Below the pieces are notes generated by a model. The model was not told where the DNA came from. It saw nothing but the letters and a program-made list of their open reading frames with translations, and ran no database searches. Below, one piece after another: positions 1 to 50,975 of a stretch of 50,975 nt of DNA; within the stretch, counting starts at the first letter, position 1, and every line of letters begins with the position of its first letter. This stretch comes from a virus. The DNA lies in IMG/VR virus record IMGVR_UViG_3300008113_000065, positions 1 through 50,975 of that record; one strand, given 5' to 3'. Both the position numbers and the translations under genes were made by a program.

Positions 1-582
1 ACTAGGAACAGTTGATTTCATCCATGCAGGTCGGCCAATACAAGGAATGATGTCGTCATCAATCATCAGTAGCCACTTTGCGTCAGTCTCAAGGAACTTT
101 TGCGCTATCTTATTGCGAGAATGATAGATCATCGCATCGCCAATCGACATATCAAAGCGAATCTTGTCCTTTCCGAAGTCAAGTGCCATCGCAATCAAAG
201 CAAATGCCGTGACTGGATTGGTAGTTTTGTAGCAAGGGAAGCCAACAAAGATGTCTCTGCCTGCAAACTCGCAACGATATGAAGGCATACCATCTTGATT
301 GCGGGATTCAATGACAGGATTATTGTATTCTTCCTCCTCTTTTACTTCTACCTTTGGCTTCCTCCCACGCTTTTGCGCTTTAGGCTCCTCTGGAACTTCT
401 ATTTTCTTCACTTCTGGCTCCTTCTTTTCCACAGGATCATCGTAATGCGAGAAATCCCGCTTCGGGCCTTTAGGAATATGCTGATTTAGAGGCTTGCTTG
501 ACCTTCCTTGCCGTGCAAACGGATCAGTTGAATCAAGCGCATTTAATGTAATCTTCTCGTCTGGAGATACTTTTACTTCCAT
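1..582 (-). CDS. Partial glycosyltransferase-like protein (C-terminus beyond left edge)
   Basis: The reading frame is open from an ATG at 582 to base 1 (194 codons seen) with no stop, so the C-terminus lies outside. Residues 1-90 are charged and low-complexity, rich in K, E and P, with a basic KRGRKPK patch. From about residue 103 a folded domain begins (IFVGFPCYKTTNP, then SRNKIAQKFLETDAKWLL). It reaches MIDDDI near residue 178, which resembles the DXD metal/nucleotide-sugar site of GT-A (GT2-like) enzymes. It is the gene after the scaffold-like protein in transcription order. The fold assignment is inference from the DDD motif and its context. The substrate is unknown; phage versions may decorate virion or host surface glycans. 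Confidence 0.6.
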   Translation of the reverse strand, partial: MEVKVSPDEKITLNALDSTDPFARQGRSSKPLNQHIPKGPKRDFSHYDDPVEKKEPEVKKIEVPEEPKAQKRGRKPKVEVKEEEEYNNPVIESRNQDGMPSYRCEFAGRDIFVGFPCYKTTNPVTAFALIAMALDFGKDKIRFDMSIGDAMIYHSRNKIAQKFLETDAKWLLMIDDDIIPCIGRPAWMKSTVPS

Positions 583-654
583 ATGTTGTATTTATTATTA
601 GTTTATACAAAAATGTAATAACTTTTGTATAACTATAGTATCGTTTATCAATAC

Positions 655-1941
655 TTACGCGCCAAGAGCTTCATCCAAACCAAGATCAATAGCGTCAGCG
701 GCATTCATCTTGATACGATCACTAATACTAGATGGTTTGTTGACGGACTGATTGGAGATCGTTTGCCTTGGCATCTTACTTGATGACTTCAAAGCATTAT
801 TCTCGGCAGTCAGTTTCTTGACCTGTTCTAGCAATGCGTTCTTTTGCGTTTGCTCGGTGCGTAGTTGATCTGAAAGCACATGACTGAATACTGCGGCAGC
901 GGCAATGTTCGTGCGATCCTTGGCAGTTGTAGGCCAAAGGGCAGCTTCAAACTTTGTCGCTAACTCTGCAACACGAGCATTGTGAGCTTGCACTTGCTGG
1001 ATTTGCTCTGGAGTCGCATTGGCTGGTGCTTCTGCATACCTAGCCCAAGGTAACTCTTTTGTGATGTTATCAAGCTCTTGGTCAATCTCGGTAACAGTTT
1101 TCTCATACCACTGACCCTTCTCTTGCTCGCGCTCTTGAAGAATCTTGTCAGCGTTTTCAGCAGCATATTGGATTTCCTGTTCTTGCTTCTCACGAAGATC
1201 AGCAACATCAACAAGATTGCGCTTCAGCTTTTCAGCATCAGTAAATGGAAGATTGCCAAATGCTGGATTCTTCCAGAACTCGTCATTGATCTTATCTGGG
1301 CCACCAGCTTTCTCAATGCTAGCAATAACTTCATCAGACGCTCCGTGCTTGCGAAGGATGCCATAGACATTGTTCTTCGCAGTCTCGATTGGTTGAGAAT
1401 ATTTCGACTGGAACTCTGGATCGTTCTTGATGTCGAAAATCTGACGGAACTTCTTTAGTTCTTCGTAGTCTTGCGGCGTTTGGGCTGGGGCTTGCTCAAG
1501 CTGCGCGATCCTTTCACGGAGGGCTTCCGCTTCTTCGGCTTGCTTTTTGTAGGTGCTTGCAGTTTCTTGGAGCTTACGCCAGTTACTTTGGTTCTTTTCC
1601 GAAAGATTTCGGGGTTGTTCAATAGCCGCGATTTCAGGGTCGATTTCGACTTGGGGTTTCGCTTGCTCCAGTTGTCCAGCGTCAACTTGATCTGGGACAT
1701 TTCCCTCTTCAGTTTTGGTTTCCAAAACAGGCTCCACATCATTTTGAAGTAGATTTTGTTCAGGAACATCACTATTGCTTGTTTCAATTTCATTGCTTGG
1801 TTCTTCTTGTTGTTTAATTACCTCATCAAGCAAGCTATCAATTTGCTGCTCTGTAGAGTCATCAATCTTGTCCGAATCAAGTGATGGGTTTCCGAATCCA
1901 GTAACATCGGATTCGACAATGTTTTCGTCGGTATCTGCCAT
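655..1941 (-). CDS. Putative scaffolding protein
   Basis: 428 aa, very acidic at the N-terminus (residues 1-110 rich in D, E, S and Q). Long heptad-like helical stretches follow, one around 125-155 with WRKLQETASTYKKQAEEAE and one at 235-280. A final helix and a short basic/hydrophobic C-terminus come last. This composition, and the position downstream of the portal and small head genes, is typical of phage capsid scaffolds, which co-assemble with the major capsid protein through the C-terminus and then leave the shell. The capsid gene expected next is not in the window. No enzymatic motif is visible. An internal virion protein is the main alternative. Confidence 0.65.
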   Translation of the reverse strand: MADTDENIVESDVTGFGNPSLDSDKIDDSTEQQIDSLLDEVIKQQEEPSNEIETSNSDVPEQNLLQNDVEPVLETKTEEGNVPDQVDAGQLEQAKPQVEIDPEIAAIEQPRNLSEKNQSNWRKLQETASTYKKQAEEAEALRERIAQLEQAPAQTPQDYEELKKFRQIFDIKNDPEFQSKYSQPIETAKNNVYGILRKHGASDEVIASIEKAGGPDKINDEFWKNPAFGNLPFTDAEKLKRNLVDVADLREKQEQEIQYAAENADKILQEREQEKGQWYEKTVTEIDQELDNITKELPWARYAEAPANATPEQIQQVQAHNARVAELATKFEAALWPTTAKDRTNIAAAAVFSHVLSDQLRTEQTQKNALLEQVKKLTAENNALKSSSKMPRQTISNQSVNKPSSISDRIKMNAADAIDLGLDEALGA

Positions 1942-2003
1942 ATTTATTTTTTGGTTGGTTGGTTGGTTGATTGATTTATTAGATAAATGATTTTATCTAA
2001 AAT

Positions 2004-2261
2004 TTATTTCTTACGCATGGATTTTGCACCTTTGCATTTCCACTTCTTGCGTGAAAGATTGTTTGGTGAATTAGGGTCTTTCTTCCAATCACCTTTAATC
2101 TTCAAGGAACGAGCGCAATACGCATCGCCTTTTTTTGTGCCGGGACGAATGCGATCCTTGCCATCTGCTGCTTTACCTGCTTGACCATACTTAACTGTGC
2201 GAGTGCGGCCAGTCGCTTTATTAACCACGATCTTTGTAAACCGCTTTTTGATCGTTGCCAT
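2004..2261 (-). CDS. Small basic phage protein, 85 aa
   Basis: Very basic protein (many K and R) with the core RPGTKKGDAYCARSLKIKG and a C-terminal RKKWKCKGAKS. Similar small proteins with a PGTK-GD-YCARS core and LSRKxWKC tail are known to me from other phages as conserved hypotheticals in head regions. Two Cys residues could bind metal or nucleic acid, but this is not proven. The start follows an AT-rich leader with no clear SD. It is transcribed just after the 51-aa basic gene and before the scaffold-like gene, suggesting a head-assembly or DNA-binding accessory role. Confidence 0.75.
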   Translation of the reverse strand: MATIKKRFTKIVVNKATGRTRTVKYGQAGKAADGKDRIRPGTKKGDAYCARSLKIKGDWKKDPNSPNNLSRKKWKCKGAKSMRKK

Positions 2262-2263
2262 AA

Positions 2264-2419
2264 TTATTTTTTAGAAGTTTTGGCAGACTTCTTAAATGCT
2301 TTCGCTGTTGGTGCGCCTTTGCTTCCGGGCTTCCTCATTTTCTCGCCACTACCAGCCTCAATGCGCTCGCGTTTAGCATGAATATTAGCCCAGAGACCTT
2401 GTTGTTTAGTTCTTGCCAT
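2264..2419 (-). CDS. Small basic phage protein, 51 aa
   Basis: Encodes a short highly basic protein, MARTKQQGLWANIHAKRERI followed by EAGSGEKMRKPGSKGAPTAK and a Lys-rich tail. The WANIHAKRERI / GEKMRKPGSKGAPT pattern recurs in many tailed phages as a conserved hypothetical near structural genes. It sits between two small genes, with its stop only 2 nt from the next start, filling the operon without gaps. The function is unknown. Its size and charge suggest a nucleic-acid- or capsid-binding peptide. Confidence 0.75.
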   Translation of the reverse strand: MARTKQQGLWANIHAKRERIEAGSGEKMRKPGSKGAPTAKAFKKSAKTSKK

Positions 2420-2424
2420 AATAA

Positions 2425-2844
2425 TTATTTTTGAAATTGCTTTGCAGATTTAATCTGCTCATCAGTTGGTGACGGAACATAATCTCCAGTTGCAATCCGT
2501 GAAGCAATTGTTTGTTTTAACATTTCTGGATTATTTGCGTATGCTCCTAGCGATTTCGCCCACTCTGTTTGTTCTGGAGTAATAGCAAATGTTGCCTTCC
2601 ACTTGCTTTCATCCATATTGTGTCTGATTCTCTCATTCTGAATCAAGGATTCTTTTGCTTCTGGAGTTTTAAGATTAGGGCTATAATCATTTACTGCAAC
2701 AACCCTTGGTTCTTTTGGGTCACTTCCATTCAATCCGCCTCCCCAAGCCATTCCAGCAACATTAGGATTTGCTTTGAAATAATCATCAAGCCCTAAATCT
2801 TTAGCAGGAACAACTGGATATTTTTGGGTTGAATGACCTCCCAT
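2425..2844 (-). CDS. Uncharacterised virion-region protein, 139 aa
   Basis: Begins MGGHSTQKYP, sharing the MGG start with four other proteins of this phage. The middle carries WGGGLNGSDPKEPRVVAVND, followed by helical segments (TPEQTEWAKSLGAYANNPEM) and a Lys-rich end. No signal peptide or membrane segment is seen. It is tightly packed between head-region genes and downstream of the portal. The family is not recognised. A minor virion or head-maturation protein is the most reasonable guess from position. Confidence 0.65.
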   Translation of the reverse strand: MGGHSTQKYPVVPAKDLGLDDYFKANPNVAGMAWGGGLNGSDPKEPRVVAVNDYSPNLKTPEAKESLIQNERIRHNMDESKWKATFAITPEQTEWAKSLGAYANNPEMLKQTIASRIATGDYVPSPTDEQIKSAKQFQK

Positions 2845-2846
2845 AA

Positions 2847-3086
2847 TTACATCGTTGTGAATCCGCCATTAGAAGCATCGTCTTCATTTGTCTTGGAAGA
2901 AACAATACTATCAATTTCTTTCAAGACTCGCTCGTATCCCTCTTTGTATTTTGCCTGCAAAGCAACCTCTTCGATTGTCTTTCCATCACAAAGTGGAACC
3001 ATTGATTGCAAATATGCTCGTAGCTTATAGCCACTCTTTTGTGAGTAGTCTCTAAACTTGGCTGAGTCTTCACTCGTCCAATTCAT
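2847..3086 (-). CDS. Uncharacterised small protein, 79 aa
   Basis: Soluble, mostly helical protein with FRDYSQKSGYKLRAYLQSM and a flexible acidic tail (SSKTNEDDASNGGF). Its stop lies 2 nt before the next start, so it belongs to the same translationally packed head operon. No motif recognised. It may be a small head or portal accessory protein. Confidence 0.65.
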   Translation of the reverse strand: MNWTSEDSAKFRDYSQKSGYKLRAYLQSMVPLCDGKTIEEVALQAKYKEGYERVLKEIDSIVSSKTNEDDASNGGFTTM

Positions 3087-3089
3087 TTA

Positions 3090-3347
3090 TTATTTATTTT
3101 TTGTATTATCAACAGTCGCGGCAGGAGAGGCATCGCGGCCAGTAAAGTTCTGGCTCAATGCTCCCTTAGCGGAGTTGTAAAGATCACGAGCAAGACTGCG
3201 AAGCATCTCTTGATCGTTAGCATTAGCTTTCTGAGAATAGAATTTATCGTATGCTTGAGGCTCGTAAGGAGTGTCAAGTTTAGCAGGTTGGCTAGGCATA
3301 GCCGCGCCAGCTTCATTCTTTCGCATTTCTGTAGGTGATCCGCCCAT
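3090..3347 (-). CDS. Uncharacterised small MGG-type protein, 85 aa
   Basis: Starts MGGSPTEMRKNEAGAAMPSQ, has a flexible Pro/Ala-rich N-terminus and a short helical region (ANDQEMLRSLARDLYNSAKG). It is the first gene after the portal in transcription order. No domain is recognised. The MGG start, low complexity and location suggest a minor virion component rather than an enzyme. Confidence 0.65.
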   Translation of the reverse strand: MGGSPTEMRKNEAGAAMPSQPAKLDTPYEPQAYDKFYSQKANANDQEMLRSLARDLYNSAKGALSQNFTGRDASPAATVDNTKNK

Positions 3348-3389
3348 ATTTTTATTAGTTATATGTTATTTTGTTATTGTGCAAATGTT

Positions 3390-5813
3390 TTATCCTGCCG
3401 TTGGAGGCTTTGGAGGGTTAGCTACATCATTAACCATTCCAAATTGTGTAGGAACTTCGCCTTCAAGTTTTCCAAACTCGCGTGATTGACCAAGTGCAAC
3501 ACGGCCAGTGCGCCCACCTGCTGCTGGAGATGGTGCGCCACCTGCGGCTGCTGGCATTAAGTCTGGTGGAGGAGGAACACCATATCCTGCGGTAAGATGA
3601 CTGAATGCTTGCTCTGCGGCAGAACGAAACTCTGCCAATTGTTTATTATCTGCTCCCTTGGCTTGAGCTTGCATGATGTGTCCCATAAAATGCTCCAACG
3701 CTTTGTTCAGCGGTTGAACCATCTCTGGAGGCAATGAACCAGCGGGAGCGTTTTCGATGAGTGGCATTAGCTTTTGAGCCATGACACTCAAATGAACCAT
3801 GTCATTATCTCGCGGAGAGACTGGAACCTCTTGACCAGCGATGATGGATTGAAGCTCGATAATCTGCTGGCGGGTTGCTTCGATAGCCAGAGACTCAACT
3901 TGGTCTTTTGGAAGAATTACACTATTCGCAATACTCTCACCAAGTTTACGACTCCAATCCAACTTGAGCAATTCGTCTTGATTGACATTAGGATTGCCCA
4001 TGTATCGTTGGATCATCATGTCAAGAATCTGATCGTTCTGAGCTTGGGTATCTGGCAACAACTCTTCAGCAGGGCTATATGCCATGAGAAGAATATCCGA
4101 AGGAGGAAGATTGCGCTCAAGCATATTAAGACAACAAGCAATCGCCTCCTCATCCAAATGATCTGGAACTTGGAATGGAACCATGAACGATGGCAATTCC
4201 ATGACGCTACGATCAAACGCATCGACAACATCAGCCCTAGCCCAAACAGCGTTAGGAACCATCTGACGAGCGATGTCTAGCTTTGTCTTCAACTCAGCTG
4301 CAGCTTTGATATGTTCTGGATGGCAGATGCCTCGTTGCATACGCTCAACTGCTTTGCTGTATTGCTTGGTAAACCGCATCAAGATTCCTTCGCGGATTTG
4401 ATTCTCGATAGCCGCCACTCTGTTAATCTCAGAAGCAGTAACTTTCTGGTCGCGCATTCCAAGAGCAGAGCTTGGAAGGAATGTGCCAATCTGGATTTCA
4501 GCAAGCCCAGAAATGAAGCGATCCAAGTTCAAGAAGTCATTCACATTCGCAGGCATATTCTGCGGAATCACTTCATATCCCTCCGCGATATAAGCGACAG
4601 GATGATGGACAGTCAGTGGAGTAGCACCAGCCTTGGCATTCGGGCCTTTCTTGAGGAGCAACATTCCAGAAAGATAGGAATTATCCACAACAAGGTTGCG
4701 AGCCTTCTCAACAGCAATATGAGTATTGTAAAGATCACGCCCAGCACCACGGGAACTCATCAATGCACCACTACCAATCTCAACAGAAAACAACGCGAGG
4801 CATTCGCTCATTTTGCTGTAACGATCAATCTGTGTGCAAATCTCGTCGCCAGATTTGTCGTCAAAAAGGAAACGGCTAATCTTACCATTAGGCTCACGAA
4901 CCAAAAGCTCGCCCAGCTCGACATACTTCGCATCGTTCTCGTAGCTTGCTCCGTAGCTTCCTTCACGAATCCAGTCTTCGTATCGGCGAGCATCGTCATC
5001 AGCATCAAGCGTGCGTCCAGCGGGGATAGCGTTGTTGATTGCTTTAACGAGATTCTTGATGTGCCAACCCGCCATTGCGGACATCTGTGGGTCTTCAAGA
5101 ACTGGCAACAACTCTGCGATTTGATAGCGGCGTTTCCGCGCCCAGATTGGAGTTGCCTCGGTTTCTTGCGGTGTCTCGATGGAAAAGAATGTGTAGTCTT
5201 GGCGAAGGAACTCTGGCTTCCAATCACGAAGATCATCCCAGCACAATGCACAGAATCCAAAGGTGGTATTTTCGTGAACAACTTGGGCAACGATGTCGTC
5301 ATGTCCCTTCCATCCACGGATACATTTTGTAATCTCTTCGCGGAAAATCTTGGTCTTATTTTCAGAGTCAACCCCTTCAACTGGATACTTTGTGTATGTC
5401 AGCGTAGGAGCTTGCTCAATGACTTGTTTGAATGGAGGCTGGATACGGCTAACCATCGTGGACAAGAATCCTGTAGGACGATTGCTGCGCCAGTTTTGCC
5501 CCATGCTTTCGAGCTTCTTCGCGCTATATGGAGGCTCGTTGTTGAGCTTCTTTTGAATCAGTTGATTCTTGCGGTTACGCTCAACATTTTGTTGCTTCAA
5601 GCGGCGATAGGCAGAGTGAGCTTGAGCAGCATCTTTGAATGTGCGACGAACTTGTAGCGTCTTTGGATCAACAGTATCTCCATTGCTAGTAGGAGAAGGA
5701 TCAACAACATCAAGGTTTAGCTTCCTTGGTTTGCTTTGATCTGAAATGCGCGGAGCCTTGTTAGCGTAAGTATCGGTAACAATTGCGGGTAGCGGTTTTA
5801 AAACATCTGCCAT
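3390..5813 (-). CDS. Portal protein
   Basis: 807 aa, second gene downstream of the large terminase, with only a Cys-rich gene between. The early segment ending in LSTMVSRIQPPFKQ leads into a mixed alpha/beta body. Conserved-looking regions such as LALFSVEIGSG, GMRDQKVTASEINRVAAIENQI and the helical RMQRGICHPEHIKAA resemble the clip/stem region of podovirus-type portals. The C-terminal 130 residues are Pro/Gly/Ala-rich (PPPPDLMPAAAGGAPSPAAGG). Size and position fit a ring-forming portal at the DNA-entry vertex that docks terminase. Assignment is by context plus general features, not a diagnostic active site. The start follows an AT-rich AATAATTATG leader. Confidence 0.75.
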   Translation of the reverse strand: MADVLKPLPAIVTDTYANKAPRISDQSKPRKLNLDVVDPSPTSNGDTVDPKTLQVRRTFKDAAQAHSAYRRLKQQNVERNRKNQLIQKKLNNEPPYSAKKLESMGQNWRSNRPTGFLSTMVSRIQPPFKQVIEQAPTLTYTKYPVEGVDSENKTKIFREEITKCIRGWKGHDDIVAQVVHENTTFGFCALCWDDLRDWKPEFLRQDYTFFSIETPQETEATPIWARKRRYQIAELLPVLEDPQMSAMAGWHIKNLVKAINNAIPAGRTLDADDDARRYEDWIREGSYGASYENDAKYVELGELLVREPNGKISRFLFDDKSGDEICTQIDRYSKMSECLALFSVEIGSGALMSSRGAGRDLYNTHIAVEKARNLVVDNSYLSGMLLLKKGPNAKAGATPLTVHHPVAYIAEGYEVIPQNMPANVNDFLNLDRFISGLAEIQIGTFLPSSALGMRDQKVTASEINRVAAIENQIREGILMRFTKQYSKAVERMQRGICHPEHIKAAAELKTKLDIARQMVPNAVWARADVVDAFDRSVMELPSFMVPFQVPDHLDEEAIACCLNMLERNLPPSDILLMAYSPAEELLPDTQAQNDQILDMMIQRYMGNPNVNQDELLKLDWSRKLGESIANSVILPKDQVESLAIEATRQQIIELQSIIAGQEVPVSPRDNDMVHLSVMAQKLMPLIENAPAGSLPPEMVQPLNKALEHFMGHIMQAQAKGADNKQLAEFRSAAEQAFSHLTAGYGVPPPPDLMPAAAGGAPSPAAGGRTGRVALGQSREFGKLEGEVPTQFGMVNDVANPPKPPTAG

Positions 5814-5815
5814 AA

Positions 5816-6397
5816 TTATTTATTATTCAACCAGCAAAATTCTGGCAAATCATTTGATTCGGATAGCTTGTCTTTGTCAAAGAAAATCGCAGTTCGGTTA
5901 TCATGTCGCAATAACTTACATCCACCTAGAACTGCGGAGGATTTTGTATCCCTAGCATTTCTAATGCTTGCACAGATACGATCAGTTGCCGCAACGCATG
6001 AAGAACATCCTCCGCGCCAGTTTATGTTATTCGGACATTGCCTACAAATCTTAGCTCGTTGTTCAGCCAATTCATCGCTAACAAGTTGAGTTCTTTCATT
6101 GGAATGCAATATGTTCCTAGCCCAAGTCGAGATGTCATTCATCAACTCACTACGACCTGTAGGACTCGTTACACTCGTTACAACAACCATGTCAACGCCA
6201 TGACAAAAGTGAGGCCAATTGCCACAAATATAGTTAGTTACATCTCCCTCAACATCGCCTAACGGAATATGGTTTTCTGCGCGATAATTCGTTACATTTT
6301 CGAGCAGGTTTTTGTAACTGCTGCCAGTAATCTTAACATCACTCTCCATGTAGTGATGTCCTCCGGGCGGTATAATTCCAACTATCGGTTTAGGCAT
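5816..6397 (-). CDS. Cys-rich, probably zinc-binding protein between terminase and portal
   Basis: 193 aa. Residues 1-110 form an alpha/beta-looking domain. The C-terminal half carries a Cys cluster, CRQCPNN followed by WRGGCSSCVAATDRICASI and later CKLLRH and EFCW. The paired CxxC motifs imply a structural zinc or Fe-S site. It lies 2 nt from both neighbours, large terminase upstream and portal downstream, so it is probably co-translated with the packaging machinery. The family is not recognised by name. A terminase- or portal-associated factor is possible from context only. Confidence 0.65.
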   Translation of the reverse strand: MPKPIVGIIPPGGHHYMESDVKITGSSYKNLLENVTNYRAENHIPLGDVEGDVTNYICGNWPHFCHGVDMVVVTSVTSPTGRSELMNDISTWARNILHSNERTQLVSDELAEQRAKICRQCPNNINWRGGCSSCVAATDRICASIRNARDTKSSAVLGGCKLLRHDNRTAIFFDKDKLSESNDLPEFCWLNNK

Positions 6398-6399
6398 AT

Positions 6400-8256
6400 C
6401 TATTCAGAAAAATCTACATATTCCATTTTTTCAATTCCTTGCAAGGCTTTTGTTCTAGTCGGCAACTCTGGCTTCGCATCGGTCATCGTCGCAATTGCGC
6501 CTCCTCGTTGTCTCAAAAGAAACACAAGCAAGGAAAGCGAATCTAATGCGTCTGGTGAATGTTGCCGTGTGCGCTTGCAGTAATCTCCTTTACTTTCCAC
6601 GCGAACTAGACCTTGGCCTTTCTGTTTGTAGCGTCTCGCAGTAGCTTGGCGCACCAACTCTTCGCTACGGAACCCCGGCGAGATTTTTAGATACTCAAAC
6701 TCAAGATACTTTGCTAGACCGAAGATTAATTCAGTCACTACACCAGAATAAAGTTGCGATGCTGGCAAGGAATCGTCGCCAAGGATGTGAGTATCCGTAG
6801 CGGCAGTTGAGTAGTTGACGCCAAGCACATCTCCCCATACAGAGCAAAGCGAGTCATGGATGCCAGCGCCATTACCAGTTCGGTCAACGCATACCCAGTT
6901 CGGAGCAATACGCATATTCTTACAGAACTTGATAATGTTATTCGCTTGCTCCAATGTTGCGGCCTTTGGAAATGGAATCTGTGAGTCAAGCTGTAAGACA
7001 ACCTTTGGCTTCTTGTAATCAACAAATCTTCCACTCATTGGCGTATAGCCGTCAGAAAGCCCAAATCTGCCGTAAGAACAGATTACTTGGTCATTGCCCT
7101 CCAAAGCCAAGTCGAACGCACACAGAGGCACTACAGGCCCAACAAAGCGGGTAATTCCCATGGCATTGTCCATCATTGCTGGCGTCATTATCGCCATGGA
7201 CACACCTTCCTGCGGGAACCAACCCCTAGCCATGGTGTAATATTCCGCTGTCTTACCTTTGGATTCGTAGGCTTGATAGCCTTCGTGAGTCTGAAGACCG
7301 GGGAATACGATCTTCTTCTCAATCACATTCTCGCATCTAGCGGCATCCAATCGCAAGATATGCCAACCATCTCGACTCTTCCATTCCAAGTCATCCTCGC
7401 AGTCAATAGACCCCCAGCCTGCTGTTGGCTCACAACGCTTGCCAAACTCACTAGTCCTATCTTTCGGGTTACTTGCCGCAAATATCTTGATTCGTCCTTT
7501 TGCGCCTTCCGTATCCGCCGCTGACAAGATGTTCTGCAAGCCTTCCCAGACTCCAGCAGGGACTTCTTCCGCCTCGTCCAGCACAACATGAGTCCTAGAC
7601 ATCCTGCCCCATTTGGGATGTGGCTTGCCTGCTCTTGGGCTAGGGTGGAAACCACGCAATGTTCCCGTTCCACTATCGCCCCTTGGAACAGCAACTAGGT
7701 GAATGCCATTCTTATTGTCACTATTTGCTTGGATACTTTTTACAAGTGTCTCACTTCCTTCAAATTCTGGTCTAACCAATGCGGTAGTATAGAACTTCTT
7801 AATAGCTGCAAATACATTTCGTTGTGCGTGTTCTGCTGTCAATGACACAACTTTAATACAAGTATAGTGAGGATCGCGCATCCAATCCAACAAGAACCAT
7901 GCCGCCGCACCGAAAGTTTTACCCATCGCGCCTGCACCTTGGATAAGCAACTTGTCGTGATCGAACAAGCATCTCCATGTGTTTTGGCTGGACATTGGCC
8001 TCCAATCATAGACCTGCGGACCCCAGAGAATCGTTGCCGCTGCTTCAAACTGGTCTGCATCTAGTAAACTCTGGACATAAGACTGGACAACTTCTTTTGA
8101 CTTCGGAATGTCCAACTCGACCTTACCTTTAACAATTCCAGCGTTAAGAATGATATGCTTTGCCGCATAGACAATTCCTACATCTTCATCCTTGTCAGCC
8201 TCTTCTCTAATCTCCTCGGCTAACTTAATAACCCTATTAACGCTTCCGCCAATCAT
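6400..8256 (-). CDS. terL: Terminase large subunit (packaging ATPase/nuclease)
   Basis: 618 aa. The ATPase domain shows Walker A QGAGAMGKT (106-114), Walker B VVLDEAE (224-230) and a coupling-like ASNP (261-264). The nuclease domain begins near 375 with an acidic residue in LCAFDLALEGND, a second acidic site in WVCVDRTGNGAG, and a late HSPDALDSLS, the order expected of an RNase H-fold terminase nuclease. It pumps DNA into the prohead through the portal and cuts the concatemer. The start overlaps the stop of the preceding gene by 4 nt (ATGA). The small subunit gene lies about 4 kb upstream rather than adjacent. Confidence 0.93.
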   Translation of the reverse strand: MIGGSVNRVIKLAEEIREEADKDEDVGIVYAAKHIILNAGIVKGKVELDIPKSKEVVQSYVQSLLDADQFEAAATILWGPQVYDWRPMSSQNTWRCLFDHDKLLIQGAGAMGKTFGAAAWFLLDWMRDPHYTCIKVVSLTAEHAQRNVFAAIKKFYTTALVRPEFEGSETLVKSIQANSDNKNGIHLVAVPRGDSGTGTLRGFHPSPRAGKPHPKWGRMSRTHVVLDEAEEVPAGVWEGLQNILSAADTEGAKGRIKIFAASNPKDRTSEFGKRCEPTAGWGSIDCEDDLEWKSRDGWHILRLDAARCENVIEKKIVFPGLQTHEGYQAYESKGKTAEYYTMARGWFPQEGVSMAIMTPAMMDNAMGITRFVGPVVPLCAFDLALEGNDQVICSYGRFGLSDGYTPMSGRFVDYKKPKVVLQLDSQIPFPKAATLEQANNIIKFCKNMRIAPNWVCVDRTGNGAGIHDSLCSVWGDVLGVNYSTAATDTHILGDDSLPASQLYSGVVTELIFGLAKYLEFEYLKISPGFRSEELVRQATARRYKQKGQGLVRVESKGDYCKRTRQHSPDALDSLSLLVFLLRQRGGAIATMTDAKPELPTRTKALQGIEKMEYVDFSE

Positions 8257-8534
8257 GTCAACTCTGGCAAATTCCTTTCGCGCTTAAATCGAAGCAATAC
8301 ATTCCAAACTTGTTCCAGCGTATCGGAGCAACCCTTGACTCTACGATTCACTTGTTTTCCATCATCGTCGTATCCTTCAACATTAAAATCCTTAAACTCT
8401 CCAGTATCATATCGCAACTTGCGTCTAATTTCTTCTTCCAAGTCGTTAATGACTAGCAACGCATCCAATCCATGGAGAGCATAGGCATGGTCGTCTTGGT
8501 CTTCAGGCAGATTAAATTCAAGTATTGCTTTCAT
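8253..8534 (-). CDS. Conserved phage hypothetical, 93 aa
   Basis: Starts MKAILEFNLPEDQDDHAYAL, a beginning I associate with a widespread phage protein family of unknown function (MKAxLxFxLPEDxxxH). A central acidic helix (VINDLEEEIRRKLRYD) and a Lys/Arg-rich end follow. I chose the ATG at 8534 over an upstream in-frame ATG because the upstream extension is a hydrophobic AT-rich leader that does not belong to the family. Its TGA overlaps the terminase ATG, so the two are translationally coupled. Confidence 0.75.
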   Translation of the reverse strand: MKAILEFNLPEDQDDHAYALHGLDALLVINDLEEEIRRKLRYDTGEFKDFNVEGYDDDGKQVNRRVKGCSDTLEQVWNVLLRFKRERNLPELT

Positions 8535-8588
8535 ATTCAATATAATATAGTATAATACAATAAATAATAACACCAACAACAATATAAT

Positions 8589-8807
8589 TCATGGTTCTTC
8601 TGGCGGAATCCTGAAATGGAATTTACGAGGTATCGGCAATTCTCCAATAGGAGGTCTAAATACAGAAATCAAATGACCACAAAACTTAACAATATCAATC
8701 TTAGCATCATTCTTTATTATGTAATTTGAAAAATCAACACAGTATTGTATTCTATTTTCAAGAACTGCGTTTTCAAATTTCAACTGATCTATTTTTTTAT
8801 TTTTCAT
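8589..8807 (-). CDS. Uncharacterised small protein, 72 aa
   Basis: Lys-rich N-terminus with a short coiled-coil-like segment (DQLKFENAVLENRI), then a mixed region and a Pro-rich C-terminus ending PPEEP. It lies 4 nt after the glycosyltransferase gene and about 55 nt before the next gene. No motif recognised; the composition is AT-rich. Confidence 0.55.
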   Translation of the reverse strand: MKNKKIDQLKFENAVLENRIQYCVDFSNYIIKNDAKIDIVKFCGHLISVFRPPIGELPIPRKFHFRIPPEEP

Positions 8808-8811
8808 ATAT

Positions 8812-9918
8812 TCATGGATAATTCTTTACTGAGGAAAACAAGCCATTGCCTTCAGCATACCAGCCTTCGCCTTCATAAACATCCAGCACATCGTTAAAAT
8901 ACTTCTCATACATCGGCGCAACTTTCTCCAGACTGAAGTTCATGCCCCATTTCCTGCAATCTTTCGGATCAATCTCATCAATATTATTGATCGCATCCAC
9001 AAAGTCACCCATCGTCCGACACCGAAAACCTGTGATACCATGGAGGTTGTTTTCTGTGAATGATCCCCAATCTGTAGTAATCGTTGGCGTTCCACATAGC
9101 AGATTCTCAACCTGAACACCTCCGAATGGCTCAATATACTGGCTAGGAACGAAACTAGCCTTTGCATTAGCCATTAGCTTTTTTCTCTTCTCCACATCAG
9201 CATAGCCAACATATTCCACATGGTCTGGCAATTTATAGCCTTCTTCTTTCTGCCCTGCGATGACTAGCTTCACTCCTGCCCTCTCTGTGGCTTGGATCGC
9301 TATATCAACACCTTTTCCACTGTAAACCCTGCCCAGATACAGAAAGTAATCTTCCTTGTGAGGATTAAACTCGAAATCCTCTACATCGAAATAATTCGGA
9401 ATGACAACATCATACCAGTCTTGCCGACAATTCCCAACAGCCTGTAAGCCGTAATATGCATGGTAAATCGCGTAACTCTCCCAGACTTTCCATCTCGCCC
9501 AATGCCCACCCGCATACCCAATGCCCGGCTCAACGCAAATCATGTCTGGATGCGCGTCACAAATCGGCCTCACTCCACTACCCCAGAAAGGCAGAATAAA
9601 ATCATGCTTCAATTTCCTTTTCCCTACCTCTTCAATCGCATTCTTGAAAAAGGTCTTATATGCGTGGTCCTGCATATTGAACTTGAAGAATGTCTTTCTC
9701 CAATCATGCGAACCATAAGACTTTTTAAAGTCATCGTTCGTCAGAACTGGCACATTCTCCGTGCAGACTAAATCCGAATCCTCATGGCCGTAGTGAATCA
9801 CTTCATGGCCTCGTTCGACCATCATCTTGCCAAACTTCACAACCTTCTGAGTATATGCACAGGCATTGAACTCTTTTGAAGTTACTGTGTGCGGAAGCGA
9901 AAGCGCGTGAAATCTCAT
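8812..9918 (-). CDS. GT4-type glycosyltransferase
   Basis: 368 aa GT-B fold enzyme. The N-terminal domain has the usual extended start (MRFHALSLPHTVTS) and a ERGHEVIHYG strand. The C-terminal donor-binding domain shows YLGRVYSGKGVDIAIQA (195-210), KLVIAGQKEEG (217-227) and the signature EPFGGVQVENLLCGTP (263-278), in which the Glu contacts the nucleotide sugar. It would transfer a sugar from an NDP-sugar donor; the acceptor is unknown. In phages such enzymes modify DNA bases, virion proteins or host surface glycans. Its neighbours, a deaminase and MazG, leave a nucleotide/DNA-modification role open, but this is speculation. Confidence 0.88.
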   Translation of the reverse strand: MRFHALSLPHTVTSKEFNACAYTQKVVKFGKMMVERGHEVIHYGHEDSDLVCTENVPVLTNDDFKKSYGSHDWRKTFFKFNMQDHAYKTFFKNAIEEVGKRKLKHDFILPFWGSGVRPICDAHPDMICVEPGIGYAGGHWARWKVWESYAIYHAYYGLQAVGNCRQDWYDVVIPNYFDVEDFEFNPHKEDYFLYLGRVYSGKGVDIAIQATERAGVKLVIAGQKEEGYKLPDHVEYVGYADVEKRKKLMANAKASFVPSQYIEPFGGVQVENLLCGTPTITTDWGSFTENNLHGITGFRCRTMGDFVDAINNIDEIDPKDCRKWGMNFSLEKVAPMYEKYFNDVLDVYEGEGWYAEGNGLFSSVKNYP

Positions 9919-9922
9919 ATAT

Positions 9923-10435
9923 TTATTTTCCTAAAATCTTTTCCCCTTCTGTATACCCTCCCCGATAAATCTCAACTCCATTTTCCTTTACTACAAACAT
10001 CGACGGCTTTGTTGAATGATCCCAATATGAGGAAAATCTTTTATCCTGCATCCTCACCAACTTTATTCCGAAGTCTTGCGCTAGCGTTATGCTCGTGATG
10101 TCCCTGTCGTAAATATCACGATAAATCACAGTCTTGATTCCATAGGATGCAATAGAACGCAAACAATCATTGCACGGCAACAATGTCACAGCAATTGTCG
10201 AACATTCATCGGGCTTCACATATCTCAAAGCATTTTGCTCGGCGTGGACGATGTAGAGCCTCCGCTTATCTCGATCAACCCAATCCTCACGCATTCCTGC
10301 TGGGAATCCGTTGTAGCCAATCCCTGCCACTGTATTATCATGTCGAAGCAAACAAGCTCCAACTTGACGCCATGGGTCTTTGCTTTTCTTCGCGGCTATC
10401 GTTGCCAATTCTAACGCATATTCGTTCCAGTTCAT
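9923..10435 (-). CDS. Deoxycytidylate (dCMP) deaminase-like protein
   Basis: 170 aa, cytidine/dCMP deaminase fold. The zinc and proton-shuttle site is explicit: HAEQNAL (His64, Glu66) and PCNDC (Cys88, Cys91). The N-terminal KDPWRQVGACLLR and GYNGFPAGM segments are typical of dCMP deaminases of the ComEB type. It would convert dCMP to dUMP, feeding dTTP synthesis. It clusters with a MazG-like enzyme, supporting a nucleotide-pool role. The start lies immediately after one copy of a 19-bp repeat, and a three-codon mini-frame ATGGCGAAATGA overlaps the start. Confidence 0.88.
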   Translation of the reverse strand: MNWNEYALELATIAAKKSKDPWRQVGACLLRHDNTVAGIGYNGFPAGMREDWVDRDKRRLYIVHAEQNALRYVKPDECSTIAVTLLPCNDCLRSIASYGIKTVIYRDIYDRDITSITLAQDFGIKLVRMQDKRFSSYWDHSTKPSMFVVKENGVEIYRGGYTEGEKILGK

Positions 10436-10494
10436 TTCGCCATCTCTGCCGATTTATTTATTCAATGCAATTCAATTCGCCATCTCTGCCGATT
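10436..10494 (-). repeat. 19-bp direct repeat, 40-bp period, in the deaminase leader
   Basis: TTCGCCATCTCTGCCGATT occurs at 10436-10454 and again at 10476-10494. One copy abuts the stop codon of the upstream gene and the other abuts the start codon of the deaminase gene. Read on the minus strand, each copy contains ATGGCGAA followed by TGA, giving two tiny three-codon frames. The second overlaps the deaminase ATG. Confidence 0.8.
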
Positions 10495-10819
10495 AAAGTT
10501 CAAACGCCCTCAACTCGCCGGGAATGTCGTCGGGGAATCTAATGCCGTCGATTTGCGCCTTGTGAAACTCTTCTATTTCTATCGCGTCTTTTAACTCGTC
10601 GCGGAGGAATGCAAGTGCGGTCTCGTATTTGTCGAAAATAGCACGCTCCGTTTCGTGCAAATATCCCATATGCTCGACAATGAAAACAGGCGACTTGCCA
10701 TAGCTCCACTTAGTCTCAATCGTCCAGTGGCAATCCATGTCCTTGTGATGGTCTCCTGCTATCAATGCATGATATTTCTCCGCAAGTTCGGTGATTTGCT
10801 TCTCAGTCTTCATCTTCAT
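10493..10819 (-). CDS. Uncharacterised protein, 108 aa
   Basis: Soluble acidic protein with WTIETKWSYGKSPVFIVEH (beta-rich), a helix FDKYETALAFLRDELKDAIE and a C-terminal DDIPGELRAFEL. The start overlaps the end of the preceding gene by 17 nt; a second in-frame ATG lies two codons in. The family is not recognised. It sits in a cluster of small genes between MazG-like and deaminase genes. Confidence 0.65.
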   Translation of the reverse strand: MKMKTEKQITELAEKYHALIAGDHHKDMDCHWTIETKWSYGKSPVFIVEHMGYLHETERAIFDKYETALAFLRDELKDAIEIEEFHKAQIDGIRFPDDIPGELRAFEL

Positions 10820-11198
10820 CGGGATGGAATGGATTCTCGTTTTCCAGCTTGTTGAATGCGTGCGCCAGCTCGTGGTGGAAATGCTCTTCCGTAAAGTCGC
10901 CCTGATTCAATTTGAAGATGCAAGCGGACACTATTCGCAAAAGCCGTGTGTAGGCGAAAGCCGTTGCCAACATTGCCTGAGTTGCCTGCCCGTAGTCGGC
11001 GAACATTGGCGCCCCATCGTCACCGATTTCTTCGCTCCCATTGTTTTCCAGCAAAGCCAACAGCCATCCGGCGAAAAGGTCGAGACTGTGAACGAACTCA
11101 TTCGGGTTGATGCTGTCTGTTGGTTCGGCGTGTTGGCTTTCCATGTCTGCCTGTCCATCGGCAAACCCTTCCCAATAGTCTTGCGATTTGTCACTCAT
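10803..11198 (-). CDS. Uncharacterised acidic protein, 131 aa
   Basis: I chose the ATG at 11198 because it overlaps the stop of the MazG-like gene as ATGA; in-frame ATGs five and two codons upstream are less likely. The protein begins MSDKSQDYWEGFADGQADME, a pattern seen in several phage hypotheticals. It has a helical core (LDLFAGWLLALLENN and QATQAMLATAFAYTRLLRI) and an acidic His-containing end (FHHELAHAFNKLENENPFHP). No enzymatic assignment can be made. Confidence 0.65.
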   Translation of the reverse strand: MSDKSQDYWEGFADGQADMESQHAEPTDSINPNEFVHSLDLFAGWLLALLENNGSEEIGDDGAPMFADYGQATQAMLATAFAYTRLLRIVSACIFKLNQGDFTEEHFHHELAHAFNKLENENPFHPDEDED

Positions 11199-11668
11199 TG
11201 GCATGATTCGCACTCTTCATCTTCCATATTGCAAGCGCGAGGAACGATCTCGTTGAAATCGTCATCAGGTTCTTTCTCTGCCTTGACTTCGCTCCCGTGG
11301 TCCTTGTCTGCTCGTTGGATTGCGGCAGCGTCAGAATAGCTTTTCCCATATCTGATCGAAAGCTTCGAGGTATTCGCGGCGATTGCGCTTTCAATGTCAA
11401 CCCCGATGGAGTCCAGCATGCCGGCAATGTAAAACAGCAAGTCGCCGCATTCTTCGACAATGTTGGCAATGTCTAACTGCTTGCGGTAAATAGTGGCCTT
11501 TTTCACTGCATCGAGTAACTCGCCAGCTTCTCCACTGATTCCCACGGCCATATGCAAGCGGTGACAATCTTCGGGAGTTAGTTCTTCGGCTATGACTGAT
11601 CCAGCCTTGCAAAGTTTGCGAACGAATTCGCGGTGCGTTTCGTATTTCATAGGCTCCCCCATTATCAT
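11195..11668 (-). CDS. MazG-like nucleotide pyrophosphohydrolase
   Basis: About 157 aa from the ATG that overlaps the upstream stop (ATGA). The all-alpha MazG/dUTPase-like core is visible: SGEAGELLDAVKKA (EAGEL near 47-51) and NIVEECGDLLFYIAGML (EECGD near 72-76). These Glu/Asp residues form the usual Mg-binding site. A third element, NTSKLSIRYGKSYSD, is also typical. It would hydrolyse (d)NTPs to monophosphates. The last 40 residues are an acidic Cys-containing tail (EECESCQ) beyond the core. An alternative start at 11650 follows a GGGGGAG stretch, but the spacing is short. Confidence 0.85.
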   Translation of the reverse strand: MIMGEPMKYETHREFVRKLCKAGSVIAEELTPEDCHRLHMAVGISGEAGELLDAVKKATIYRKQLDIANIVEECGDLLFYIAGMLDSIGVDIESAIAANTSKLSIRYGKSYSDAAAIQRADKDHGSEVKAEKEPDDDFNEIVPRACNMEDEECESCQ

Positions 11669-11913
11669 GGTTTTTTCCGTCCGCAATCTGTTTTTTCAGC
11701 TAGGAAAAGCTCCAGCGTGCGAATCCCCTTTTCTAACTCATCAATCGCCTCCTCCCGGCTCCTTAGTGCTTCCAGTAGCGTCTTGATGAAAAGGGCGGAG
11801 TTTTCAGCGGTTGGGTTCTTTTCGTATGCGTGAGATAAAATCTCTAACTCGGTCTTAGTTTTTCGGGACATAGGGCGGTGAATAGTGGCGGGAAATTGCG
11901 CGAAGTCAATCAC
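11665..11913 (-). CDS. Uncharacterised helical protein, 82 aa
   Basis: Encodes a helix-rich protein (KTKTELEILSHAYEK, LLEALRSREEAIDELEKGIRTLE) ending in a basic CGRKKP. The GTG start at 11913 is preceded by AGGA at good spacing; an ATG fourteen codons in (MSRKTK) is the alternative. The stop overlaps the MazG-like start by 4 nt, so the two are coupled. No family recognised. Confidence 0.6.
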   Translation of the reverse strand: MIDFAQFPATIHRPMSRKTKTELEILSHAYEKNPTAENSALFIKTLLEALRSREEAIDELEKGIRTLELFLAEKTDCGRKKP

Positions 11914-11951
11914 GGGCTTCCTGCGCTCTGCAATGGCATTGCATGGGGAGT

Positions 11952-12018
11952 TTTACCTATCGGGAAAAAATAGGCTATCCCGTGAAAGGTTCGGCGAGAT
12001 TATTACCTAACGGGAAAA
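11952..12018 (-). repeat. Tandem TTTTCCCGnTAGGTAA elements upstream of the 82-aa gene
   Basis: On the plus strand ACCTATCGGGAAAA (11955-11968) and ACCTAACGGGAAAA (12005-12018) are spaced exactly 50 bp apart. A related CTATCCCGTGAAAGG lies between them in opposite orientation. They fill the 131-bp gap between the small terminase stop and the next gene. They may be protein-binding sites or a promoter element for the minus-strand genes; no clear -10/-35 pair is seen. Confidence 0.5.
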
Positions 12019-12044
12019 CCTGCGCTGAGATTGTGTCTCGTTAT

Positions 12045-12515
12045 CTATTCAGATTCTACAATCTCGGCCTCGATTGGTTCGGCATCTTGAATCCTTGCAA
12101 TCGGTGCAGCGAGTTCTTTCAGCGAGTCCCTAGTGTCTCGATCTGGAACGGCGAAGCTAATCTTGAAGTTAGTGTTGCCAGTTTGCTCAATCTCTACTTT
12201 GTCGCCGTATTTCTTCGGTGCCAGCTTGGACGCATACCATTTCAGCGCATCCATGCGGAGCCTACCAATCGGCGCATCATGTGAGTTCATGGCTTCATCT
12301 AGAACCCTGTTGGCCAGAGTGTCGGCTTGTCTCGCTCTCGCACGAGCGTAGTTTTCGGCGAAGTCTGGAAAAGCATCTTGCCAATCGTAGACTGTGGAGA
12401 TGTGAGGCATCTCTGGGAGTGTGCAGATTTGTGTGAGGGTTAACCCTGCTTCTAGCATCTTGCAAATTTCCTTAGCTGTTTCGGGCGCATATTCAACTGG
12501 AATCTTTTCTGTCAT
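12045..12515 (-). CDS. terS: Terminase small subunit
   Basis: 156 aa from the ATG at 12515; a TTG twelve codons upstream (12551) is possible but its spacing to AAGGA is poor. An N-terminal helix-turn-helix is clear: YAPETAKEICKMLEAGLTLT, then QICTLPEMPHISTVYDWQ. Next come a long helical oligomerisation segment (FAENYARARARQADTLANRVL) and ALKWYASKLAPKKYGDK, all standard for small terminases of this type. It recognises the packaging site and loads the large subunit. It is the first gene of the leftward operon, about 80 nt downstream of a likely promoter. Confidence 0.85.
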   Translation of the reverse strand: MTEKIPVEYAPETAKEICKMLEAGLTLTQICTLPEMPHISTVYDWQDAFPDFAENYARARARQADTLANRVLDEAMNSHDAPIGRLRMDALKWYASKLAPKKYGDKVEIEQTGNTNFKISFAVPDRDTRDSLKELAAPIARIQDAEPIEAEIVESE

Positions 12516-12592
12516 GGTTTCTATGGGTAACTGAAAAAAAGTGCTTGCCAAGTCCTTTTTTCTGTGGCTACCCTCAGCCGCAACGCGGATGC

Positions 12593-12612
12593 AATATGAT
12601 TGAAATCATATT
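12593..12612. promoter_or_regulatory. Palindromic operator candidate
   Basis: Nine-base arms AATATGATT and AATCATATT separated by only GA form a near-perfect palindrome. It overlaps the -10 hexamer of the leftward promoter candidate, the usual place for a repressor or activator dimer to act. No regulator gene of obvious partner type lies next to it. Confidence 0.55.
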
Positions 12613-12632
12613 TTCCCGTCAGTTGCTTGCAA
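12605..12632 (-). promoter_or_regulatory. Sigma-70-like promoter candidate for the terS operon
   Basis: On the minus strand TTGCAA (12627-12632) and TATGAT (12605-12610) are separated by 16 bp. Transcription would begin near 12597 and enter terS after an 80-nt leader. The -10 lies inside the palindrome, suggesting regulated expression. Prediction by eye only. Confidence 0.5.
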
Positions 12633-12835
12633 TGAATGGACTGAATGTATTCGCCATCTAATCGGGATTAGTTGGCATGATAATTAATTCGCGAAGTTAT
12701 CAGATTGGCATGGAAAATGTATCTGGCAAATTGCTGGCAACATTCCCCTGCCTCTTACGGGCGGGAAGTTGCAAAATCTGATTTTTCTTTTGGTCTCTCA
12801 AAATGTTTTTTTCAGATTTTTTGAGAAATTTATTC

Positions 12836-12870
12836 GCCCGCAAACCCGCATGGGATGCGGTTCCGTGGGC
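12836..12870. other. Two-part hairpin in the early leader region
   Basis: Inner stem CCGCAT-GGG-ATGCGG (12846-12860) is perfect; an outer GCCC (12836-12839) pairs with GGGC (12867-12870). No U-run follows on either strand, so it is not a standard intrinsic terminator. It could be a transcript 5' structure, an antitermination-type element or a protein site. Confidence 0.6.
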
Positions 12871-12984
12871 TAGTCAATAAAATAAATGCGTGCGAGAGAA
12901 AATATTTTTTCACTTTTTTCTTGGTGTTCGCGAGAGTCTGCGCGAGTCTCTTTTCAGTGAACGACGCAACCCGCGACGCTCCGA

Positions 12985-13257
12985 AAAACCAAATAGAAAC
13001 CAAATCAAAATGAAATACCTTCCAACTCTCGATCTCTGGAACAACGCAACTCAGCAAGCCGTTTTGACTGGCCAAATCAAACTCCAATGTGGCCAATGGG
13101 TGAAGTGCGGAAATTCAAAACCTTCCCGCTTCGTGAAAACCACAGGCCGCTCTCTGTGGGTTGCTCATCCACAGGGAACTCCAGCAGCAACACGGGAAAG
13201 ATTCCTGAATCTTGTTTCATTTGCTTCCCGCTAATCTCAACCAAAACCAAATAGAAA
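12985..13257 (+). repeat. 15-mer leader element AAAACCAAATAGAAA, two copies
   Basis: Identical AAAACCAAATAGAAA copies lie at 12985-12999 and 13243-13257, each ending exactly 10 nt before the ATG of the first and second early genes. Neither gene has a purine-rich SD, so the element may serve translation or transcription initiation. Confidence 0.65.
13010..13234 (+). CDS. First early gene, conserved phage hypothetical, 74 aa
   Basis: Begins MKYLPTLDLWNNATQQAVLT and continues GQIKLQCGQWVKCGNSKPSR, ending with a helix. The IKLQCGQWVKCG core with two Cys, and the start at the ATG following an A-rich leader, look like a small phage protein family I have seen as hypothetical; no function is known to me. 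The ATG at 13010 is preferred over a longer frame because the upstream 40 codons are Arg-rich leader sequence. The gene carries the 15-mer leader element 10 nt before its ATG. Confidence 0.7.
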   Translation: MKYLPTLDLWNNATQQAVLTGQIKLQCGQWVKCGNSKPSRFVKTTGRSLWVAHPQGTPAATRERFLNLVSFASR

Positions 13258-13267
13258 AACCAAACAA

Positions 13268-13600
13268 ATGAAAACCACATTGTCCACTACTGAAGCTGCT
13301 GAAATTCTAATCTCCGACACCTGCGCCAATTGGAGCCGTGCCGGGGCGTTTGCCCTTGTTGAATATCTCGAAGAACTCGAAGATTCGACGGGCGAGGAAA
13401 TGGAATTTGATCGGGTCTCTATTCGATGCGATTTCTCCGAATATGATTCTCCTCAGGAAGCCGCTGAAGATTACGGCTGGAAGCCTGATTCCCATATCGA
13501 GGAGGATGGTTCCGAATGTGATGCGGACGCTTTGCAATGGCTGGAAAGCCGAACAAGCGTTATCGAGTTCGGCGGCGGCGTGATCATTCAAAATTTCTAA
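13268..13600 (+). CDS. Small acidic early protein, 110 aa
   Basis: Strongly acidic protein: LVEYLEELEDSTGEEMEFD, SIRCDFSEYDSPQEAAEDYG, then DGSECDADALQW and a beta-rich hydrophobic end IEFGGGVIIQNF. The EEMEFDxVxIRCDFSEYxSxxEAAEDYG pattern recurs in early regions of other phages as a hypothetical. The high negative charge could indicate a DNA mimic or anti-restriction role, but no ArdA signature is certain. It follows the second copy of the 15-mer leader element. Confidence 0.75.
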   Translation: MKTTLSTTEAAEILISDTCANWSRAGAFALVEYLEELEDSTGEEMEFDRVSIRCDFSEYDSPQEAAEDYGWKPDSHIEEDGSECDADALQWLESRTSVIEFGGGVIIQNF

Positions 13601-13603
13601 TCC

Positions 13604-13882
13604 ATGCGAACCTTTTTAATTCACAAGCAAAAACCATTTCAAACCATGCAAACCTTACCAGCCTCATCAATCGAGTTTTTGCCAGTCGGCGAGATTGTCG
13701 ATCTTTATGACTTGGGAAGTCTTTCGGAATTTGAATTTGTGAACCTGCTAGAAAGGCGTTGGACATTTCTAGATAAGAAAACAAGAACCTGCACAAGTGC
13801 AGATTCCTCTTGGAATGATTTCCAGCTTTGGAAATCTGAGACGCGCGAAATTAACGAAATCCTAGAAAAACTTCCTGTCTAA
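13604..13882 (+). CDS. Uncharacterised early protein, up to 92 aa
   Basis: The core reads FLPVGEIVDLYDLGSLSEFE, then LLERRWTFLDKKTRTC and a helical acidic end. Two starts are possible: ATG 13604, four nt after the preceding stop, or ATG 13646, which sits after an AACCATTTCAAACC leader like those of its neighbours. I lean to 13646 by leader similarity but report the longer frame. No domain recognised. Confidence 0.6.
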   Translation: MRTFLIHKQKPFQTMQTLPASSIEFLPVGEIVDLYDLGSLSEFEFVNLLERRWTFLDKKTRTCTSADSSWNDFQLWKSETREINEILEKLPV

Positions 13883-13886
13883 TAAT

Positions 13887-14228
13887 ATGCAAACTTTAGA
13901 AACCATTTACACATTTCACACGCGCAATTTTTGCGTTAAAGTTGAAGCGCTGCCCGAATATGATCCAGATTTGTCTTTTGATGAGTCAGGAGAAACGGCG
14001 GAAATGATAGAACGCGGGGATTGGCTCTGTTTTTCCGTTCGCGCTTCTCTTTCTTTCCGCGAGTCAGACATTGCGGAGGATTATTTAGGGAATTGCATTT
14101 ACGAAAACTTCCATGATTTCCGCGACAATATCGGAAGCAAAAACGGATCTTATTTTTCCGACATGGTGCGCCAAGTGATAAGAGAAGGGCGCGAAAACAT
14201 GAAAAACATTCCAACTCTTCGCAAATAA
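13887..14228 (+). CDS. Uncharacterised early protein, 113 aa
   Basis: Begins MQTLETIYTFHTRNFCVKVE and has an acidic midsection (EYDPDLSFDESGETAEMI), then beta-strand-like FSVRASLSFRESD and a helical basic end. It overlaps the next gene as TAATG, implying translational coupling. Not recognised; perhaps a host-takeover or anti-defence protein by position. Confidence 0.65.
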   Translation: MQTLETIYTFHTRNFCVKVEALPEYDPDLSFDESGETAEMIERGDWLCFSVRASLSFRESDIAEDYLGNCIYENFHDFRDNIGSKNGSYFSDMVRQVIREGRENMKNIPTLRK

Positions 14229-14368
14229 TGAAATCATTTAATTCCAACCGCCTCCGCAATCATTTCCGTGATGCAATGCAGGAAGGTCTTGCGCCAATAT
14301 CTGACGCTGATTTCTCCCGCATTGCTCGTGCCTTCCAATATCTAACCAAAAGAATCACAAGAAAATGA
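14228..14368 (+). CDS. Small basic early protein, 46 aa
   Basis: Starts at an ATG fused to the preceding stop (TAATG) and ends in ATGA shared with the next start. The product is basic: MKSFNSNRLRNHFRDAMQEG, then DADFSRIARAFQYLTKRITR. Both couplings and plausible amino-acid composition support a real gene. Function unknown. Confidence 0.6.
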   Translation: MKSFNSNRLRNHFRDAMQEGLAPISDADFSRIARAFQYLTKRITRK

Positions 14369-14706
14369 AAAACCAACATACTCCCGGCTCGTGGGTTCAT
14401 ACAAAAAACGATCCTCGCCTTTGCATTAAAGGCATGGAAAAGCTCCATTGCGTTTCAAGGCGAAGGGAGGAATTTGCCGACATAGTTTTCGAGACTATCG
14501 CCGAAAACATTTCTGAACATGATGTGCCACTTATTTCCGCTTCCCCCGATTTGCTTGACGCTGCAGAGTCATGCCTTGAAATTATGATCCGCGCAATCGG
14601 CGAGCGTTTGCCAATAAATCGCGGCACGGAATGCGAAGAGACGGATTGGCTAACGGCTATTAGAAAAGCCCGCGCAGCGATTGCAAAGGCGAAAGGGGAA
14701 GCGTGA
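14365..14706 (+). CDS. HTPGSW-type phage hypothetical, 113 aa
   Basis: The N-terminal HTPGSW, central LISASPDLLDAAESCLEI and C-terminal TAIRKARAAIAKAKGEA place it in a very common phage family of unknown function (HTPGPW ... SPDLLxAL ... ARAAIAKA). Such proteins occur in early regions of siphoviruses and podoviruses. Coupled to neighbours by ATGA upstream and GTGA downstream overlaps. Confidence 0.8.
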   Translation: MKNQHTPGSWVHTKNDPRLCIKGMEKLHCVSRRREEFADIVFETIAENISEHDVPLISASPDLLDAAESCLEIMIRAIGERLPINRGTECEETDWLTAIRKARAAIAKAKGEA

Positions 14707-14846
14707 ACCTCCCTCCATGCCATCAAGACAGCGCAAGGCATTCTCTGTGGATTGCAAGGGTTCAGGAACTCGAAAACGAGGGACTTGATACCAGTGACGC
14801 ACAAGGGATCGCCGACATGGAATTTGAACCAATCAAGAAGCCATAA
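14703..14846 (+). CDS. Small early protein, 47 aa (GTG start)
   Basis: A GTG start overlaps the upstream TGA (GTGA). The product MNLPPCHQDSARHSLWIARV, then QELENEGLDTSDAQGIADM, is helical and acidic. The DTSDAQGIADMEF segment resembles the C-terminal tails of several small phage hypotheticals. Real by coupling and spacing; function unknown. Confidence 0.55.
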   Translation: MNLPPCHQDSARHSLWIARVQELENEGLDTSDAQGIADMEFEPIKKP

Positions 14847-14848
14847 TA

Positions 14849-14989
14849 ATGACACGAGCCAAAACCATTCAAGAAATCCTTCAAGAACAAAGAGAGGAAC
14901 GAGACCGCGAGCGGATGGCCGCTTTACTTCTCAAATTATTCTTTGCCCATCTCATAATCGTCACACTTTATTTTTACTTCTCAAAATAA
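14849..14989 (+). CDS. Small membrane peptide, 46 aa
   Basis: A charged N-terminal helix (TIQEILQEQREERDRERMAA) leads into a single hydrophobic segment LLLKLFFAHLIIVTLYFYF. It starts 2 nt after the previous stop and its TAA overlaps the next ATG (TAATG). Likely a single-pass inner-membrane peptide; possible roles such as superinfection exclusion are speculative. Confidence 0.55.
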   Translation: MTRAKTIQEILQEQREERDRERMAALLLKLFFAHLIIVTLYFYFSK

Positions 14990-15144
14990 TGAATAAATAT
15001 CTTTTAATTGAAATGCGCGATCTCTTGGAGTTTTTAGTCAAACAAGCGCGCAAGCACGATCTCGATGAGGTCAAAATTGCACGCCCTAGAGCCGTAGAAT
15101 TGGCTAGAAAATGCCGTGAAGCATTGAAGGAGGTGAAAGCATGA
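14989..15144 (+). CDS. Small helical protein, 51 aa
   Basis: Starts in the TAATG junction with the preceding membrane peptide. The sequence MNKYLLIEMRDLLEFLVKQA then RKHDLDEVKIARPRAVELAR is a compact basic helical protein. A longer in-frame upstream extension overlaps two other genes and is rejected. Function unknown. Confidence 0.6.
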   Translation: MNKYLLIEMRDLLEFLVKQARKHDLDEVKIARPRAVELARKCREALKEVKA

Positions 15145-15290
15145 GTGCCATAGAAAAGCAATATCAAACCTGCCTCCCTCCTGAGGCATATATGCGAATA
15201 ATCAAGGCGGCTAATAATGACTCGCCACCAAAGTTCAAAAGTTCATTCTATCCCCCAAAACAAACCAAACCAAAACCAAAAAATAAATGA
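15141..15290 (+). CDS. Small early protein, 49 aa
   Basis: The ATG lies in an ATGA overlap and is preceded by AAGGAGGTGA, one of the strongest SD sites in the window. The product has SAIEKQYQTCLPPEAYMRII and a Pro/Lys-rich tail (YPPKQTKPKPKNK). The tail is partly dictated by the A-rich CCAAAA leader of the next gene. Its TGA overlaps the next ATG. Confidence 0.6.
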   Translation: MSAIEKQYQTCLPPEAYMRIIKAANNDSPPKFKSSFYPPKQTKPKPKNK

Positions 15291-15526
15291 AAAACCAAAT
15301 AATCAACACCATGCAAACACGCCAAACCTTTGAGGAAGCAATTTTCGATGAGGTTAGCACTGGAAACTTGTGCAAGATTAAGATAGTAAATGACGATTGC
15401 GATTTCCCGATTGCGCTTATTAAGACGCAAGGAGGCTTAACGATCATTCAAAAGGACTCAGAAGGAGCAACTGGAATCTTTATTCCAGAAGATCAATTTT
15501 CCGAAATCGTAAACATTTTAGACTAA
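15287..15526 (+). CDS. Uncharacterised early protein, 79 aa
   Basis: Small beta-rich protein: LCKIKIVNDDCDFPIALIK then GGLTIIQKDSEGATGIFIP. It starts in an ATGA overlap after a CCAAAACCAAAAAATAA leader; ATG 15311 is an alternative (MQTRQTF). No recognised domain. It immediately precedes the RecT-like recombinase gene. Confidence 0.65.
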   Translation: MKNQIINTMQTRQTFEEAIFDEVSTGNLCKIKIVNDDCDFPIALIKTQGGLTIIQKDSEGATGIFIPEDQFSEIVNILD

Positions 15527-15569
15527 CAAAATTTCCCTCTAAGAACATAAACCAATAAATAATATAAAT

Positions 15570-16403
15570 ATGCAAAACCAAATCGTAGTCCATAATCAGT
15601 CCGTTCAAGACATCACAGCAATGGCGCAAGCCATCACCAAATCAGGCCTTTTCGGTATCAAGACACCTGATCAAGCCGTTGCCCTTATGCTAGTAGCGCA
15701 ATCCGAAGGCAGGCATCCTGCATCAGTGGCAAGTGAGTTTGACATTATCCAAGGAAGGCCCGCATTGAAATCACAAGCGGCACTTGCACGATTCCAAGCG
15801 GCAGGAGGCAAGATTCAATGGACATCAAGGGGGCCTACTAAATGCGCTGCAAAGTTCAGCCATCCTCAAGGCGGAGACTTGGAAATCACCTGGACAATGG
15901 ATCGCGCAAACGCTGCGGGACTCACTGGCAAACAGACTTGGAAACAATACCCCGACCAAATGCTCTCTGCCCGTGTAGTCGCTGAGGGTGTGCGTGCGGT
16001 ATTCCCCGCCTGTCTCAATGGCGTTTATTTGGCCGAGGAAGTCCAAGATTTCGACACTAAGCCAAGGCCCGCCAAGGAGGTTGTCGAACTCGTTTCTGAG
16101 GCTCCTAACGCAAAAGAAGTGCCATCCTTGCCAGAACCTCCTACTAATAATGTCGAGCCAGCTAATAACGCGGAAATCCAAGGGGAGATTGTCGAAGGTG
16201 AAATCTCATGGGAAGCTAACTGGTGGACTCCAGAAGTTGCGGCTACCCTCGCAGATGTTCCAGAAGTGAATGCGTTTTTAGTCAAGAAAGGTAAAATCCA
16301 AGAAGGCCAGACATGGAAGGACATTGAGGATGCCACATATCGCAAGAATATCGTCGGCAAGCTGGCAAAGTTCGTGGAAGCCGTAGAGAAAGGAACTAAA
16401 TAA
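15570..16403 (+). CDS. RecT-like single-strand annealing recombinase
   Basis: 277 aa. Residues 10-160 match the pattern of phage RecT-type proteins: AQAITKSGLFGIKTPDQAVA, LMLVAQSEGRHPASVASEFD, IIQGRPALKSQAALARFQAAGG, an FSHPQGGDLEITWTM strand pair, and QMLSARVVAEGVRAVFP. It would coat ssDNA and anneal complementary strands during phage recombination. The C-terminal third is acidic linker (PEPPTNNVEPANNAEIQGE) plus a small helical end. A PD-(D/E)XK nuclease gene follows two small genes later, the usual RecT/exonuclease pairing. Assignment is by recalled family pattern. Confidence 0.8.
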   Translation: MQNQIVVHNQSVQDITAMAQAITKSGLFGIKTPDQAVALMLVAQSEGRHPASVASEFDIIQGRPALKSQAALARFQAAGGKIQWTSRGPTKCAAKFSHPQGGDLEITWTMDRANAAGLTGKQTWKQYPDQMLSARVVAEGVRAVFPACLNGVYLAEEVQDFDTKPRPAKEVVELVSEAPNAKEVPSLPEPPTNNVEPANNAEIQGEIVEGEISWEANWWTPEVAATLADVPEVNAFLVKKGKIQEGQTWKDIEDATYRKNIVGKLAKFVEAVEKGTK

Positions 16404-16483
16404 TGGAAAGCGTGCGTTATTCCGTCCGCCCTCAAGACGAACCACAAGACAATCCACAAGAACCACAAAATGAAAATCAATAA
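16403..16483 (+). CDS. Very small peptide, 26 aa
   Basis: ATG fused to the RecT-like stop (TAATG). The peptide MESVRYSVRPQDEPQDNPQE is Gln/Glu/Pro-rich and overlaps the next gene start by 14 nt. Coupling supports translation, but it may merely carry ribosomes to the next start. Confidence 0.35.
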   Translation: MESVRYSVRPQDEPQDNPQEPQNENQ

Positions 16484-16706
16484 TACAATAACATTCAACG
16501 GAGAGCGAACTAGCGTTTCATCATCTGGAAATGTGGAGAAATTCCATTTCACAATCGTATCATCAAACACTGACCTGTCTGACTCACTCATTGAGGAACT
16601 GGTCAACAATCACGGATGCGGAGGCCAGTTATTCTCTGCGACACGCCGAGATGGTGATGGTGACAGCTACATCTACGAAGGAACTTCAACTCGTTACTCA
16701 GACTAA
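16470..16706 (+). CDS. Uncharacterised small protein, 78 aa
   Basis: Beta-rich start (MKINNTITFNGERTSVSSSG, FHFTIVSS), helix LSDSLIEELVNNHGCGGQLF and a polar C-terminus. Lies between recombinase and nuclease genes; TAATG couples it to the next small gene. Not recognised. Confidence 0.6.
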   Translation: MKINNTITFNGERTSVSSSGNVEKFHFTIVSSNTDLSDSLIEELVNNHGCGGQLFSATRRDGDGDSYIYEGTSTRYSD

Positions 16707-16810
16707 TGAATCCAGACCAAGCACTCTTCATTATGTGTGCGGGATTTGAGATTTCCAAGATACTCATTCCAGCAGTAATAATCGGATATATCACACTTAA
16801 ACTCAATTAA
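16706..16810 (+). CDS. Small membrane peptide, 34 aa
   Basis: Starts in a TAATG junction. One hydrophobic segment, ISKILIPAVIIGYITLKL, makes up the second half. It ends 5 nt before the nuclease start. Likely a single-pass membrane peptide of unknown role. Confidence 0.5.
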   Translation: MNPDQALFIMCAGFEISKILIPAVIIGYITLKLN

Positions 16811-16815
16811 TAAAT

Positions 16816-17823
16816 ATGATTAGACATTCACTATTGCCCAAGCTCGCTGAGTGTCCTTGCTATGAGTCAAAGCAAGGCGAGGCAGGGCCAGCGGCACAAC
16901 GAGGAACCAAGCTCGACGGACGATTCCGTGAGGCTCTTGCAACTGGTGAGTTAAACGAAGTTGATCTGCCTAAGGATGACATCAAGGCTCTAAAATGGGC
17001 GCTAAAAGAAGTCCGCAAGATTGCAGGGAATAATTCTATAATCTCCGATGAGGCACTTCTAAAGGTTCAGACTCCCGGCATTGAGCATGAAGGAACAGAA
17101 GATGTTCGCATTCCAGATATTCAGACAAGCCTAGACCTGAAAACAGGAATCCAGCGGAGTTATTACCAGCAAATGGCGGCATACGCTTGGGGTAACATGG
17201 AAAGTCATTTCTGCGAGGAATGGACTTGCTACCTTGTGTTCTGCGACCAAAAGGAAATCGTAGAGCATAAGTTCACGCTGCACCAAGCCAAGAATGTCGT
17301 TAATGGCATTCTGGATGCCTACCATGATCCAGAGCGTTTGCCTCAGCCGTGTCAGTATTGTAGCTGGTGCGCTAAGAAAGACTCATGCCCCATGGTTGTC
17401 CAGCCAGTCCAAGAGGCTCATGCTATAATGGAGTCAGCTAACCTTGCGGTGTTGCGTGATGAAATCGCTAACGATCCAGCTAGGCACGCTCGATTCCTTG
17501 AAATCAATAAGGTGTTTGAGTCTGAGTTAGTCAAGCCACTTAAGGATTTAGCCAAAAAAAAGTTAGAGTCTGGCGATTATCTGCCGGGGTTCAAGCTATC
17601 CAGCGTCAAGGGGTCAGAGTATTTTGACAGGGTATCCATCGTCCGTGCGGCTATTCGCGGAAAGTGGTCAATGGACGATCTGGTTGATGCTCTTGGCGGA
17701 ACAATGTCTGGATCAACATTCCGTGAGTTATGTGAGAAGTATAGGACTCCAGTTATTGAAGAAGAAGCTAAACGCAAAGATGGATTTAACAAAATTATTG
17801 AAGATAAGAAATCAAAGAAATGA
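16816..17823 (+). CDS. PD-(D/E)XK exonuclease with Cys cluster (RecB/Cas4-like)
   Basis: 335 aa. The nuclease core is visible as RGTKLDGRFREAL (29-41), GTEDVRIPDI (93-102), SLDLKTG (Asp107, Lys109) and QQMAAYAWG (the helical QxxxY motif). Cys179, 182, 185 and 191 (CQYCSWCAKKDSC), together with early CPC near residue 13-15, match the Fe-S arrangement of Cas4/AddB-type nucleases. The C-terminal 120 residues are helical. With the upstream RecT-like protein it probably forms a resection/annealing pair. ATGA couples it to the next gene. Confidence 0.85.
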   Translation: MIRHSLLPKLAECPCYESKQGEAGPAAQRGTKLDGRFREALATGELNEVDLPKDDIKALKWALKEVRKIAGNNSIISDEALLKVQTPGIEHEGTEDVRIPDIQTSLDLKTGIQRSYYQQMAAYAWGNMESHFCEEWTCYLVFCDQKEIVEHKFTLHQAKNVVNGILDAYHDPERLPQPCQYCSWCAKKDSCPMVVQPVQEAHAIMESANLAVLRDEIANDPARHARFLEINKVFESELVKPLKDLAKKKLESGDYLPGFKLSSVKGSEYFDRVSIVRAAIRGKWSMDDLVDALGGTMSGSTFRELCEKYRTPVIEEEAKRKDGFNKIIEDKKSKK

Positions 17824-18164
17824 GAATTAGAACAGGATACAAACAAAAGAGTCGGCATCATATGTCATTGAGTGAGAAATCAGCAATCCGCGAGTGGAAG
17901 TCACTCCAAAGGATTAAGCCTGCTGAATGGGTGGAACGCATCAAGAGTCTTCCAGAACGCGCGCAAGGGCAGATTGCTCGCATGGTCTGGTGGGATTTCT
18001 GGAGCAATCGCCTAGTTGGTGAACGATGGACTGAGTTTGACCATTGGCTTCAATTTGATCCAAGGGAAGAAACTGATCCAGTTCCAAAGACAATGCTAAT
18101 CAAATGCCTCAAGGCTGTTGGCTACCCACAATACCGAATTGATCTGCGTTTAATGGCATTCTAA
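17820..18164 (+). CDS. Uncharacterised helical protein, 114 aa
   Basis: Basic N-terminus (MRIRTGYKQKSRHHMSLSEK), then helices with KPAEWVERIKSLPERAQGQI and MVWWDFWSNRLVGERWTEF. The VWWDFWS stretch is Trp-rich and probably a hydrophobic core. It is ATGA-coupled to the nuclease and so may act in recombination, but no family is recognised. Confidence 0.65.
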   Translation: MRIRTGYKQKSRHHMSLSEKSAIREWKSLQRIKPAEWVERIKSLPERAQGQIARMVWWDFWSNRLVGERWTEFDHWLQFDPREETDPVPKTMLIKCLKAVGYPQYRIDLRLMAF

Positions 18165-18178
18165 TTATTAACAAAACT

Positions 18179-18496
18179 ATGACAAAAAAAGAAGTATTGA
18201 TGAATCAGGTAGATGAAATTATGGACTCATTCGACTTTCGCCAAGTTGAATCAGTAATGCATCATCTCAATTGGACATGGAATGACAGCAAAACTCCACC
18301 AGACGAATATGAGATTAGACGAGAGGCAAGAAGGATTATGAATATTGCCATCCAGTCAGGTGAATCTGTAAGCACTGGAGGATTTATTGCAAGATTGCAT
18401 TGTGGCGAGGAAAATGGAAAGAAGTGGGCAAGAATTGATCTTGCTTTTGCTGTTGAAGATTCATTTAACGAAGGAGAGAGCTATGACGAAGAATGA
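18179..18496 (+). CDS. Uncharacterised protein, 105 aa
   Basis: Sequence includes DEIMDSFDFRQVESVMHHLN, WTWNDSKTPPDEYEIRREAR, then SVSTGGFIARLHCGEENGKK and a strand ARIDLAFAVEDSF. Similar MxxLxWxW...P layouts occur in phage hypotheticals of replication regions. Overlaps the next gene by 14 nt. Function unknown. Confidence 0.65.
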   Translation: MTKKEVLMNQVDEIMDSFDFRQVESVMHHLNWTWNDSKTPPDEYEIRREARRIMNIAIQSGESVSTGGFIARLHCGEENGKKWARIDLAFAVEDSFNEGESYDEE

Positions 18497-18707
18497 ATTG
18501 TGGAGAATCTATGTTAAGCGCAATCCTTCGTTTGAAGGAGATGGCAATGTTACCATGTCGGCCAAAGGCTTACGCAAGCTATTTGATACGACATGGGATA
18601 CTGCATATTACGATGGAGAATCTGAACCTGTTGAAAAAACATCACACAATTTTCAACAAAGACCATCAAGCATAAACGATCTAATGTCCATATTTGGAAT
18701 GAAATAA
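18483..18707 (+). CDS. Uncharacterised protein, 74 aa
   Basis: I chose ATG 18483 because GGAGAGAG lies just upstream and the frame before it overlaps the preceding gene fully. The product (MTKNELWRIYVKRNPSFEGD, TMSAKGLRKLFDTTWDTAYY, ending INDLMSIFGMK) resembles short phage proteins beginning with a WxxYxxKNPxF box. Function unknown. Confidence 0.65.
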   Translation: MTKNELWRIYVKRNPSFEGDGNVTMSAKGLRKLFDTTWDTAYYDGESEPVEKTSHNFQQRPSSINDLMSIFGMK

Positions 18708-18731
18708 ACATAAACAATAATAAATAAATAT

Positions 18732-19040
18732 ATGACTGATATATCACTAACAGAACTATTCGGCTGGAGTAAGAAGACAGATATGCAAAGCACATCGCTT
18801 GAAGCATATAATGAAATTCAGTATGATGGAACTCTGCAAAGACAAGAGAAGCAGATTCTTGAAAAGATGAAACGAGGATCAGATTATTCTCTGCAAGAGT
18901 TGTCTGAAATGACTGGTATTGCAATCAATGCAGTCTCTGGCCGATGCAATGGACTAAAGAAGAAAGGTGTATTGCAATGCACAGAGAAGCGCAAGTGCAA
19001 CATTACTGGAAAAACAATTAAGCCATTGATCTTAAAATGA
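18732..19040 (+). CDS. Winged-helix DNA-binding protein, 102 aa
   Basis: The C-terminal half reads as a winged helix: EKMKRGSDYSLQELSEMTGI, then AINAVSGRCNGLKKKGVLQC, with recognition-helix-like NAVSGRCNGLKKKG and a two-strand wing. The N-terminal 35 residues are polar. It lies directly before the putative replication initiator and may regulate the early operon or help load replication proteins. Confidence 0.7.
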   Translation: MTDISLTELFGWSKKTDMQSTSLEAYNEIQYDGTLQRQEKQILEKMKRGSDYSLQELSEMTGIAINAVSGRCNGLKKKGVLQCTEKRKCNITGKTIKPLILK

Positions 19041-19049
19041 AAGACGATA

Positions 19050-19853
19050 ATGCAATTCAAAATAGAACAATATGAAAGATGCCAGTCAATGGCAGAAGGT
19101 TCCATTGAGGATCATCTCATAGGAATCACAAAGCCAACGATTGACCGAATACTCAAGATGGAGAATCCATCAGACTGCATAGCGTTGTATACCTTCTATG
19201 CCTACACCAGAAAATGGCAGAAGAATAATGCTGTCTACGCAACATCTGACTATGCGATGAAGGCGATGACTTGGGGCAGGGAAAGGTTTGCAAAGGCAAA
19301 GTCTCAACTCAAAGAAGCTGGATTCATTGAGGACATTCAGCGAAAAGACGCAGGCGGAAAAGTCATTGGCTGGTATGTCGGAGTTAAGTTTGCACAGAAC
19401 GCAACCATGGGGAATTTCTCTATTGCTGATGTTCAAGAAAACCACCCTACGGTTTTACCACAGGGTGGTTCCACCAGAGTGTGGCTAAACCGCACCCAAA
19501 TACCTATTACTAATAATAAAATACCTAATACTGGTAAAGAAATGCAAGAGACAGTAGCGGCGCAGGAGGTTTCATTGCCTTCACCCTGTGAAGTCAATAA
19601 GCCAAAAAGACAAGTTAAAGATACAAGAACAACTGAAGAATTTGTAGAATATCTCAAAAAAACCTACGACTGGGTAAATGTTGATATAGAACTCAAAAAA
19701 ATTGATGCTTGGATTGCAACTCATCCAGACCGCAAGAAAACTCGTCGTTTCGTTACCAACTGGCTGAACCGAGTTGAAAAACCAATGGAGAAACAATCGT
19801 ATGTTCCCGGCACAATGCTTGGAATCAATCAACCATACACACCATCACTATAA
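19050..19853 (+). CDS. Putative replication initiator (O/DnaD-like)
   Basis: 267 aa. The N-terminal 115 residues look like a winged-helix DNA-binding domain: ENPSDCIALYTFYAYTRKWQ, then AMTWGRERFAKAKSQLKEAG and FIEDIQRKDAGGKVIGWYVG. A polar linker (about 120-190) separates it from a compact C-terminal region (EEFVEYLKKTYDWVNVDIEL, RRFVTNWLNRVEKP) like the end of primosome-type proteins. It precedes a DnaB-type helicase with the methyltransferase between, matching a lambda-O/helicase replicon. The linker-coding DNA holds an inverted repeat and AT-rich repeats that could be the origin. MAEGSIEDHL is a possible shorter start. Assignment is moderate. Confidence 0.65.
   Translation: MQFKIEQYERCQSMAEGSIEDHLIGITKPTIDRILKMENPSDCIALYTFYAYTRKWQKNNAVYATSDYAMKAMTWGRERFAKAKSQLKEAGFIEDIQRKDAGGKVIGWYVGVKFAQNATMGNFSIADVQENHPTVLPQGGSTRVWLNRTQIPITNNKIPNTGKEMQETVAAQEVSLPSPCEVNKPKRQVKDTRTTEEFVEYLKKTYDWVNVDIELKKIDAWIATHPDRKKTRRFVTNWLNRVEKPMEKQSYVPGTMLGINQPYTPSL
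19440..19532. other. Candidate replication origin inside the initiator gene
   Basis: AACCACCCT (19440-19448) and AGGGTGGTT (19462-19470) form a perfect 9-bp inverted repeat. Further CCACC/GTGG elements follow to 19495. Two AAATACCTA copies (19498-19506 and 19519-19527) lie 21 bp apart in an AT-rich tract. This iteron-then-AT-rich order inside an initiator linker mirrors lambda ori. No experimental support. Confidence 0.45.
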
Positions 19854-19866
19854 ATAGAAAGACTAA

Positions 19867-20586
19867 ATGAATGAGCTACACTTATTTGCTGGAGCAGGGG
19901 GAGGAATCCTCGGTGGCATCCTTCTCGGACATACCCCCGTGTGTGCTGTCGAGATTGAACCTTACTGCCGGAAAGTCCTACTCCAAAGACAACGAGACGG
20001 CATCCTGCCAAAGTTCCCAATCTGGGACGATGTCACCACCTTCGATGGGAAACCGTGGCGAGGAAAGGTCGATGTCGTCTGTGGAGGATTCCCGTGTCAA
20101 GACATTAGCATTGGAAACAGTAATGGAGCCGGGATCGCAGGAGAGCGAAGCGGATTGTGGAAAGAAATGGCAAGGATCATTGGCGAAATACGACCTCGAT
20201 ACTGCTTTGTGGAAAACTCACCAATGCTTACTATTCGAGGACTCAACAGAGTCCTTGGTGATCTTTCCTCAATGGGGTATAATGCTAAATGGGGAGTTGT
20301 GGGAACTTGCGATGTCGGAGGGAATAACAAACGATTACGAATGTGGATTGTCGCAAACCTACCCGACTCCTTGCGCGAAAGTTACAAGCCCAAGAGGAAA
20401 GGCTGCACAGGCAAGAAAGGGAAATCCTATGGACACGCTTCCAAATGTAGTTGGTGGCGTTCCTCACCCCCACTTGAGCGAGTGGCTAATGGGGTGGCCC
20501 ATAGGATGGACAGACTTAAAGCAATCGGCAACGGCCAAGTTCCAATTGTGGCTGCAACAGCATGGAGAATCCTTGGAGGAGAATAA
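19867..20586 (+). CDS. C5-cytosine DNA methyltransferase (Dcm-type)
   Basis: 239 aa with the standard motif order. Motif I is HLFAGAGGGILGG (5-17, AdoMet binding), followed by CAVEIEPYCRKVL. Motif IV is GGFPCQ with catalytic Cys77. Motif VI is VENS (115-118) and motif VIII KRLRMW (155-160). Motif X is GNGQVP (221-226). The target-recognition region is short (about 165-205), so the enzyme is compact compared with the usual 300-400 aa. It would methylate cytosine C5, probably to evade restriction. Its TAA lies directly before the helicase ATG. Almost the whole gene is overlapped in the +1 frame by a second 239-codon frame. Confidence 0.92.
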   Translation: MNELHLFAGAGGGILGGILLGHTPVCAVEIEPYCRKVLLQRQRDGILPKFPIWDDVTTFDGKPWRGKVDVVCGGFPCQDISIGNSNGAGIAGERSGLWKEMARIIGEIRPRYCFVENSPMLTIRGLNRVLGDLSSMGYNAKWGVVGTCDVGGNNKRLRMWIVANLPDSLRESYKPKRKGCTGKKGKSYGHASKCSWWRSSPPLERVANGVAHRMDRLKAIGNGQVPIVAATAWRILGGE

Positions 20587-20590
20587 ATGA
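19871..20590 (+). CDS. Overlapping +1-frame protein inside the methyltransferase gene
   Basis: Starts at ATG 19871 (the two starts form ATGAATG) and ends at 20590, so it covers the methyltransferase almost exactly. Residues 70-232 read like a conserved phage/bacterial hypothetical family: VEDSRVKTLA, then KKWQGSLAKYDLDTALWKTH, FPQWGIMLNGELWEL, YPTPCAK and the Trp-rich HLSEWLMGWPIGWTDLK. An internal ATG at 20072 follows GAGGAAAGG and may be the real start (173 aa), because residues 1-68 look less constrained. The function is unknown. Its last 4 nt overlap the helicase start. It could instead be a passive shadow of Dcm conservation. Confidence 0.55.
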   Translation: MSYTYLLEQGEESSVASFSDIPPCVLSRLNLTAGKSYSKDNETASCQSSQSGTMSPPSMGNRGEERSMSSVEDSRVKTLALETVMEPGSQESEADCGKKWQGSLAKYDLDTALWKTHQCLLFEDSTESLVIFPQWGIMLNGELWELAMSEGITNDYECGLSQTYPTPCAKVTSPRGKAAQARKGNPMDTLPNVVGGVPHPHLSEWLMGWPIGWTDLKQSATAKFQLWLQQHGESLEENK

Positions 20591-21837
20591 CTATCCCTAT
20601 CGCAAACACAGCAGAGAATGCAGCTATCTCTTTGCTCGTATCCAATCCAGATTGTTATTCACAACTTCACTGGGAACCCTCGTATTTCTTCCACAATGCC
20701 ACTAAAAGCGTTTTTGAAGCAATTGAGGCCATCCATAGCCGAACTGGAGTTATCACGGCTGTTTCTGTCATTTCGGAGCTAGAGACAACAGGTAAACTCG
20801 CTGATGCTGGCGGAACTGATGGAGTCATGGAGATGATTAAAACTATATACATTGCTCCCGGCCCTGTATCGGTATCCATCGCTGATGACTACCGCCAGCA
20901 ACTCATCAAGGCTAAATCCTACCGAGATGCTATCAAGCTAATCACAAATTCAGACAGAGACATTCGTGAGATGCGAATGGACTTGAATGAACTCTCAGAG
21001 CAAATCGCAGGATGCGTTGTCACTGACTCTGAAGTTAAAACCATCAAGCAACACATCAATGAATTAGTCGATGATCTTGAGAACAAGAACAAGCTGGATA
21101 CATTCAAAACTGGAATGCACGATCTCGACATGGGATTCGGCGGTGGATTCCATCGTGGAGAAATGGTTGTTGTCGGAGCGCAGACTTCGGGAGGAAAATC
21201 AATCCTGCTTTACCAAATCGCTCTTGAGGCTCTGATGGATAATAAATCTGTTGCGATCTTCTCGCTTGAGATGCCATGCAAAACGATCCTTCGCCGCATG
21301 GCTTCAAACCTCATTGGAAAGAAGATTGTCAATCAAGGTGACTTTGGAGATGGGACATCGTTTGTCGCATCATTCAGAGAAATTGCCAACGCACTTCAAG
21401 CTCTGAATAAAATGCCAATCACCCTCCGCGATGATCTTTCTGAAGTTGGAGCAATCGACGCTGAAGCACAACGACTGGCATCGCTAGGAAAGGCTGATGT
21501 GATTATCGTGGACTACCTGCAAATTGTATCCATGCCGAAAGCTGATAATCGTGAGCAAGCGATTTCAGAATTGACTCGCAGATTAAAATTGACTGCCCTA
21601 AAAAGTCAGTCTCTTGTGGTCACTGCAAGCCAACTGAACGATGATGGAAAGCTACGCGAGTCTCGTGCAATCGGACATCACGCTGACCATGCGTTGTTCA
21701 TCGTTCACGAGAAAAACAATTCCAGCATTGTCGTGGAGAAAAACCGCCGAGGCGCACGGGGAGTAGGTTTCCCAGTTGTCATGCGCGGAGAAATTTCACG
21801 ATTCGAGCAAACAGAAAAACAAGAAAAGAAAAAATGA
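20587..21837 (+). CDS. DnaB-like replicative helicase
   Basis: 416 aa. The N-terminal helical domain (1-130; ENAAISLLVSNPDCYSQLHW) matches the DnaB N-domain. The RecA-like C-domain begins near 172 with TGMHDLDMGFGGGFHRGEM, Walker A GAQTSGGKS (197-205) and Walker B VIIVDYLQIV (305-314). Later elements LVVTASQLN and ESRAIGHHADHALFI complete the motor. It unwinds the phage fork 5' to 3' as a hexamer. No primase or polymerase is seen here, so host enzymes are probably used. The start overlaps the +1-frame stop (ATGA) and its own stop overlaps the next gene. Confidence 0.93.
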   Translation: MTIPIANTAENAAISLLVSNPDCYSQLHWEPSYFFHNATKSVFEAIEAIHSRTGVITAVSVISELETTGKLADAGGTDGVMEMIKTIYIAPGPVSVSIADDYRQQLIKAKSYRDAIKLITNSDRDIREMRMDLNELSEQIAGCVVTDSEVKTIKQHINELVDDLENKNKLDTFKTGMHDLDMGFGGGFHRGEMVVVGAQTSGGKSILLYQIALEALMDNKSVAIFSLEMPCKTILRRMASNLIGKKIVNQGDFGDGTSFVASFREIANALQALNKMPITLRDDLSEVGAIDAEAQRLASLGKADVIIVDYLQIVSMPKADNREQAISELTRRLKLTALKSQSLVVTASQLNDDGKLRESRAIGHHADHALFIVHEKNNSSIVVEKNRRGARGVGFPVVMRGEISRFEQTEKQEKKK

Positions 21838-22019
21838 GTGAGACTGATGCAGCATTCATTGAGGCCAGTAATTGCTTCGACTTTGCAAATCATATCTGGG
21901 CTTCACGCCAAGCAGACAAGTATGATGATGCAATGAAGGCATACGAACTAGGAGTGAAAATCTACCAAGAAAAATTTGTAGAAAAAAAGATTTGCGCGGA
22001 GGATGATTTTGAGTTCTGA
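21834..22019 (+). CDS. Small acidic protein, 61 aa
   Basis: ATGA-coupled to the helicase. Sequence MSETDAAFIEASNCFDFANH then ADKYDDAMKAYELGVKIYQE is helical and acidic, ending EDDFEF. No family recognised; placement suggests a replication-associated accessory. Confidence 0.6.
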   Translation: MSETDAAFIEASNCFDFANHIWASRQADKYDDAMKAYELGVKIYQEKFVEKKICAEDDFEF

Positions 22020-22052
22020 TCTCTCGCGTAGCAACGCTACTAAATAAATACT

Positions 22053-22553
22053 ATGGATAAAAAATACATTGATAAACCCGGAAAATATATTTGCACAGTC
22101 AAAGCCCCCGGCAACGGATGGCTGGATCATCCAGAAGGCAAAGCACCATTCATTCGCATTCCTTGCATCGTTGATATGCCAGAGAGCGATCAGCATGGAT
22201 GCGAGTCGGTCTGGTATGGATACCTAACAGAGAAAAGCCGTGAACGCACCGAGGAGACTCTTAAACAAGTTTTCCAATGGGACGGCAACTGGGACAACGA
22301 AGATGGTCTTGATGCCTTCATTGGCCGCAGGGTTCGCTTGCAATGCGACGAATCCGAATGGCAAGGTAAGACACAAGTGAAGGCTCGCTGGCTAAATCCT
22401 ATTGCCACAAAGCGAGAGAAGAACCGCGAGGAATACGATAAAAAGCGCAAGTCAGTTCTTGAGCAACTCAAGAAAGACTACCCGCATCTTGCTATTGGTG
22501 GAAAGCATACTCCAAAGACGCATGATGATGAAGGAGATGCCATACCCTTCTAG
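22053..22553 (+). CDS. SSB-like protein (DUF669-type OB fold)
   Basis: 166 aa. The N-terminal 115 residues alternate strands consistent with an OB fold (GKYICTVKAPGNGWLDHPEG, FIRIPCIVDMPE, GCESVWYGYLT, RRVRLQCDESEWQGKTQVKA). A Lys-rich helix follows. The protein ends DDEGDAIPF, an acidic tip that closely matches the C-terminal peptide of bacterial SSB used to recruit partners. It probably binds ssDNA during phage replication and recombination. DUF669-type assignment is from recalled pattern; the C-terminal tip is seen directly. Confidence 0.78.
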   Translation: MDKKYIDKPGKYICTVKAPGNGWLDHPEGKAPFIRIPCIVDMPESDQHGCESVWYGYLTEKSRERTEETLKQVFQWDGNWDNEDGLDAFIGRRVRLQCDESEWQGKTQVKARWLNPIATKREKNREEYDKKRKSVLEQLKKDYPHLAIGGKHTPKTHDDEGDAIPF

Positions 22554-22560
22554 CCTTTGA

Positions 22561-22635
22561 GAGAACAAGGGGATTGTGGCGGAGTGGTATCTGGTTATCA
22601 TTTGCCCCTGAGCCGTAACCACATAAAACGGCTCA
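22561..22635 (+). other. Structured leader RNA candidate between SSB-like and small membrane genes
   Basis: The 98-nt gap after the SSB-like gene can form several stems. TGAGCCGT (22609-22616) pairs perfectly with ACGGCTCA (22628-22635). AGGGG (22568-22572) can pair with CCCCT (22605-22609). GGTTA (22593-22597) can pair with TAACC (22616-22620) in a competing fold. Alternative pairings suggest a regulatory leader or processed RNA; no U-run marks a terminator. Confidence 0.45.
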
Positions 22636-22651
22636 CTCTCAACCTATAAAT

Positions 22652-22783
22652 ATGAAAACAACTGCTATAACAGCACTTATACTAGCAGGAATTGCCTATG
22701 TATCATTCTGCGCGGCATGGGAAAGAGTGATGACGAAGCCTGACTTCAAGAAATGTCCTTTATGTGGGCAACAAATTAAATGA
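22652..22783 (+). CDS. Small membrane protein with half zinc knuckle, 43 aa
   Basis: An N-terminal hydrophobic segment (TAITALILAGIAYVSFCAA) is followed by a polar tail with KKCPLCGQQIK, a CxxC knuckle. It may anchor in the inner membrane with a small metal-binding cytoplasmic end. Its TGA overlaps the next ATG (ATGA), supporting translation. Confidence 0.6.
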   Translation: MKTTAITALILAGIAYVSFCAAWERVMTKPDFKKCPLCGQQIK

Positions 22784-22977
22784 ATAATACTCCAGAAACA
22801 GACGCAAGGGCATGGTCAGACCATAGCGAAGGTATACTACATGAAGTAGTGGAAGCGAGTTTCGCTAGAAAGCTGGAGAGGGAGAGGAATGAGGCACTGG
22901 AGAAAGCTGAACGATACAGGCTAGAAGCAAACGCAATGATGCTTCAACGAGACGAAGCTAGAATGAAATTACAATAA
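22780..22977 (+). CDS. Coiled-coil phage hypothetical, 65 aa
   Basis: Starts NNTPETDARAW and continues ASFARKLERERNEALEKAER, then LQRDEARMKLQ. The ETDA...FARKLERERDEA layout is a common phage family of unknown function, essentially a helical hairpin or coiled coil. ATGA-coupled upstream, 2 nt from the next gene. Confidence 0.7.
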   Translation: MNNTPETDARAWSDHSEGILHEVVEASFARKLERERNEALEKAERYRLEANAMMLQRDEARMKLQ

Positions 22978-22979
22978 CA

Positions 22980-23345
22980 ATGAACTTTACCCATGAGATT
23001 CTGCGACAAATGGGATATAAGATAGATGCCGATGGAAACTACTCACGCTCTGAAACTAACGCTCCACGGGTATCTGACCCCAAGCCTAAACCAGTTGCTA
23101 GGAAAACACTTCCGAATACTGATAAAGCACAAAAAAGAAGCAAGGAACGCATTGTTCTCCGAATTACGAGGTATGCAACGCGACTACTTGATGAAGATAA
23201 CCTTGCCGGGGCGAAATTACTGGTCGATCAATTACGATATGCTGGAATCATACCTAACGACGACCCGCAGTGCCTTAAAATCATCCTTGACCAAATCAAG
23301 GTCAAACACAAGACGGAAGAAAGAACGGAAATTGAAATAAAATAA
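22980..23345 (+). CDS. RusA-like Holliday-junction resolvase domain protein
   Basis: 121 aa. Residues 57-120 fit the RusA-type core: IVLRITRYATRLLDEDNLAG, KLLVDQLRYAGIIPNDDP and IKVKHKTEERTEIEI. The acidic residues in LDEDN (70-74), Asp83 and NDD (93-95) would form the metal site for junction cleavage. Residues 1-56 are an unusual N-terminus (ILRQMGYKIDADGNYSR, then Pro/Lys-rich). The usual RusA first strand (LTLHGYLTPSLNQLLG) is instead readable in the overlapping +1 frame. Either the locus is dual-coding or the two halves are joined by frameshifting. Confidence 0.7.
   Translation: MNFTHEILRQMGYKIDADGNYSRSETNAPRVSDPKPKPVARKTLPNTDKAQKRSKERIVLRITRYATRLLDEDNLAGAKLLVDQLRYAGIIPNDDPQCLKIILDQIKVKHKTEERTEIEIK
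23026..23340 (+). CDS. Overlapping +1-frame reading frame inside the RusA-like gene
   Basis: 104 codons wholly inside the RusA-like gene. Residues 8-48 (ALKLTLHGYLTPSLNQLLGK then EARNALFSELRG) resemble the N-terminal strand and SLN motif of RusA-type resolvases. The remainder is Ser/Thr/Lys-rich and looks like shadow sequence. It could be a separate overlapping gene, a relic of a frameshifted resolvase, or the zero frame of a -1 frameshift near CACAAAAAAG at 23128. Evidence is sequence appearance only. Confidence 0.35.
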   Translation: MPMETTHALKLTLHGYLTPSLNQLLGKHFRILIKHKKEARNALFSELRGMQRDYLMKITLPGRNYWSINYDMLESYLTTTRSALKSSLTKSRSNTRRKKERKLK

Positions 23346-23355
23346 ATATAAATAT

Positions 23356-23712
23356 ATGAATAAATACATACTACTAATAGCACTAGCAATACCAGCTTGC
23401 TCTAGCGTTAGCAAAGAAACATATACAGAGTCACGCACTCTAACATATCCCAAAGGTGGTTATCCTCACATTAAAGATATGTATCTGCGTAATGACAATA
23501 GCGGGAATATGTCAACGCATGGAGTAAATCCAATCAATAATAACAATGTCATGGTTGCTCCAGCTACTCCAGTTGAGCCTGTAAGCACTCAAGAAGATTG
23601 GAGGTATGTGAATCCAGACCTTCCAGTAAAGCAAGAGCCAACCTACGAGGATATACAGAACGAGAATAAACTACTTCTCGCTAAATACTACAATGATTGG
23701 TTGAGGGAGTAG
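23356..23712 (+). CDS. Predicted lipoprotein, last early gene, 118 aa
   Basis: A classic lipoprotein signal (MNKYILLIALAIPACSS, lipobox AIPAC with Cys15) precedes a polar, Asn/Pro-rich mature chain ending with a helix NENKLLLAKYYNDWLRE. It would be lipid-anchored in the envelope of a Gram-negative host. Being in the early rather than the lysis region, a superinfection-exclusion or host-surface role is possible, but there is no homologue I can name. Confidence 0.65.
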   Translation: MNKYILLIALAIPACSSVSKETYTESRTLTYPKGGYPHIKDMYLRNDNSGNMSTHGVNPINNNNVMVAPATPVEPVSTQEDWRYVNPDLPVKQEPTYEDIQNENKLLLAKYYNDWLRE

Positions 23713-23850
23713 CAGGAACGGGTATGCATTCCCTTTTCAGATGTGGGCTTTCGGGAGTCTAGGACTTGTAGTAAGCCGCCCATCCCACTAGTTGAAGTAT
23801 GCTTCCACGAGAGGCCCAACTAGTCGTATGTCCATCTGCCTGCTTAAATC
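23713..23850. other. Structured gap between convergent operons
   Basis: 138 bp with no convincing gene. Contains the perfect inverted repeat ACTAGTTG (near 23788) / CAACTAGT (near 23818) around a 22-nt loop. A bulged stem joins GATGTGGGCTT (near 23740) with AAGCCGCCCATC (near 23773). A GGGTATGCATTCCC-TTTT element sits near 23720. It may act as a bidirectional terminator or be a small structured RNA. A 16-codon ATG frame from about 23742 is too short to support. Confidence 0.5.
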
Positions 23851-24015
23851 TCAATACTTGATTCGCTCTTTTTTGCGATCAGTATTTTTCTTTTTATTAC
23901 GATGCTCTGACCAATCAATCTCATCGTAGTTATCTTGCCACTTGCGCTCCCATGTCTTGGTGCGCGGTTTGTCGCCTTTTCCGTTACGATTCCACTCGCT
24001 GTCCTTCATCTTCAT
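23851..24015 (-). CDS. Small basic phage protein, 54 aa
   Basis: Last gene of the late operon. The product MKMKDSEWNRNGKGDKPRTK, then WERKWQDNYDEIDWSEHRN, contains the GKGDKPR...Y..NYDxI pattern of a common phage hypothetical. It overlaps the end of the preceding gene in another frame; AAGGA lies upstream of the two in-frame ATGs (24015, 24009), better spaced for 24009. Function unknown. Confidence 0.7.
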   Translation of the reverse strand: MKMKDSEWNRNGKGDKPRTKTWERKWQDNYDEIDWSEHRNKKKNTDRKKERIKY

Positions 24016-24235
24016 TTCCTTGTTCAATAGATTCGGTTTTTTCTTTAATAAGAACTTTCTCCATTAAAGAGCAAGCAACCATCAATTCAAAGTTGAAACG
24101 CTTTGCTCGATTGATGATGTCAGCAAAGACATCGTGAGCAGAGACAGTGGTGATGTCGATTTGCTTCAGCACATGGTCAATGGCTTTGGCATGGTCTTCG
24201 CTGATTTGCTCTGGTTGTGTATTTTCTTGGCTCAT
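23984..24235 (-). CDS. Uncharacterised helical protein, 83 aa
   Basis: Sequence QPEQISEDHAKAIDHVLKQI, then DITTVSAHDVFADIINRAKR and FNFELMVACSLMEKVLIK is predominantly helical with an acidic end. It lies 1 nt from its upstream neighbour. No motif recognised. Confidence 0.6.
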   Translation of the reverse strand: MSQENTQPEQISEDHAKAIDHVLKQIDITTVSAHDVFADIINRAKRFNFELMVACSLMEKVLIKEKTESIEQGNEDEGQRVES

Positions 24236-24236
24236 A

Positions 24237-24380
24237 TTATTTCTTTCGGATGATATTTATTTTTGACTTCTTCGGTTTCATCATAGAAACGCGAATGTTT
24301 GTTTTCTTCGGCTTGCTGTCTGCTGTTGTGGTTATTGTTGGAGTCTCAAATTTAAGACTCGCGGATGTTTGTTTTTTCAT
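24237..24380 (-). CDS. Small basic protein, 47 aa
   Basis: Starts in an ATGA overlap with the preceding gene. The peptide (MKKQTSASLKFETPTITTTA then Lys-rich KPKKTNIRVSMMKPKKSK) is very basic. Possibly nucleic-acid binding; coupling supports expression. Confidence 0.5.
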   Translation of the reverse strand: MKKQTSASLKFETPTITTTADSKPKKTNIRVSMMKPKKSKINIIRKK

Positions 24381-24628
24381 TGTTTCTCTCGTTGTTCAAT
24401 CATGGCATTTGCCATTTCAAAAGCAAATTCTGCGACATCCTTAACGGGAATATTTTCACCGAACTCTTCTGGATTAGCAAGCAATCCATTCATGGCTTGA
24501 GCCGCAAAATAGTCCCTCATGCTCATGCCAGTATTCGGGCGCACCTTTGGATTTGCAGCATCTCCCGGATACGCTTGCACAGGAAATGCAGGATGATTCC
24601 CACCTAATGTATTTGATTTATTAACCAT
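24377..24628 (-). CDS. Conserved phage hypothetical, 83 aa
   Basis: Contains GGNHPAFPVQAYPGDA and GMSMRDYFAAQAMNGLLANP, then VAEFAFEMANAMIEQREKQ. The PAFP ... GMSxRDYFAAxAMxGLLA ... A...ADAMLxxRxK layout is a very common phage family of unknown function. The ATG at 24628, three bases after the upstream stop, is preferred to one overlapping that gene. Confidence 0.8.
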   Translation of the reverse strand: MVNKSNTLGGNHPAFPVQAYPGDAANPKVRPNTGMSMRDYFAAQAMNGLLANPEEFGENIPVKDVAEFAFEMANAMIEQREKQ

Positions 24629-24630
24629 AT

Positions 24631-24825
24631 TTATATTCTGCCCCACCTAGATTTATAGTAAAGTTCGTTAAGCCTAACTCGCTCTGCTGTCATTGTCCAG
24701 AATTTATCGCAAGCAATGTTAACTAACTTGCAAGTCTCATAGAACCACGGATCATAGTCACTGCCATCAACGCCAGCTTTCCTGTGGTCATGCGCCGAAT
24801 CCCTTATGTAAGTCTTTTTTTCCAT
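24631..24825 (-). CDS. Uncharacterised small protein, 64 aa
   Basis: Reads MEKKTYIRDSAHDHRKAGVD, then PWFYETCKLVNIACDKFWTM and a basic end YYKSRWGRI. It overlaps the thiol-oxidase-like gene by 22 nt. No motif recognised. Confidence 0.6.
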   Translation of the reverse strand: MEKKTYIRDSAHDHRKAGVDGSDYDPWFYETCKLVNIACDKFWTMTAERVRLNELYYKSRWGRI

Positions 24826-25406
24826 AAATTCTCTGCATCAGAAAGAGACAATACTGACCTTCCATTCCGCGAGTTGACATCGTTATGTATACCAATTCCC
24901 CATTTCCACAAGTCTGAAAAATCTGGAGGAAATTGCTTGCAATAGTCCTCAAAATGTTGTTGGCACGGACAACCATTCCACGGAATAGAATCAGCCCAGT
25001 TATTAAACCAACTCTCGATGAATGCTAGGTCTTGGCAGTTCCTATTGCGAAGTGAGAACAGATGTAGTTCAGCCCAGTATCTAGGCCCATCTCGGAGTAT
25101 CACAGATTGAATTAGCGCACGGCTGCGCTCCGATTCATCCAATGCTCGCTGAACCCAGTCGCAATGCTCATCCCAGTTCAATCCAATATGCTCACAGACC
25201 ATCTTCTCGACATCATCAGCAATCGAACTTCCACTAATGGACTTTGAGCGGACGAATGTTTCGACCAGTTTACCAAGTGCCACAAGGAATGAATTATCCT
25301 CTCTGCCACCATAATCAACCACAGGAATAATCAGATGATCTCCGATAATTTCAGAATCACTAAATGGCATTAGTGATGGATCAACTGACTTAGCCTCAAA
25401 CTTCAT
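24804..25406 (-). CDS. Protein with Erv1/Alr-like sulfhydryl oxidase domain, 200 aa
   Basis: Residues 108-196 follow the Erv1/Alr order: GPRYWAELHLF (the WxxLH start), a W(136) helix, GCPCQQHFEDYCKQFPPDF (145-163), then WGIGIHNDVNSR (169-180, the HNxVN FAD-binding signature) and LSLSDAENLW. The redox pair is CPC (146, 148) rather than the usual CxxC, which is odd. Residues 1-107 form an unrecognised N-terminal domain. If active it would use FAD to oxidise thiols and pass electrons to oxygen, helping form virion disulfides. Assignment rests on motif order only. Confidence 0.6.
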   Translation of the reverse strand: MKFEAKSVDPSLMPFSDSEIIGDHLIIPVVDYGGREDNSFLVALGKLVETFVRSKSISGSSIADDVEKMVCEHIGLNWDEHCDWVQRALDESERSRALIQSVILRDGPRYWAELHLFSLRNRNCQDLAFIESWFNNWADSIPWNGCPCQQHFEDYCKQFPPDFSDLWKWGIGIHNDVNSRNGRSVLSLSDAENLWKKRLT

Positions 25407-25431
25407 TTATTTATTTATATCTTTAGAATCC

Positions 25432-25527
25432 TTACTCGTCCCACCAGAACGCCGATGCCATCGCGTATCCACCTCCGACGAAAGTAGCAATAGCAAGAAC
25501 AAGAGAAACCAGAGAATCATGCGTCAT
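25432..25527 (-). CDS. Small membrane peptide, 31 aa
   Basis: The ATG is preceded by TTGGAGAAGCC, a good SD. One hydrophobic helix, LVSLVLAIATFVGGGYAMAS, fills most of the peptide, which ends FWWDE. Likely a single-pass membrane peptide; role unknown. Confidence 0.5.
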   Translation of the reverse strand: MTHDSLVSLVLAIATFVGGGYAMASAFWWDE

Positions 25528-25542
25528 GGCTTCTCCAAGTCA

Positions 25543-25704
25543 TCACTTACCTTTCTTGCGGGTCATCGCTGCCTTCTTGGCGCGAGCCTTGCGCTGAACG
25601 CTATAGGCGATGGCTACAGCTTGAGCTGGTTTTTTGCCCGAACGAATTTCAGCAGCTACATTACGATCAAAACAATTTTGTGAGGCACATTTACGGATTG
25701 GCAT
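25543..25704 (-). CDS. Small basic phage protein, 53 aa (DUF6496-like)
   Basis: The core EIRSGKKPAQAVAIAYSVQR followed by Lys/Arg-rich residues resembles the GKxxxQAVAIAxSxxRKA motif of small phage proteins (DUF6496-like by memory). The N-terminus has two Cys (MPIRKCASQNCF). Very basic; function unknown. Confidence 0.65.
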   Translation of the reverse strand: MPIRKCASQNCFDRNVAAEIRSGKKPAQAVAIAYSVQRKARAKKAAMTRKKGK

Positions 25705-25742
25705 AGTTTTTATGTTGTATGTTAATTTTTATTTGAATGCAA

Positions 25743-28700
25743 TTAAAAAGCAGGGAATTCTTCTTTTGGAGTCTCTTCTTTTTCTTCACCTTCTTCACCA
25801 TCTTCTTCAAGGCCGAAATCGGTTGCCCTAGCTTGGATTCCCATATTGCGAAGGAATCGCTTGGTTTGCGGCCAAGTTTGCTGATTGATTGGACGAATCA
25901 TATTTTCAGCAATTTGTGGATCAGTTAAAGCCCTAGCCAAAAGGTCAGCGTAAATCTTGTCAACATCACCTTTAGCCCTTTGATTTAGTTTCCTAATCAA
26001 ATCAATAGATTTCCATGCGATATAACCTTTAACATTGGCAAAACCGATTGCACCAATAGACATAAGGCTATCTGCAACATCGCCCTTCGTGACATCCTTT
26101 TTAAGAATCTCATTTGGAGACAATGTTGTTTTGCGAGCCATTGCATCAAGAATCTGACGCGATCTATCAAGAGCAGCAAGTTCCCTAGAATTTTTACCAT
26201 AAAGAAGCTCAAGTGTATTCCTCTGTGGGGAACCCTCTTCAAGCAAATTGTTCATCTTACCCAAGTCGGCTTGCAATGTATCAACCAATAGAACCGGATC
26301 AGGAAGACCTTCGGTTGTAGTGGCAAGCGATGGTGTCCTTACTTCGCCATTAAGCCATCTCCTTCCAGCATTAAGAACGCCTTGAGTTGCTTTTCCAGTT
26401 GGGTCTTTAGCAGCAGCATCCAAAACCCGCTTCATCTGAGACTCAGAAGTTTCGGCGTTTGACATGATGTTTCCAATTACTTCACTAGCATTTCCTTCAA
26501 TAAATCTATTTGCTGGATTTAATGAAGTATTCTCAAATTCTTGGAACTCATCAATGACTTGCTTTCTCTTAATTGTTAAAAGCGTATCAATTTCTTTTTT
26601 AGCCTTACGAGCTTCATCAAACGCATCCTTCTCTGGAGTGCCTTGAGATATTTTTTTCTTAGCTACTTCATCAGCACTATTCTTTGCGCCATTGGCAGAC
26701 TCTTCAAGATTTCTGAATCTTGATGCTAAATTATTAACAGCTATTTCAGCTTCAGATGGAGTTCCTTTGAATGCTCTAAATATTACAGAGCCGGGGCCAT
26801 CCCTCCATTCTTCAATAGATTTTGATGTTGAAAATCCCTTAGCTTGAGGTTTTTTCAAATGATCAACAACGCTATCAACAATCCAGTTGTCAACTTCCTT
26901 AAATCCTTTTTGCTTCAGCGCATCAACACTTGCAACGCCAGCATCTTGTAGTTGCTGTGGAGTTGCAGCAACCCTTGGATCGCCTTCAATAGATTTACGC
27001 AATCTAATCAAATCATCTTCTGATTTACTATATTTATCTAGGATTTGAGTTAGGCTAGCCCCTTCTTCAAATGCTTTCTCTGCTGCGCCAGACTTATACA
27101 CACTCGCATAATCTGAATAAAATTTATTAGCTTCAGCAATTTGAGGATATGTTGATTCAAGTTTTTGCAAGTCACTATTGAGTGCCTTTTTGACCTTGAG
27201 CATGATCCTTCTTTGAGCTTCATTTCTTTCAGTAGAAATAGCCGCATTAAGCTCCTTTAATGATGCAGTAACATCTTGAAGTTGTTTTTTATATGGATTA
27301 CCTTGAGGATCAACCAAGTTTCTATAAATGCTTCTAACTATTGCTGGAATCTTTTGATTCAATTCAACTTGATTTTGAATTGATTCTTGTGCTGTTTCTC
27401 CAACTATGCGTTCTTCTTTGGATACAGCACCAGATGGAACTAGGCTTTCAATTTCAGACCTTGCTGTTTTTGGCTCAAATGGTTTTACATCAGTAATTTT
27501 ATCATACAATGTTGTTGCGTAGTCGCTTGCAAATTTCTTTTGCTTTTGAATTACATCAGCAACAGCTTTGTTTGTATCAAGTTTTTGCGTTCCAATGCGT
27601 CTTGATTTTTCAGCATCAAAAGCATCATCAAGAGTTTGCTTTGCCTCTTTGTATGCTTGTTCAGCATCAATCTTACCAGCAGCAAGATTCTTTTCAGCCT
27701 CATCAAGTTTTATCTTGGCATCCTCAAGTTCTTGGGTTGCTTTCAATCCTTGAACATCCAAATCTTGAATTGTTTGTTTATATGAATCCTTGAGTTCATT
27801 ATATCGATTCAAGAAGAATGTCTTTGAATCTTCAATTGGTGCGCCAACTTCAGCCATCCCTCGGCTTATCTTCTTTCCAACACCTTTAAGGTTTTCAAAA
27901 CTGCGTTGAGCAACTTCTTGAGATGATTTTTCCAATGCCTGCTGGAATGCAAGCATGGTTTTATTATTGGTAATATCACCAATCATTAGCTTAACATCAT
28001 CATCAGAAATGTTGCCAGCCTTGCGAAGAGCTTGGATTGCTTCTTCTCTTGATTTTTCATCTTTGAAAGCCGACTGATAAACAAAGCGAACTTTTTCTTT
28101 AGCTTCCAATGCTTTTCTTGCTTCAGATGGTGCTAGCGCGCCTTTTACTTTAGCTGCTGCTGGAACAGCAAATCCTGTTGCAAGTCCAGCAATAGCAGGA
28201 ATCGGGCCTCCAAGTCCAGCCTGTTCCGCTCCAGTAGATGCTAGTGCTGCCGCGCCACCAGTTGCAGCTTGAAGCAGCGGTTGTTCACCCATAAATTCAG
28301 CAGCCTTTTTGACTTTAGTAGCTTTCGTGGTTAATCCAGCAAGCATTTTAGCTCCTTTTGTAAGAGCCATGGCTGATCCACCAGCACTTGATACACCCTC
28401 AAGAGCAGACTCAAGAATTTTTTCTGCTGCTGTATCTGATTCTGGTATTCCTTGTTCGCTAAGAAAATTTGAAATTATACTCCTTGAAGTTGGGATGTCT
28501 TTTCCCGTAAGTGCATTTACTCCCTCCGTAGCGAGGTCTGTTAGCCCCAAAACAATTGGCCCTGCACCAGCACCAATCAATGCTCCCGGAGGCCCGCCAA
28601 GCGTTGCTCCAAAAATTCCACCAACCACAGCTTGAGCAGCAGGAACAGATAAACCACGCAATGCCGCACTGCCAAGTCCAGCTAAATCAGTTTTAGGTTC

Positions 28701-28868
28701 TGCATCTATTTCTTTAAGTGTATCCGTTTTTTCTTCTTCAGTTGGTGTGCTTACTGGGGATGCTACATCTTGAAGTGGAGCAGATTCCTCAACTGGAATT
28801 GAAGAAAGTTGTTTTTCTTTATCAATCTTTTCTTGGATTTCCTGTAATGGAGTTTTTACTTTAGACAT
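25743..28868 (-). CDS. Large internal virion/ejection-type protein, 1041 aa
   Basis: Residues 1-55 are polar; 60-125 are Gly/Ala-rich and hydrophobic (AALRGLSVPAAQAVVGGIFG and GPPGALIGAGAGPIVLGLTD), compatible with membrane interaction. A long helical body rich in Lys/Glu/Ala with coiled-coil character follows (around 360-430 and 520-600). The end is acidic (GLEEDGEEGEEKEE). Size, composition and position next to two other internal-type genes suggest a gp16/gp15-like protein released into the host envelope at infection. No lytic transglycosylase site is seen. Confidence 0.6.
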   Translation of the reverse strand: MSKVKTPLQEIQEKIDKEKQLSSIPVEESAPLQDVASPVSTPTEEEKTDTLKEIDAEPKTDLAGLGSAALRGLSVPAAQAVVGGIFGATLGGPPGALIGAGAGPIVLGLTDLATEGVNALTGKDIPTSRSIISNFLSEQGIPESDTAAEKILESALEGVSSAGGSAMALTKGAKMLAGLTTKATKVKKAAEFMGEQPLLQAATGGAAALASTGAEQAGLGGPIPAIAGLATGFAVPAAAKVKGALAPSEARKALEAKEKVRFVYQSAFKDEKSREEAIQALRKAGNISDDDVKLMIGDITNNKTMLAFQQALEKSSQEVAQRSFENLKGVGKKISRGMAEVGAPIEDSKTFFLNRYNELKDSYKQTIQDLDVQGLKATQELEDAKIKLDEAEKNLAAGKIDAEQAYKEAKQTLDDAFDAEKSRRIGTQKLDTNKAVADVIQKQKKFASDYATTLYDKITDVKPFEPKTARSEIESLVPSGAVSKEERIVGETAQESIQNQVELNQKIPAIVRSIYRNLVDPQGNPYKKQLQDVTASLKELNAAISTERNEAQRRIMLKVKKALNSDLQKLESTYPQIAEANKFYSDYASVYKSGAAEKAFEEGASLTQILDKYSKSEDDLIRLRKSIEGDPRVAATPQQLQDAGVASVDALKQKGFKEVDNWIVDSVVDHLKKPQAKGFSTSKSIEEWRDGPGSVIFRAFKGTPSEAEIAVNNLASRFRNLEESANGAKNSADEVAKKKISQGTPEKDAFDEARKAKKEIDTLLTIKRKQVIDEFQEFENTSLNPANRFIEGNASEVIGNIMSNAETSESQMKRVLDAAAKDPTGKATQGVLNAGRRWLNGEVRTPSLATTTEGLPDPVLLVDTLQADLGKMNNLLEEGSPQRNTLELLYGKNSRELAALDRSRQILDAMARKTTLSPNEILKKDVTKGDVADSLMSIGAIGFANVKGYIAWKSIDLIRKLNQRAKGDVDKIYADLLARALTDPQIAENMIRPINQQTWPQTKRFLRNMGIQARATDFGLEEDGEEGEEKEETPKEEFPAF

Positions 28869-28878
28869 TGATTTATTT

Positions 28879-30696
28879 TTAATCTAATGGCTTACTGAAA
28901 AGATTAATAGCTTCTCTCGTGCGGACAAGAGATTCCAATCTTTTAACTGCATTTTGATAATTTCTACTTTCTTTTTGCTTCGGAGTTGCTTTTTCAAGAG
29001 CAGAATTAATTTCATTAATTTTGTCTGTATAGCTTTTATAAATATCAGTTGAAATTGGATTTTCAATTGGCTCAAATTGCTTTACTTCTGAATAAGCATT
29101 AAGCAGTATTTTTACTGCTCCATTTTTAAGCCGATAAAGAGTATCAAGATTCAAGTCTGGAGAAGCATTTTTATCTAATGCGCCTTGTGTTTGTTCTAAT
29201 GATTGACGCTCATCATTTGATAATGCTCCAACTCCAGCAGAACCAGTTTGAGACAATTCCTTCATTTCAGCAAATTTATTCCAACCTACATTTTTTGCTA
29301 CGGAATTTAATGATAAAACTAAATCTTGAACTTTTTGAACTTTATCTAGGTATTTATCAACTCCAAAAAAATTCTTAGCAATAACAGCCGCTTCTTCGTA
29401 TGTAACTGGAGTTAAAGGAATCTTTTTTTCATCTCCATAGTATTTTGATATAACTCCAACAAGCTCTGGATTGTCTTGAATTTTATTAATTGCATTATCT
29501 ATTAAATCAATATTTTTTGATTGTTCAGTTATATTATTTTTAATTTTCTTTAGATATGTTTTATCTGTTTTTAATTGCTCTCTTTGCTCTTTGATTCTTT
29601 CAAACTCTGCTTTTTGCGCCTCTCTGGCTTCTTTTTGTTTTTCAATAGCCAACCTTTCAACTGATATATTCATTGCATCAGCTTGATTTTTCAAATCGGC
29701 AACTCCCTTTGTATTATCAACTTGCTGAAGATACCATTTTTTAGTTCTTGGATTCTCAACAGCGGTAACTGTCCAATATGGAGTGCTTAATTTTGCAGCA
29801 GCCTCAAATGCCAATCCAGAATCGCTAGGTTCAAATTGAATTTTTCCAACATTTCGTGGAGTCTTAATGTCGGCTGGTTGTTCTGGTAGTTTTCCGATTG
29901 CTTGAACTCCAGCTAATGCAGGTGTTTGAGCAGCTGCCGCTGCTGGCTGAACTTGGAGTCCAGTTAGTGCAGGAGGTTGAGTGCCTTGAGTCGATACACG
30001 CTGAACGCTTGGCATTATATCTGGTTCAGGAATACTTATTTCATCAGATGGAGGAACAACAGTGGCAGAAGGAACAGGTATTGGTGGAGCTGGCTCTGTT
30101 TCTGGCAATGGCGTTTTTGCATCAATCCTCAATGAGCCATCTTTTGGGGTTCCAGTTGGAACAAATACAGCATCTGTTGGAGACAATTCACGATTGCCAT
30201 AAGTATTAGAACTTGTATCTACCTCAGTATCAATAATTGGCTTTTGTGGTTTAGGTTTTGCTTCTACAACTTCACCAGAGGGATTCACCATACCAAGCCT
30301 TTGAGCGGCCTCATCTATTGCTGCCATTCTTTCATCGACATCTGCTTCTAGGCCACGCTCAGAAGCTACTTTCAGCTTCAGTTCATCAAGAAATTGTTTA
30401 TTCTTTGTCTTTTGCTTTGCTTCTTCAAGAAGTAGTTCTTGAGCAAACTTACGCTTCTCTTTGGCTTCCTCTTCCTTCTTCTCATATCTAGCAGTAATCC
30501 CACCTAACGCGCCTTTAGCAATGTTAGAAACAGCACTAGCGATGCCTTCAGCTACAAGCTCTGGTCGAGAAGATTGAACTTGGATAGCTTGAAGTGGCTG
30601 GAACTGCAATGCTCCGCCGCGAGTCAAATCAATTGCTGGCAGCGGTTGCAAACCAGCTAGGTTAGCAAATTGAGGAGAGAAGGAATATTCAGCCAT
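28879..30696 (-). CDS. Internal virion-type protein, 605 aa
   Basis: The N-terminus (AEYSFSPQFANLAGLQPLPA) is followed by long charged helices (residues 60-130), a Pro/Ala-rich flexible segment (140-280; VPSATVVPPSDEISIPEPD, QPAAAAAQTPALAG) and a second helical half to the end. No catalytic motif. It is 10 nt downstream in the operon from nothing else than the 167-aa MGG gene and upstream of the 1041-aa protein, so a partner in the internal core or ejectosome is likely by context. Confidence 0.55.
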   Translation of the reverse strand: MAEYSFSPQFANLAGLQPLPAIDLTRGGALQFQPLQAIQVQSSRPELVAEGIASAVSNIAKGALGGITARYEKKEEEAKEKRKFAQELLLEEAKQKTKNKQFLDELKLKVASERGLEADVDERMAAIDEAAQRLGMVNPSGEVVEAKPKPQKPIIDTEVDTSSNTYGNRELSPTDAVFVPTGTPKDGSLRIDAKTPLPETEPAPPIPVPSATVVPPSDEISIPEPDIMPSVQRVSTQGTQPPALTGLQVQPAAAAAQTPALAGVQAIGKLPEQPADIKTPRNVGKIQFEPSDSGLAFEAAAKLSTPYWTVTAVENPRTKKWYLQQVDNTKGVADLKNQADAMNISVERLAIEKQKEAREAQKAEFERIKEQREQLKTDKTYLKKIKNNITEQSKNIDLIDNAINKIQDNPELVGVISKYYGDEKKIPLTPVTYEEAAVIAKNFFGVDKYLDKVQKVQDLVLSLNSVAKNVGWNKFAEMKELSQTGSAGVGALSNDERQSLEQTQGALDKNASPDLNLDTLYRLKNGAVKILLNAYSEVKQFEPIENPISTDIYKSYTDKINEINSALEKATPKQKESRNYQNAVKRLESLVRTREAINLFSKPLD

Positions 30697-30698
30697 TT

Positions 30699-31202
30699 TT
30701 AAGCTCCTCCAAACCTCAAATCACTAGATGAGGGAAGCGAAAACATATTTGCGCGTCTGGATGTCCCATAAGCTCCTTGATTAGCCATGCTACCCAATGC
30801 TGGATTAGCGGCAATATTAACAGGGGTAGGAGGAATAGCACTTCCAACTGCTCCCATATTAGCCAAGGACTCTTCACGAGCGCGGCCAAGATCAAACCCA
30901 CCGCCAGTTGCTTGTTGTCCAGCGGTTGCTTGAGCTTGTTGTGAGGCAGCAAGCGCGCTAGCATCGCGGATAGCTTGCATAGAACCCATTTGAGCGAGTT
31001 GCTGTTTAGCGGCAGTCTCACCCATTTGTTCTGCTTGTTGTCCAGCGAGAGCTTGTTGTTGAGTCAATGCTTGTCGTTGAGCTTCAGCGGCAGAAGCTGC
31101 TTGCTCTTTTTGTTGAGTTTGCATTTGAGCCATCAAACCAATCATTGGATCGGGCTTAGGCTCAGGTTTAGGCTTAGGTGCTGATGGTTTCTTTCCTCCC
31201 AT
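30699..31202 (-). CDS. Ala/Gln-rich MGGK-type virion protein, 167 aa
   Basis: Begins MGGKKPSAPKPKPEPKPDPM, then an Ala/Gln helix (EQAASAAEAQRQALTQQQAL) and a Gly/Asn-rich end. MGG starts with Pro-rich tails are typical of small internal or pilot proteins in short-tailed phages. Same start style as the two MGGA paralogues in this operon. Function inferred from composition. Confidence 0.6.
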   Translation of the reverse strand: MGGKKPSAPKPKPEPKPDPMIGLMAQMQTQQKEQAASAAEAQRQALTQQQALAGQQAEQMGETAAKQQLAQMGSMQAIRDASALAASQQAQATAGQQATGGGFDLGRAREESLANMGAVGSAIPPTPVNIAANPALGSMANQGAYGTSRRANMFSLPSSSDLRFGGA

Positions 31203-31215
31203 ATTATTCAGTATT

Positions 31216-31512
31216 TTAGTTTTTAATATTTAGTTTGCTTCTTGCTTCAAGGCAGAGTTCGCCATTCGGCTTAAAATGCCTGCAAGCGTCTGGTCTGTCA
31301 AAATAAATTGAGCATGATACGCAATTTCCTACAACACCTTGCAGGGCTACGCATCGGTTGTTTTCTGTCTTCATCAAAGGATAGTCTCCTCGTTGCATTT
31401 CTTTCGGTATCTTTTCTGCATCCGATCTGTCACGCTTAAAAATCGGCCAAGACCATTTGTAAGCACAGCAAGCACCGCAAGAAATACAGTCTTCACTTGT
31501 TACTTCTTCCAT
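31216..31512 (-). CDS. YkgJ-like Cys-cluster protein, 98 aa
   Basis: Shows the YkgJ-family arrangement: CISCGACCAYKW (Cys 9, 12, 15, 16), then CVALQG (54), CVSC (64, 67) and RPDACRHF (77). Such proteins are thought to chelate zinc or iron. It overlaps the PP-loop gene by 13 nt, so the two are translationally linked, suggesting a joint sulfur or metal-dependent reaction. The exact function is unknown. Confidence 0.75.
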   Translation of the reverse strand: MEEVTSEDCISCGACCAYKWSWPIFKRDRSDAEKIPKEMQRGDYPLMKTENNRCVALQGVVGNCVSCSIYFDRPDACRHFKPNGELCLEARSKLNIKN

Positions 31513-32336
31513 TCCACAGGGCGAAATCCAAGATCATCAATAACGATGTCCTCGTATGGAACCATTTCGCTTATATTCGTTATAGTAGCGTCTAGTTTTG
31601 GACAATGAACATGGCGACCTAAATGGCGATTAACGCAATTAAAGCAAGTAGGGTAGAAGTCAGCATTGAGTGACTTGTCTGGATTGTTCTTCCATTTCCC
31701 ATTTTCTTTTATGTATCGAGTTGGATCAGCCGAAACTCCGCTTTCCTCTAAATACTCAAATATATCATCATCGCTCCAATCACGCATTGGGTATAGCGAT
31801 ACTGGCGCACCATCAACAATACGGATGTCTTGAGCAAGTGGAACATGACCTTTAATTAGGTCAGTATCTTCATACTTTGTTCCAATATAAACTGCGCCCC
31901 ACGGCCAGTTGAATGTTCCAGTAGGTCGTTGCAAGAAATCTGTAACTCCACACAGAAACTTCTCGCCATGCTTTGGCTTCTCTGTTCCAAGCGATAGCAC
32001 AACGCAATTCTGACCCCATTGGAAATAATGGAGCATATCGAAGCGAACCTCTCCAGTATTGACATCAGGGCCATCTGCCAATGACACCTTCATCGGAGGA
32101 TATTCATATACTTCCAATCCCCATTCCTTGATTAATTGATCAGAGTAAGCATATCGCTCACGGAATTTTGGCTGACGATACTGAATTACAGGAATGTCAA
32201 TTTCTGCTCCGTATCGGATAAGATGAAGTAATGCAGTAGAGTCTTTCCCTCCACTCCACATTACAACTGCTCTAGGCCATCTTTTGTTCCACTCTTTTAT
32301 TCTATTTATTGTTTTATTTATTAGGTTTTTATTCAT
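31500..32336 (-). CDS. PAPS-reductase-type PP-loop ATPase
   Basis: 278 aa adenine-nucleotide alpha-hydrolase fold. The PP-loop SGGKDSTALLHL (28-39) binds ATP or PAPS; later KGHVPLAQDIRIVDG and PMRDWSDDDIFEYLEESGV match the PAPS-reductase family. A C-terminal CFNCVNRHLGRHVHC supplies possible metal/Fe-S ligands. Catalytic Cys of true PAPS reductases (ECGLH) is not seen. Phage members may take part in sulfur transfer to nucleic acids or other adenylation chemistry. Located within structural genes and paired with a YkgJ-like protein. Confidence 0.8.
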   Translation of the reverse strand: MNKNLINKTINRIKEWNKRWPRAVVMWSGGKDSTALLHLIRYGAEIDIPVIQYRQPKFRERYAYSDQLIKEWGLEVYEYPPMKVSLADGPDVNTGEVRFDMLHYFQWGQNCVVLSLGTEKPKHGEKFLCGVTDFLQRPTGTFNWPWGAVYIGTKYEDTDLIKGHVPLAQDIRIVDGAPVSLYPMRDWSDDDIFEYLEESGVSADPTRYIKENGKWKNNPDKSLNADFYPTCFNCVNRHLGRHVHCPKLDATITNISEMVPYEDIVIDDLGFRPVEWKK

Positions 32337-33151
32337 TAAATCATAATTGCAGCACCTAGCGCGGCTCCAGCCACAGCACCTCCAGCACCAATCATTTGAC
32401 CACTCATTGCATTTTGTGATGCCGCAGTTTGAACAGCAGCTTTATACAGTGCCTCTTCATATGCCCTCTTGTTTTGTGCAGCGGTTTGATTGGCCTGAGA
32501 CAATTCACCAAGGTTCTGATTGATGAAGTCTGATGTGGATTGTTGCAGCCTCTGCCCACCAGTAATGACATTTTGCTGGAATTGTTGCATTGCTTGCAAA
32601 TTGGCTGCTTTCGCCGCCATTTCAGCTTCAATCGCAGTAGCTGGATCAAGTCCACCAATGGGAGCGGGAGTTTGAGCCAAGTATCCCTGCTGAAGTGCAA
32701 GATTTCGCAATCTAGCTTGCCGACCAGCTTCCGTTCCAGCATCATACATTCCAGATGCCCTAATTGTTCCTGCGGCTCCAGAAGAATATCCAGAAGTCAA
32801 GCCCTGCTTTTTAGCCAACTCATCCATGCTGCGTTGAGTTGCCTCCATGCTTGTCAATTCAGCAACACGGCTACCCATTTCTCCACGCATCCTTGAAGCG
32901 GAAGGATCGGTTAGCCTTTCAAATTCACGAGAGCGAATTGTATTTTCAATTCCAAGTTCTGATGCCTCTTTTGATACTTGACCAGAATCAAATGCCTGAG
33001 TTGCTGGAGGCATCTGCGAATACATTTGGAGAAGTTGCGCTTGATTCTGCAAATATTGCTGACCAACGCCTTGTTTGGCGGCAATAATTTGATACATTGG
33101 CGCATCCTCTGGCCTTTTGATTCCGCTTGTGTTTGCTTTTGCTCCTCCCAT
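32336..33151 (-). CDS. MGGA-type virion protein, paralogue 1, 271 aa
   Basis: Starts MGGAKANTSGIKRPEDAPMY and continues with Gln/Ala/Met-rich helices. The segment GYLAQTPAPIGGLDPATAIE and the end QNAMSGQMIGAGGAVAGAAL (hydrophobic, possibly membrane-active) align with the next gene upstream. These look like two copies of one ancestral gene. Position between tail and internal proteins suggests a virion-internal or ejection component. Confidence 0.65.
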   Translation of the reverse strand: MGGAKANTSGIKRPEDAPMYQIIAAKQGVGQQYLQNQAQLLQMYSQMPPATQAFDSGQVSKEASELGIENTIRSREFERLTDPSASRMRGEMGSRVAELTSMEATQRSMDELAKKQGLTSGYSSGAAGTIRASGMYDAGTEAGRQARLRNLALQQGYLAQTPAPIGGLDPATAIEAEMAAKAANLQAMQQFQQNVITGGQRLQQSTSDFINQNLGELSQANQTAAQNKRAYEEALYKAAVQTAASQNAMSGQMIGAGGAVAGAALGAAIMI

Positions 33152-33156
33152 ATTAT

Positions 33157-34161
33157 TTACCTTCCAAAAGAGCCTGCTGGAGTATAGTAAAATCCACCTT
33201 GTTTACCAAGTCCCATAAATCCTCCAAGCCCTGTTGGTGATTGATAGGAGAGTTGGCTTGTTGGAACATTATATGCAGAAGACGCTTGTTCTGCTCCACC
33301 ATAAAATCCAGCTTTATTTAGTCCGCCACCGCCACCTGCCATTCCTCCCATGGCACTGATAGCAGATGAAGCAACATTTCCTCCAGCCTGAATCCATGCA
33401 CCTGTCATTGCATTTTGAGCTGCGGCATTCTGTGCAGAACTATCAATCATAGCTTGCTGTCTTCCAAGATCACTTTGCTGAATAGCATTTTGTAATCTGG
33501 AAAGCGCAGAAAATTGACGATTAGCGACATCTGCACCAGTTTGACCAAATTGACCAACAGTCCCAAGCATTGCTTGTTTATATGCTTCTCCAGATGCAAT
33601 ATTTTGAGCTTGTGCAGCTTGTTTTGCAGCCATGAGTGCGGCTGGAGACAAACCGCCAACTGGCGCTTCCGTTTGAGCAAGATACGCTTGTTGTTGCGCG
33701 GCAAGATTTTCCTCGTATGCCTTCTTTGCTGCCAATGCACGATCATACATCGCCGCACGGCCAATGGTGGAATCGCCTAGCCCTGTTGCATACTGCGATG
33801 GCAAGCCTTGAGTTCGCATATACTCATTCATATATTGGCGAACATTTTCTGGGCTTGTAAGTTGCTCCATTTGCCTTGATTGAGACAAGCGCATCGCGGC
33901 GGATTCTGGGCTTGTCATTTTTTCAAGCTCGCGTTGTTGAGTAAGATTTGCCATTCCAAGCTCTGCGGCCCTCTGCGAAATCTCTCTTGGATCAAATGTT
34001 TGAACTTGTGGAGCCATTTGAGCATATTTGCTCAACATTGCCGCTTGCTCATCCTGCTGTTGCTTCTGAACTTGCATCATCATCTGCATGACAGCAACAT
34101 CCCTCGCTGGATCGCGTGGCTTAATGTATTTTCCTGCGCTTACTGTTTTTGCTCCACCCAT
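33157..34161 (-). CDS. MGGA-type virion protein, paralogue 2, 334 aa
   Basis: Starts MGGAKTVSAGKYIKPRDPAR. Shares with its neighbour the order: Gln-rich helix, QTFDPREISQRAAELGMANL, GLPSQYATGLGDSTIGRAAM, AYLAQTEAPVGGLSPAALMA and QNAMTGAWIQAGGNVASSAI. It has an extra Gly-rich C-terminus (GGMAGGGGGLNKAGFYGG, then YTPAGSFGR). Tandem duplication with divergence is clear by eye. Probable internal/ejection protein. Confidence 0.65.
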   Translation of the reverse strand: MGGAKTVSAGKYIKPRDPARDVAVMQMMMQVQKQQQDEQAAMLSKYAQMAPQVQTFDPREISQRAAELGMANLTQQRELEKMTSPESAAMRLSQSRQMEQLTSPENVRQYMNEYMRTQGLPSQYATGLGDSTIGRAAMYDRALAAKKAYEENLAAQQQAYLAQTEAPVGGLSPAALMAAKQAAQAQNIASGEAYKQAMLGTVGQFGQTGADVANRQFSALSRLQNAIQQSDLGRQQAMIDSSAQNAAAQNAMTGAWIQAGGNVASSAISAMGGMAGGGGGLNKAGFYGGAEQASSAYNVPTSQLSYQSPTGLGGFMGLGKQGGFYYTPAGSFGR

Positions 34162-34162
34162 T

Positions 34163-34552
34163 TTAAGTCAATGAATCGTAACTATAAATCTCCCTATTCA
34201 TTTTAGTCAATCCTAATTTATTCATAACTTCATTTGTGAACTTAGGACGATCATCAATAAGTGGAACACCAATGTATCCAAGGCCACCAGAAAGTTGAGC
34301 GTGAGCGCGCCAATCGCTCATTACTTGGATTACATCCTGCGGCCTTGTATAAGCCGGGTGAAAAGCTGGATAGACAGTAGGAAGGAAAACATGATCAGAA
34401 TACCCAAACAACTCGCCATTCCGATAATGAGCGTAAACATTGACATTAGGGTGTTCGACAATTTTGTGGTCAAACGATTCAGCGAAGTCTTGTAGGTTTC
34501 CAAATTCAAATGAGTCTTTAGGGATGAGTCGATAGTCGATTCTGGTTTTCAT
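34163..34552 (-). CDS. Uncharacterised phage protein, 129 aa
   Basis: Soluble alpha/beta protein: MKTRIDYRLIPKDSFEFGNL, then NVNVYAHYRNGELFGYSDHV, YPAFHPAYTRPQDVIQVMSD and DRPKFTNEVMNKLGLTKMN. The GELFGYSDHVFLPTVYPAFHP stretch looks conserved-protein-like, and similar small proteins occur beside tail genes in other phages. No catalytic assignment. Start follows an AT-rich leader with a 5-nt gap from the preceding gene. Confidence 0.65.
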   Translation of the reverse strand: MKTRIDYRLIPKDSFEFGNLQDFAESFDHKIVEHPNVNVYAHYRNGELFGYSDHVFLPTVYPAFHPAYTRPQDVIQVMSDWRAHAQLSGGLGYIGVPLIDDRPKFTNEVMNKLGLTKMNREIYSYDSLT

Positions 34553-34557
34553 ATTTA

Positions 34558-34812
34558 TTAATTTGATCCTACTACAATTTCGTTTCCACTCAATTCAGTA
34601 GGAATATAGTTTTTGAATCTTTCAGCCTGTTGCTGGATTGCTTTATTTCTTGTAGCAAAATTTCCACACACAACGCAAGGCAAACAATTGTCCGTGTCGA
34701 TTGGTATTGGAATAGATGAATAAAGTGGAACAACGGGATCGTCCTTAAAAGGAGTTACAAACCGATTTGGAAATTCAGTAATAGCTACAGATGCGTCAAT
34801 GATGGATGGCAT
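34558..34812 (-). CDS. Small CxxC protein, 84 aa
   Basis: I chose ATG 34812, directly after the stop of the tail-nozzle gene, over longer upstream frames that overlap it. The product begins MPSIIDASVAITEFPNRFVT and carries CLPCVVCGNFATRNKAIQQQ. The C-x2-C-x2-C set could bind zinc. Not recognised; probably a minor virion or assembly protein. Confidence 0.65.
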   Translation of the reverse strand: MPSIIDASVAITEFPNRFVTPFKDDPVVPLYSSIPIPIDTDNCLPCVVCGNFATRNKAIQQQAERFKNYIPTELSGNEIVVGSN

Positions 34813-34813
34813 A

Positions 34814-36916
34814 TTAACAAGGATGTTGAATGCGATACTGCTGCGCCGCTGCGTTTGCGGCTTGTTCTGCAAGTATTCCAGCTTGTTCTTCAGCGTGAGA
34901 AAACGAAACAGTTGAAAGGAATGATGCCGCTGCCGTAGCTGAGATTGACGGAGATGAAGGGCAGGTCAATGTCACAGTTCGATACACTTTAGCATACCAA
35001 GATTTTTGATCTGGTTGTGGCGTGTCATACGGGCTAGGAAGCAAATCAATAGTCAGCGTTTGTCCATCTTGAGCAAGAACGCAAGACTTTGTTTCGTCCG
35101 CTTGCGGAACACCAGTTGAACGCTCGCTCCATGGGTCTTGGAACATACGAACGACTTCTACTCCAAACTCTCCACACCATTCAACTAGCAAAGAAAATCC
35201 CTTGTCAATGTCCGTTGTCAAATGTGATTCGCAAGTCACCGATGTTGCGTTTCTTGACGCAGATTCAGTAATCAGTCGGCGGTATTGAGAATTAAGAAGA
35301 CCTAGCTTTTTGATTTCAGCTTCGTATGGAGTATCCATCCATTGGTAGTCTTCGGTAACAGCAAGCAATCGTGTTTTAAGTATTCCTTGATACTGCCCCT
35401 TGCTACCTCGATAGGAAACATTCACATCAACAGTTCCGCCAATCTCGCAACACTCAAGTTCAGCATAGATGAATTGCTTGTAATCCATGCCATCACCAAG
35501 CAATGCGGTTTCAACTTGAGAATAAATTCTATTGAAAAGTTGAGTCGTTGTTCCATCAGCGTTGATGCTCAAATACGAATCAGCTCGATTTGGCGTGAAT
35601 GACTCCCAAAGCGAGTTGTAGGAGCCATCATTTGTTGGCGAATAATCCACGCTAAAGTGGAAGCATCTAGGCTGACCATTAACAATTCCAGTAGTCCATT
35701 CTACGGGTCTTGTTCCAGTCCAGACACCGCACCAAGCTGGTTGCCTTTGCGAGCCAAATTCAGCGGCAATCGCCCAATCCATAACCATCGTTGCTGAATT
35801 TAGCGGCTCAAGGTAAGGAATAGAATAAAGTAGATAATTCTCAAATGATGTAGCGCAAATTCCAGACTGATCTCCAGCCATGTATGCTTTTGCTCGCACC
35901 ATTTCTAGGTCTTTGTATAGAACTTGAGAGGACAGGTAAGCGTTGCCAGCGACATCAGCGGAAACCAATCCGCCTTGCGAAAACCACCACATTTGACCTG
36001 CTTGGAATGCGATTGATTTTCCAGCTACACATCCAACAGTTGGGAACAAGGTTGTTTGAAAGTTAGCAGTATTTGCCCATGTTGATCTATCGTAGATTCC
36101 ACTTGCTAGAGCGTATGTTTCCCTATCAGTAAAAACATACAATTTCTGATCGTTGTTTTGACCAACATAATTTACCATTGCGGTAACTGGCCTAGTAAAA
36201 GAAAAGTCTCCTCGACCAGCACCAGTTGTGCGTTCTTGCCAGCTAGTAGGGTCGCCCAAATCAGAGGCTAGAACTACATTCTTGTTGGCGATCCAAAGTC
36301 GATTTCCAGAAAATGCCATCCATGTCCCAACTGGAATTTCAGATGATTGAACTCCAGTTGTATTACTGCCATCCCAATAAGCGGGAGAAGAAACCCCGTC
36401 TTGAATGAAAACAACACGATGCGCTGGAGTGATGCTTACATCTCCGCCTGTTGATACATTTGCAGACTGAGTTGCAAGAGCAAAAACAAATTGTTTTACA
36501 TTTGGATCAAGTGAAATTCCCGACAATTGGAATGGCTTCCATGATTTAGGTTGAGTTAATGGGAATGGACTCCAATATACCTTGCCATTTACAGCAAATA
36601 CAATGTATGGGATTTCATCTGCTTCAACTCCATTGCCATTTACATCGTAAATCAAAGTTGATGTTGTTGCAGTAGCAGCCGCATATTGTTTGTTGGCTAG
36701 AAATAGGATTCCGCCTTGGAAATTACCCGGAGGAAGCGACAAGCGCATTGCTTGTCCCGGCCTAGTTTGTGCAATGCCACCACGGAACTGACAATTTACT
36801 GCCCACTTTACTTGATTCTCTTGTAAAAACCAAGGATTGCGGACGCTATTAACACCCTGAACCCAGCCAGCATTGGTTTTAACTTGCCTATCTTTGGTGA
36901 TTTGAGCAGATTTCAT
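34814..36916 (-). CDS. Tail nozzle / tail tubular B-like protein, 700 aa
   Basis: Predominantly beta, with repeated strand-turn units like a propeller: GGIAQTRPGQAMRLSLPPGN, YIVFAVNGKVYWSPFP, HRVVFIQDGVSSPAYWDG, NRLWIANKNVVLASDLGDPT and KLYVFTDRETYALASG. This pattern (values converted, printed, plotted on blades) is familiar from P22 gp10/T7 gp12-type nozzle proteins. C-terminal 60 residues are helical (ATAAASFLSTVSFSHAEEQA). It immediately follows the proposed tail adaptor gene in transcription order. It would form the distal tube that holds and releases DNA. Confidence 0.7.
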   Translation of the reverse strand: MKSAQITKDRQVKTNAGWVQGVNSVRNPWFLQENQVKWAVNCQFRGGIAQTRPGQAMRLSLPPGNFQGGILFLANKQYAAATATTSTLIYDVNGNGVEADEIPYIVFAVNGKVYWSPFPLTQPKSWKPFQLSGISLDPNVKQFVFALATQSANVSTGGDVSITPAHRVVFIQDGVSSPAYWDGSNTTGVQSSEIPVGTWMAFSGNRLWIANKNVVLASDLGDPTSWQERTTGAGRGDFSFTRPVTAMVNYVGQNNDQKLYVFTDRETYALASGIYDRSTWANTANFQTTLFPTVGCVAGKSIAFQAGQMWWFSQGGLVSADVAGNAYLSSQVLYKDLEMVRAKAYMAGDQSGICATSFENYLLYSIPYLEPLNSATMVMDWAIAAEFGSQRQPAWCGVWTGTRPVEWTTGIVNGQPRCFHFSVDYSPTNDGSYNSLWESFTPNRADSYLSINADGTTTQLFNRIYSQVETALLGDGMDYKQFIYAELECCEIGGTVDVNVSYRGSKGQYQGILKTRLLAVTEDYQWMDTPYEAEIKKLGLLNSQYRRLITESASRNATSVTCESHLTTDIDKGFSLLVEWCGEFGVEVVRMFQDPWSERSTGVPQADETKSCVLAQDGQTLTIDLLPSPYDTPQPDQKSWYAKVYRTVTLTCPSSPSISATAAASFLSTVSFSHAEEQAGILAEQAANAAAQQYRIQHPC

Positions 36917-36920
36917 GCTT

Positions 36921-39900
36921 TTACCACATTACAGGGTCAGTCGTATCGCCATAAGTGATCGAATTGATCTGTGGGACTGACATTGCATGACCATCAATAG
37001 ATTCTTGTTGGTTTTTCAAATAAGCAAAAGCAATTTGCCAGTAACGAGCCGATTGATCAGCGAAGTCCTTATCTTCCAAATCAACAGCGTGAACAGCGGC
37101 AATGATCGCCCTTTCTTGCTCAAGAGGGATAAAGTCATATACGCTAGAAATACTAGGCGATGTTACTTTGTAGATAATCCTAGCCCATGCACAAGGTTTA
37201 CCAATGCGAATCTTGCGATAGCTTGGATTGACTTCAGTTGGGTGATATTGCCCAATAAGGGTCATGTCATTGCTGCGGCCATAATCCCATGCGTAAAGGC
37301 TTACATATCCATCTGTGATAGGTTTCTCAACATGAGCAACGCTTTTAACGAAGATTGGATCGTAAATGGCATCAACAAAGAATGTGGATGAAACAGAGTT
37401 GCCAGATGTTGTGTAGCTCCTGCGGCCAGTTGTCGATGGAAGATTGATGGCATTGGCAGCCGTGTCGTAAAGCTCGAAAGAATTATTATTAATTCTGCGA
37501 ACATAGTAGTTCGTATTTGCAAGCAATCCATTCGGAAGAACATCTCCAGTATTTGCTCTCGCCACCAGTTGAGTTCCAGTCTCGTAAAGCGACGATGTAG
37601 CAACGATGCTTGTAGATGGCTGGACATTGACGCTACGAATGATGTCTAGGCTCAACTGACCAATTCCTGTGCTTGTAAGGACAACTGGAGATGATCCACT
37701 ATAAACACGGACAGAATCTCCAATAATCTTGATATTGTAGTCAGTCGATGCAAGAAGAGGAGTTGGCAATGTTCCAGAAGTTGAAAATTGGACAACCTCA
37801 TCTTCACTCAAGTATGCCGTATTGATTGGCTTGATTAAGTTAGAATCAACAGATGGTGAAACTTGAGTCCGAATTGCGTAATATGTCTGCCCAGTTCCAA
37901 ACGAATCAATATTAATAAGAGTCGTTAAACCAACATTTGAATATGCTTTAGCAAGAGATGTTGATATAATGCTCAAATATGCTGGAGTTACACCATTATC
38001 AATAGATGGAGTAGTTGTTGGAAGCGAGTAGTCGGTTCCAAAGTAAATTTGTTGACCAGTTGATAGGCTTGTAAAATCACCTAGCCAGTTATTTGTGAAA
38101 TCAACTCCAAACGAACGAGAAAGGACAACATAAAATGTTCCAGTTGGAGCTGAAGTAATATTTACATCACTAAAATCTGCATTCTTTACTGTAAATGTTC
38201 CAGTAAGCGTGTTAAGTGGCGTTTCTGCACGATATGCAGTTCCAGAAACAAGTGGAGATGGCAGTGATCCAGTAGAAGAAAAATTTACAAATACGCCAGT
38301 TGATGGAGTTATCGTAACTGTTGGAACAGATGTATACCCAGTTCCAGATGTTATTAGATTAAGTCCAGTAACAACTCCTGCACTTACATTGGCGGTTGCA
38401 GTTGCACCACTTCCGTTTCCTCCAGTAATTTTAACTTGAGGAGCTTCGGTATATCCAGAACCTCCAGAAATAAGAGTGAAATGCGATACAAATGATGTGG
38501 TTATATTTGCGGTTGCTACGGCTTGACTTCCAGCCTTCAACGCGCAAGTCATTGTTCCAGTTGCTGGGCGAGAAAATACACTAATAGTTCCAGTTGCGGG
38601 ACTTAAAAGCCCACTTTGAACTGTATATGTAAATGTATTTGTCGCTGGTCCAGCAGTTGAAATTGTTACTTGACCATTATATTCTGTTGGAACTGCTCCA
38701 GTAATAAGAACGCTCTGGCCATTGCTAAATCCGTGATTGATTGTGGTTGTTACTGTCGCCGTTGTTCCTACGCTTGTAATAGAAGTTACGGCAACATCAT
38801 ATCCAACAGCAGCATTTAAGCTATATGTAAATGTATTAGAACCAGTTACAGTTACAATATATGTTCCATTGTATCCAGTCGGTGTAGCTCCAGAAATAGT
38901 AACTTCATTTCCGCTTGTAAATCCATGTGGATTTAAAGTCGCGCAAGTTGCTGTAGTTCCAGAAGATGTAAGACTGGTTATTGAAATTGATGGATTTACT
39001 GGAGGAGGATCAATTGTAATCGAGGGAGGGGCTGAATATCCAAGGCCCGGATTCGTGATTACAATTCCAGTAATCGTATTATTAATAGCACTGCGAACAG
39101 CATATCCAGTCGCTGTTACTGGAGTAATAGGGCTTCCAACTGGTGGGGTTGGTGGAGCAGAGAATGTTATATTGGGAGTCGTTGTATATCCACCACCAGC
39201 GGCAGTAATATTCACTTCAGTCACAGAACCAACAACAACAGCTTGGAAATTTGCTCCAGAACCAGATGGTGTTCCAATAGAAAGTCCTTGGGCCGTGATT
39301 TGACTTGTTGTTCCAACTGTGGATGTTGCTTGAATCAGCTTAACAAGAGAGTTTGTCCCTGCACCAGCAGTAATTAGCTTAATCGGATTAACAAAGTTTG
39401 TCGGGGATGATGCAATTGCATCGGCTTGATTTTCATGCAGTGAAACAGAAAAGTCATCAATGACATTTACAAAGTAATTCTGATTGGCAATCAATGGCTG
39501 CGGCAATGTTCCACCAGATGTGAATGCTTGAACTTGGTCGCCATCATTAAAATAATGTTTGACAGAAAAAACCAGCTTTGTTTCTGGAACAATTTCCTTA
39601 CGAATATCAATGTCTATTGGACTTGTTGAACCAGTAGTATAAATTGGATTCGTGTTATTCTGAGCATCAGAAAGACTCGAAAATATGTTCAGATGAGTTG
39701 AATCAATTGGTTGAGCAAAGTATGTCTTGTCTGCTTCTAGTGGCGCGGGAAGAGGAGTATTTGGAAATACAACTTCATTTGGAGAGTTAATTGCAAATGT
39801 TGGAGCAGATGCAAATTCCATTGAAGTTACTACGCTTGCATTCCTGCGATCTTGCAACTGCATTGACCCAAATCCGACAATAGATTGCAATGAGATTGGA

Positions 39901-40646
39901 TATTGCAATGCTTGTGCATTTAAAGAATCATTGAATAACTGAACAGTATATGCGTCAATTACTCCAATATAATATGTCTGACCATCACTCAGCGGAATCG
40001 GAATAGTGCCAGAAATAAGTCTAGCAGACATTCCTTGGCCCGATGAAAGACCATGAGGAGTTGTAGTCGTAAAATTTTTAATAGGAGTGATAGAAACATT
40101 GCGTGTTGCAATTGTCGCATCATCAGGCGCAATCGTGCCGTATTGGAAATCTTGCTGTGAATGAATCGGAATCAATATTCCATCAACACCAGCCCCATTT
40201 GGCATCTGTGAGCGAAGATTACGATTATTCTGATCAAGACCAAGAACGCGAATCTTCTTACCAACATCATTGTTACTTTCAGCTACAGCAATAAGCTGTG
40301 AAGGTTGAATGATGTCCATGAGTGTCGCAACATATCCGCGATCATCCCAAGCCCATTCAACGGAATTAAACATTCCGCCTTTATTTACATGGTATTGAAA
40401 TAAACGATTGCGGAAGTATGTAGGAGAACCATCAATGTTTACAGCTAGAGGAACATCAACGCCTCGCGGAAGCGCAAGGCTGCAACGATCCCAGCCAGTG
40501 CATACATCAACTTCAGCCGTTGCGTGAGTCCAATGACCAGATTCAAGTAGAGTCTGGACGGCTTGCTGAATTTTACGAAAGACTTTATTTTCGTCTGTCG
40601 TTCCTAAAATTTCAGCGCATTCATCGAAGATTTGCGAGACAAACAT
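36921..40646 (-). CDS. Tail tubular A/adaptor-like protein with giant repetitive insertion, 1241 aa
   Basis: Residues 1-190 (FDECAEILGTTDENKVFRKI, GWDRCSLALPRGVDVPLAVN, VEWAWDDRGYVATLMDI) and about 1070-1241 (PSYRKIRIGKPCAWARIIYK, PLEQERAIIAAVHAVDLEDK) look like the two halves of a head-tail adaptor/tubular A-type protein. Between them lie about 880 residues of repeats: six or more units with G-LP-PL-A---Y, two HGF-GN-V-I-GA-P-YNG units, and GSGYTEAPQVKI-type units. These are beta-rich adhesion or spacer modules. The fusion is unusual: adaptor proteins are normally about 200 aa. Confidence 0.6.
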   Translation of the reverse strand: MFVSQIFDECAEILGTTDENKVFRKIQQAVQTLLESGHWTHATAEVDVCTGWDRCSLALPRGVDVPLAVNIDGSPTYFRNRLFQYHVNKGGMFNSVEWAWDDRGYVATLMDIIQPSQLIAVAESNNDVGKKIRVLGLDQNNRNLRSQMPNGAGVDGILIPIHSQQDFQYGTIAPDDATIATRNVSITPIKNFTTTTPHGLSSGQGMSARLISGTIPIPLSDGQTYYIGVIDAYTVQLFNDSLNAQALQYPISLQSIVGFGSMQLQDRRNASVVTSMEFASAPTFAINSPNEVVFPNTPLPAPLEADKTYFAQPIDSTHLNIFSSLSDAQNNTNPIYTTGSTSPIDIDIRKEIVPETKLVFSVKHYFNDGDQVQAFTSGGTLPQPLIANQNYFVNVIDDFSVSLHENQADAIASSPTNFVNPIKLITAGAGTNSLVKLIQATSTVGTTSQITAQGLSIGTPSGSGANFQAVVVGSVTEVNITAAGGGYTTTPNITFSAPPTPPVGSPITPVTATGYAVRSAINNTITGIVITNPGLGYSAPPSITIDPPPVNPSISITSLTSSGTTATCATLNPHGFTSGNEVTISGATPTGYNGTYIVTVTGSNTFTYSLNAAVGYDVAVTSITSVGTTATVTTTINHGFSNGQSVLITGAVPTEYNGQVTISTAGPATNTFTYTVQSGLLSPATGTISVFSRPATGTMTCALKAGSQAVATANITTSFVSHFTLISGGSGYTEAPQVKITGGNGSGATATANVSAGVVTGLNLITSGTGYTSVPTVTITPSTGVFVNFSSTGSLPSPLVSGTAYRAETPLNTLTGTFTVKNADFSDVNITSAPTGTFYVVLSRSFGVDFTNNWLGDFTSLSTGQQIYFGTDYSLPTTTPSIDNGVTPAYLSIISTSLAKAYSNVGLTTLINIDSFGTGQTYYAIRTQVSPSVDSNLIKPINTAYLSEDEVVQFSTSGTLPTPLLASTDYNIKIIGDSVRVYSGSSPVVLTSTGIGQLSLDIIRSVNVQPSTSIVATSSLYETGTQLVARANTGDVLPNGLLANTNYYVRRINNNSFELYDTAANAINLPSTTGRRSYTTSGNSVSSTFFVDAIYDPIFVKSVAHVEKPITDGYVSLYAWDYGRSNDMTLIGQYHPTEVNPSYRKIRIGKPCAWARIIYKVTSPSISSVYDFIPLEQERAIIAAVHAVDLEDKDFADQSARYWQIAFAYLKNQQESIDGHAMSVPQINSITYGDTTDPVMW

Positions 40647-40655
40647 GGCGCGACA

Positions 40656-40979
40656 TTATCGCATCGAACCTTCTGCCGCAAGTGATTTAAGAAACTCTTC
40701 GTCTTCAGCGGTTGCAACAGCCTCTGGAGCCATTTCTTCGGCAACAGCAGCGGCTTCGCCACCTTTTTGAGCATCAACTTCTGCCTTGAGTGTTTCAAGA
40801 CCAGACTGGAGTTGGCTAACAAGTGTGTAGATAGAATCAAAAGCATCAGATGGCATTTGAACCATAACCTTGCCACCAGCAGGAGGAGCCATGTCAGGAG
40901 TTGGTGCGGCCATTTCCCCCGGCATCGCTTCTGGTGTTGGAGTTGGAGCCTCAGTTGGAGGCATTGTTTTATCAGCCAT
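40656..40979 (-). CDS. Pro/Ala-rich small virion protein, 107 aa
   Basis: ATG 40979 directly follows the upstream stop; a longer frame would overlap that gene. The product begins MADKTMPPTEAPTPTPEAMP, continues with a helix DAFDSIYTLVSQLQSGLETL and an acidic Ala/Glu-rich C-terminus. Resembles small head-associated or scaffold-like accessory proteins; no definite family. Confidence 0.65.
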   Translation of the reverse strand: MADKTMPPTEAPTPTPEAMPGEMAAPTPDMAPPAGGKVMVQMPSDAFDSIYTLVSQLQSGLETLKAEVDAQKGGEAAAVAEEMAPEAVATAEDEEFLKSLAAEGSMR

Positions 40980-40983
40980 AAAA

Positions 40984-41385
40984 TTAATCTTCGTATTCTT
41001 CTTCGGTTTCTTCCTCTTCACCCTCGGCTTCTTTCAGGCCTTTTTCGATAGCGTCCTCATCATCCTCTTCTTCCTCCATCATTGGCTCCATCTTGGATTT
41101 GCCATTGGATTTGATGCCGTGGATTTCAAGTTCTACGCAATAGCATTTCTTTTCTTCGCCATCACGCATCACAGTTTCCTTCTTTTCCATGACCTTTTTG
41201 AAGTGAATGACAGCAGTTCCCTCTTTCGGAAAATCCATCAACTCTTTAGCATTGCTAAAATAGAGAGAAGGATAGTGAACAGAGGCGGGTTCGCGCTCAA
41301 TTTCAATAGCCGTCATTGGCTTCATTTCTTCGCCAAGGTCAACAAAGCCATCTGGCAAACTTACTTTTTGGGATGTGTATGGCAT
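40984..41385 (-). CDS. Acidic-tailed small phage protein, 133 aa
   Basis: The N-terminal 85 residues form a beta-rich domain (MPYTSQKVSLPDGFVDLGEE, EREPASVHYPSLYFSNAKEL, GTAVIHFKKVMEKKETV, CYCVELEIHGI). The C-terminal 40 are almost all Glu/Asp (MMEEEEDDEDAIEKGLKEAE). The layout is known to me from short-tailed phage structural regions. A decoration or assembly chaperone role is possible but unproven. Confidence 0.65.
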   Translation of the reverse strand: MPYTSQKVSLPDGFVDLGEEMKPMTAIEIEREPASVHYPSLYFSNAKELMDFPKEGTAVIHFKKVMEKKETVMRDGEEKKCYCVELEIHGIKSNGKSKMEPMMEEEEDDEDAIEKGLKEAEGEEEETEEEYED

Positions 41386-41394
41386 ATTAATAAT

Positions 41395-41658
41395 TTAGCA
41401 ATCTACAGCATCTGCGAACTCTGGCAAGGTTTTTAGATGGAGATACGCTTGTTTGATGAAGTTGTCTCCGTCAAGAGATGGAGTAAATTGATACGAAGAT
41501 GAAGAAATAAATTCTTTATTTTTATCTTTTAGGAAAGATAAAGAACATGAAATTTTATTTTTATCTCCAGATATATTTGTTATTTTTATATAGGAATTTT
41601 CAAAAATAGAAAATTCTTCAAAATTATTTTTAAGTTGGATTGTTTTTTTTAGTGCCAT
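41395..41658 (-). CDS. Conserved phage hypothetical, 87 aa
   Basis: MALKKTIQLKNNFEEFSIFE then NSYIKITNISGDKNKISCSL and SSYQFTPSLDGDNFIKQAYL. The ALKKTIxLKNNFGE...ENAYIKI pattern recurs next to tail-fibre genes in phages. It is AT-rich like the tailspike that precedes it in the transcript. Possibly fibre attachment or assembly related. Confidence 0.7.
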   Translation of the reverse strand: MALKKTIQLKNNFEEFSIFENSYIKITNISGDKNKISCSLSFLKDKNKEFISSSSYQFTPSLDGDNFIKQAYLHLKTLPEFADAVDC

Positions 41659-41673
41659 ATTTTTTTTTCTAAT

Positions 41674-43320
41674 TTATATCATTCTAACAATTCCCTCTAC
41701 TGGTATCATTGTTCCAGATGGGTTATTAAATTGACCTATTGTTAATCTACATAATTGTCCACTGCCTCCAAATCCGCTAATTGATACTGTTTTACTTGAT
41801 GGGTTGTTATCAAGAACAACCACATTACCATAAGTTCTTCCAGCAATTAAATGAGTTCCTGTAGAATCTTGTATTTTTAATGAAAAAACAAGCATCGAAT
41901 GTGATTGGAAATATATTTGAGTATCTATTTCAATATTAAAGTTTATTCCAGATGTTTTATTATATTCACAAAATGGTATTGCGTTTGTTATTTGTCCTTG
42001 CTTTCCTAAAAATGGTAAATGTGTTGGAGTGTCAACGCTACTAATTGATAAACATTCAGTATTTCCAGTTGCTGGATTGTATGCGTGAACTGGATATTGA
42101 AGTTGAATTGAGTTGTTTGGAATAATAATTCCTGTTGGATATGGAACTCCAGCATTAGCATTTCCTGCAACTCTAATTGGTTTTAGGATAACTTTAATGG
42201 AACTTAAATTATCAGTTATCCATACTGTATTGGTTGTATTGTAAAAATAATTACTTGAGATTTCTCCAGAAATAAGTCTCTGACCTTTAATACAAGTCAA
42301 TTGCCCCAAAAAAGAGCATCCATTTATTATTGTATCATTTTTATTTATGTTATCTGCAAATTCAATTGCAGTTCCTGTTAGATTTTCAAAATAACAACCA
42401 ATGAATGAAAGGCCACCTGTTTCACCTAATATCTTGAATCCATCAATTCCTCCTTCTGCCGAGCAATTTTTGAAAATCATTCCATAGCTTCCTCCTGATA
42501 CTTTGTAAGCTATATCTCTGTCAACAACGCTAATATTTGTGGCATTTATTATATTTACTGCTCTTGTAAATTCAATAGCTGGAATTGTGCTTACATTTGC
42601 AAACCCACCGCGACTAACAATATTTTCAAAATTAGAATAAAAACAACTATCCAAAAACATGGATTGTCTACAATCTACAAAAGTGCAATTTTTGACATAC
42701 GACTGCTCATTGAAATTTTGGAATTTTAATCCTGTTTTGAACTTGATAAATCTAATATTTTCAATTCCCGATGCTTGAACCCTTTGCGTTTCGTAAGGAG
42801 TTCCTATATTAGATATGACATTACCGCCGCTAATGTATCCAGTTTCAATACAATTATTATCTGCATTAGAGTAACCATTTCCAATAAATGTTGAGTTATT
42901 TCCACTTAAAATTATTGCATTTGGCAACAATAATGTGCCTTGAATTCTATAAATATTACTTGGGAAATAAACAATTCTTGGTTTTGTATAATATGTTATT
43001 GGCGTAGCGTCAGGGCCAATTGTCCATATACTGTCTTGAACATTTGAAGACGCATAATTTATAGCAGCTTGAATCGCAGCAGTATCATCCGCAACACCAT
43101 TACCAACCGCACCAAAGTCCTTCACATTCACCACATCTGAAAACCGATTTGCCAATGTCCTTGCCGTAGTCGATCCAGTTGCCGTGACGCTGGAACTATT
43201 TAGCCCTACAAAGCTATTTGCCGTGACTACGCCAGCGTTGTTCACAGTCATCTGGTCTACGCCACCTACCCCGATGATTGCCTGTGTTCCGTCTGTGGAT
43301 GCTTTAATGTTTGCGCTCAT
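41674..43320 (-). CDS. Tailspike with pectate-lyase fold, 548 aa
   Basis: Residues 1-50 are a small beta anchor (SANIKASTDGTQAIIGVGGV). At about 52-82, [20 protein letters not shown] then VGNGVADDTAAIQAAI is the classic entry into a right-handed beta-helix of the pectate-lyase_3 type. The helix runs to about 400 with N/G/I-rich coils (FENIVSRGGF, KNCSAEGGIDGF). A C-terminal beta domain follows. It probably binds or cleaves host polysaccharide. The body is AT-rich while the first 60 codons are not, indicating module exchange. Confidence 0.85.
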   Translation of the reverse strand: MSANIKASTDGTQAIIGVGGVDQMTVNNAGVVTANSFVGLNSSSVTATGSTTARTLANRFSDVVNVKDFGAVGNGVADDTAAIQAAINYASSNVQDSIWTIGPDATPITYYTKPRIVYFPSNIYRIQGTLLLPNAIILSGNNSTFIGNGYSNADNNCIETGYISGGNVISNIGTPYETQRVQASGIENIRFIKFKTGLKFQNFNEQSYVKNCTFVDCRQSMFLDSCFYSNFENIVSRGGFANVSTIPAIEFTRAVNIINATNISVVDRDIAYKVSGGSYGMIFKNCSAEGGIDGFKILGETGGLSFIGCYFENLTGTAIEFADNINKNDTIINGCSFLGQLTCIKGQRLISGEISSNYFYNTTNTVWITDNLSSIKVILKPIRVAGNANAGVPYPTGIIIPNNSIQLQYPVHAYNPATGNTECLSISSVDTPTHLPFLGKQGQITNAIPFCEYNKTSGINFNIEIDTQIYFQSHSMLVFSLKIQDSTGTHLIAGRTYGNVVVLDNNPSSKTVSISGFGGSGQLCRLTIGQFNNPSGTMIPVEGIVRMI

Positions 43321-43326
43321 ATAATG

Positions 43327-45627
43327 TTAGTGAATAATTACCGAAACTTCGGCGTTGCCGTTTTCAAGAATTTTATTAACTCTTCCTACAGCAAGTTTAT
43401 ATTCTTCAAATGTAGGGTTAGATACAAATTTCCCAATAATTTTACCATCTTCGTCTTTATCAGCAATGATGTATCCACCAGCAGTTGCTCCTGTTACATT
43501 GACTGGAACTTTACCAGAATATGCTATACGATCAACTTGTTTTCGTTTTAGTTCAAGTTTTTCCTCAAATTCAGCAAATAACTTATTGAAGTTGGATTCT
43601 TTTTCAGTCCACTCCTCATCAGTATCTCCTTTAACCTTAATTACCTCTTCATATTTTGCTGGTTGAATGCAAATTTCACCTTCATAAATTGCATCAGATA
43701 CTTTTACAACTTCTTTTTCTTCTACAATACGAGCAGGTTTTTGAGGAGCAACTTCATCACTACCCCATACATCTCCTCCAACAAAACTTGGGTTTGTAGA
43801 TTTGATTGCAAATCGAATTGCTTCATCAAATGTAAGAGTCAATTTACCATTCGATTTAAATCCTACGATTGATCCTTTTTCAATCACAAGACCATCGTTG
43901 TATTCATACTCTGCATAGTCAGCACCAGAAGCATTTAATGTTCCAGCAGCATTTAATGACCTGCTGGTAACGCCCATTTGTCCAATTTTTACAACAGCAT
44001 TTGCAGCGTTTGGCGATCCAGTATTTCCTCCTTCATAGATTTTAACGCCTTGTCCTATTCCTGTTCCTTTAAATTCATGCGTCAATGCTCCAACGGATGA
44101 AGCATTTGTTTCAAATTGAAATGGATTAATTCCATAAAATTTAAAAACAGTTGTTCCAATGCCTCCATCAAAATATCCTTTTGGCGAGCCTAAGTAATCA
44201 AGAAAATTAATAGTCCCCTCAAAAATAGATGCTTTTGCGGCTAAATTAGGAAATCCAACAATAAAATCCGCTGAAGAATCACCTCCAACATAATCACTAA
44301 TTTTTGTATAAAAACCAAAATCAGTTGGATTTGACACTGGCGTGTAATTTAGATTTTGAGTATTAATCAATCCTTTTGCGACTCCACCACCAGTAGATTG
44401 AGTTACTGCATAATCTATGCTGCTACGGAACTCTCCTCGTATAGTAATATTATCAAATAATTGATATGCAGATGTTGATGTAACTGTTGGATTTGGTGTG
44501 TCTTGCCAATACCCAAAACGAAGAGATGATGATCCTGACGCACATTGAGTATCATCAATATTTACAACAATATTTTGTAGTTTGGCAGGTATTGGTTGAG
44601 TTGAAGGGTCGTGTTGTGTTTCAATAGCAACATGATGATTTGGAGATGTATTGCCAATAATTACCGCTTTTACATTAATATTGGTTGTATCATTTTTGTA
44701 TGCTTTAATTAAGCAATCTGTAGCTGTATCACCAGCAATAGATATATAACTAACATTATGATTTGTTACACCATAAGGGAAATACGATCTAATAAAATTC
44801 GTTGTTCTAAAATTAACAGCAGTTAAATTGTCCCCGTTTTCTTGACAATTTAACCCGTAATAACCGTTGAAACAAAATACATTTTCAAAATAGATATTTC
44901 TTACACGATTTGAATTTACATAATTTGTAATACAACGAAGTGCAGTATATACATTTTGCAATCTGCAATTTTTAACAGAAATAGATTCCGAATCTCTTGT
45001 TGTAGATGATAAATCAAAGCAAGAAATTGAATATGTATTTACGACACCTACTGTTCGTGAAAAAATTCCAGTAATATCAAACCCTTCGAAATTAATTCTA
45101 CGGCATCCATTCAAATGAAACAAACAAACAGCATTACCTAATATTCCTCCTCCTCCTGTTGGAGTAGAACTCAATATCGCTCCATATCCAACAAAATCCA
45201 ATCCATCTGCATTTTCAATTGGAAAATGACAAGTAAACCCATTATACAATGATGTTGCAGTTAATTTATATGTTCCAGCAGGAAATAAAATAACTGATCC
45301 ACCTTTTGATTTAGCAAAAGTAATGGCATCATTGATTGCCGTAACACAATCGGTTGCTCCTGTATTATCAGCTCCAAAATCCAAAACATTCACCACATCA
45401 GAAAAGCGATTTGCCAACGAGCGCGCAGTCGCGCTTCCTGTAGATTTAACAAGTCCATTGATATTACCGCTTGCATCTACACTCAACACATCCTGTGTAG
45501 TAGCTCCAGAATTGCCCCGTGCCAGCTTAATCGTGCCGTCTGGTGACGATGGGACTGCCAGCGTGAAGTTCTGCGTTGCTGTTCCTGATTGCCCGATTTG
45601 GACTGCGTTTGCTTTGATGAGACTCAT
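43327..45627 (-). CDS. Tailspike with pectate-lyase fold and G2-type C-terminal domain, 766 aa
   Basis: The anchor ([20 protein letters not shown]), then [20 protein letters not shown] and a beta-helix to about 400. The C-terminus (from [20 protein letters not shown] at about 578 through [20 protein letters not shown] to NAEVSVIIH) matches the layout of Peptidase_G2/intramolecular-chaperone domains, which trimerise the spike and self-cleave. Two spikes side by side imply host-range breadth or a branched receptor-binding apparatus. Overlaps the preceding collagen-like gene by 4 nt. Confidence 0.8.
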
Positions 45628-46196
45628 ACGATTGTATATGTGCTGCCTGCTGGCACTGTTAGTGTGACTCCAGAATTTACTGTGATTGGCCCTGCTGACA
45701 TTGCGTTTCGGCCAGAAGTAATAGTGTAGTTTGTTGTCATTACAATGTCATTTTCAAAAAATAATTTATCTGGCCCTCCTCCTACTGGCATACTTAATCC
45801 AGTTGCGCCTGTAGCACCGATTTGTCCAGTAGGGCCAGTAGCTCCTGTTGGTCCTCCAGATGGCCCAGTAGCACCGATTGGCCCAGTAGCACCGATTGGG
45901 CCTACTGGACCTGTTGCCCCAATAAATCCACCAATATTCCCAACGCGAATAATATAACAAAGCAATCCTTCTCCTTCTTCGCGTGGGATTCCAGCGATAG
46001 TGGCTGGTGAAGTTACAGGGTCGCAAGGAATATCCCACACCACGCGACCATTTACGATTGTCTTATTAATCGTTCCGTAAAGAGCATAAACAAGATTATC
46101 AATCAACGAAGGAACTGACTCAGACGAAATAGAAGGATATGGAATCTCTGGACAGCAAGTGCTGGAATAAGTTGAGCTATTGCAATTGCAGGACAT
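45624..46196 (-). CDS. Collagen-like fibre protein with shared C-terminal tip, 190 aa
   Basis: A Cys-rich start ([18 protein letters not shown]), a 65-residue globular part with [17 protein letters not shown], then Gly-x-y repeats (about 98-137; [20 protein letters not shown]). The C-terminal 45 residues ([17 protein letters not shown] to [10 protein letters not shown]) resemble the tip of the larger collagen-like gene. It forms a probable trimeric thin fibre in the tail. ATGA junction with the tailspike. Confidence 0.75.
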
Positions 46197-46241
46197 AAGA
46201 TTCGTTGTTTTTACTTTATTTAAAATTTAAGTCAAACATTT

Positions 46242-47825
46242 TCACACAACTGTCCAAACCCCACCCGCAGGAACTGTAACTATTACGCCGGGAGCGACTG
46301 TGATTGGCCCAAAGCTACCAGCATTTTGTGATACTGGAATTGTGTAAGAAGTATTTACTGTTTGACCATTCAAAAAGAAAATTGCATCCGTTCCTGCGCC
46401 AGTTGCGCCGCCACCTCCAGCGCCAGTTGCTCCAGTAGGGCCAGTAGCTCCAGTAGAACCGATTCCAGTTGCTCCTTGGATGCCTTGAACGCCTTGAGGC
46501 CCGGTTGCCCCAGTTGTTCCCTGAATCCCTGTTGATCCTGTTACACCTGTCGCGCCAGTCGCTCCTTGTCCTCCAGTAACACCAGTTGCACCTGTGCTGC
46601 CTTGGATGCCTTGAACGCCTTGAGGCCCGGTTGCCCCAGTTGCGCCAGCCGGTCCCGGTGCGCCAGACAATGCTACATTCCAGCTTGAAAATGTTCCTGA
46701 CCCAGTAATTGAAGTAACATTTACAACCAATGCTCCAGTCAAGCTATTGTAACTTGTAATAGTTCCTTCCATTTTGTCAGTAGAACTATTAGCAATAATG
46801 ACACTTTGACCAATACTCAGTGCAAGTCCAGTTGCTACTGTCAAAGATTTCGTTCCTAAAGCAATTGTCAATGAGGTTGAAGATGATGTTGTATACTTAT
46901 CTCCAGCAACGCCAGTTGCACCTGTTGCTCCTGTGGAACCCTGTCCTCCGACAACCCCAGTTGCGCCTTGTATTCCTTGGATACCAGTAGCTCCTGTTGC
47001 TCCTGTAGTTCCTGTAGTTCCTGTTAATCCTTGTGGACCAGTTGCCCCAGTGCTTCCGCTAAGTCCAGTGGCTCCAGCCAGTCCAGTTGCGCCAGTCGCG
47101 CCAGTCGCGCCATGCGGCCCACTAGCACCTGTTGCACCAAATCCAGTAGCTCCCGTTGCTCCAGTAGGGCCACCAGATGGTCCTGTTGCTCCAGAGGGTC
47201 CAGTTGCGCCAATACCTCCATCTCCAGACAATGCGATTTCCCAATCAGAAAAAGTTCCAGAACCTTGAATCTTGTCTATGTAAATAGTAACAAAATTATC
47301 TGCAACTTGAATAGCAGTTCCTTCAATCCAATCATAAGGATAGGCTGAATTAGCTACAGCCCGAAGCCTAGAACCATAAGTCCATCCAATATCAGCAGAA
47401 GAATAAAAGAATGTTTTTGTTCCAACTTGAATAGGATGAGTTGTTGAGCTTTGGCGAGTAATTACTGGAGAAATACCTGTTGCCCCAGTTGCGCCAACTC
47501 CAGTAGCTCCTGTTGCGCCGAGTCCACCAGTCGCGCCAACTCCACCAGTCGCACCAGTCGCGCCAAATCCAGTTGCTCCAGTAGAACCAGTAAGACCTTG
47601 CGTTCCGATTCCACTTGCCCCCATTGGCCCTGTAGAGCCAGTCGCTCCCTGAATCCCAACTCCAGTTGCGCCTTGCAATCCAGTCGATCCAGTGGCTCCA
47701 GACGCTCCAATGCCAGTAGCTCCTGTAGCTCCAACATAAGGCCAATTACAATCATGGACATTTAATGGGGCGCAACCGCACCCAGAAGAACTTTGAGAAC
47801 TAGGAATCCAATTGTATTTAGCCAT
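46242..47825 (-). CDS. Collagen-like fibre protein, 527 aa
   Basis: Three long blocks of Gly-x-y triplets, mostly G-A-T (around 33-115, 205-300 and 385-480), are separated by two similar globular inserts. Those inserts share the pattern [19 protein letters not shown] and [19 protein letters not shown], so an insert-plus-collagen unit appears duplicated. The last 45 residues ([18 protein letters not shown] to [10 protein letters not shown]) match the smaller collagen-like protein. Such phage collagens form trimeric fibres. Confidence 0.82.
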
Positions 47826-47871
47826 AAATGATAGTCTTTTACTTGTTACAAAAACAAGTTGTCAAAACATA

Positions 47872-48144
47872 TCAAGAAATCTGTTGCATTTCTTCGTAAC
47901 TCTCCGCCAAAAGCGTCCCCATGTCTTCGACTGCTTCCTCCTCAAGGTCGGGAAACCTCGCATGAAGCAATTCATGGCATAGAACATTTAACATTGACCT
48001 TTCGCATTTTGGATTGATGAAAATAGTTCTACTTGAGTAGTCACAAATTCCATCGTTATCGACTCCGTTTGTCTTTCCTGCGTGACCCAATCGTATCTTC
48101 CATGACTTTCCGTTGATTGTCTTTTTGATTATTTTCTTTTTCAT
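47872..48144 (-). CDS. Small zincin metalloprotease-like protein, 90 aa
   Basis: A compact domain with CHELLHARFPDLEEEAVE (HELLH at 57-61 and a downstream Glu near 70-73) has the HExxH...E zinc site of minimal metallopeptidases. The N-terminal half supplies strands (KSWKIRLGHAG, RTIFINPKCERS). Similar short phage zincins lie near lysis genes. Its first 89 nt overlap the end of the upstream helix-turn-helix gene in another frame. Substrate unknown. Confidence 0.75.
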   Translation of the reverse strand: MKKKIIKKTINGKSWKIRLGHAGKTNGVDNDGICDYSSRTIFINPKCERSMLNVLCHELLHARFPDLEEEAVEDMGTLLAESYEEMQQIS

Positions 48145-48367
48145 GGAATTTGTAGTGAGGAATCCTCATTATACGATCTCTTTTAATCAAGAACTTCTTC
48201 TCTGTAACATATCCAAGTTCTTTTCCAGTTTTTATTTTCTTCTGGACATTACTTATAGTCACTCCCCACATTTTTGTTAATTCAATAGCGGAATACCAGC
48301 CGTCAGGAATTACATCCAATGGCATAGATTCTTGCTGGATGATTTTTAAGAAATCATTTGGTGTCAT
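48056..48367 (-). CDS. Helix-turn-helix protein, 103 aa
   Basis: ATG 48367 has a perfect GGAGG with 5-nt spacing and overlaps the upstream stop (ATGA). The central part, DGWYSAIELTKMWGVTISNV, then QKKIKTGKELGYVTEKKFLI, reads as a MerR/winged-type helix-turn-helix. The C-terminal 30 residues are basic and overlap the zincin gene. Might regulate late genes or act as a homing-type DNA-binding protein; unknown. Confidence 0.65.
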   Translation of the reverse strand: MTPNDFLKIIQQESMPLDVIPDGWYSAIELTKMWGVTISNVQKKIKTGKELGYVTEKKFLIKRDRIMRIPHYKFHEKENNQKDNQRKVMEDTIGSRRKDKRSR

Positions 48368-49110
48368 GGCAACCTCCAAGGCTGATTTGCCTCGCGGGTT
48401 GTAATGTGAATGCAAGATTGCTTTAGTTCCTCGCAATACTCACCCCACAAAAATCCCTGCTGCCATGCCAGCGTAGCTCTGCGCCCTTTCGCATACTCCA
48501 TTGCTGACCTATTTGTGAGGGAGCCAATGTTGTATCCAGTTCCGCCAACAAGGTTGCGGCCAGACTGCATAGATACTTTATGACTATGCCCAAATACAAC
48601 CTTGCGCCTAGTGCTATTGCAGAATGCCTCAGCCGTGTCACGCGCAGCCATTTCATTGAACAATACTCCGTGCTGGAATCCGATGTCTGCAATGTCAAAC
48701 ATTTGGAATACTCCATCCCAAGGGATGAGTGGAGCGCGAAGTTTTTTGCAACACTCGCTAATCGCTTCAACGATCTTGTATGCAGCATGAGCAACAACAG
48801 CATTATTGCTTCCTTGCAGCCTCCATGCGCGATCTTCGTGATTGCCACAAAGAACGATGTTTGCTTTCAGCATCTTTAGGTGCATCAAGCCTGTGTCAAT
48901 GTCTGGAATCAGAGGCTCTGCTTCACTTGAACCTTTTGCTCCAGCCATTAGGGCTGTTAAGTCCACAAAGTCTCCTAGATGAATAGTGGTATGTGGCTTG
49001 AAGTCACTTTGAAATTTCAAAACACTATTTAGTGCTTCCTTATCGCAGTATTTCGCGTGTGAGCAAGACACAGCTAGTATCCGCTTCCACTTGTGGGTGA
49101 TGTTAGCCAT
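48364..49110 (-). CDS. Calcineurin-like metallophosphoesterase, 248 aa
   Basis: All dinuclear-metal motifs are visible: ILAVSCSH (start strand), HLGDFVD (44-50), LCGNHEDR (88-94), FQHG (145-148) and VFGHSHK (172-178). It hydrolyses phosphoesters; phage members act on nucleic acids or nucleotides. It lies between the endolysin and the helix-turn-helix gene, so it might serve DNA turnover late in infection. Confidence 0.85.
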   Translation of the reverse strand: MANITHKWKRILAVSCSHAKYCDKEALNSVLKFQSDFKPHTTIHLGDFVDLTALMAGAKGSSEAEPLIPDIDTGLMHLKMLKANIVLCGNHEDRAWRLQGSNNAVVAHAAYKIVEAISECCKKLRAPLIPWDGVFQMFDIADIGFQHGVLFNEMAARDTAEAFCNSTRRKVVFGHSHKVSMQSGRNLVGGTGYNIGSLTNRSAMEYAKGRRATLAWQQGFLWGEYCEELKQSCIHITTREANQPWRLP

Positions 49111-49635
49111 TTATTTATTGATGGAGCCGCTTGGATTAATACGAATTAAATCTTTTACAAGAGTTTTTTTTCTTACTTTTCTCCAAACGCCATCACCAGA
49201 CTCTGAATCTCGCTCGCCTTTCCCATTAGTATTGCCTTCTATCGTCTCAAGCCAAACACCATTGTCACTGACAACAAAACCAACATGAGAGAAATCAAAT
49301 GTTACAATATCTCCTAGTTTCGCTCTGTCTTTTTCAGAAAAAATACGAGTTGTATTCGGACGCTTTTTTGCCCACGCAGTTAAGCCATAAGCAAGCGCAG
49401 TTTTTGGTCGCCACTCTTCGGGGGTTCTGTTTTTCAGATTGAGCCATTTAACAACTTGAGAATCTTCAAGCCATTCCTTGATGCACCAATCCGTAAAGGC
49501 AGCGCACCAAGGCCAAGCCCCCGGAGCAAGGTCTGTTGCGGTTTGATATTCACGGATTTTATCTCCGCGATTATTTCCGCCAATTTCTCTAACGCCAACT
49601 TGCGATTCCGCAATGGCAATTAGTTTTTCTAACAT
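49111..49635 (-). CDS. Endolysin, CHAP-type amidase/peptidase
   Basis: 174 aa, one catalytic domain. The CHAP triad is apparent: WPWCAAFTDWC (Cys44), FSHVGFVV (His117) and EGNTNG (Asn135). The N-terminus EKLIAIAESQVGVREIGGNN is typical for these enzymes. No separate cell-wall-binding domain or signal peptide is seen, so release through a holin is likely. It directly follows the holin-like 58-aa gene. Confidence 0.85.
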   Translation of the reverse strand: MLEKLIAIAESQVGVREIGGNNRGDKIREYQTATDLAPGAWPWCAAFTDWCIKEWLEDSQVVKWLNLKNRTPEEWRPKTALAYGLTAWAKKRPNTTRIFSEKDRAKLGDIVTFDFSHVGFVVSDNGVWLETIEGNTNGKGERDSESGDGVWRKVRKKTLVKDLIRINPSGSINK

Positions 49636-49812
49636 TTATTTTTTGTCTTTGCGGATGATGTTGATGAGTCCAACGAGGCTCAACCCAGCAGCCAAAATTC
49701 CTTCTTGCAAGGATGGATCAAGTTTTACGCCAAGAGCAGTTGCTACCAAAATAATTCCACGCCAAGTGCTATTTTCGCTGAGTCGTTCAAGAACTGTATT
49801 TACGATTTTCAT
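49636..49812 (-). CDS. Holin-like small membrane protein, 58 aa
   Basis: Sequence ENSTWRGIILVATALGVKLD, then EGILAAGLSLVGLINIIRKD: two hydrophobic helices separated by a short turn and a Lys-rich end. This SWRGxxxLxxALGV...LVGLI layout matches a known class of small phage holins. It abuts the endolysin start. Pore formation would release the endolysin at lysis. Confidence 0.75.
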   Translation of the reverse strand: MKIVNTVLERLSENSTWRGIILVATALGVKLDPSLQEGILAAGLSLVGLINIIRKDKK

Positions 49813-49813
49813 A

Positions 49814-50044
49814 TTATTTGTCTTTTATTGTTTTTGAGAAGTGTTCCCAAGCATACATCACACTTGGGTCTTCTGCTGGTTTATCTTCTTTTGGTTTATC
49901 TGGGTCGATGTATGGGATGTATGATGCCGACAGTTTTAATTGAACTGAACCGAGTTTACCTTGATTCTGTCCTGCTGGCGGTATTGGAATATTGACGCAT
50001 GAATTAAGCGCAAACGCAAGCAGAATTATTCCAAGCGATTTCAC
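49814..50044 (-). CDS. Lysis-region lipoprotein, 76 aa (spanin-like?)
   Basis: A lipoprotein signal (MKSLGIILLAFALNSCVN, Cys16) precedes a 60-residue Pro/Lys/Asp-rich mature chain. Small lipoproteins beside holin and endolysin genes often act as outer-membrane spanin subunits. No clear inner-membrane partner (Rz) is seen unless the 64-aa membrane protein serves. It overlaps that gene by 4 nt. Confidence 0.65.
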   Translation of the reverse strand: MKSLGIILLAFALNSCVNIPIPPAGQNQGKLGSVQLKLSASYIPYIDPDKPKEDKPAEDPSVMYAWEHFSKTIKDK

Positions 50045-50235
50045 TTGTTTTTATATTTTTTCAGCTTTGCAAGCATCACATAGATTGAAACCCATGCGGC
50101 AATAATCGCACTCAGAGAGGCTAGGATACGGAACCAAATGTCAAGTTCTGGGAGCATAGATACTGCAACTGCAAGCACGCTATAGATCGTGCCAGCATAC
50201 CCCGTTCCATGTGAAAATCCGCTATCTGAGTTCAT
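50041..50235 (-). CDS. Second small membrane protein of the lysis cassette, 64 aa
   Basis: Two membrane segments (YAGTIYSVLAVAVSMLPEL and FRILASLSAIIAAWVSIYVML) and a Lys-rich cytoplasmic tail LKKYKNK. Could be a holin, antiholin or i-spanin-like partner of the adjacent lipoprotein. Start is just upstream of the hydrolase stop. Confidence 0.65.
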   Translation of the reverse strand: MNSDSGFSHGTGYAGTIYSVLAVAVSMLPELDIWFRILASLSAIIAAWVSIYVMLAKLKKYKNK

Positions 50236-50237
50236 TG

Positions 50238-50975
50238 TTAATTTAGTTTATTAGGAATTACTGCATTGAATCTTGTTGAGGTAACAACTCCATTTGTATA
50301 GATGATATTTGCATAAGCAAAGAGATATTTAGCGTTATCCGCTACTGGCATTGAGCCAATCCATGTGCGCCCATCGTTCGTTGTTGCTACGCTAGACCAG
50401 ACACGATCCATATTAAATGGCTGAACTTCAGCTTTCCAGAACTCAACAGAAGAAATTGTCAGTGATGTGTCTGGTTGGACATTGAATTGACAAGTTCCCG
50501 AAACTTTTGACAGCCATGATGCAGGTCGCTTCGGCCAAGTAATAGCAGAACCAAGAACATACTTGTTAAGCCAAAGAAGCTCGTTGCCTACATTGATAAC
50601 GACATCGTGCATTTTATTCGCATCGTGCGAGAAGTCCCAAGGAACTCCAGTTGGTATCTTATCAAAAGTATCGTCTACTCTATCGTGTCCTCCGTGATGA
50701 TCCGCTGATCCGTTGATAAGAAGAATTGGAATCTTTGTATACTTTGCCGTTGCTTCTGCCGTAGGTGCATTCAGATAAATTTTTTCACCAGTCGTAAAAG
50801 CGGGATATACTGTTGCTGGTAGTTTATATTTCCAAAGATTTTTGTCTCTGTAATAAACATTCCATCCATTGCCAAACCAAGACACAATAGCTTTTATGCG
50901 AGTGTCCATCGACATATTCCACGCAATAGTGCCTCCGTAGCTATGTCCACGCATACCGATTTGATTAACATTTAT
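50238..50975 (-). CDS. Partial alpha/beta hydrolase-like protein (N-terminus beyond right edge)
   Basis: The frame is open to the right edge (at least 245 residues); INVNQIGMRGHSYGGT includes the nucleophile elbow GHSYGG. A second element, PILLINGSADHHGGHDRVDD, fits the acid-turn and strand; HDVVINVGNE may hold the catalytic His region. After about residue 160 a C-terminal beta domain follows (SLTISSVEFWKAEV, GRTWIGSMPV). It could be a tail-associated esterase acting on surface polysaccharide. True start not visible. Confidence 0.6.
   Translation of the reverse strand: MNVNQIGMRGHSYGGTIAWNMSMDTRIKAIVSWFGNGWNVYYRDKNLWKYKLPATVYPAFTTGEKIYLNAPTAEATAKYTKIPILLINGSADHHGGHDRVDDTFDKIPTGVPWDFSHDANKMHDVVINVGNELLWLNKYVLGSAITWPKRPASWLSKVSGTCQFNVQPDTSLTISSVEFWKAEVQPFNMDRVWSSVATTNDGRTWIGSMPVADNAKYLFAYANIIYTNGVVTSTRFNAVIPNKLN

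Follow-up and report, generated by a model that had tools for sequence, protein, structure and literature searches.

The window, by which we mean the whole stretch of DNA analysed here, is one whole IMG/VR virus record (IMGVR_UViG_3300008113_000065) of 50,975 bp. No terminal direct repeat of at least 15 bp was found in the 50,975-bp window, and a terminase-like gene together with tail fibre genes indicates a tailed phage. On the plus strand lies a gene for a putative replication initiator of 267 residues, followed by a cytosine methylase gene and then by a DnaB helicase gene. The 267-residue protein matches PHROG 186, annotated as "DnaD-like helicase loader", at E 1.1e-5 over residues 45-180 (N-domain and linker), and the same family is matched by 21 of the 23 members of A3; a Pfam search of the protein returned no family above its cut-off. 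The features on which the analysis rests are the following.

19050-19853, plus strand: replication initiator gene (267 aa) with the candidate origin in its linker; PHROG 186 match, DnaB gene downstream
19119-19394, plus strand: N-terminal winged-helix domain (residues 24-115), presumed dyad binder; AlphaFold model, mostly pLDDT 60-86, and winged-helix matches
19442-19452, plus strand: iteron 1 (CCACCCTACGG), an imperfect dyad; in the 16-bp register and kept in relatives
19458-19468, plus strand: iteron 2 (CCACAGGGTGG), the best-conserved dyad and the sole strict CCACANNGTGG of the window
19474-19484, plus strand: iteron 3 (CCAGAGTGTGG), starting exactly 24 bp ahead of the first AT repeat
19498-19518, plus strand: AT-rich unit 1 (AAATACCTATTACTAATAATA), presumed unwinding element, where the weakest 50 bp of the gene begins; repeat searches and relatives
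19519-19539, plus strand: AT-rich unit 2 (AAATACCTAATACTGGTAAAG); repeat searches and relatives
19632-19769, plus strand: C-terminal three-helix domain (residues 195-240), presumed helicase-recruiting module, swapped among relatives; AlphaFold model and relatives
20587-21837, plus strand: phage DnaB-type helicase, presumed partner of the C-domain; Pfam DnaB_C at E 1.1e-35, covarying with the C-domain type

Two further places in the window were recorded as side observations. At 19867-20590 on the plus strand, two ORFs of 239 residues in different frames overlap almost end to end, the methylase at 19867-20586 and a second frame at 19871-20590. Both are open in the relatives L008 and L051, with identities of 169/236 and 151/238 for the methylase frame and 139/235 and 128/237 for the second, which is possibly an overprinted gene. 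At 45798-47732, dense repeats of 9, 18 and 27 bp lie within minus-strand genes, and the minus-strand ORF 46242-47825 matches tail fibre and collagen-like tail families. A repeat survey of the whole window revealed no rival iteron array, the remaining arrays being mostly collagen-like tail-fibre repeats.

The AlphaFold model of the window protein (mean pLDDT 57) contains a winged-helix domain at about residues 24-115 and three helices at 195-240, with a low-confidence stretch (115-190) between them. Codons 131 to about 163, which the repeats occupy, fall within that stretch, and this supports the earlier proposal that the repeats lie in the interdomain linker. VIA structural comparison of the N-domain gave winged-helix matches with Z up to 9.5. 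A Foldseek search of the PDB returned the DnaD N-domain 2v79 as its best match, at a weak E of 0.036 and with none at E<=0.001, and a profile search of PDB sequences gave no match. As a separate observation, one relative (L185:8700-9600) has intact origin units and a break in the N-domain reading frame, for which a frame error, decay or a recoded stop could account.

The preliminary description of this DNA had reported a perfect 9-bp inverted repeat, and a repeat search recovered it within a larger inverted pair, with AACCACCCT at 19440-19448 and AGGGTGGTT at 19462-19470. The two AT-rich repeats said to be exactly 21 bp apart were likewise found, as AAATACCTA at 19498 and 19519, and Tandem Repeats Finder listed them independently (19498-19543, period 21, 2.2 copies). 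AAATACCTA has no further plus-strand copy in the window and one reverse-complement copy at 29347; a third copy is present in the L007 group of relatives. The CCACC/GTGG elements of the same description are present too, but in place of one inverted repeat with extras they are better read as 11-bp dyads in a 16-bp register. When the DNA is stacked at that register, three tandem dyads of the CCA-N5-TGG type start at 19442, 19458 and 19474, which is 56, 40 and 24 bp before the first AT unit; a scan of the window scored the dyad at 19474 as CCACANNGTGG with one mismatch.

Self-matching of the DNA gave the same periods. Over 19440-19487, lag 16 gives 20 matches in 32 positions, a value equalled by 0.04% of the window's 48-bp segments (0.7% when every segment may take its best lag from 12-24), and over 19498-19536, 15 of 18 match at lag 21, which is equalled by 0.004% of window segments. 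The repeat signal of the window taken alone is suggestive; it is secure because it is conserved in relatives. Averaged over ten representatives, self-match peaks at lags 16 (0.475) and 32 (0.444) in the dyads and at lags 21 (0.557) and 24 (0.489) in the AT part. Because a 16-bp pitch is no multiple of three, the dyads start in codon phases 2, 0 and 1, and therefore they make no peptide repeat; the AT-part periods of 21 and 24 bp are whole codons.

The first protein scan returned 14 relatives, 11 with the N-domain and linker in common and 3 with the C-domain only. Synonymous change was then compared among 7 representatives of N-domain clusters with 55-85% amino acid identity, of which L028, L067 and L069 had entered through DNA patterns and the others through protein searches. 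In pooled pairs, codons 1-130 carried 908 synonymous differences against 1064 expected (ratio 0.85), and codons 131-161 carried 24 against 284 (ratio 0.08); none of 20,000 permutations gave a drop in the linker as extreme. Conservation at synonymous sites, put forward in the preliminary description as a check, was thus borne out by an about ten-fold fall in synonymous change exactly at the repeats. Its refuting case, loss of the repeats where the protein is kept, is contradicted by the presence of the box in 24 of 24 protein-found contigs with a window-type N-domain. These results demonstrate that the repeats are selected as DNA. Searched as DNA, the box pattern gave 34 stretches (conservation at the positions fixed by this pattern is built in, as it is for the helix count and the AAATGCTTTAA pair pattern below), and 30 of them lie behind an N-domain homologue, with identities reaching down to 34-39% (L052, L063, L066). 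Of the remaining 4, L017, L023 and L056 are truncated because their contigs start only in the linker or the last part of the N-domain, and L058 is a chimera.

Three relatives carry the sequence out of frame or outside a coding region. In L170 the repeat is read in another frame (KCFK instead of NALS) and is flanked in one ORF by an N-domain and by a C-domain that is 40% identical to that of L042 over 65 residues. The initiator of L108 stops after the N-domain at 3324, and the dyads and units, the latter containing TGA and TAA, lie in the gap up to the next plus-strand gene at 3547. L161, a contig of 4,981 bp, has free-standing dyads and units at 183-275, outside any initiator ORF; no N-domain was found on this contig, and we read the ORFs downstream of the element as packaging-type genes. 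From L170, L108 and L161 it follows that coding function is not what keeps the sequence.

The relatives also differ in how the two protein domains are combined. The window-type N-domain, together with the element, is joined to several C-domain types, and the window-type C-domain is also found with a second, different N-domain (L013-L015). At the corresponding place, L013 and L014 carry CGG(G)AAAA-type repeats at a pitch of 15-16 bp, and L015 has just two such copies, 47 bp apart. Wherever the C-domain is of the window type, the DnaB is 79-99% identical to that of the window (8 of 8 loci: L002-L006, L013-L015), whatever the N-domain. With the C007 C-domain type, DnaB identity to the window's is 54-55% in L007-L012, L039-L041 and L058 and 40-45% in the L045, L047, L050 and L056 contigs; one C-domain type therefore occurs with two DnaB lineages, and the linkage of C-domain and helicase is not strict. 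For the C028 type, no DnaB match was found in the available contig DNA. Across these relatives, the N-domain stays with the boxes, and the C-domain tends to go with the downstream DnaB. The chimeric initiator of L058 (5396-6361, minus strand) has an unrelated N-domain followed by its own 21-bp dyad repeats (ATTCCGCA...TGCGG) and then AT-rich DNA, and it retains a partial window-type box after its own dyad repeats, possibly a fossil of an origin swap.

A search with the A4 N-domain alignment extended the family to 80 viral loci (of 99 confirmed) and to five MAG contigs labelled Omnitrophota, Microgenomates, Ruminococcus, Moranbacteria and Bacteroidota, host labels that are tentative because the contigs may be viral sequence in bins; a genome scan with A2 had given no match. 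Distant homologues (33-48% identity) retain the plan of dyads, then 23-24 bp, then 24-bp units AAATGCTTTAAGTACTAATAATA, and always the dyads come first and the AT-rich repeats lie on the C-domain side. This geometry was quantified in sets of 57 and 39 loci that came from protein searches, although within them the unit was chosen for its resemblance to a 13-base core. Among the 57 distant or new loci (L105, whose contig ends inside the N-domain, is omitted), paired AAATGCTTTAAGT units at <=3 mismatches occur in 39, with a spacing of 24 bp in 37, 25 bp in one and 27 bp in one. The other 18 comprise 4 with one unit, 11 with AAATACC-type units like those of the window (L084 and L095-L104, without a core match at <=3 mismatches) and 3 with neither (L119, L120 and L126, where no unit was recognisable at <=3 mismatches).

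The 39-locus set for dyad analysis was made from the 57 by leaving out 14 loci without a core match (<=3 mismatches), the near duplicates L112, L131 and L141, and the short contig L148. Its first-unit consensus is AAATGCTTTAAGTACTAATAATAT, in which 12 of the first 13 positions, the core used for picking, are conserved at 92-100% and one at 87%. In the 75 bp upstream of the first unit, 26 of the 39 loci have CCA-N5-TGG dyads, 39 dyads in all, where shuffled sequence yielded 0.5 and a coding control none; gap lengths other than N5 gave 0-6 dyads, and 13 of the 39 loci are without an exact dyad. The distance from dyad start to unit is 23 or 24 bp for 20 dyads and 41 bp for 11, and dyads are spaced 16 or 17 bp apart in 11 of 13 cases in distant loci. 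When the AAATGCTTTAA pair pattern was searched as DNA, it gave 37 stretches, 33 of them in an ORF carrying the N-domain.

DNA melting and GC skew had also been suggested as checks. In a nearest-neighbour profile of the gene, the weakest 50 bp coincide with the AT unit in all 7 close representatives; of 3 distant representatives, 2 have their weakest DNA after the box, and L066 has it before. Many places across the window, about 0.5% of its 40-bp windows, are weaker than the AT unit. GC skew tracks gene orientation, has no switch at the candidate origin and is hence uninformative.

The likeness to lambda ori that had been proposed is supported, in that the layout agrees with the annotation of NC_001416 and with passages of PMC5043065 and PMC7466680, and replication would presumably start here as well. 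Like the candidate origin, lambda ori (NC_001416, 39034-39118 and the AT-rich stretch after it) lies inside the initiator gene between the domains, with iterons within O from codon 117 of 299 and the weakest DNA just after them. Both systems have tandem iterons with internal dyad symmetry and AT-rich DNA beside them, the weakest 50 bp lying 89 bp after the first iteron in lambda and 56 bp after it in the window. Passages of PMC5043065 and PMC7466680, with NC_001416, give four lambda iterons of 18-19 bp at 20-24 bp spacing. Here, in contrast, there are three 11-bp dyads at 16 bp (a pitch of 16-17 bp in the family), and the AT part is itself a conserved tandem repeat. Downstream, a methylase and a phage-encoded DnaB stand where P follows O in lambda. 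In lambda the N-domain of O sets origin specificity and its C-domain the helicase side, and a separate helicase loader, P, loads host DnaB. The window phage encodes its own DnaB, and no loader gene was recognised on a non-systematic inspection. We detected no direct sequence similarity between the window protein and lambda O, and the window protein has no match to PHROG 678 (O-like initiators) at E 0.1; the bridge to lambda O runs through relatives only, with L007 and like relatives matching PHROG 678 at E 3.2e-27 and lambda O at E 1.7e-35. Iteron plasmid origins of the RK2 type offer a second comparison: as in the window, iterons adjoin tandem AT-rich repeats, there 13-mers whose sequence and arrangement matter (PMC5043065). 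According to the same passage, plasmid iterons are bound by monomers and are mostly simple direct repeats, whereas those of the window are dyads inside a coding gene. Passages on SPP1 oriL in PMC5615212 do not indicate whether it is within gene 38.

Taken together, these results make it very probable that 19440-19543 is a theta-type phage origin in the linker-coding part of the initiator gene. In a mechanism modelled with lambda as a guide (PMC5043065, PMC7466680), the winged-helix N-domain, probably as dimers, would bind the three 11-bp dyads at 16-bp pitch, the resulting complex would open the adjoining 21-bp AT-rich repeats, and the C-domain would recruit the phage's own DnaB encoded downstream, as co-inheritance suggests. 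Origin specificity would accordingly reside in the N-domain and the helicase side in the C-domain. The analysis shows that the DNA is under selection, that its geometry is fixed throughout a large family, that the element is linked to the N-domain, that C-domains are exchanged, and that the element persists where it is out of frame or non-coding.

The same element might instead serve regulation: bound by the N-domain as an operator or a similar site, it would tune transcription or translation of the replication operon, with replication starting elsewhere. The N-domain fold is common to MarR-like regulators, and the element may sit outside the gene, as in L108 and L161. However, it lies about 390 bp inside the gene and not before it, the invariable order of dyads and AT-rich repeats speaks against such a site, and conserved 21/24-bp tandem AT-rich units would be expected more of an unwinding element; we therefore regard this explanation as improbable. 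An RNA or single-stranded DNA function, either an initiator mRNA hairpin or a single-strand initiation or priming signal, is less probable again. Predicted folding was stronger than in shuffles for most of 7 stretches tested (z -1.1 to -5.0), but the predicted helices vary among relatives, and hairpins arise as a by-product of overlapping dyads. For two candidate helices in 19 distinct sequences, pairs were invariant or broken with no consistent compensation (some columns being fixed by the pattern); for example, one position of helix 2 is paired in 3 of the 19 sequences, and one position of helix 1 in 7. Finally, constraint on a conserved linker peptide, or recent recombination at a mere crossover point for C-domain swaps, would suit the whole-codon AT periods and the true swapping of modules at the linker, but is hardly credible given the frozen synonymous codons, the changing codon phase of the dyads, the retention of the DNA without the peptide in L170 and without coding in L108 and L161 (unless all three are assembly errors), and a low divergence that starts abruptly beside near-saturated N-domain codons when the pairs of the seven representatives are pooled, which recent exchange would not easily give.

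An origin of iterons within a gene is known from lambda; what appears to be new is the family-specific geometry, the conserved 21/24-bp unit and the non-coding escape. A literature search in which subscription journals were thinly covered found no description of these three, which is weak evidence of novelty. In 50,697 phage records, tblastn with the tested relatives gave no match, and with one N-domain (L149) it found no relative in PLSDB (72,556 plasmid records). The same arrangement of DNA is found again in bacterial genome bins and in many uncultivated viruses that are only distantly related, in some cases away from any gene.

We also advance, tentatively and at a little under an even chance, a joint reading in which the AT unit is a family-wide specific recognition element and not passive melting DNA. 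It would take the form AAATGCTTTAAGTACTAATAATA with a 24-bp period or the one-codon-shorter AAATACCTATTACTAATAATA with 21 bp, fixed 23-24 bp from the last dyad start, and would be better preserved than either the initiator or the dyads in uncultivated phages and in the Omnitrophota, Microgenomates, Moranbacteria, Ruminococcus and Bacteroidota MAG contigs. By eye, the AT unit contains TACTAATAATA; in the DnaA-trio, or basal unwinding element, runs of TAA/TAG trinucleotides are bound as single strand by DnaA. On the joint reading, the unit would amount to an older, second origin code, which the initiator or host factors perhaps read as single strand, and the whole replicator could leave the gene and act in trans.

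These findings provide a sequence-defined candidate replicator for a broad group of uncultivated phages, some from candidate-phyla bacterial bins, and a simple search rule for it: CCA-N5-TGG dyads at 16-17 bp, then 23-24 bp to a 21/24-bp AT unit. The natural variants carry the element in another frame or in non-coding DNA, have swapped N- or C-domains or, in a chimera, retain a fossil box; they allow the function of the DNA to be told apart from that of the protein, and they make the modular rule of lambda, N-domain with ori and C-domain with helicase, testable. The family is also a possible source of small replicons for hosts without genetic tools.

Follow-up and report, generated by a model that had tools for sequence, protein, structure and literature searches.

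The window (the whole 50,975-base virus record that was analysed) harbors two overlapping genes on the same strand, offset by +1, which together encode, with a probability that we put at about 70%, a two-piece RusA-type Holliday-junction resolvase. In divergent relatives, both frames are open and show purifying selection, and the presence of an overlapping, dual-coding gene pair is well supported. We infer that both products are translated, that the halves assemble and that they cleave junctions.

RusA halves in two reading frames

The frame-0 ORF (22980-23345) comprises 121 aa, and its protein matched PHROG_34 and PHROG_1682, both 'RusA-like Holliday junction resolvase', over residues 48-121 only (E ~7e-6). 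The catalytic residues of RusA are D70, D72, D91 and K76 in E. coli numbering. D71, D73, K79 and D94 were invariant in the frame-0 alignment (A6); the RusA catalytic acids are present in frame 0, and all catalytic residues known belong to this frame. The N-terminal half of RusA (strand 1, S-N loop and helix 1) was present, but in the +1 frame. The features of the locus are as follows:

22980..23345, + strand: frame-0 gene (C-half of RusA) with N-terminal peptide, linker and strand 2/catalytic core; matches PHROG_34/1682
23032..23340, + strand: +1-frame gene (N-half of RusA), METTHALKLTLHGYLTPSLN...; present in all complete loci, start kept in close relatives
22980..23045, + strand: frame-0 N-terminal peptide (MNFTHEILRQMGYKIDADGNYS), constrained in frame 0, with substitutions peaking at codon position 3 (residues 1-12)
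23050..23169, + strand: RusA N-half in +1, with strand 1, SLN motif (23083-23091) and helix 1 up to ...ALFSELR; seen from +1 identity and the HMM match to intact L118 and L119
23131..23136, + strand: A-run, the suggested site of -1 slippage; not conserved
23151..23177, + strand: dual-coding stretch, frame-0 strand 2 (LRITRY) over the end of +1 helix 1; identity ~0.61 in both frames (residues 57-65), and models
23190..23264, + strand: catalytic set in frame 0, D71, D73 (LDEDN), K79 and D94/D95, from the alignment

With an alternative ATG, the +1 ORF spans 23026-23340 (104 aa), is nested in the frame-0 ORF and includes LKLTLHGYLTPSLNQLLGKHFRIL. The ATG at 23026 was not conserved (ACG in L001), and the ATG at 23032 is the start retained by close relatives. 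The TPSLN motif of the +1 product was near-invariant; after helix 1 the product continues as a basic, S/T/K-rich tail, and its C-terminal tail varies and has low complexity. The third frame contained many stops. An earlier note on this DNA had described a RusA signal divided between two frames, and this was borne out, with both ORFs at the positions it gave. Within the window, taken by itself, an open +1 frame of such length was only mildly unusual (P 0.004-0.03); a chance open frame was possible from these data and is excluded by the conservation across the family. Upstream of the frame-0 ORF we found genes for a RecT-like annealing protein, an exonuclease, a DnaD-like loader, a cytosine methylase and a DnaB-like helicase.

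Conservation and selection in both frames

A search of viral contigs in which the frame-0 core was the sole query yielded 164 loci, of which we examined the best 80. Among them, the +1 N-half was present in every locus long enough to show it (79 counted, window included); L085 and L096 were truncated by the contig end and too short. The search made no use of the +1 frame, whose presence is thus an independent finding. The S of SLN (+1) and the first D of DxDN (frame 0) were exactly 107 nt apart in 79/79 measurable loci, again including the window. Many loci were near-identical: at 95% nucleotide identity 41 of them count as distinct, and at 80% this number is 15. Close relatives retained both frames, and no complete locus carried both RusA halves in one polypeptide, the two frames being found in each of them. 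PHROG_34 matched 26/26 aligned frame-0 members, and the PHROG_34/1682 matches covered the C-half. Scans of genome contigs gave zero relatives, thus no cellular or prophage copies and no host from these.

The frame under constraint switches along the gene from frame 0 to +1 and back to frame 0, with the first passage near residue 22-23. In the 41 sequences, differences at frame-0 codon positions 1/2/3 were 0.31/0.21/0.44 for residues 1-12 and 0.44/0.16/0.10 for residues 32-40, where position 1 is the third position of the +1 frame; for residues 75-84 the peak was back at position 3 (0.08/0.09/0.49). Amino-acid identity over frame-0 residues 32-40 was 0.91 in the +1 frame vs 0.47 in frame 0, and it was ~0.61 in either frame over residues 57-65. 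Across the core (residues 57-110), we observed 1 stop in the +1 frame vs 12.2 expected in 15 sequences <80% identical. The expectation was derived by shuffling synonymous codons, and the minimum in 2000 shuffles was 6. The sole stop seen was the terminal stop of L043 itself. Conversely, the +1-constrained stretch contained 0 frame-0 stops vs 10.7-13.8 expected. Ordinary genes of the window, used as control, showed no depletion of stops (477 observed vs 444 expected). In these counts, shared ancestry was handled by thinning on identity alone. The earlier note had named a stop-riddled +1 segment in homologues as evidence against its claim; the segment was never broken by stops.

The same layout, with the core in one frame and the N-half at +1, was found in a distant second lineage, the methanogen virus vir555 (BK063671, here L015), in which ~35 codons lie between the SLN position and the catalytic D. 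The joined halves of L015 scored 50.1 bits against PHROG_34, the core alone 35.9. A GAGGAGG sequence is located a few bases upstream of its +1 ATG (duplex energy -12.2 kcal/mol), and this strong Shine-Dalgarno supports separate initiation there. In most freshwater relatives the +1 start lacked a strong Shine-Dalgarno and varied in position; an ATG was available for the +1 ORF in 40/41 distinct sequences, and the L034 group has no ATG. No relatives of L015 were found in viral contigs. Annotation fails at this locus because PHROGs detect the frame-0 half only and the GenBank record of vir555 annotates the +1 ORF only.

In L045 and L046 the PDG[ST]Y motif at the +1 and frame-0 N-termini is repeated by an in-frame insertion, and both frames stay open. 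When compared to L002/L003, the window has a mosaic junction at 23110-23150, being near-identical 5' of the A-run and far more diverged 3' of it; the core and the N-half can hence recombine with both frames remaining open. In L007 (2501-2590) an unrelated homing-endonuclease-like protein carries the frame-0 N-terminal peptide (MNFTHEILQQMGYKANADGSYSRTETFSPR), with no RusA core nearby, and the peptide may be a movable tag.

Homology of the halves to intact RusA

The +1 proteins alone gave no significant RusA match in Pfam and PHROGs, and the frame-0 half did not match Pfam PF05866. Intact relatives, in which RusA is read in one continuous frame, were available for comparison: L118 and L119 from viral contigs, and L110 (MW202801). 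They have the same motifs as the split gene; L118, for example, shows KLTIPEITPSLNVWERMHW ... ALDHDNLVGGCKALIDAL and reads MKEIKLTIPEITPSLNVWERMHWAKRRKIKEDW...SVKIVSYRTKALDHDNLVGGCKALIDAL, which L119 and L110 resemble. Against a profile built from the +1 half, the N-half of L118 and that of L119 each scored higher than all of their 2000 shuffled versions; for the N-half of L110 this held with one exception. When the +1 columns were added to the core columns, scores increased from 41.5 to 54.0 bits for L118 (gain 12.5), from 13.1 to 28.3 bits for L119 (gain 15.2) and from 30.7 to 38.8 bits for L110 (gain 8.1). These gains exceeded all 200 column-shuffled controls. In a set of 13 intact RusAs including L110, L108, L109, L110 and L116 beat 60/60 controls, while several others did not. 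No significance was reached when the +1 half was compared, profile to profile, with five actinophage RusAs, and intact relatives closer than these were required. With the joined halves as query, the phage collection gave weak hits to intact RusAs, apart from MW202801. Searching both frames against RusA profiles, as the earlier note had proposed, gave a match of the frame-0 half to PHROGs and of the +1 profile to the N-half of intact relatives. A lack of RusA similarity in the +1 N-terminus, the other outcome that the note had named as counting against its claim, was thus not observed. At the level of sequence, these comparisons showed both halves to be homologous to one intact protein.

The AlphaFold model of the frame-0 protein was moderately confident (pLDDT 70), with a strand at 58-66, a helix at 72-87 and strands at 99-107 and 115-120; it contains neither strand 1 nor helix 1. 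The +1 chain was modeled as a single helix (19-59) with pLDDT >80 at residues 31-50 and low values in the remainder. In a Foldseek search with the frame-0 model, RusA 2h8c ranked 15th, with 27% identity and a non-significant E of 0.53. The models fit a division of the protein into two halves without proving it.

Alternative readings and the proposed two-subunit resolvase

The earlier note had proposed that a -1 shift near the A-run fuses the frames into one resolvase of ~105 residues. The A-run of the window sits in the right place for such programmed frameshifting, but in most relatives the run is replaced by other sequence, and an in-phase slippery heptamer was present in just 1/41 distinct sequences. 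Moreover, the +1 frame is held open far downstream, which would be pointless if ribosomes shifted out of it. The spacing from SLN to DxDN is ~36 codons in the split gene vs ~52-55 in intact relatives (L118, L110), a difference that arises from the bases shared by helix 1 (+1) and strand 2 (frame 0). A single shift can therefore not rebuild a whole RusA: wherever the frames were joined, some of helix 1 or of strand 2 would be lost, and at the A-run this would be the remainder of helix 1. We consider this proposal very improbable. A ribosomal +1 shift out of frame 0 past the N-terminal peptide, which would give two products sharing this peptide, fits the passage of constraint near residue 22-23 and the weak or non-ATG starts of some +1 ORFs. 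No common shift site was apparent in the aligned DNA, however, an ATG is on offer in nearly all distinct sequences, and the +1 start of L015 combines ATG and strong Shine-Dalgarno. As a general explanation such a shift is quite unlikely; it may apply to those members in which the inner gene has a poor start.

The earlier note also listed an ancestral frameshift and a second overlapping gene as alternatives, of which the evidence favours the latter. That the locus is a decayed RusA gene, whose +1 half is a remnant left by an ancestral frameshift, could be suspected from the existence of intact single-frame relatives; yet the supposed relic is found in every complete locus with fixed spacing and under +1 purifying selection, so that conservation rules it out and we find it hardly credible. 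Fused, in-frame homologues, a comparison raised in the earlier note, do exist as L118, L119 and L110, but the complete split loci are all two-frame. It is also conceivable, though rather unlikely, that both genes are real and their products do not assemble, the frame-0 core acting alone or the +1 protein being re-used, e.g., as a regulator. The location of all known catalytic residues in frame 0 and the variable, low-complexity C-terminal tail of the +1 product would agree with this. On the other hand, the +1 product retains precisely the RusA half that is absent from frame 0, including the near-invariant TPSLN, and the frame-0 model lacks strand 1 and helix 1.

According to the two-subunit reading, the frame-0 protein would begin with a short N-terminal peptide and a variable linker and go on to strand 2 and the catalytic acids (LDxDN, K, DD), and an internal start in the +1 frame would give a small protein with strand 1, SLN loop, helix 1 and basic tail. 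The two products would most likely fold together to one RusA unit, which would dimerise and cut branched DNA arising from the RecT/exonuclease recombination and replication module of the phage. RuvC was not matched in the 8 records carrying the pair, nor was a second RusA (no PF05866 match, no other PHROG_34 match), and these records are possibly fragments. With somewhat less confidence than for the two-piece enzyme itself, we favour the view that an ancestral enzyme domain was cut in two and its halves overprinted, the same bases specifying helix 1 in one subunit and strand 2 in its partner, and that many environmental phages and a methanogen virus have retained this obligate two-subunit junction resolvase.

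The split gene shares with RusA (E. coli RusA, PDB 1q8r/2h8c; PF05866; PHROG_34) the order of elements (strand 1, S-N loop, helix 1, strand 2, DxDN, helix 2, DD, two strands) and the catalytic acids, and it is located in a phage recombination and replication module. It differs in consisting of two polypeptides from overlapping frames, with strand 2 and the end of helix 1 sharing DNA, and in the additional N-terminal peptide and linker of the frame-0 protein. The intact L118, L119 and L110 differ from it by their one continuous frame and an SLN-DxDN distance that is ~16-19 codons longer. A +1 gene nested in another, with products acting as one complex, is known from the Rz/Rz1 spanin genes of phage lambda; these, however, function in lysis and are not halves of one ancestral domain. 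Programmed -1 frameshifting, e.g., in tail assembly chaperones, likewise makes one functional unit from two overlapping frames, but the split RusA has no conserved slippery site, its +1 frame stays open downstream and no single shift gives the whole domain. The PRFect paper (PMC10885494) names 'RusA/RuvC' among known frameshifted genes without detail. In open-access papers we found no description of a split or overlapping RusA, and this absence is not proof. If the proposed reading is true, the locus represents an enzyme domain whose two halves overlap in the same DNA, of which we found no earlier description; it would show a route from a single-domain enzyme to a two-subunit one, and the overlap could lock both subunits into one inseparable genetic unit. 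Further small split enzymes may be hidden likewise.

Two further regions on the + strand were noticed. At 23356-23712 a small, likely lipoprotein is encoded (MNKYILLIALAIPACSS...), with only a weak match to Rz-like spanins (E 0.08). At 19867-20590 there are two 239-codon ORFs in +1 offset and near-complete overlap, one for a Dcm-type C5 methylase (Pfam DNA_methylase) and one matching PHROG_1008 'DNA methyltransferase' (58 bits), which constitute a second +1 overlap of related genes within the same module.
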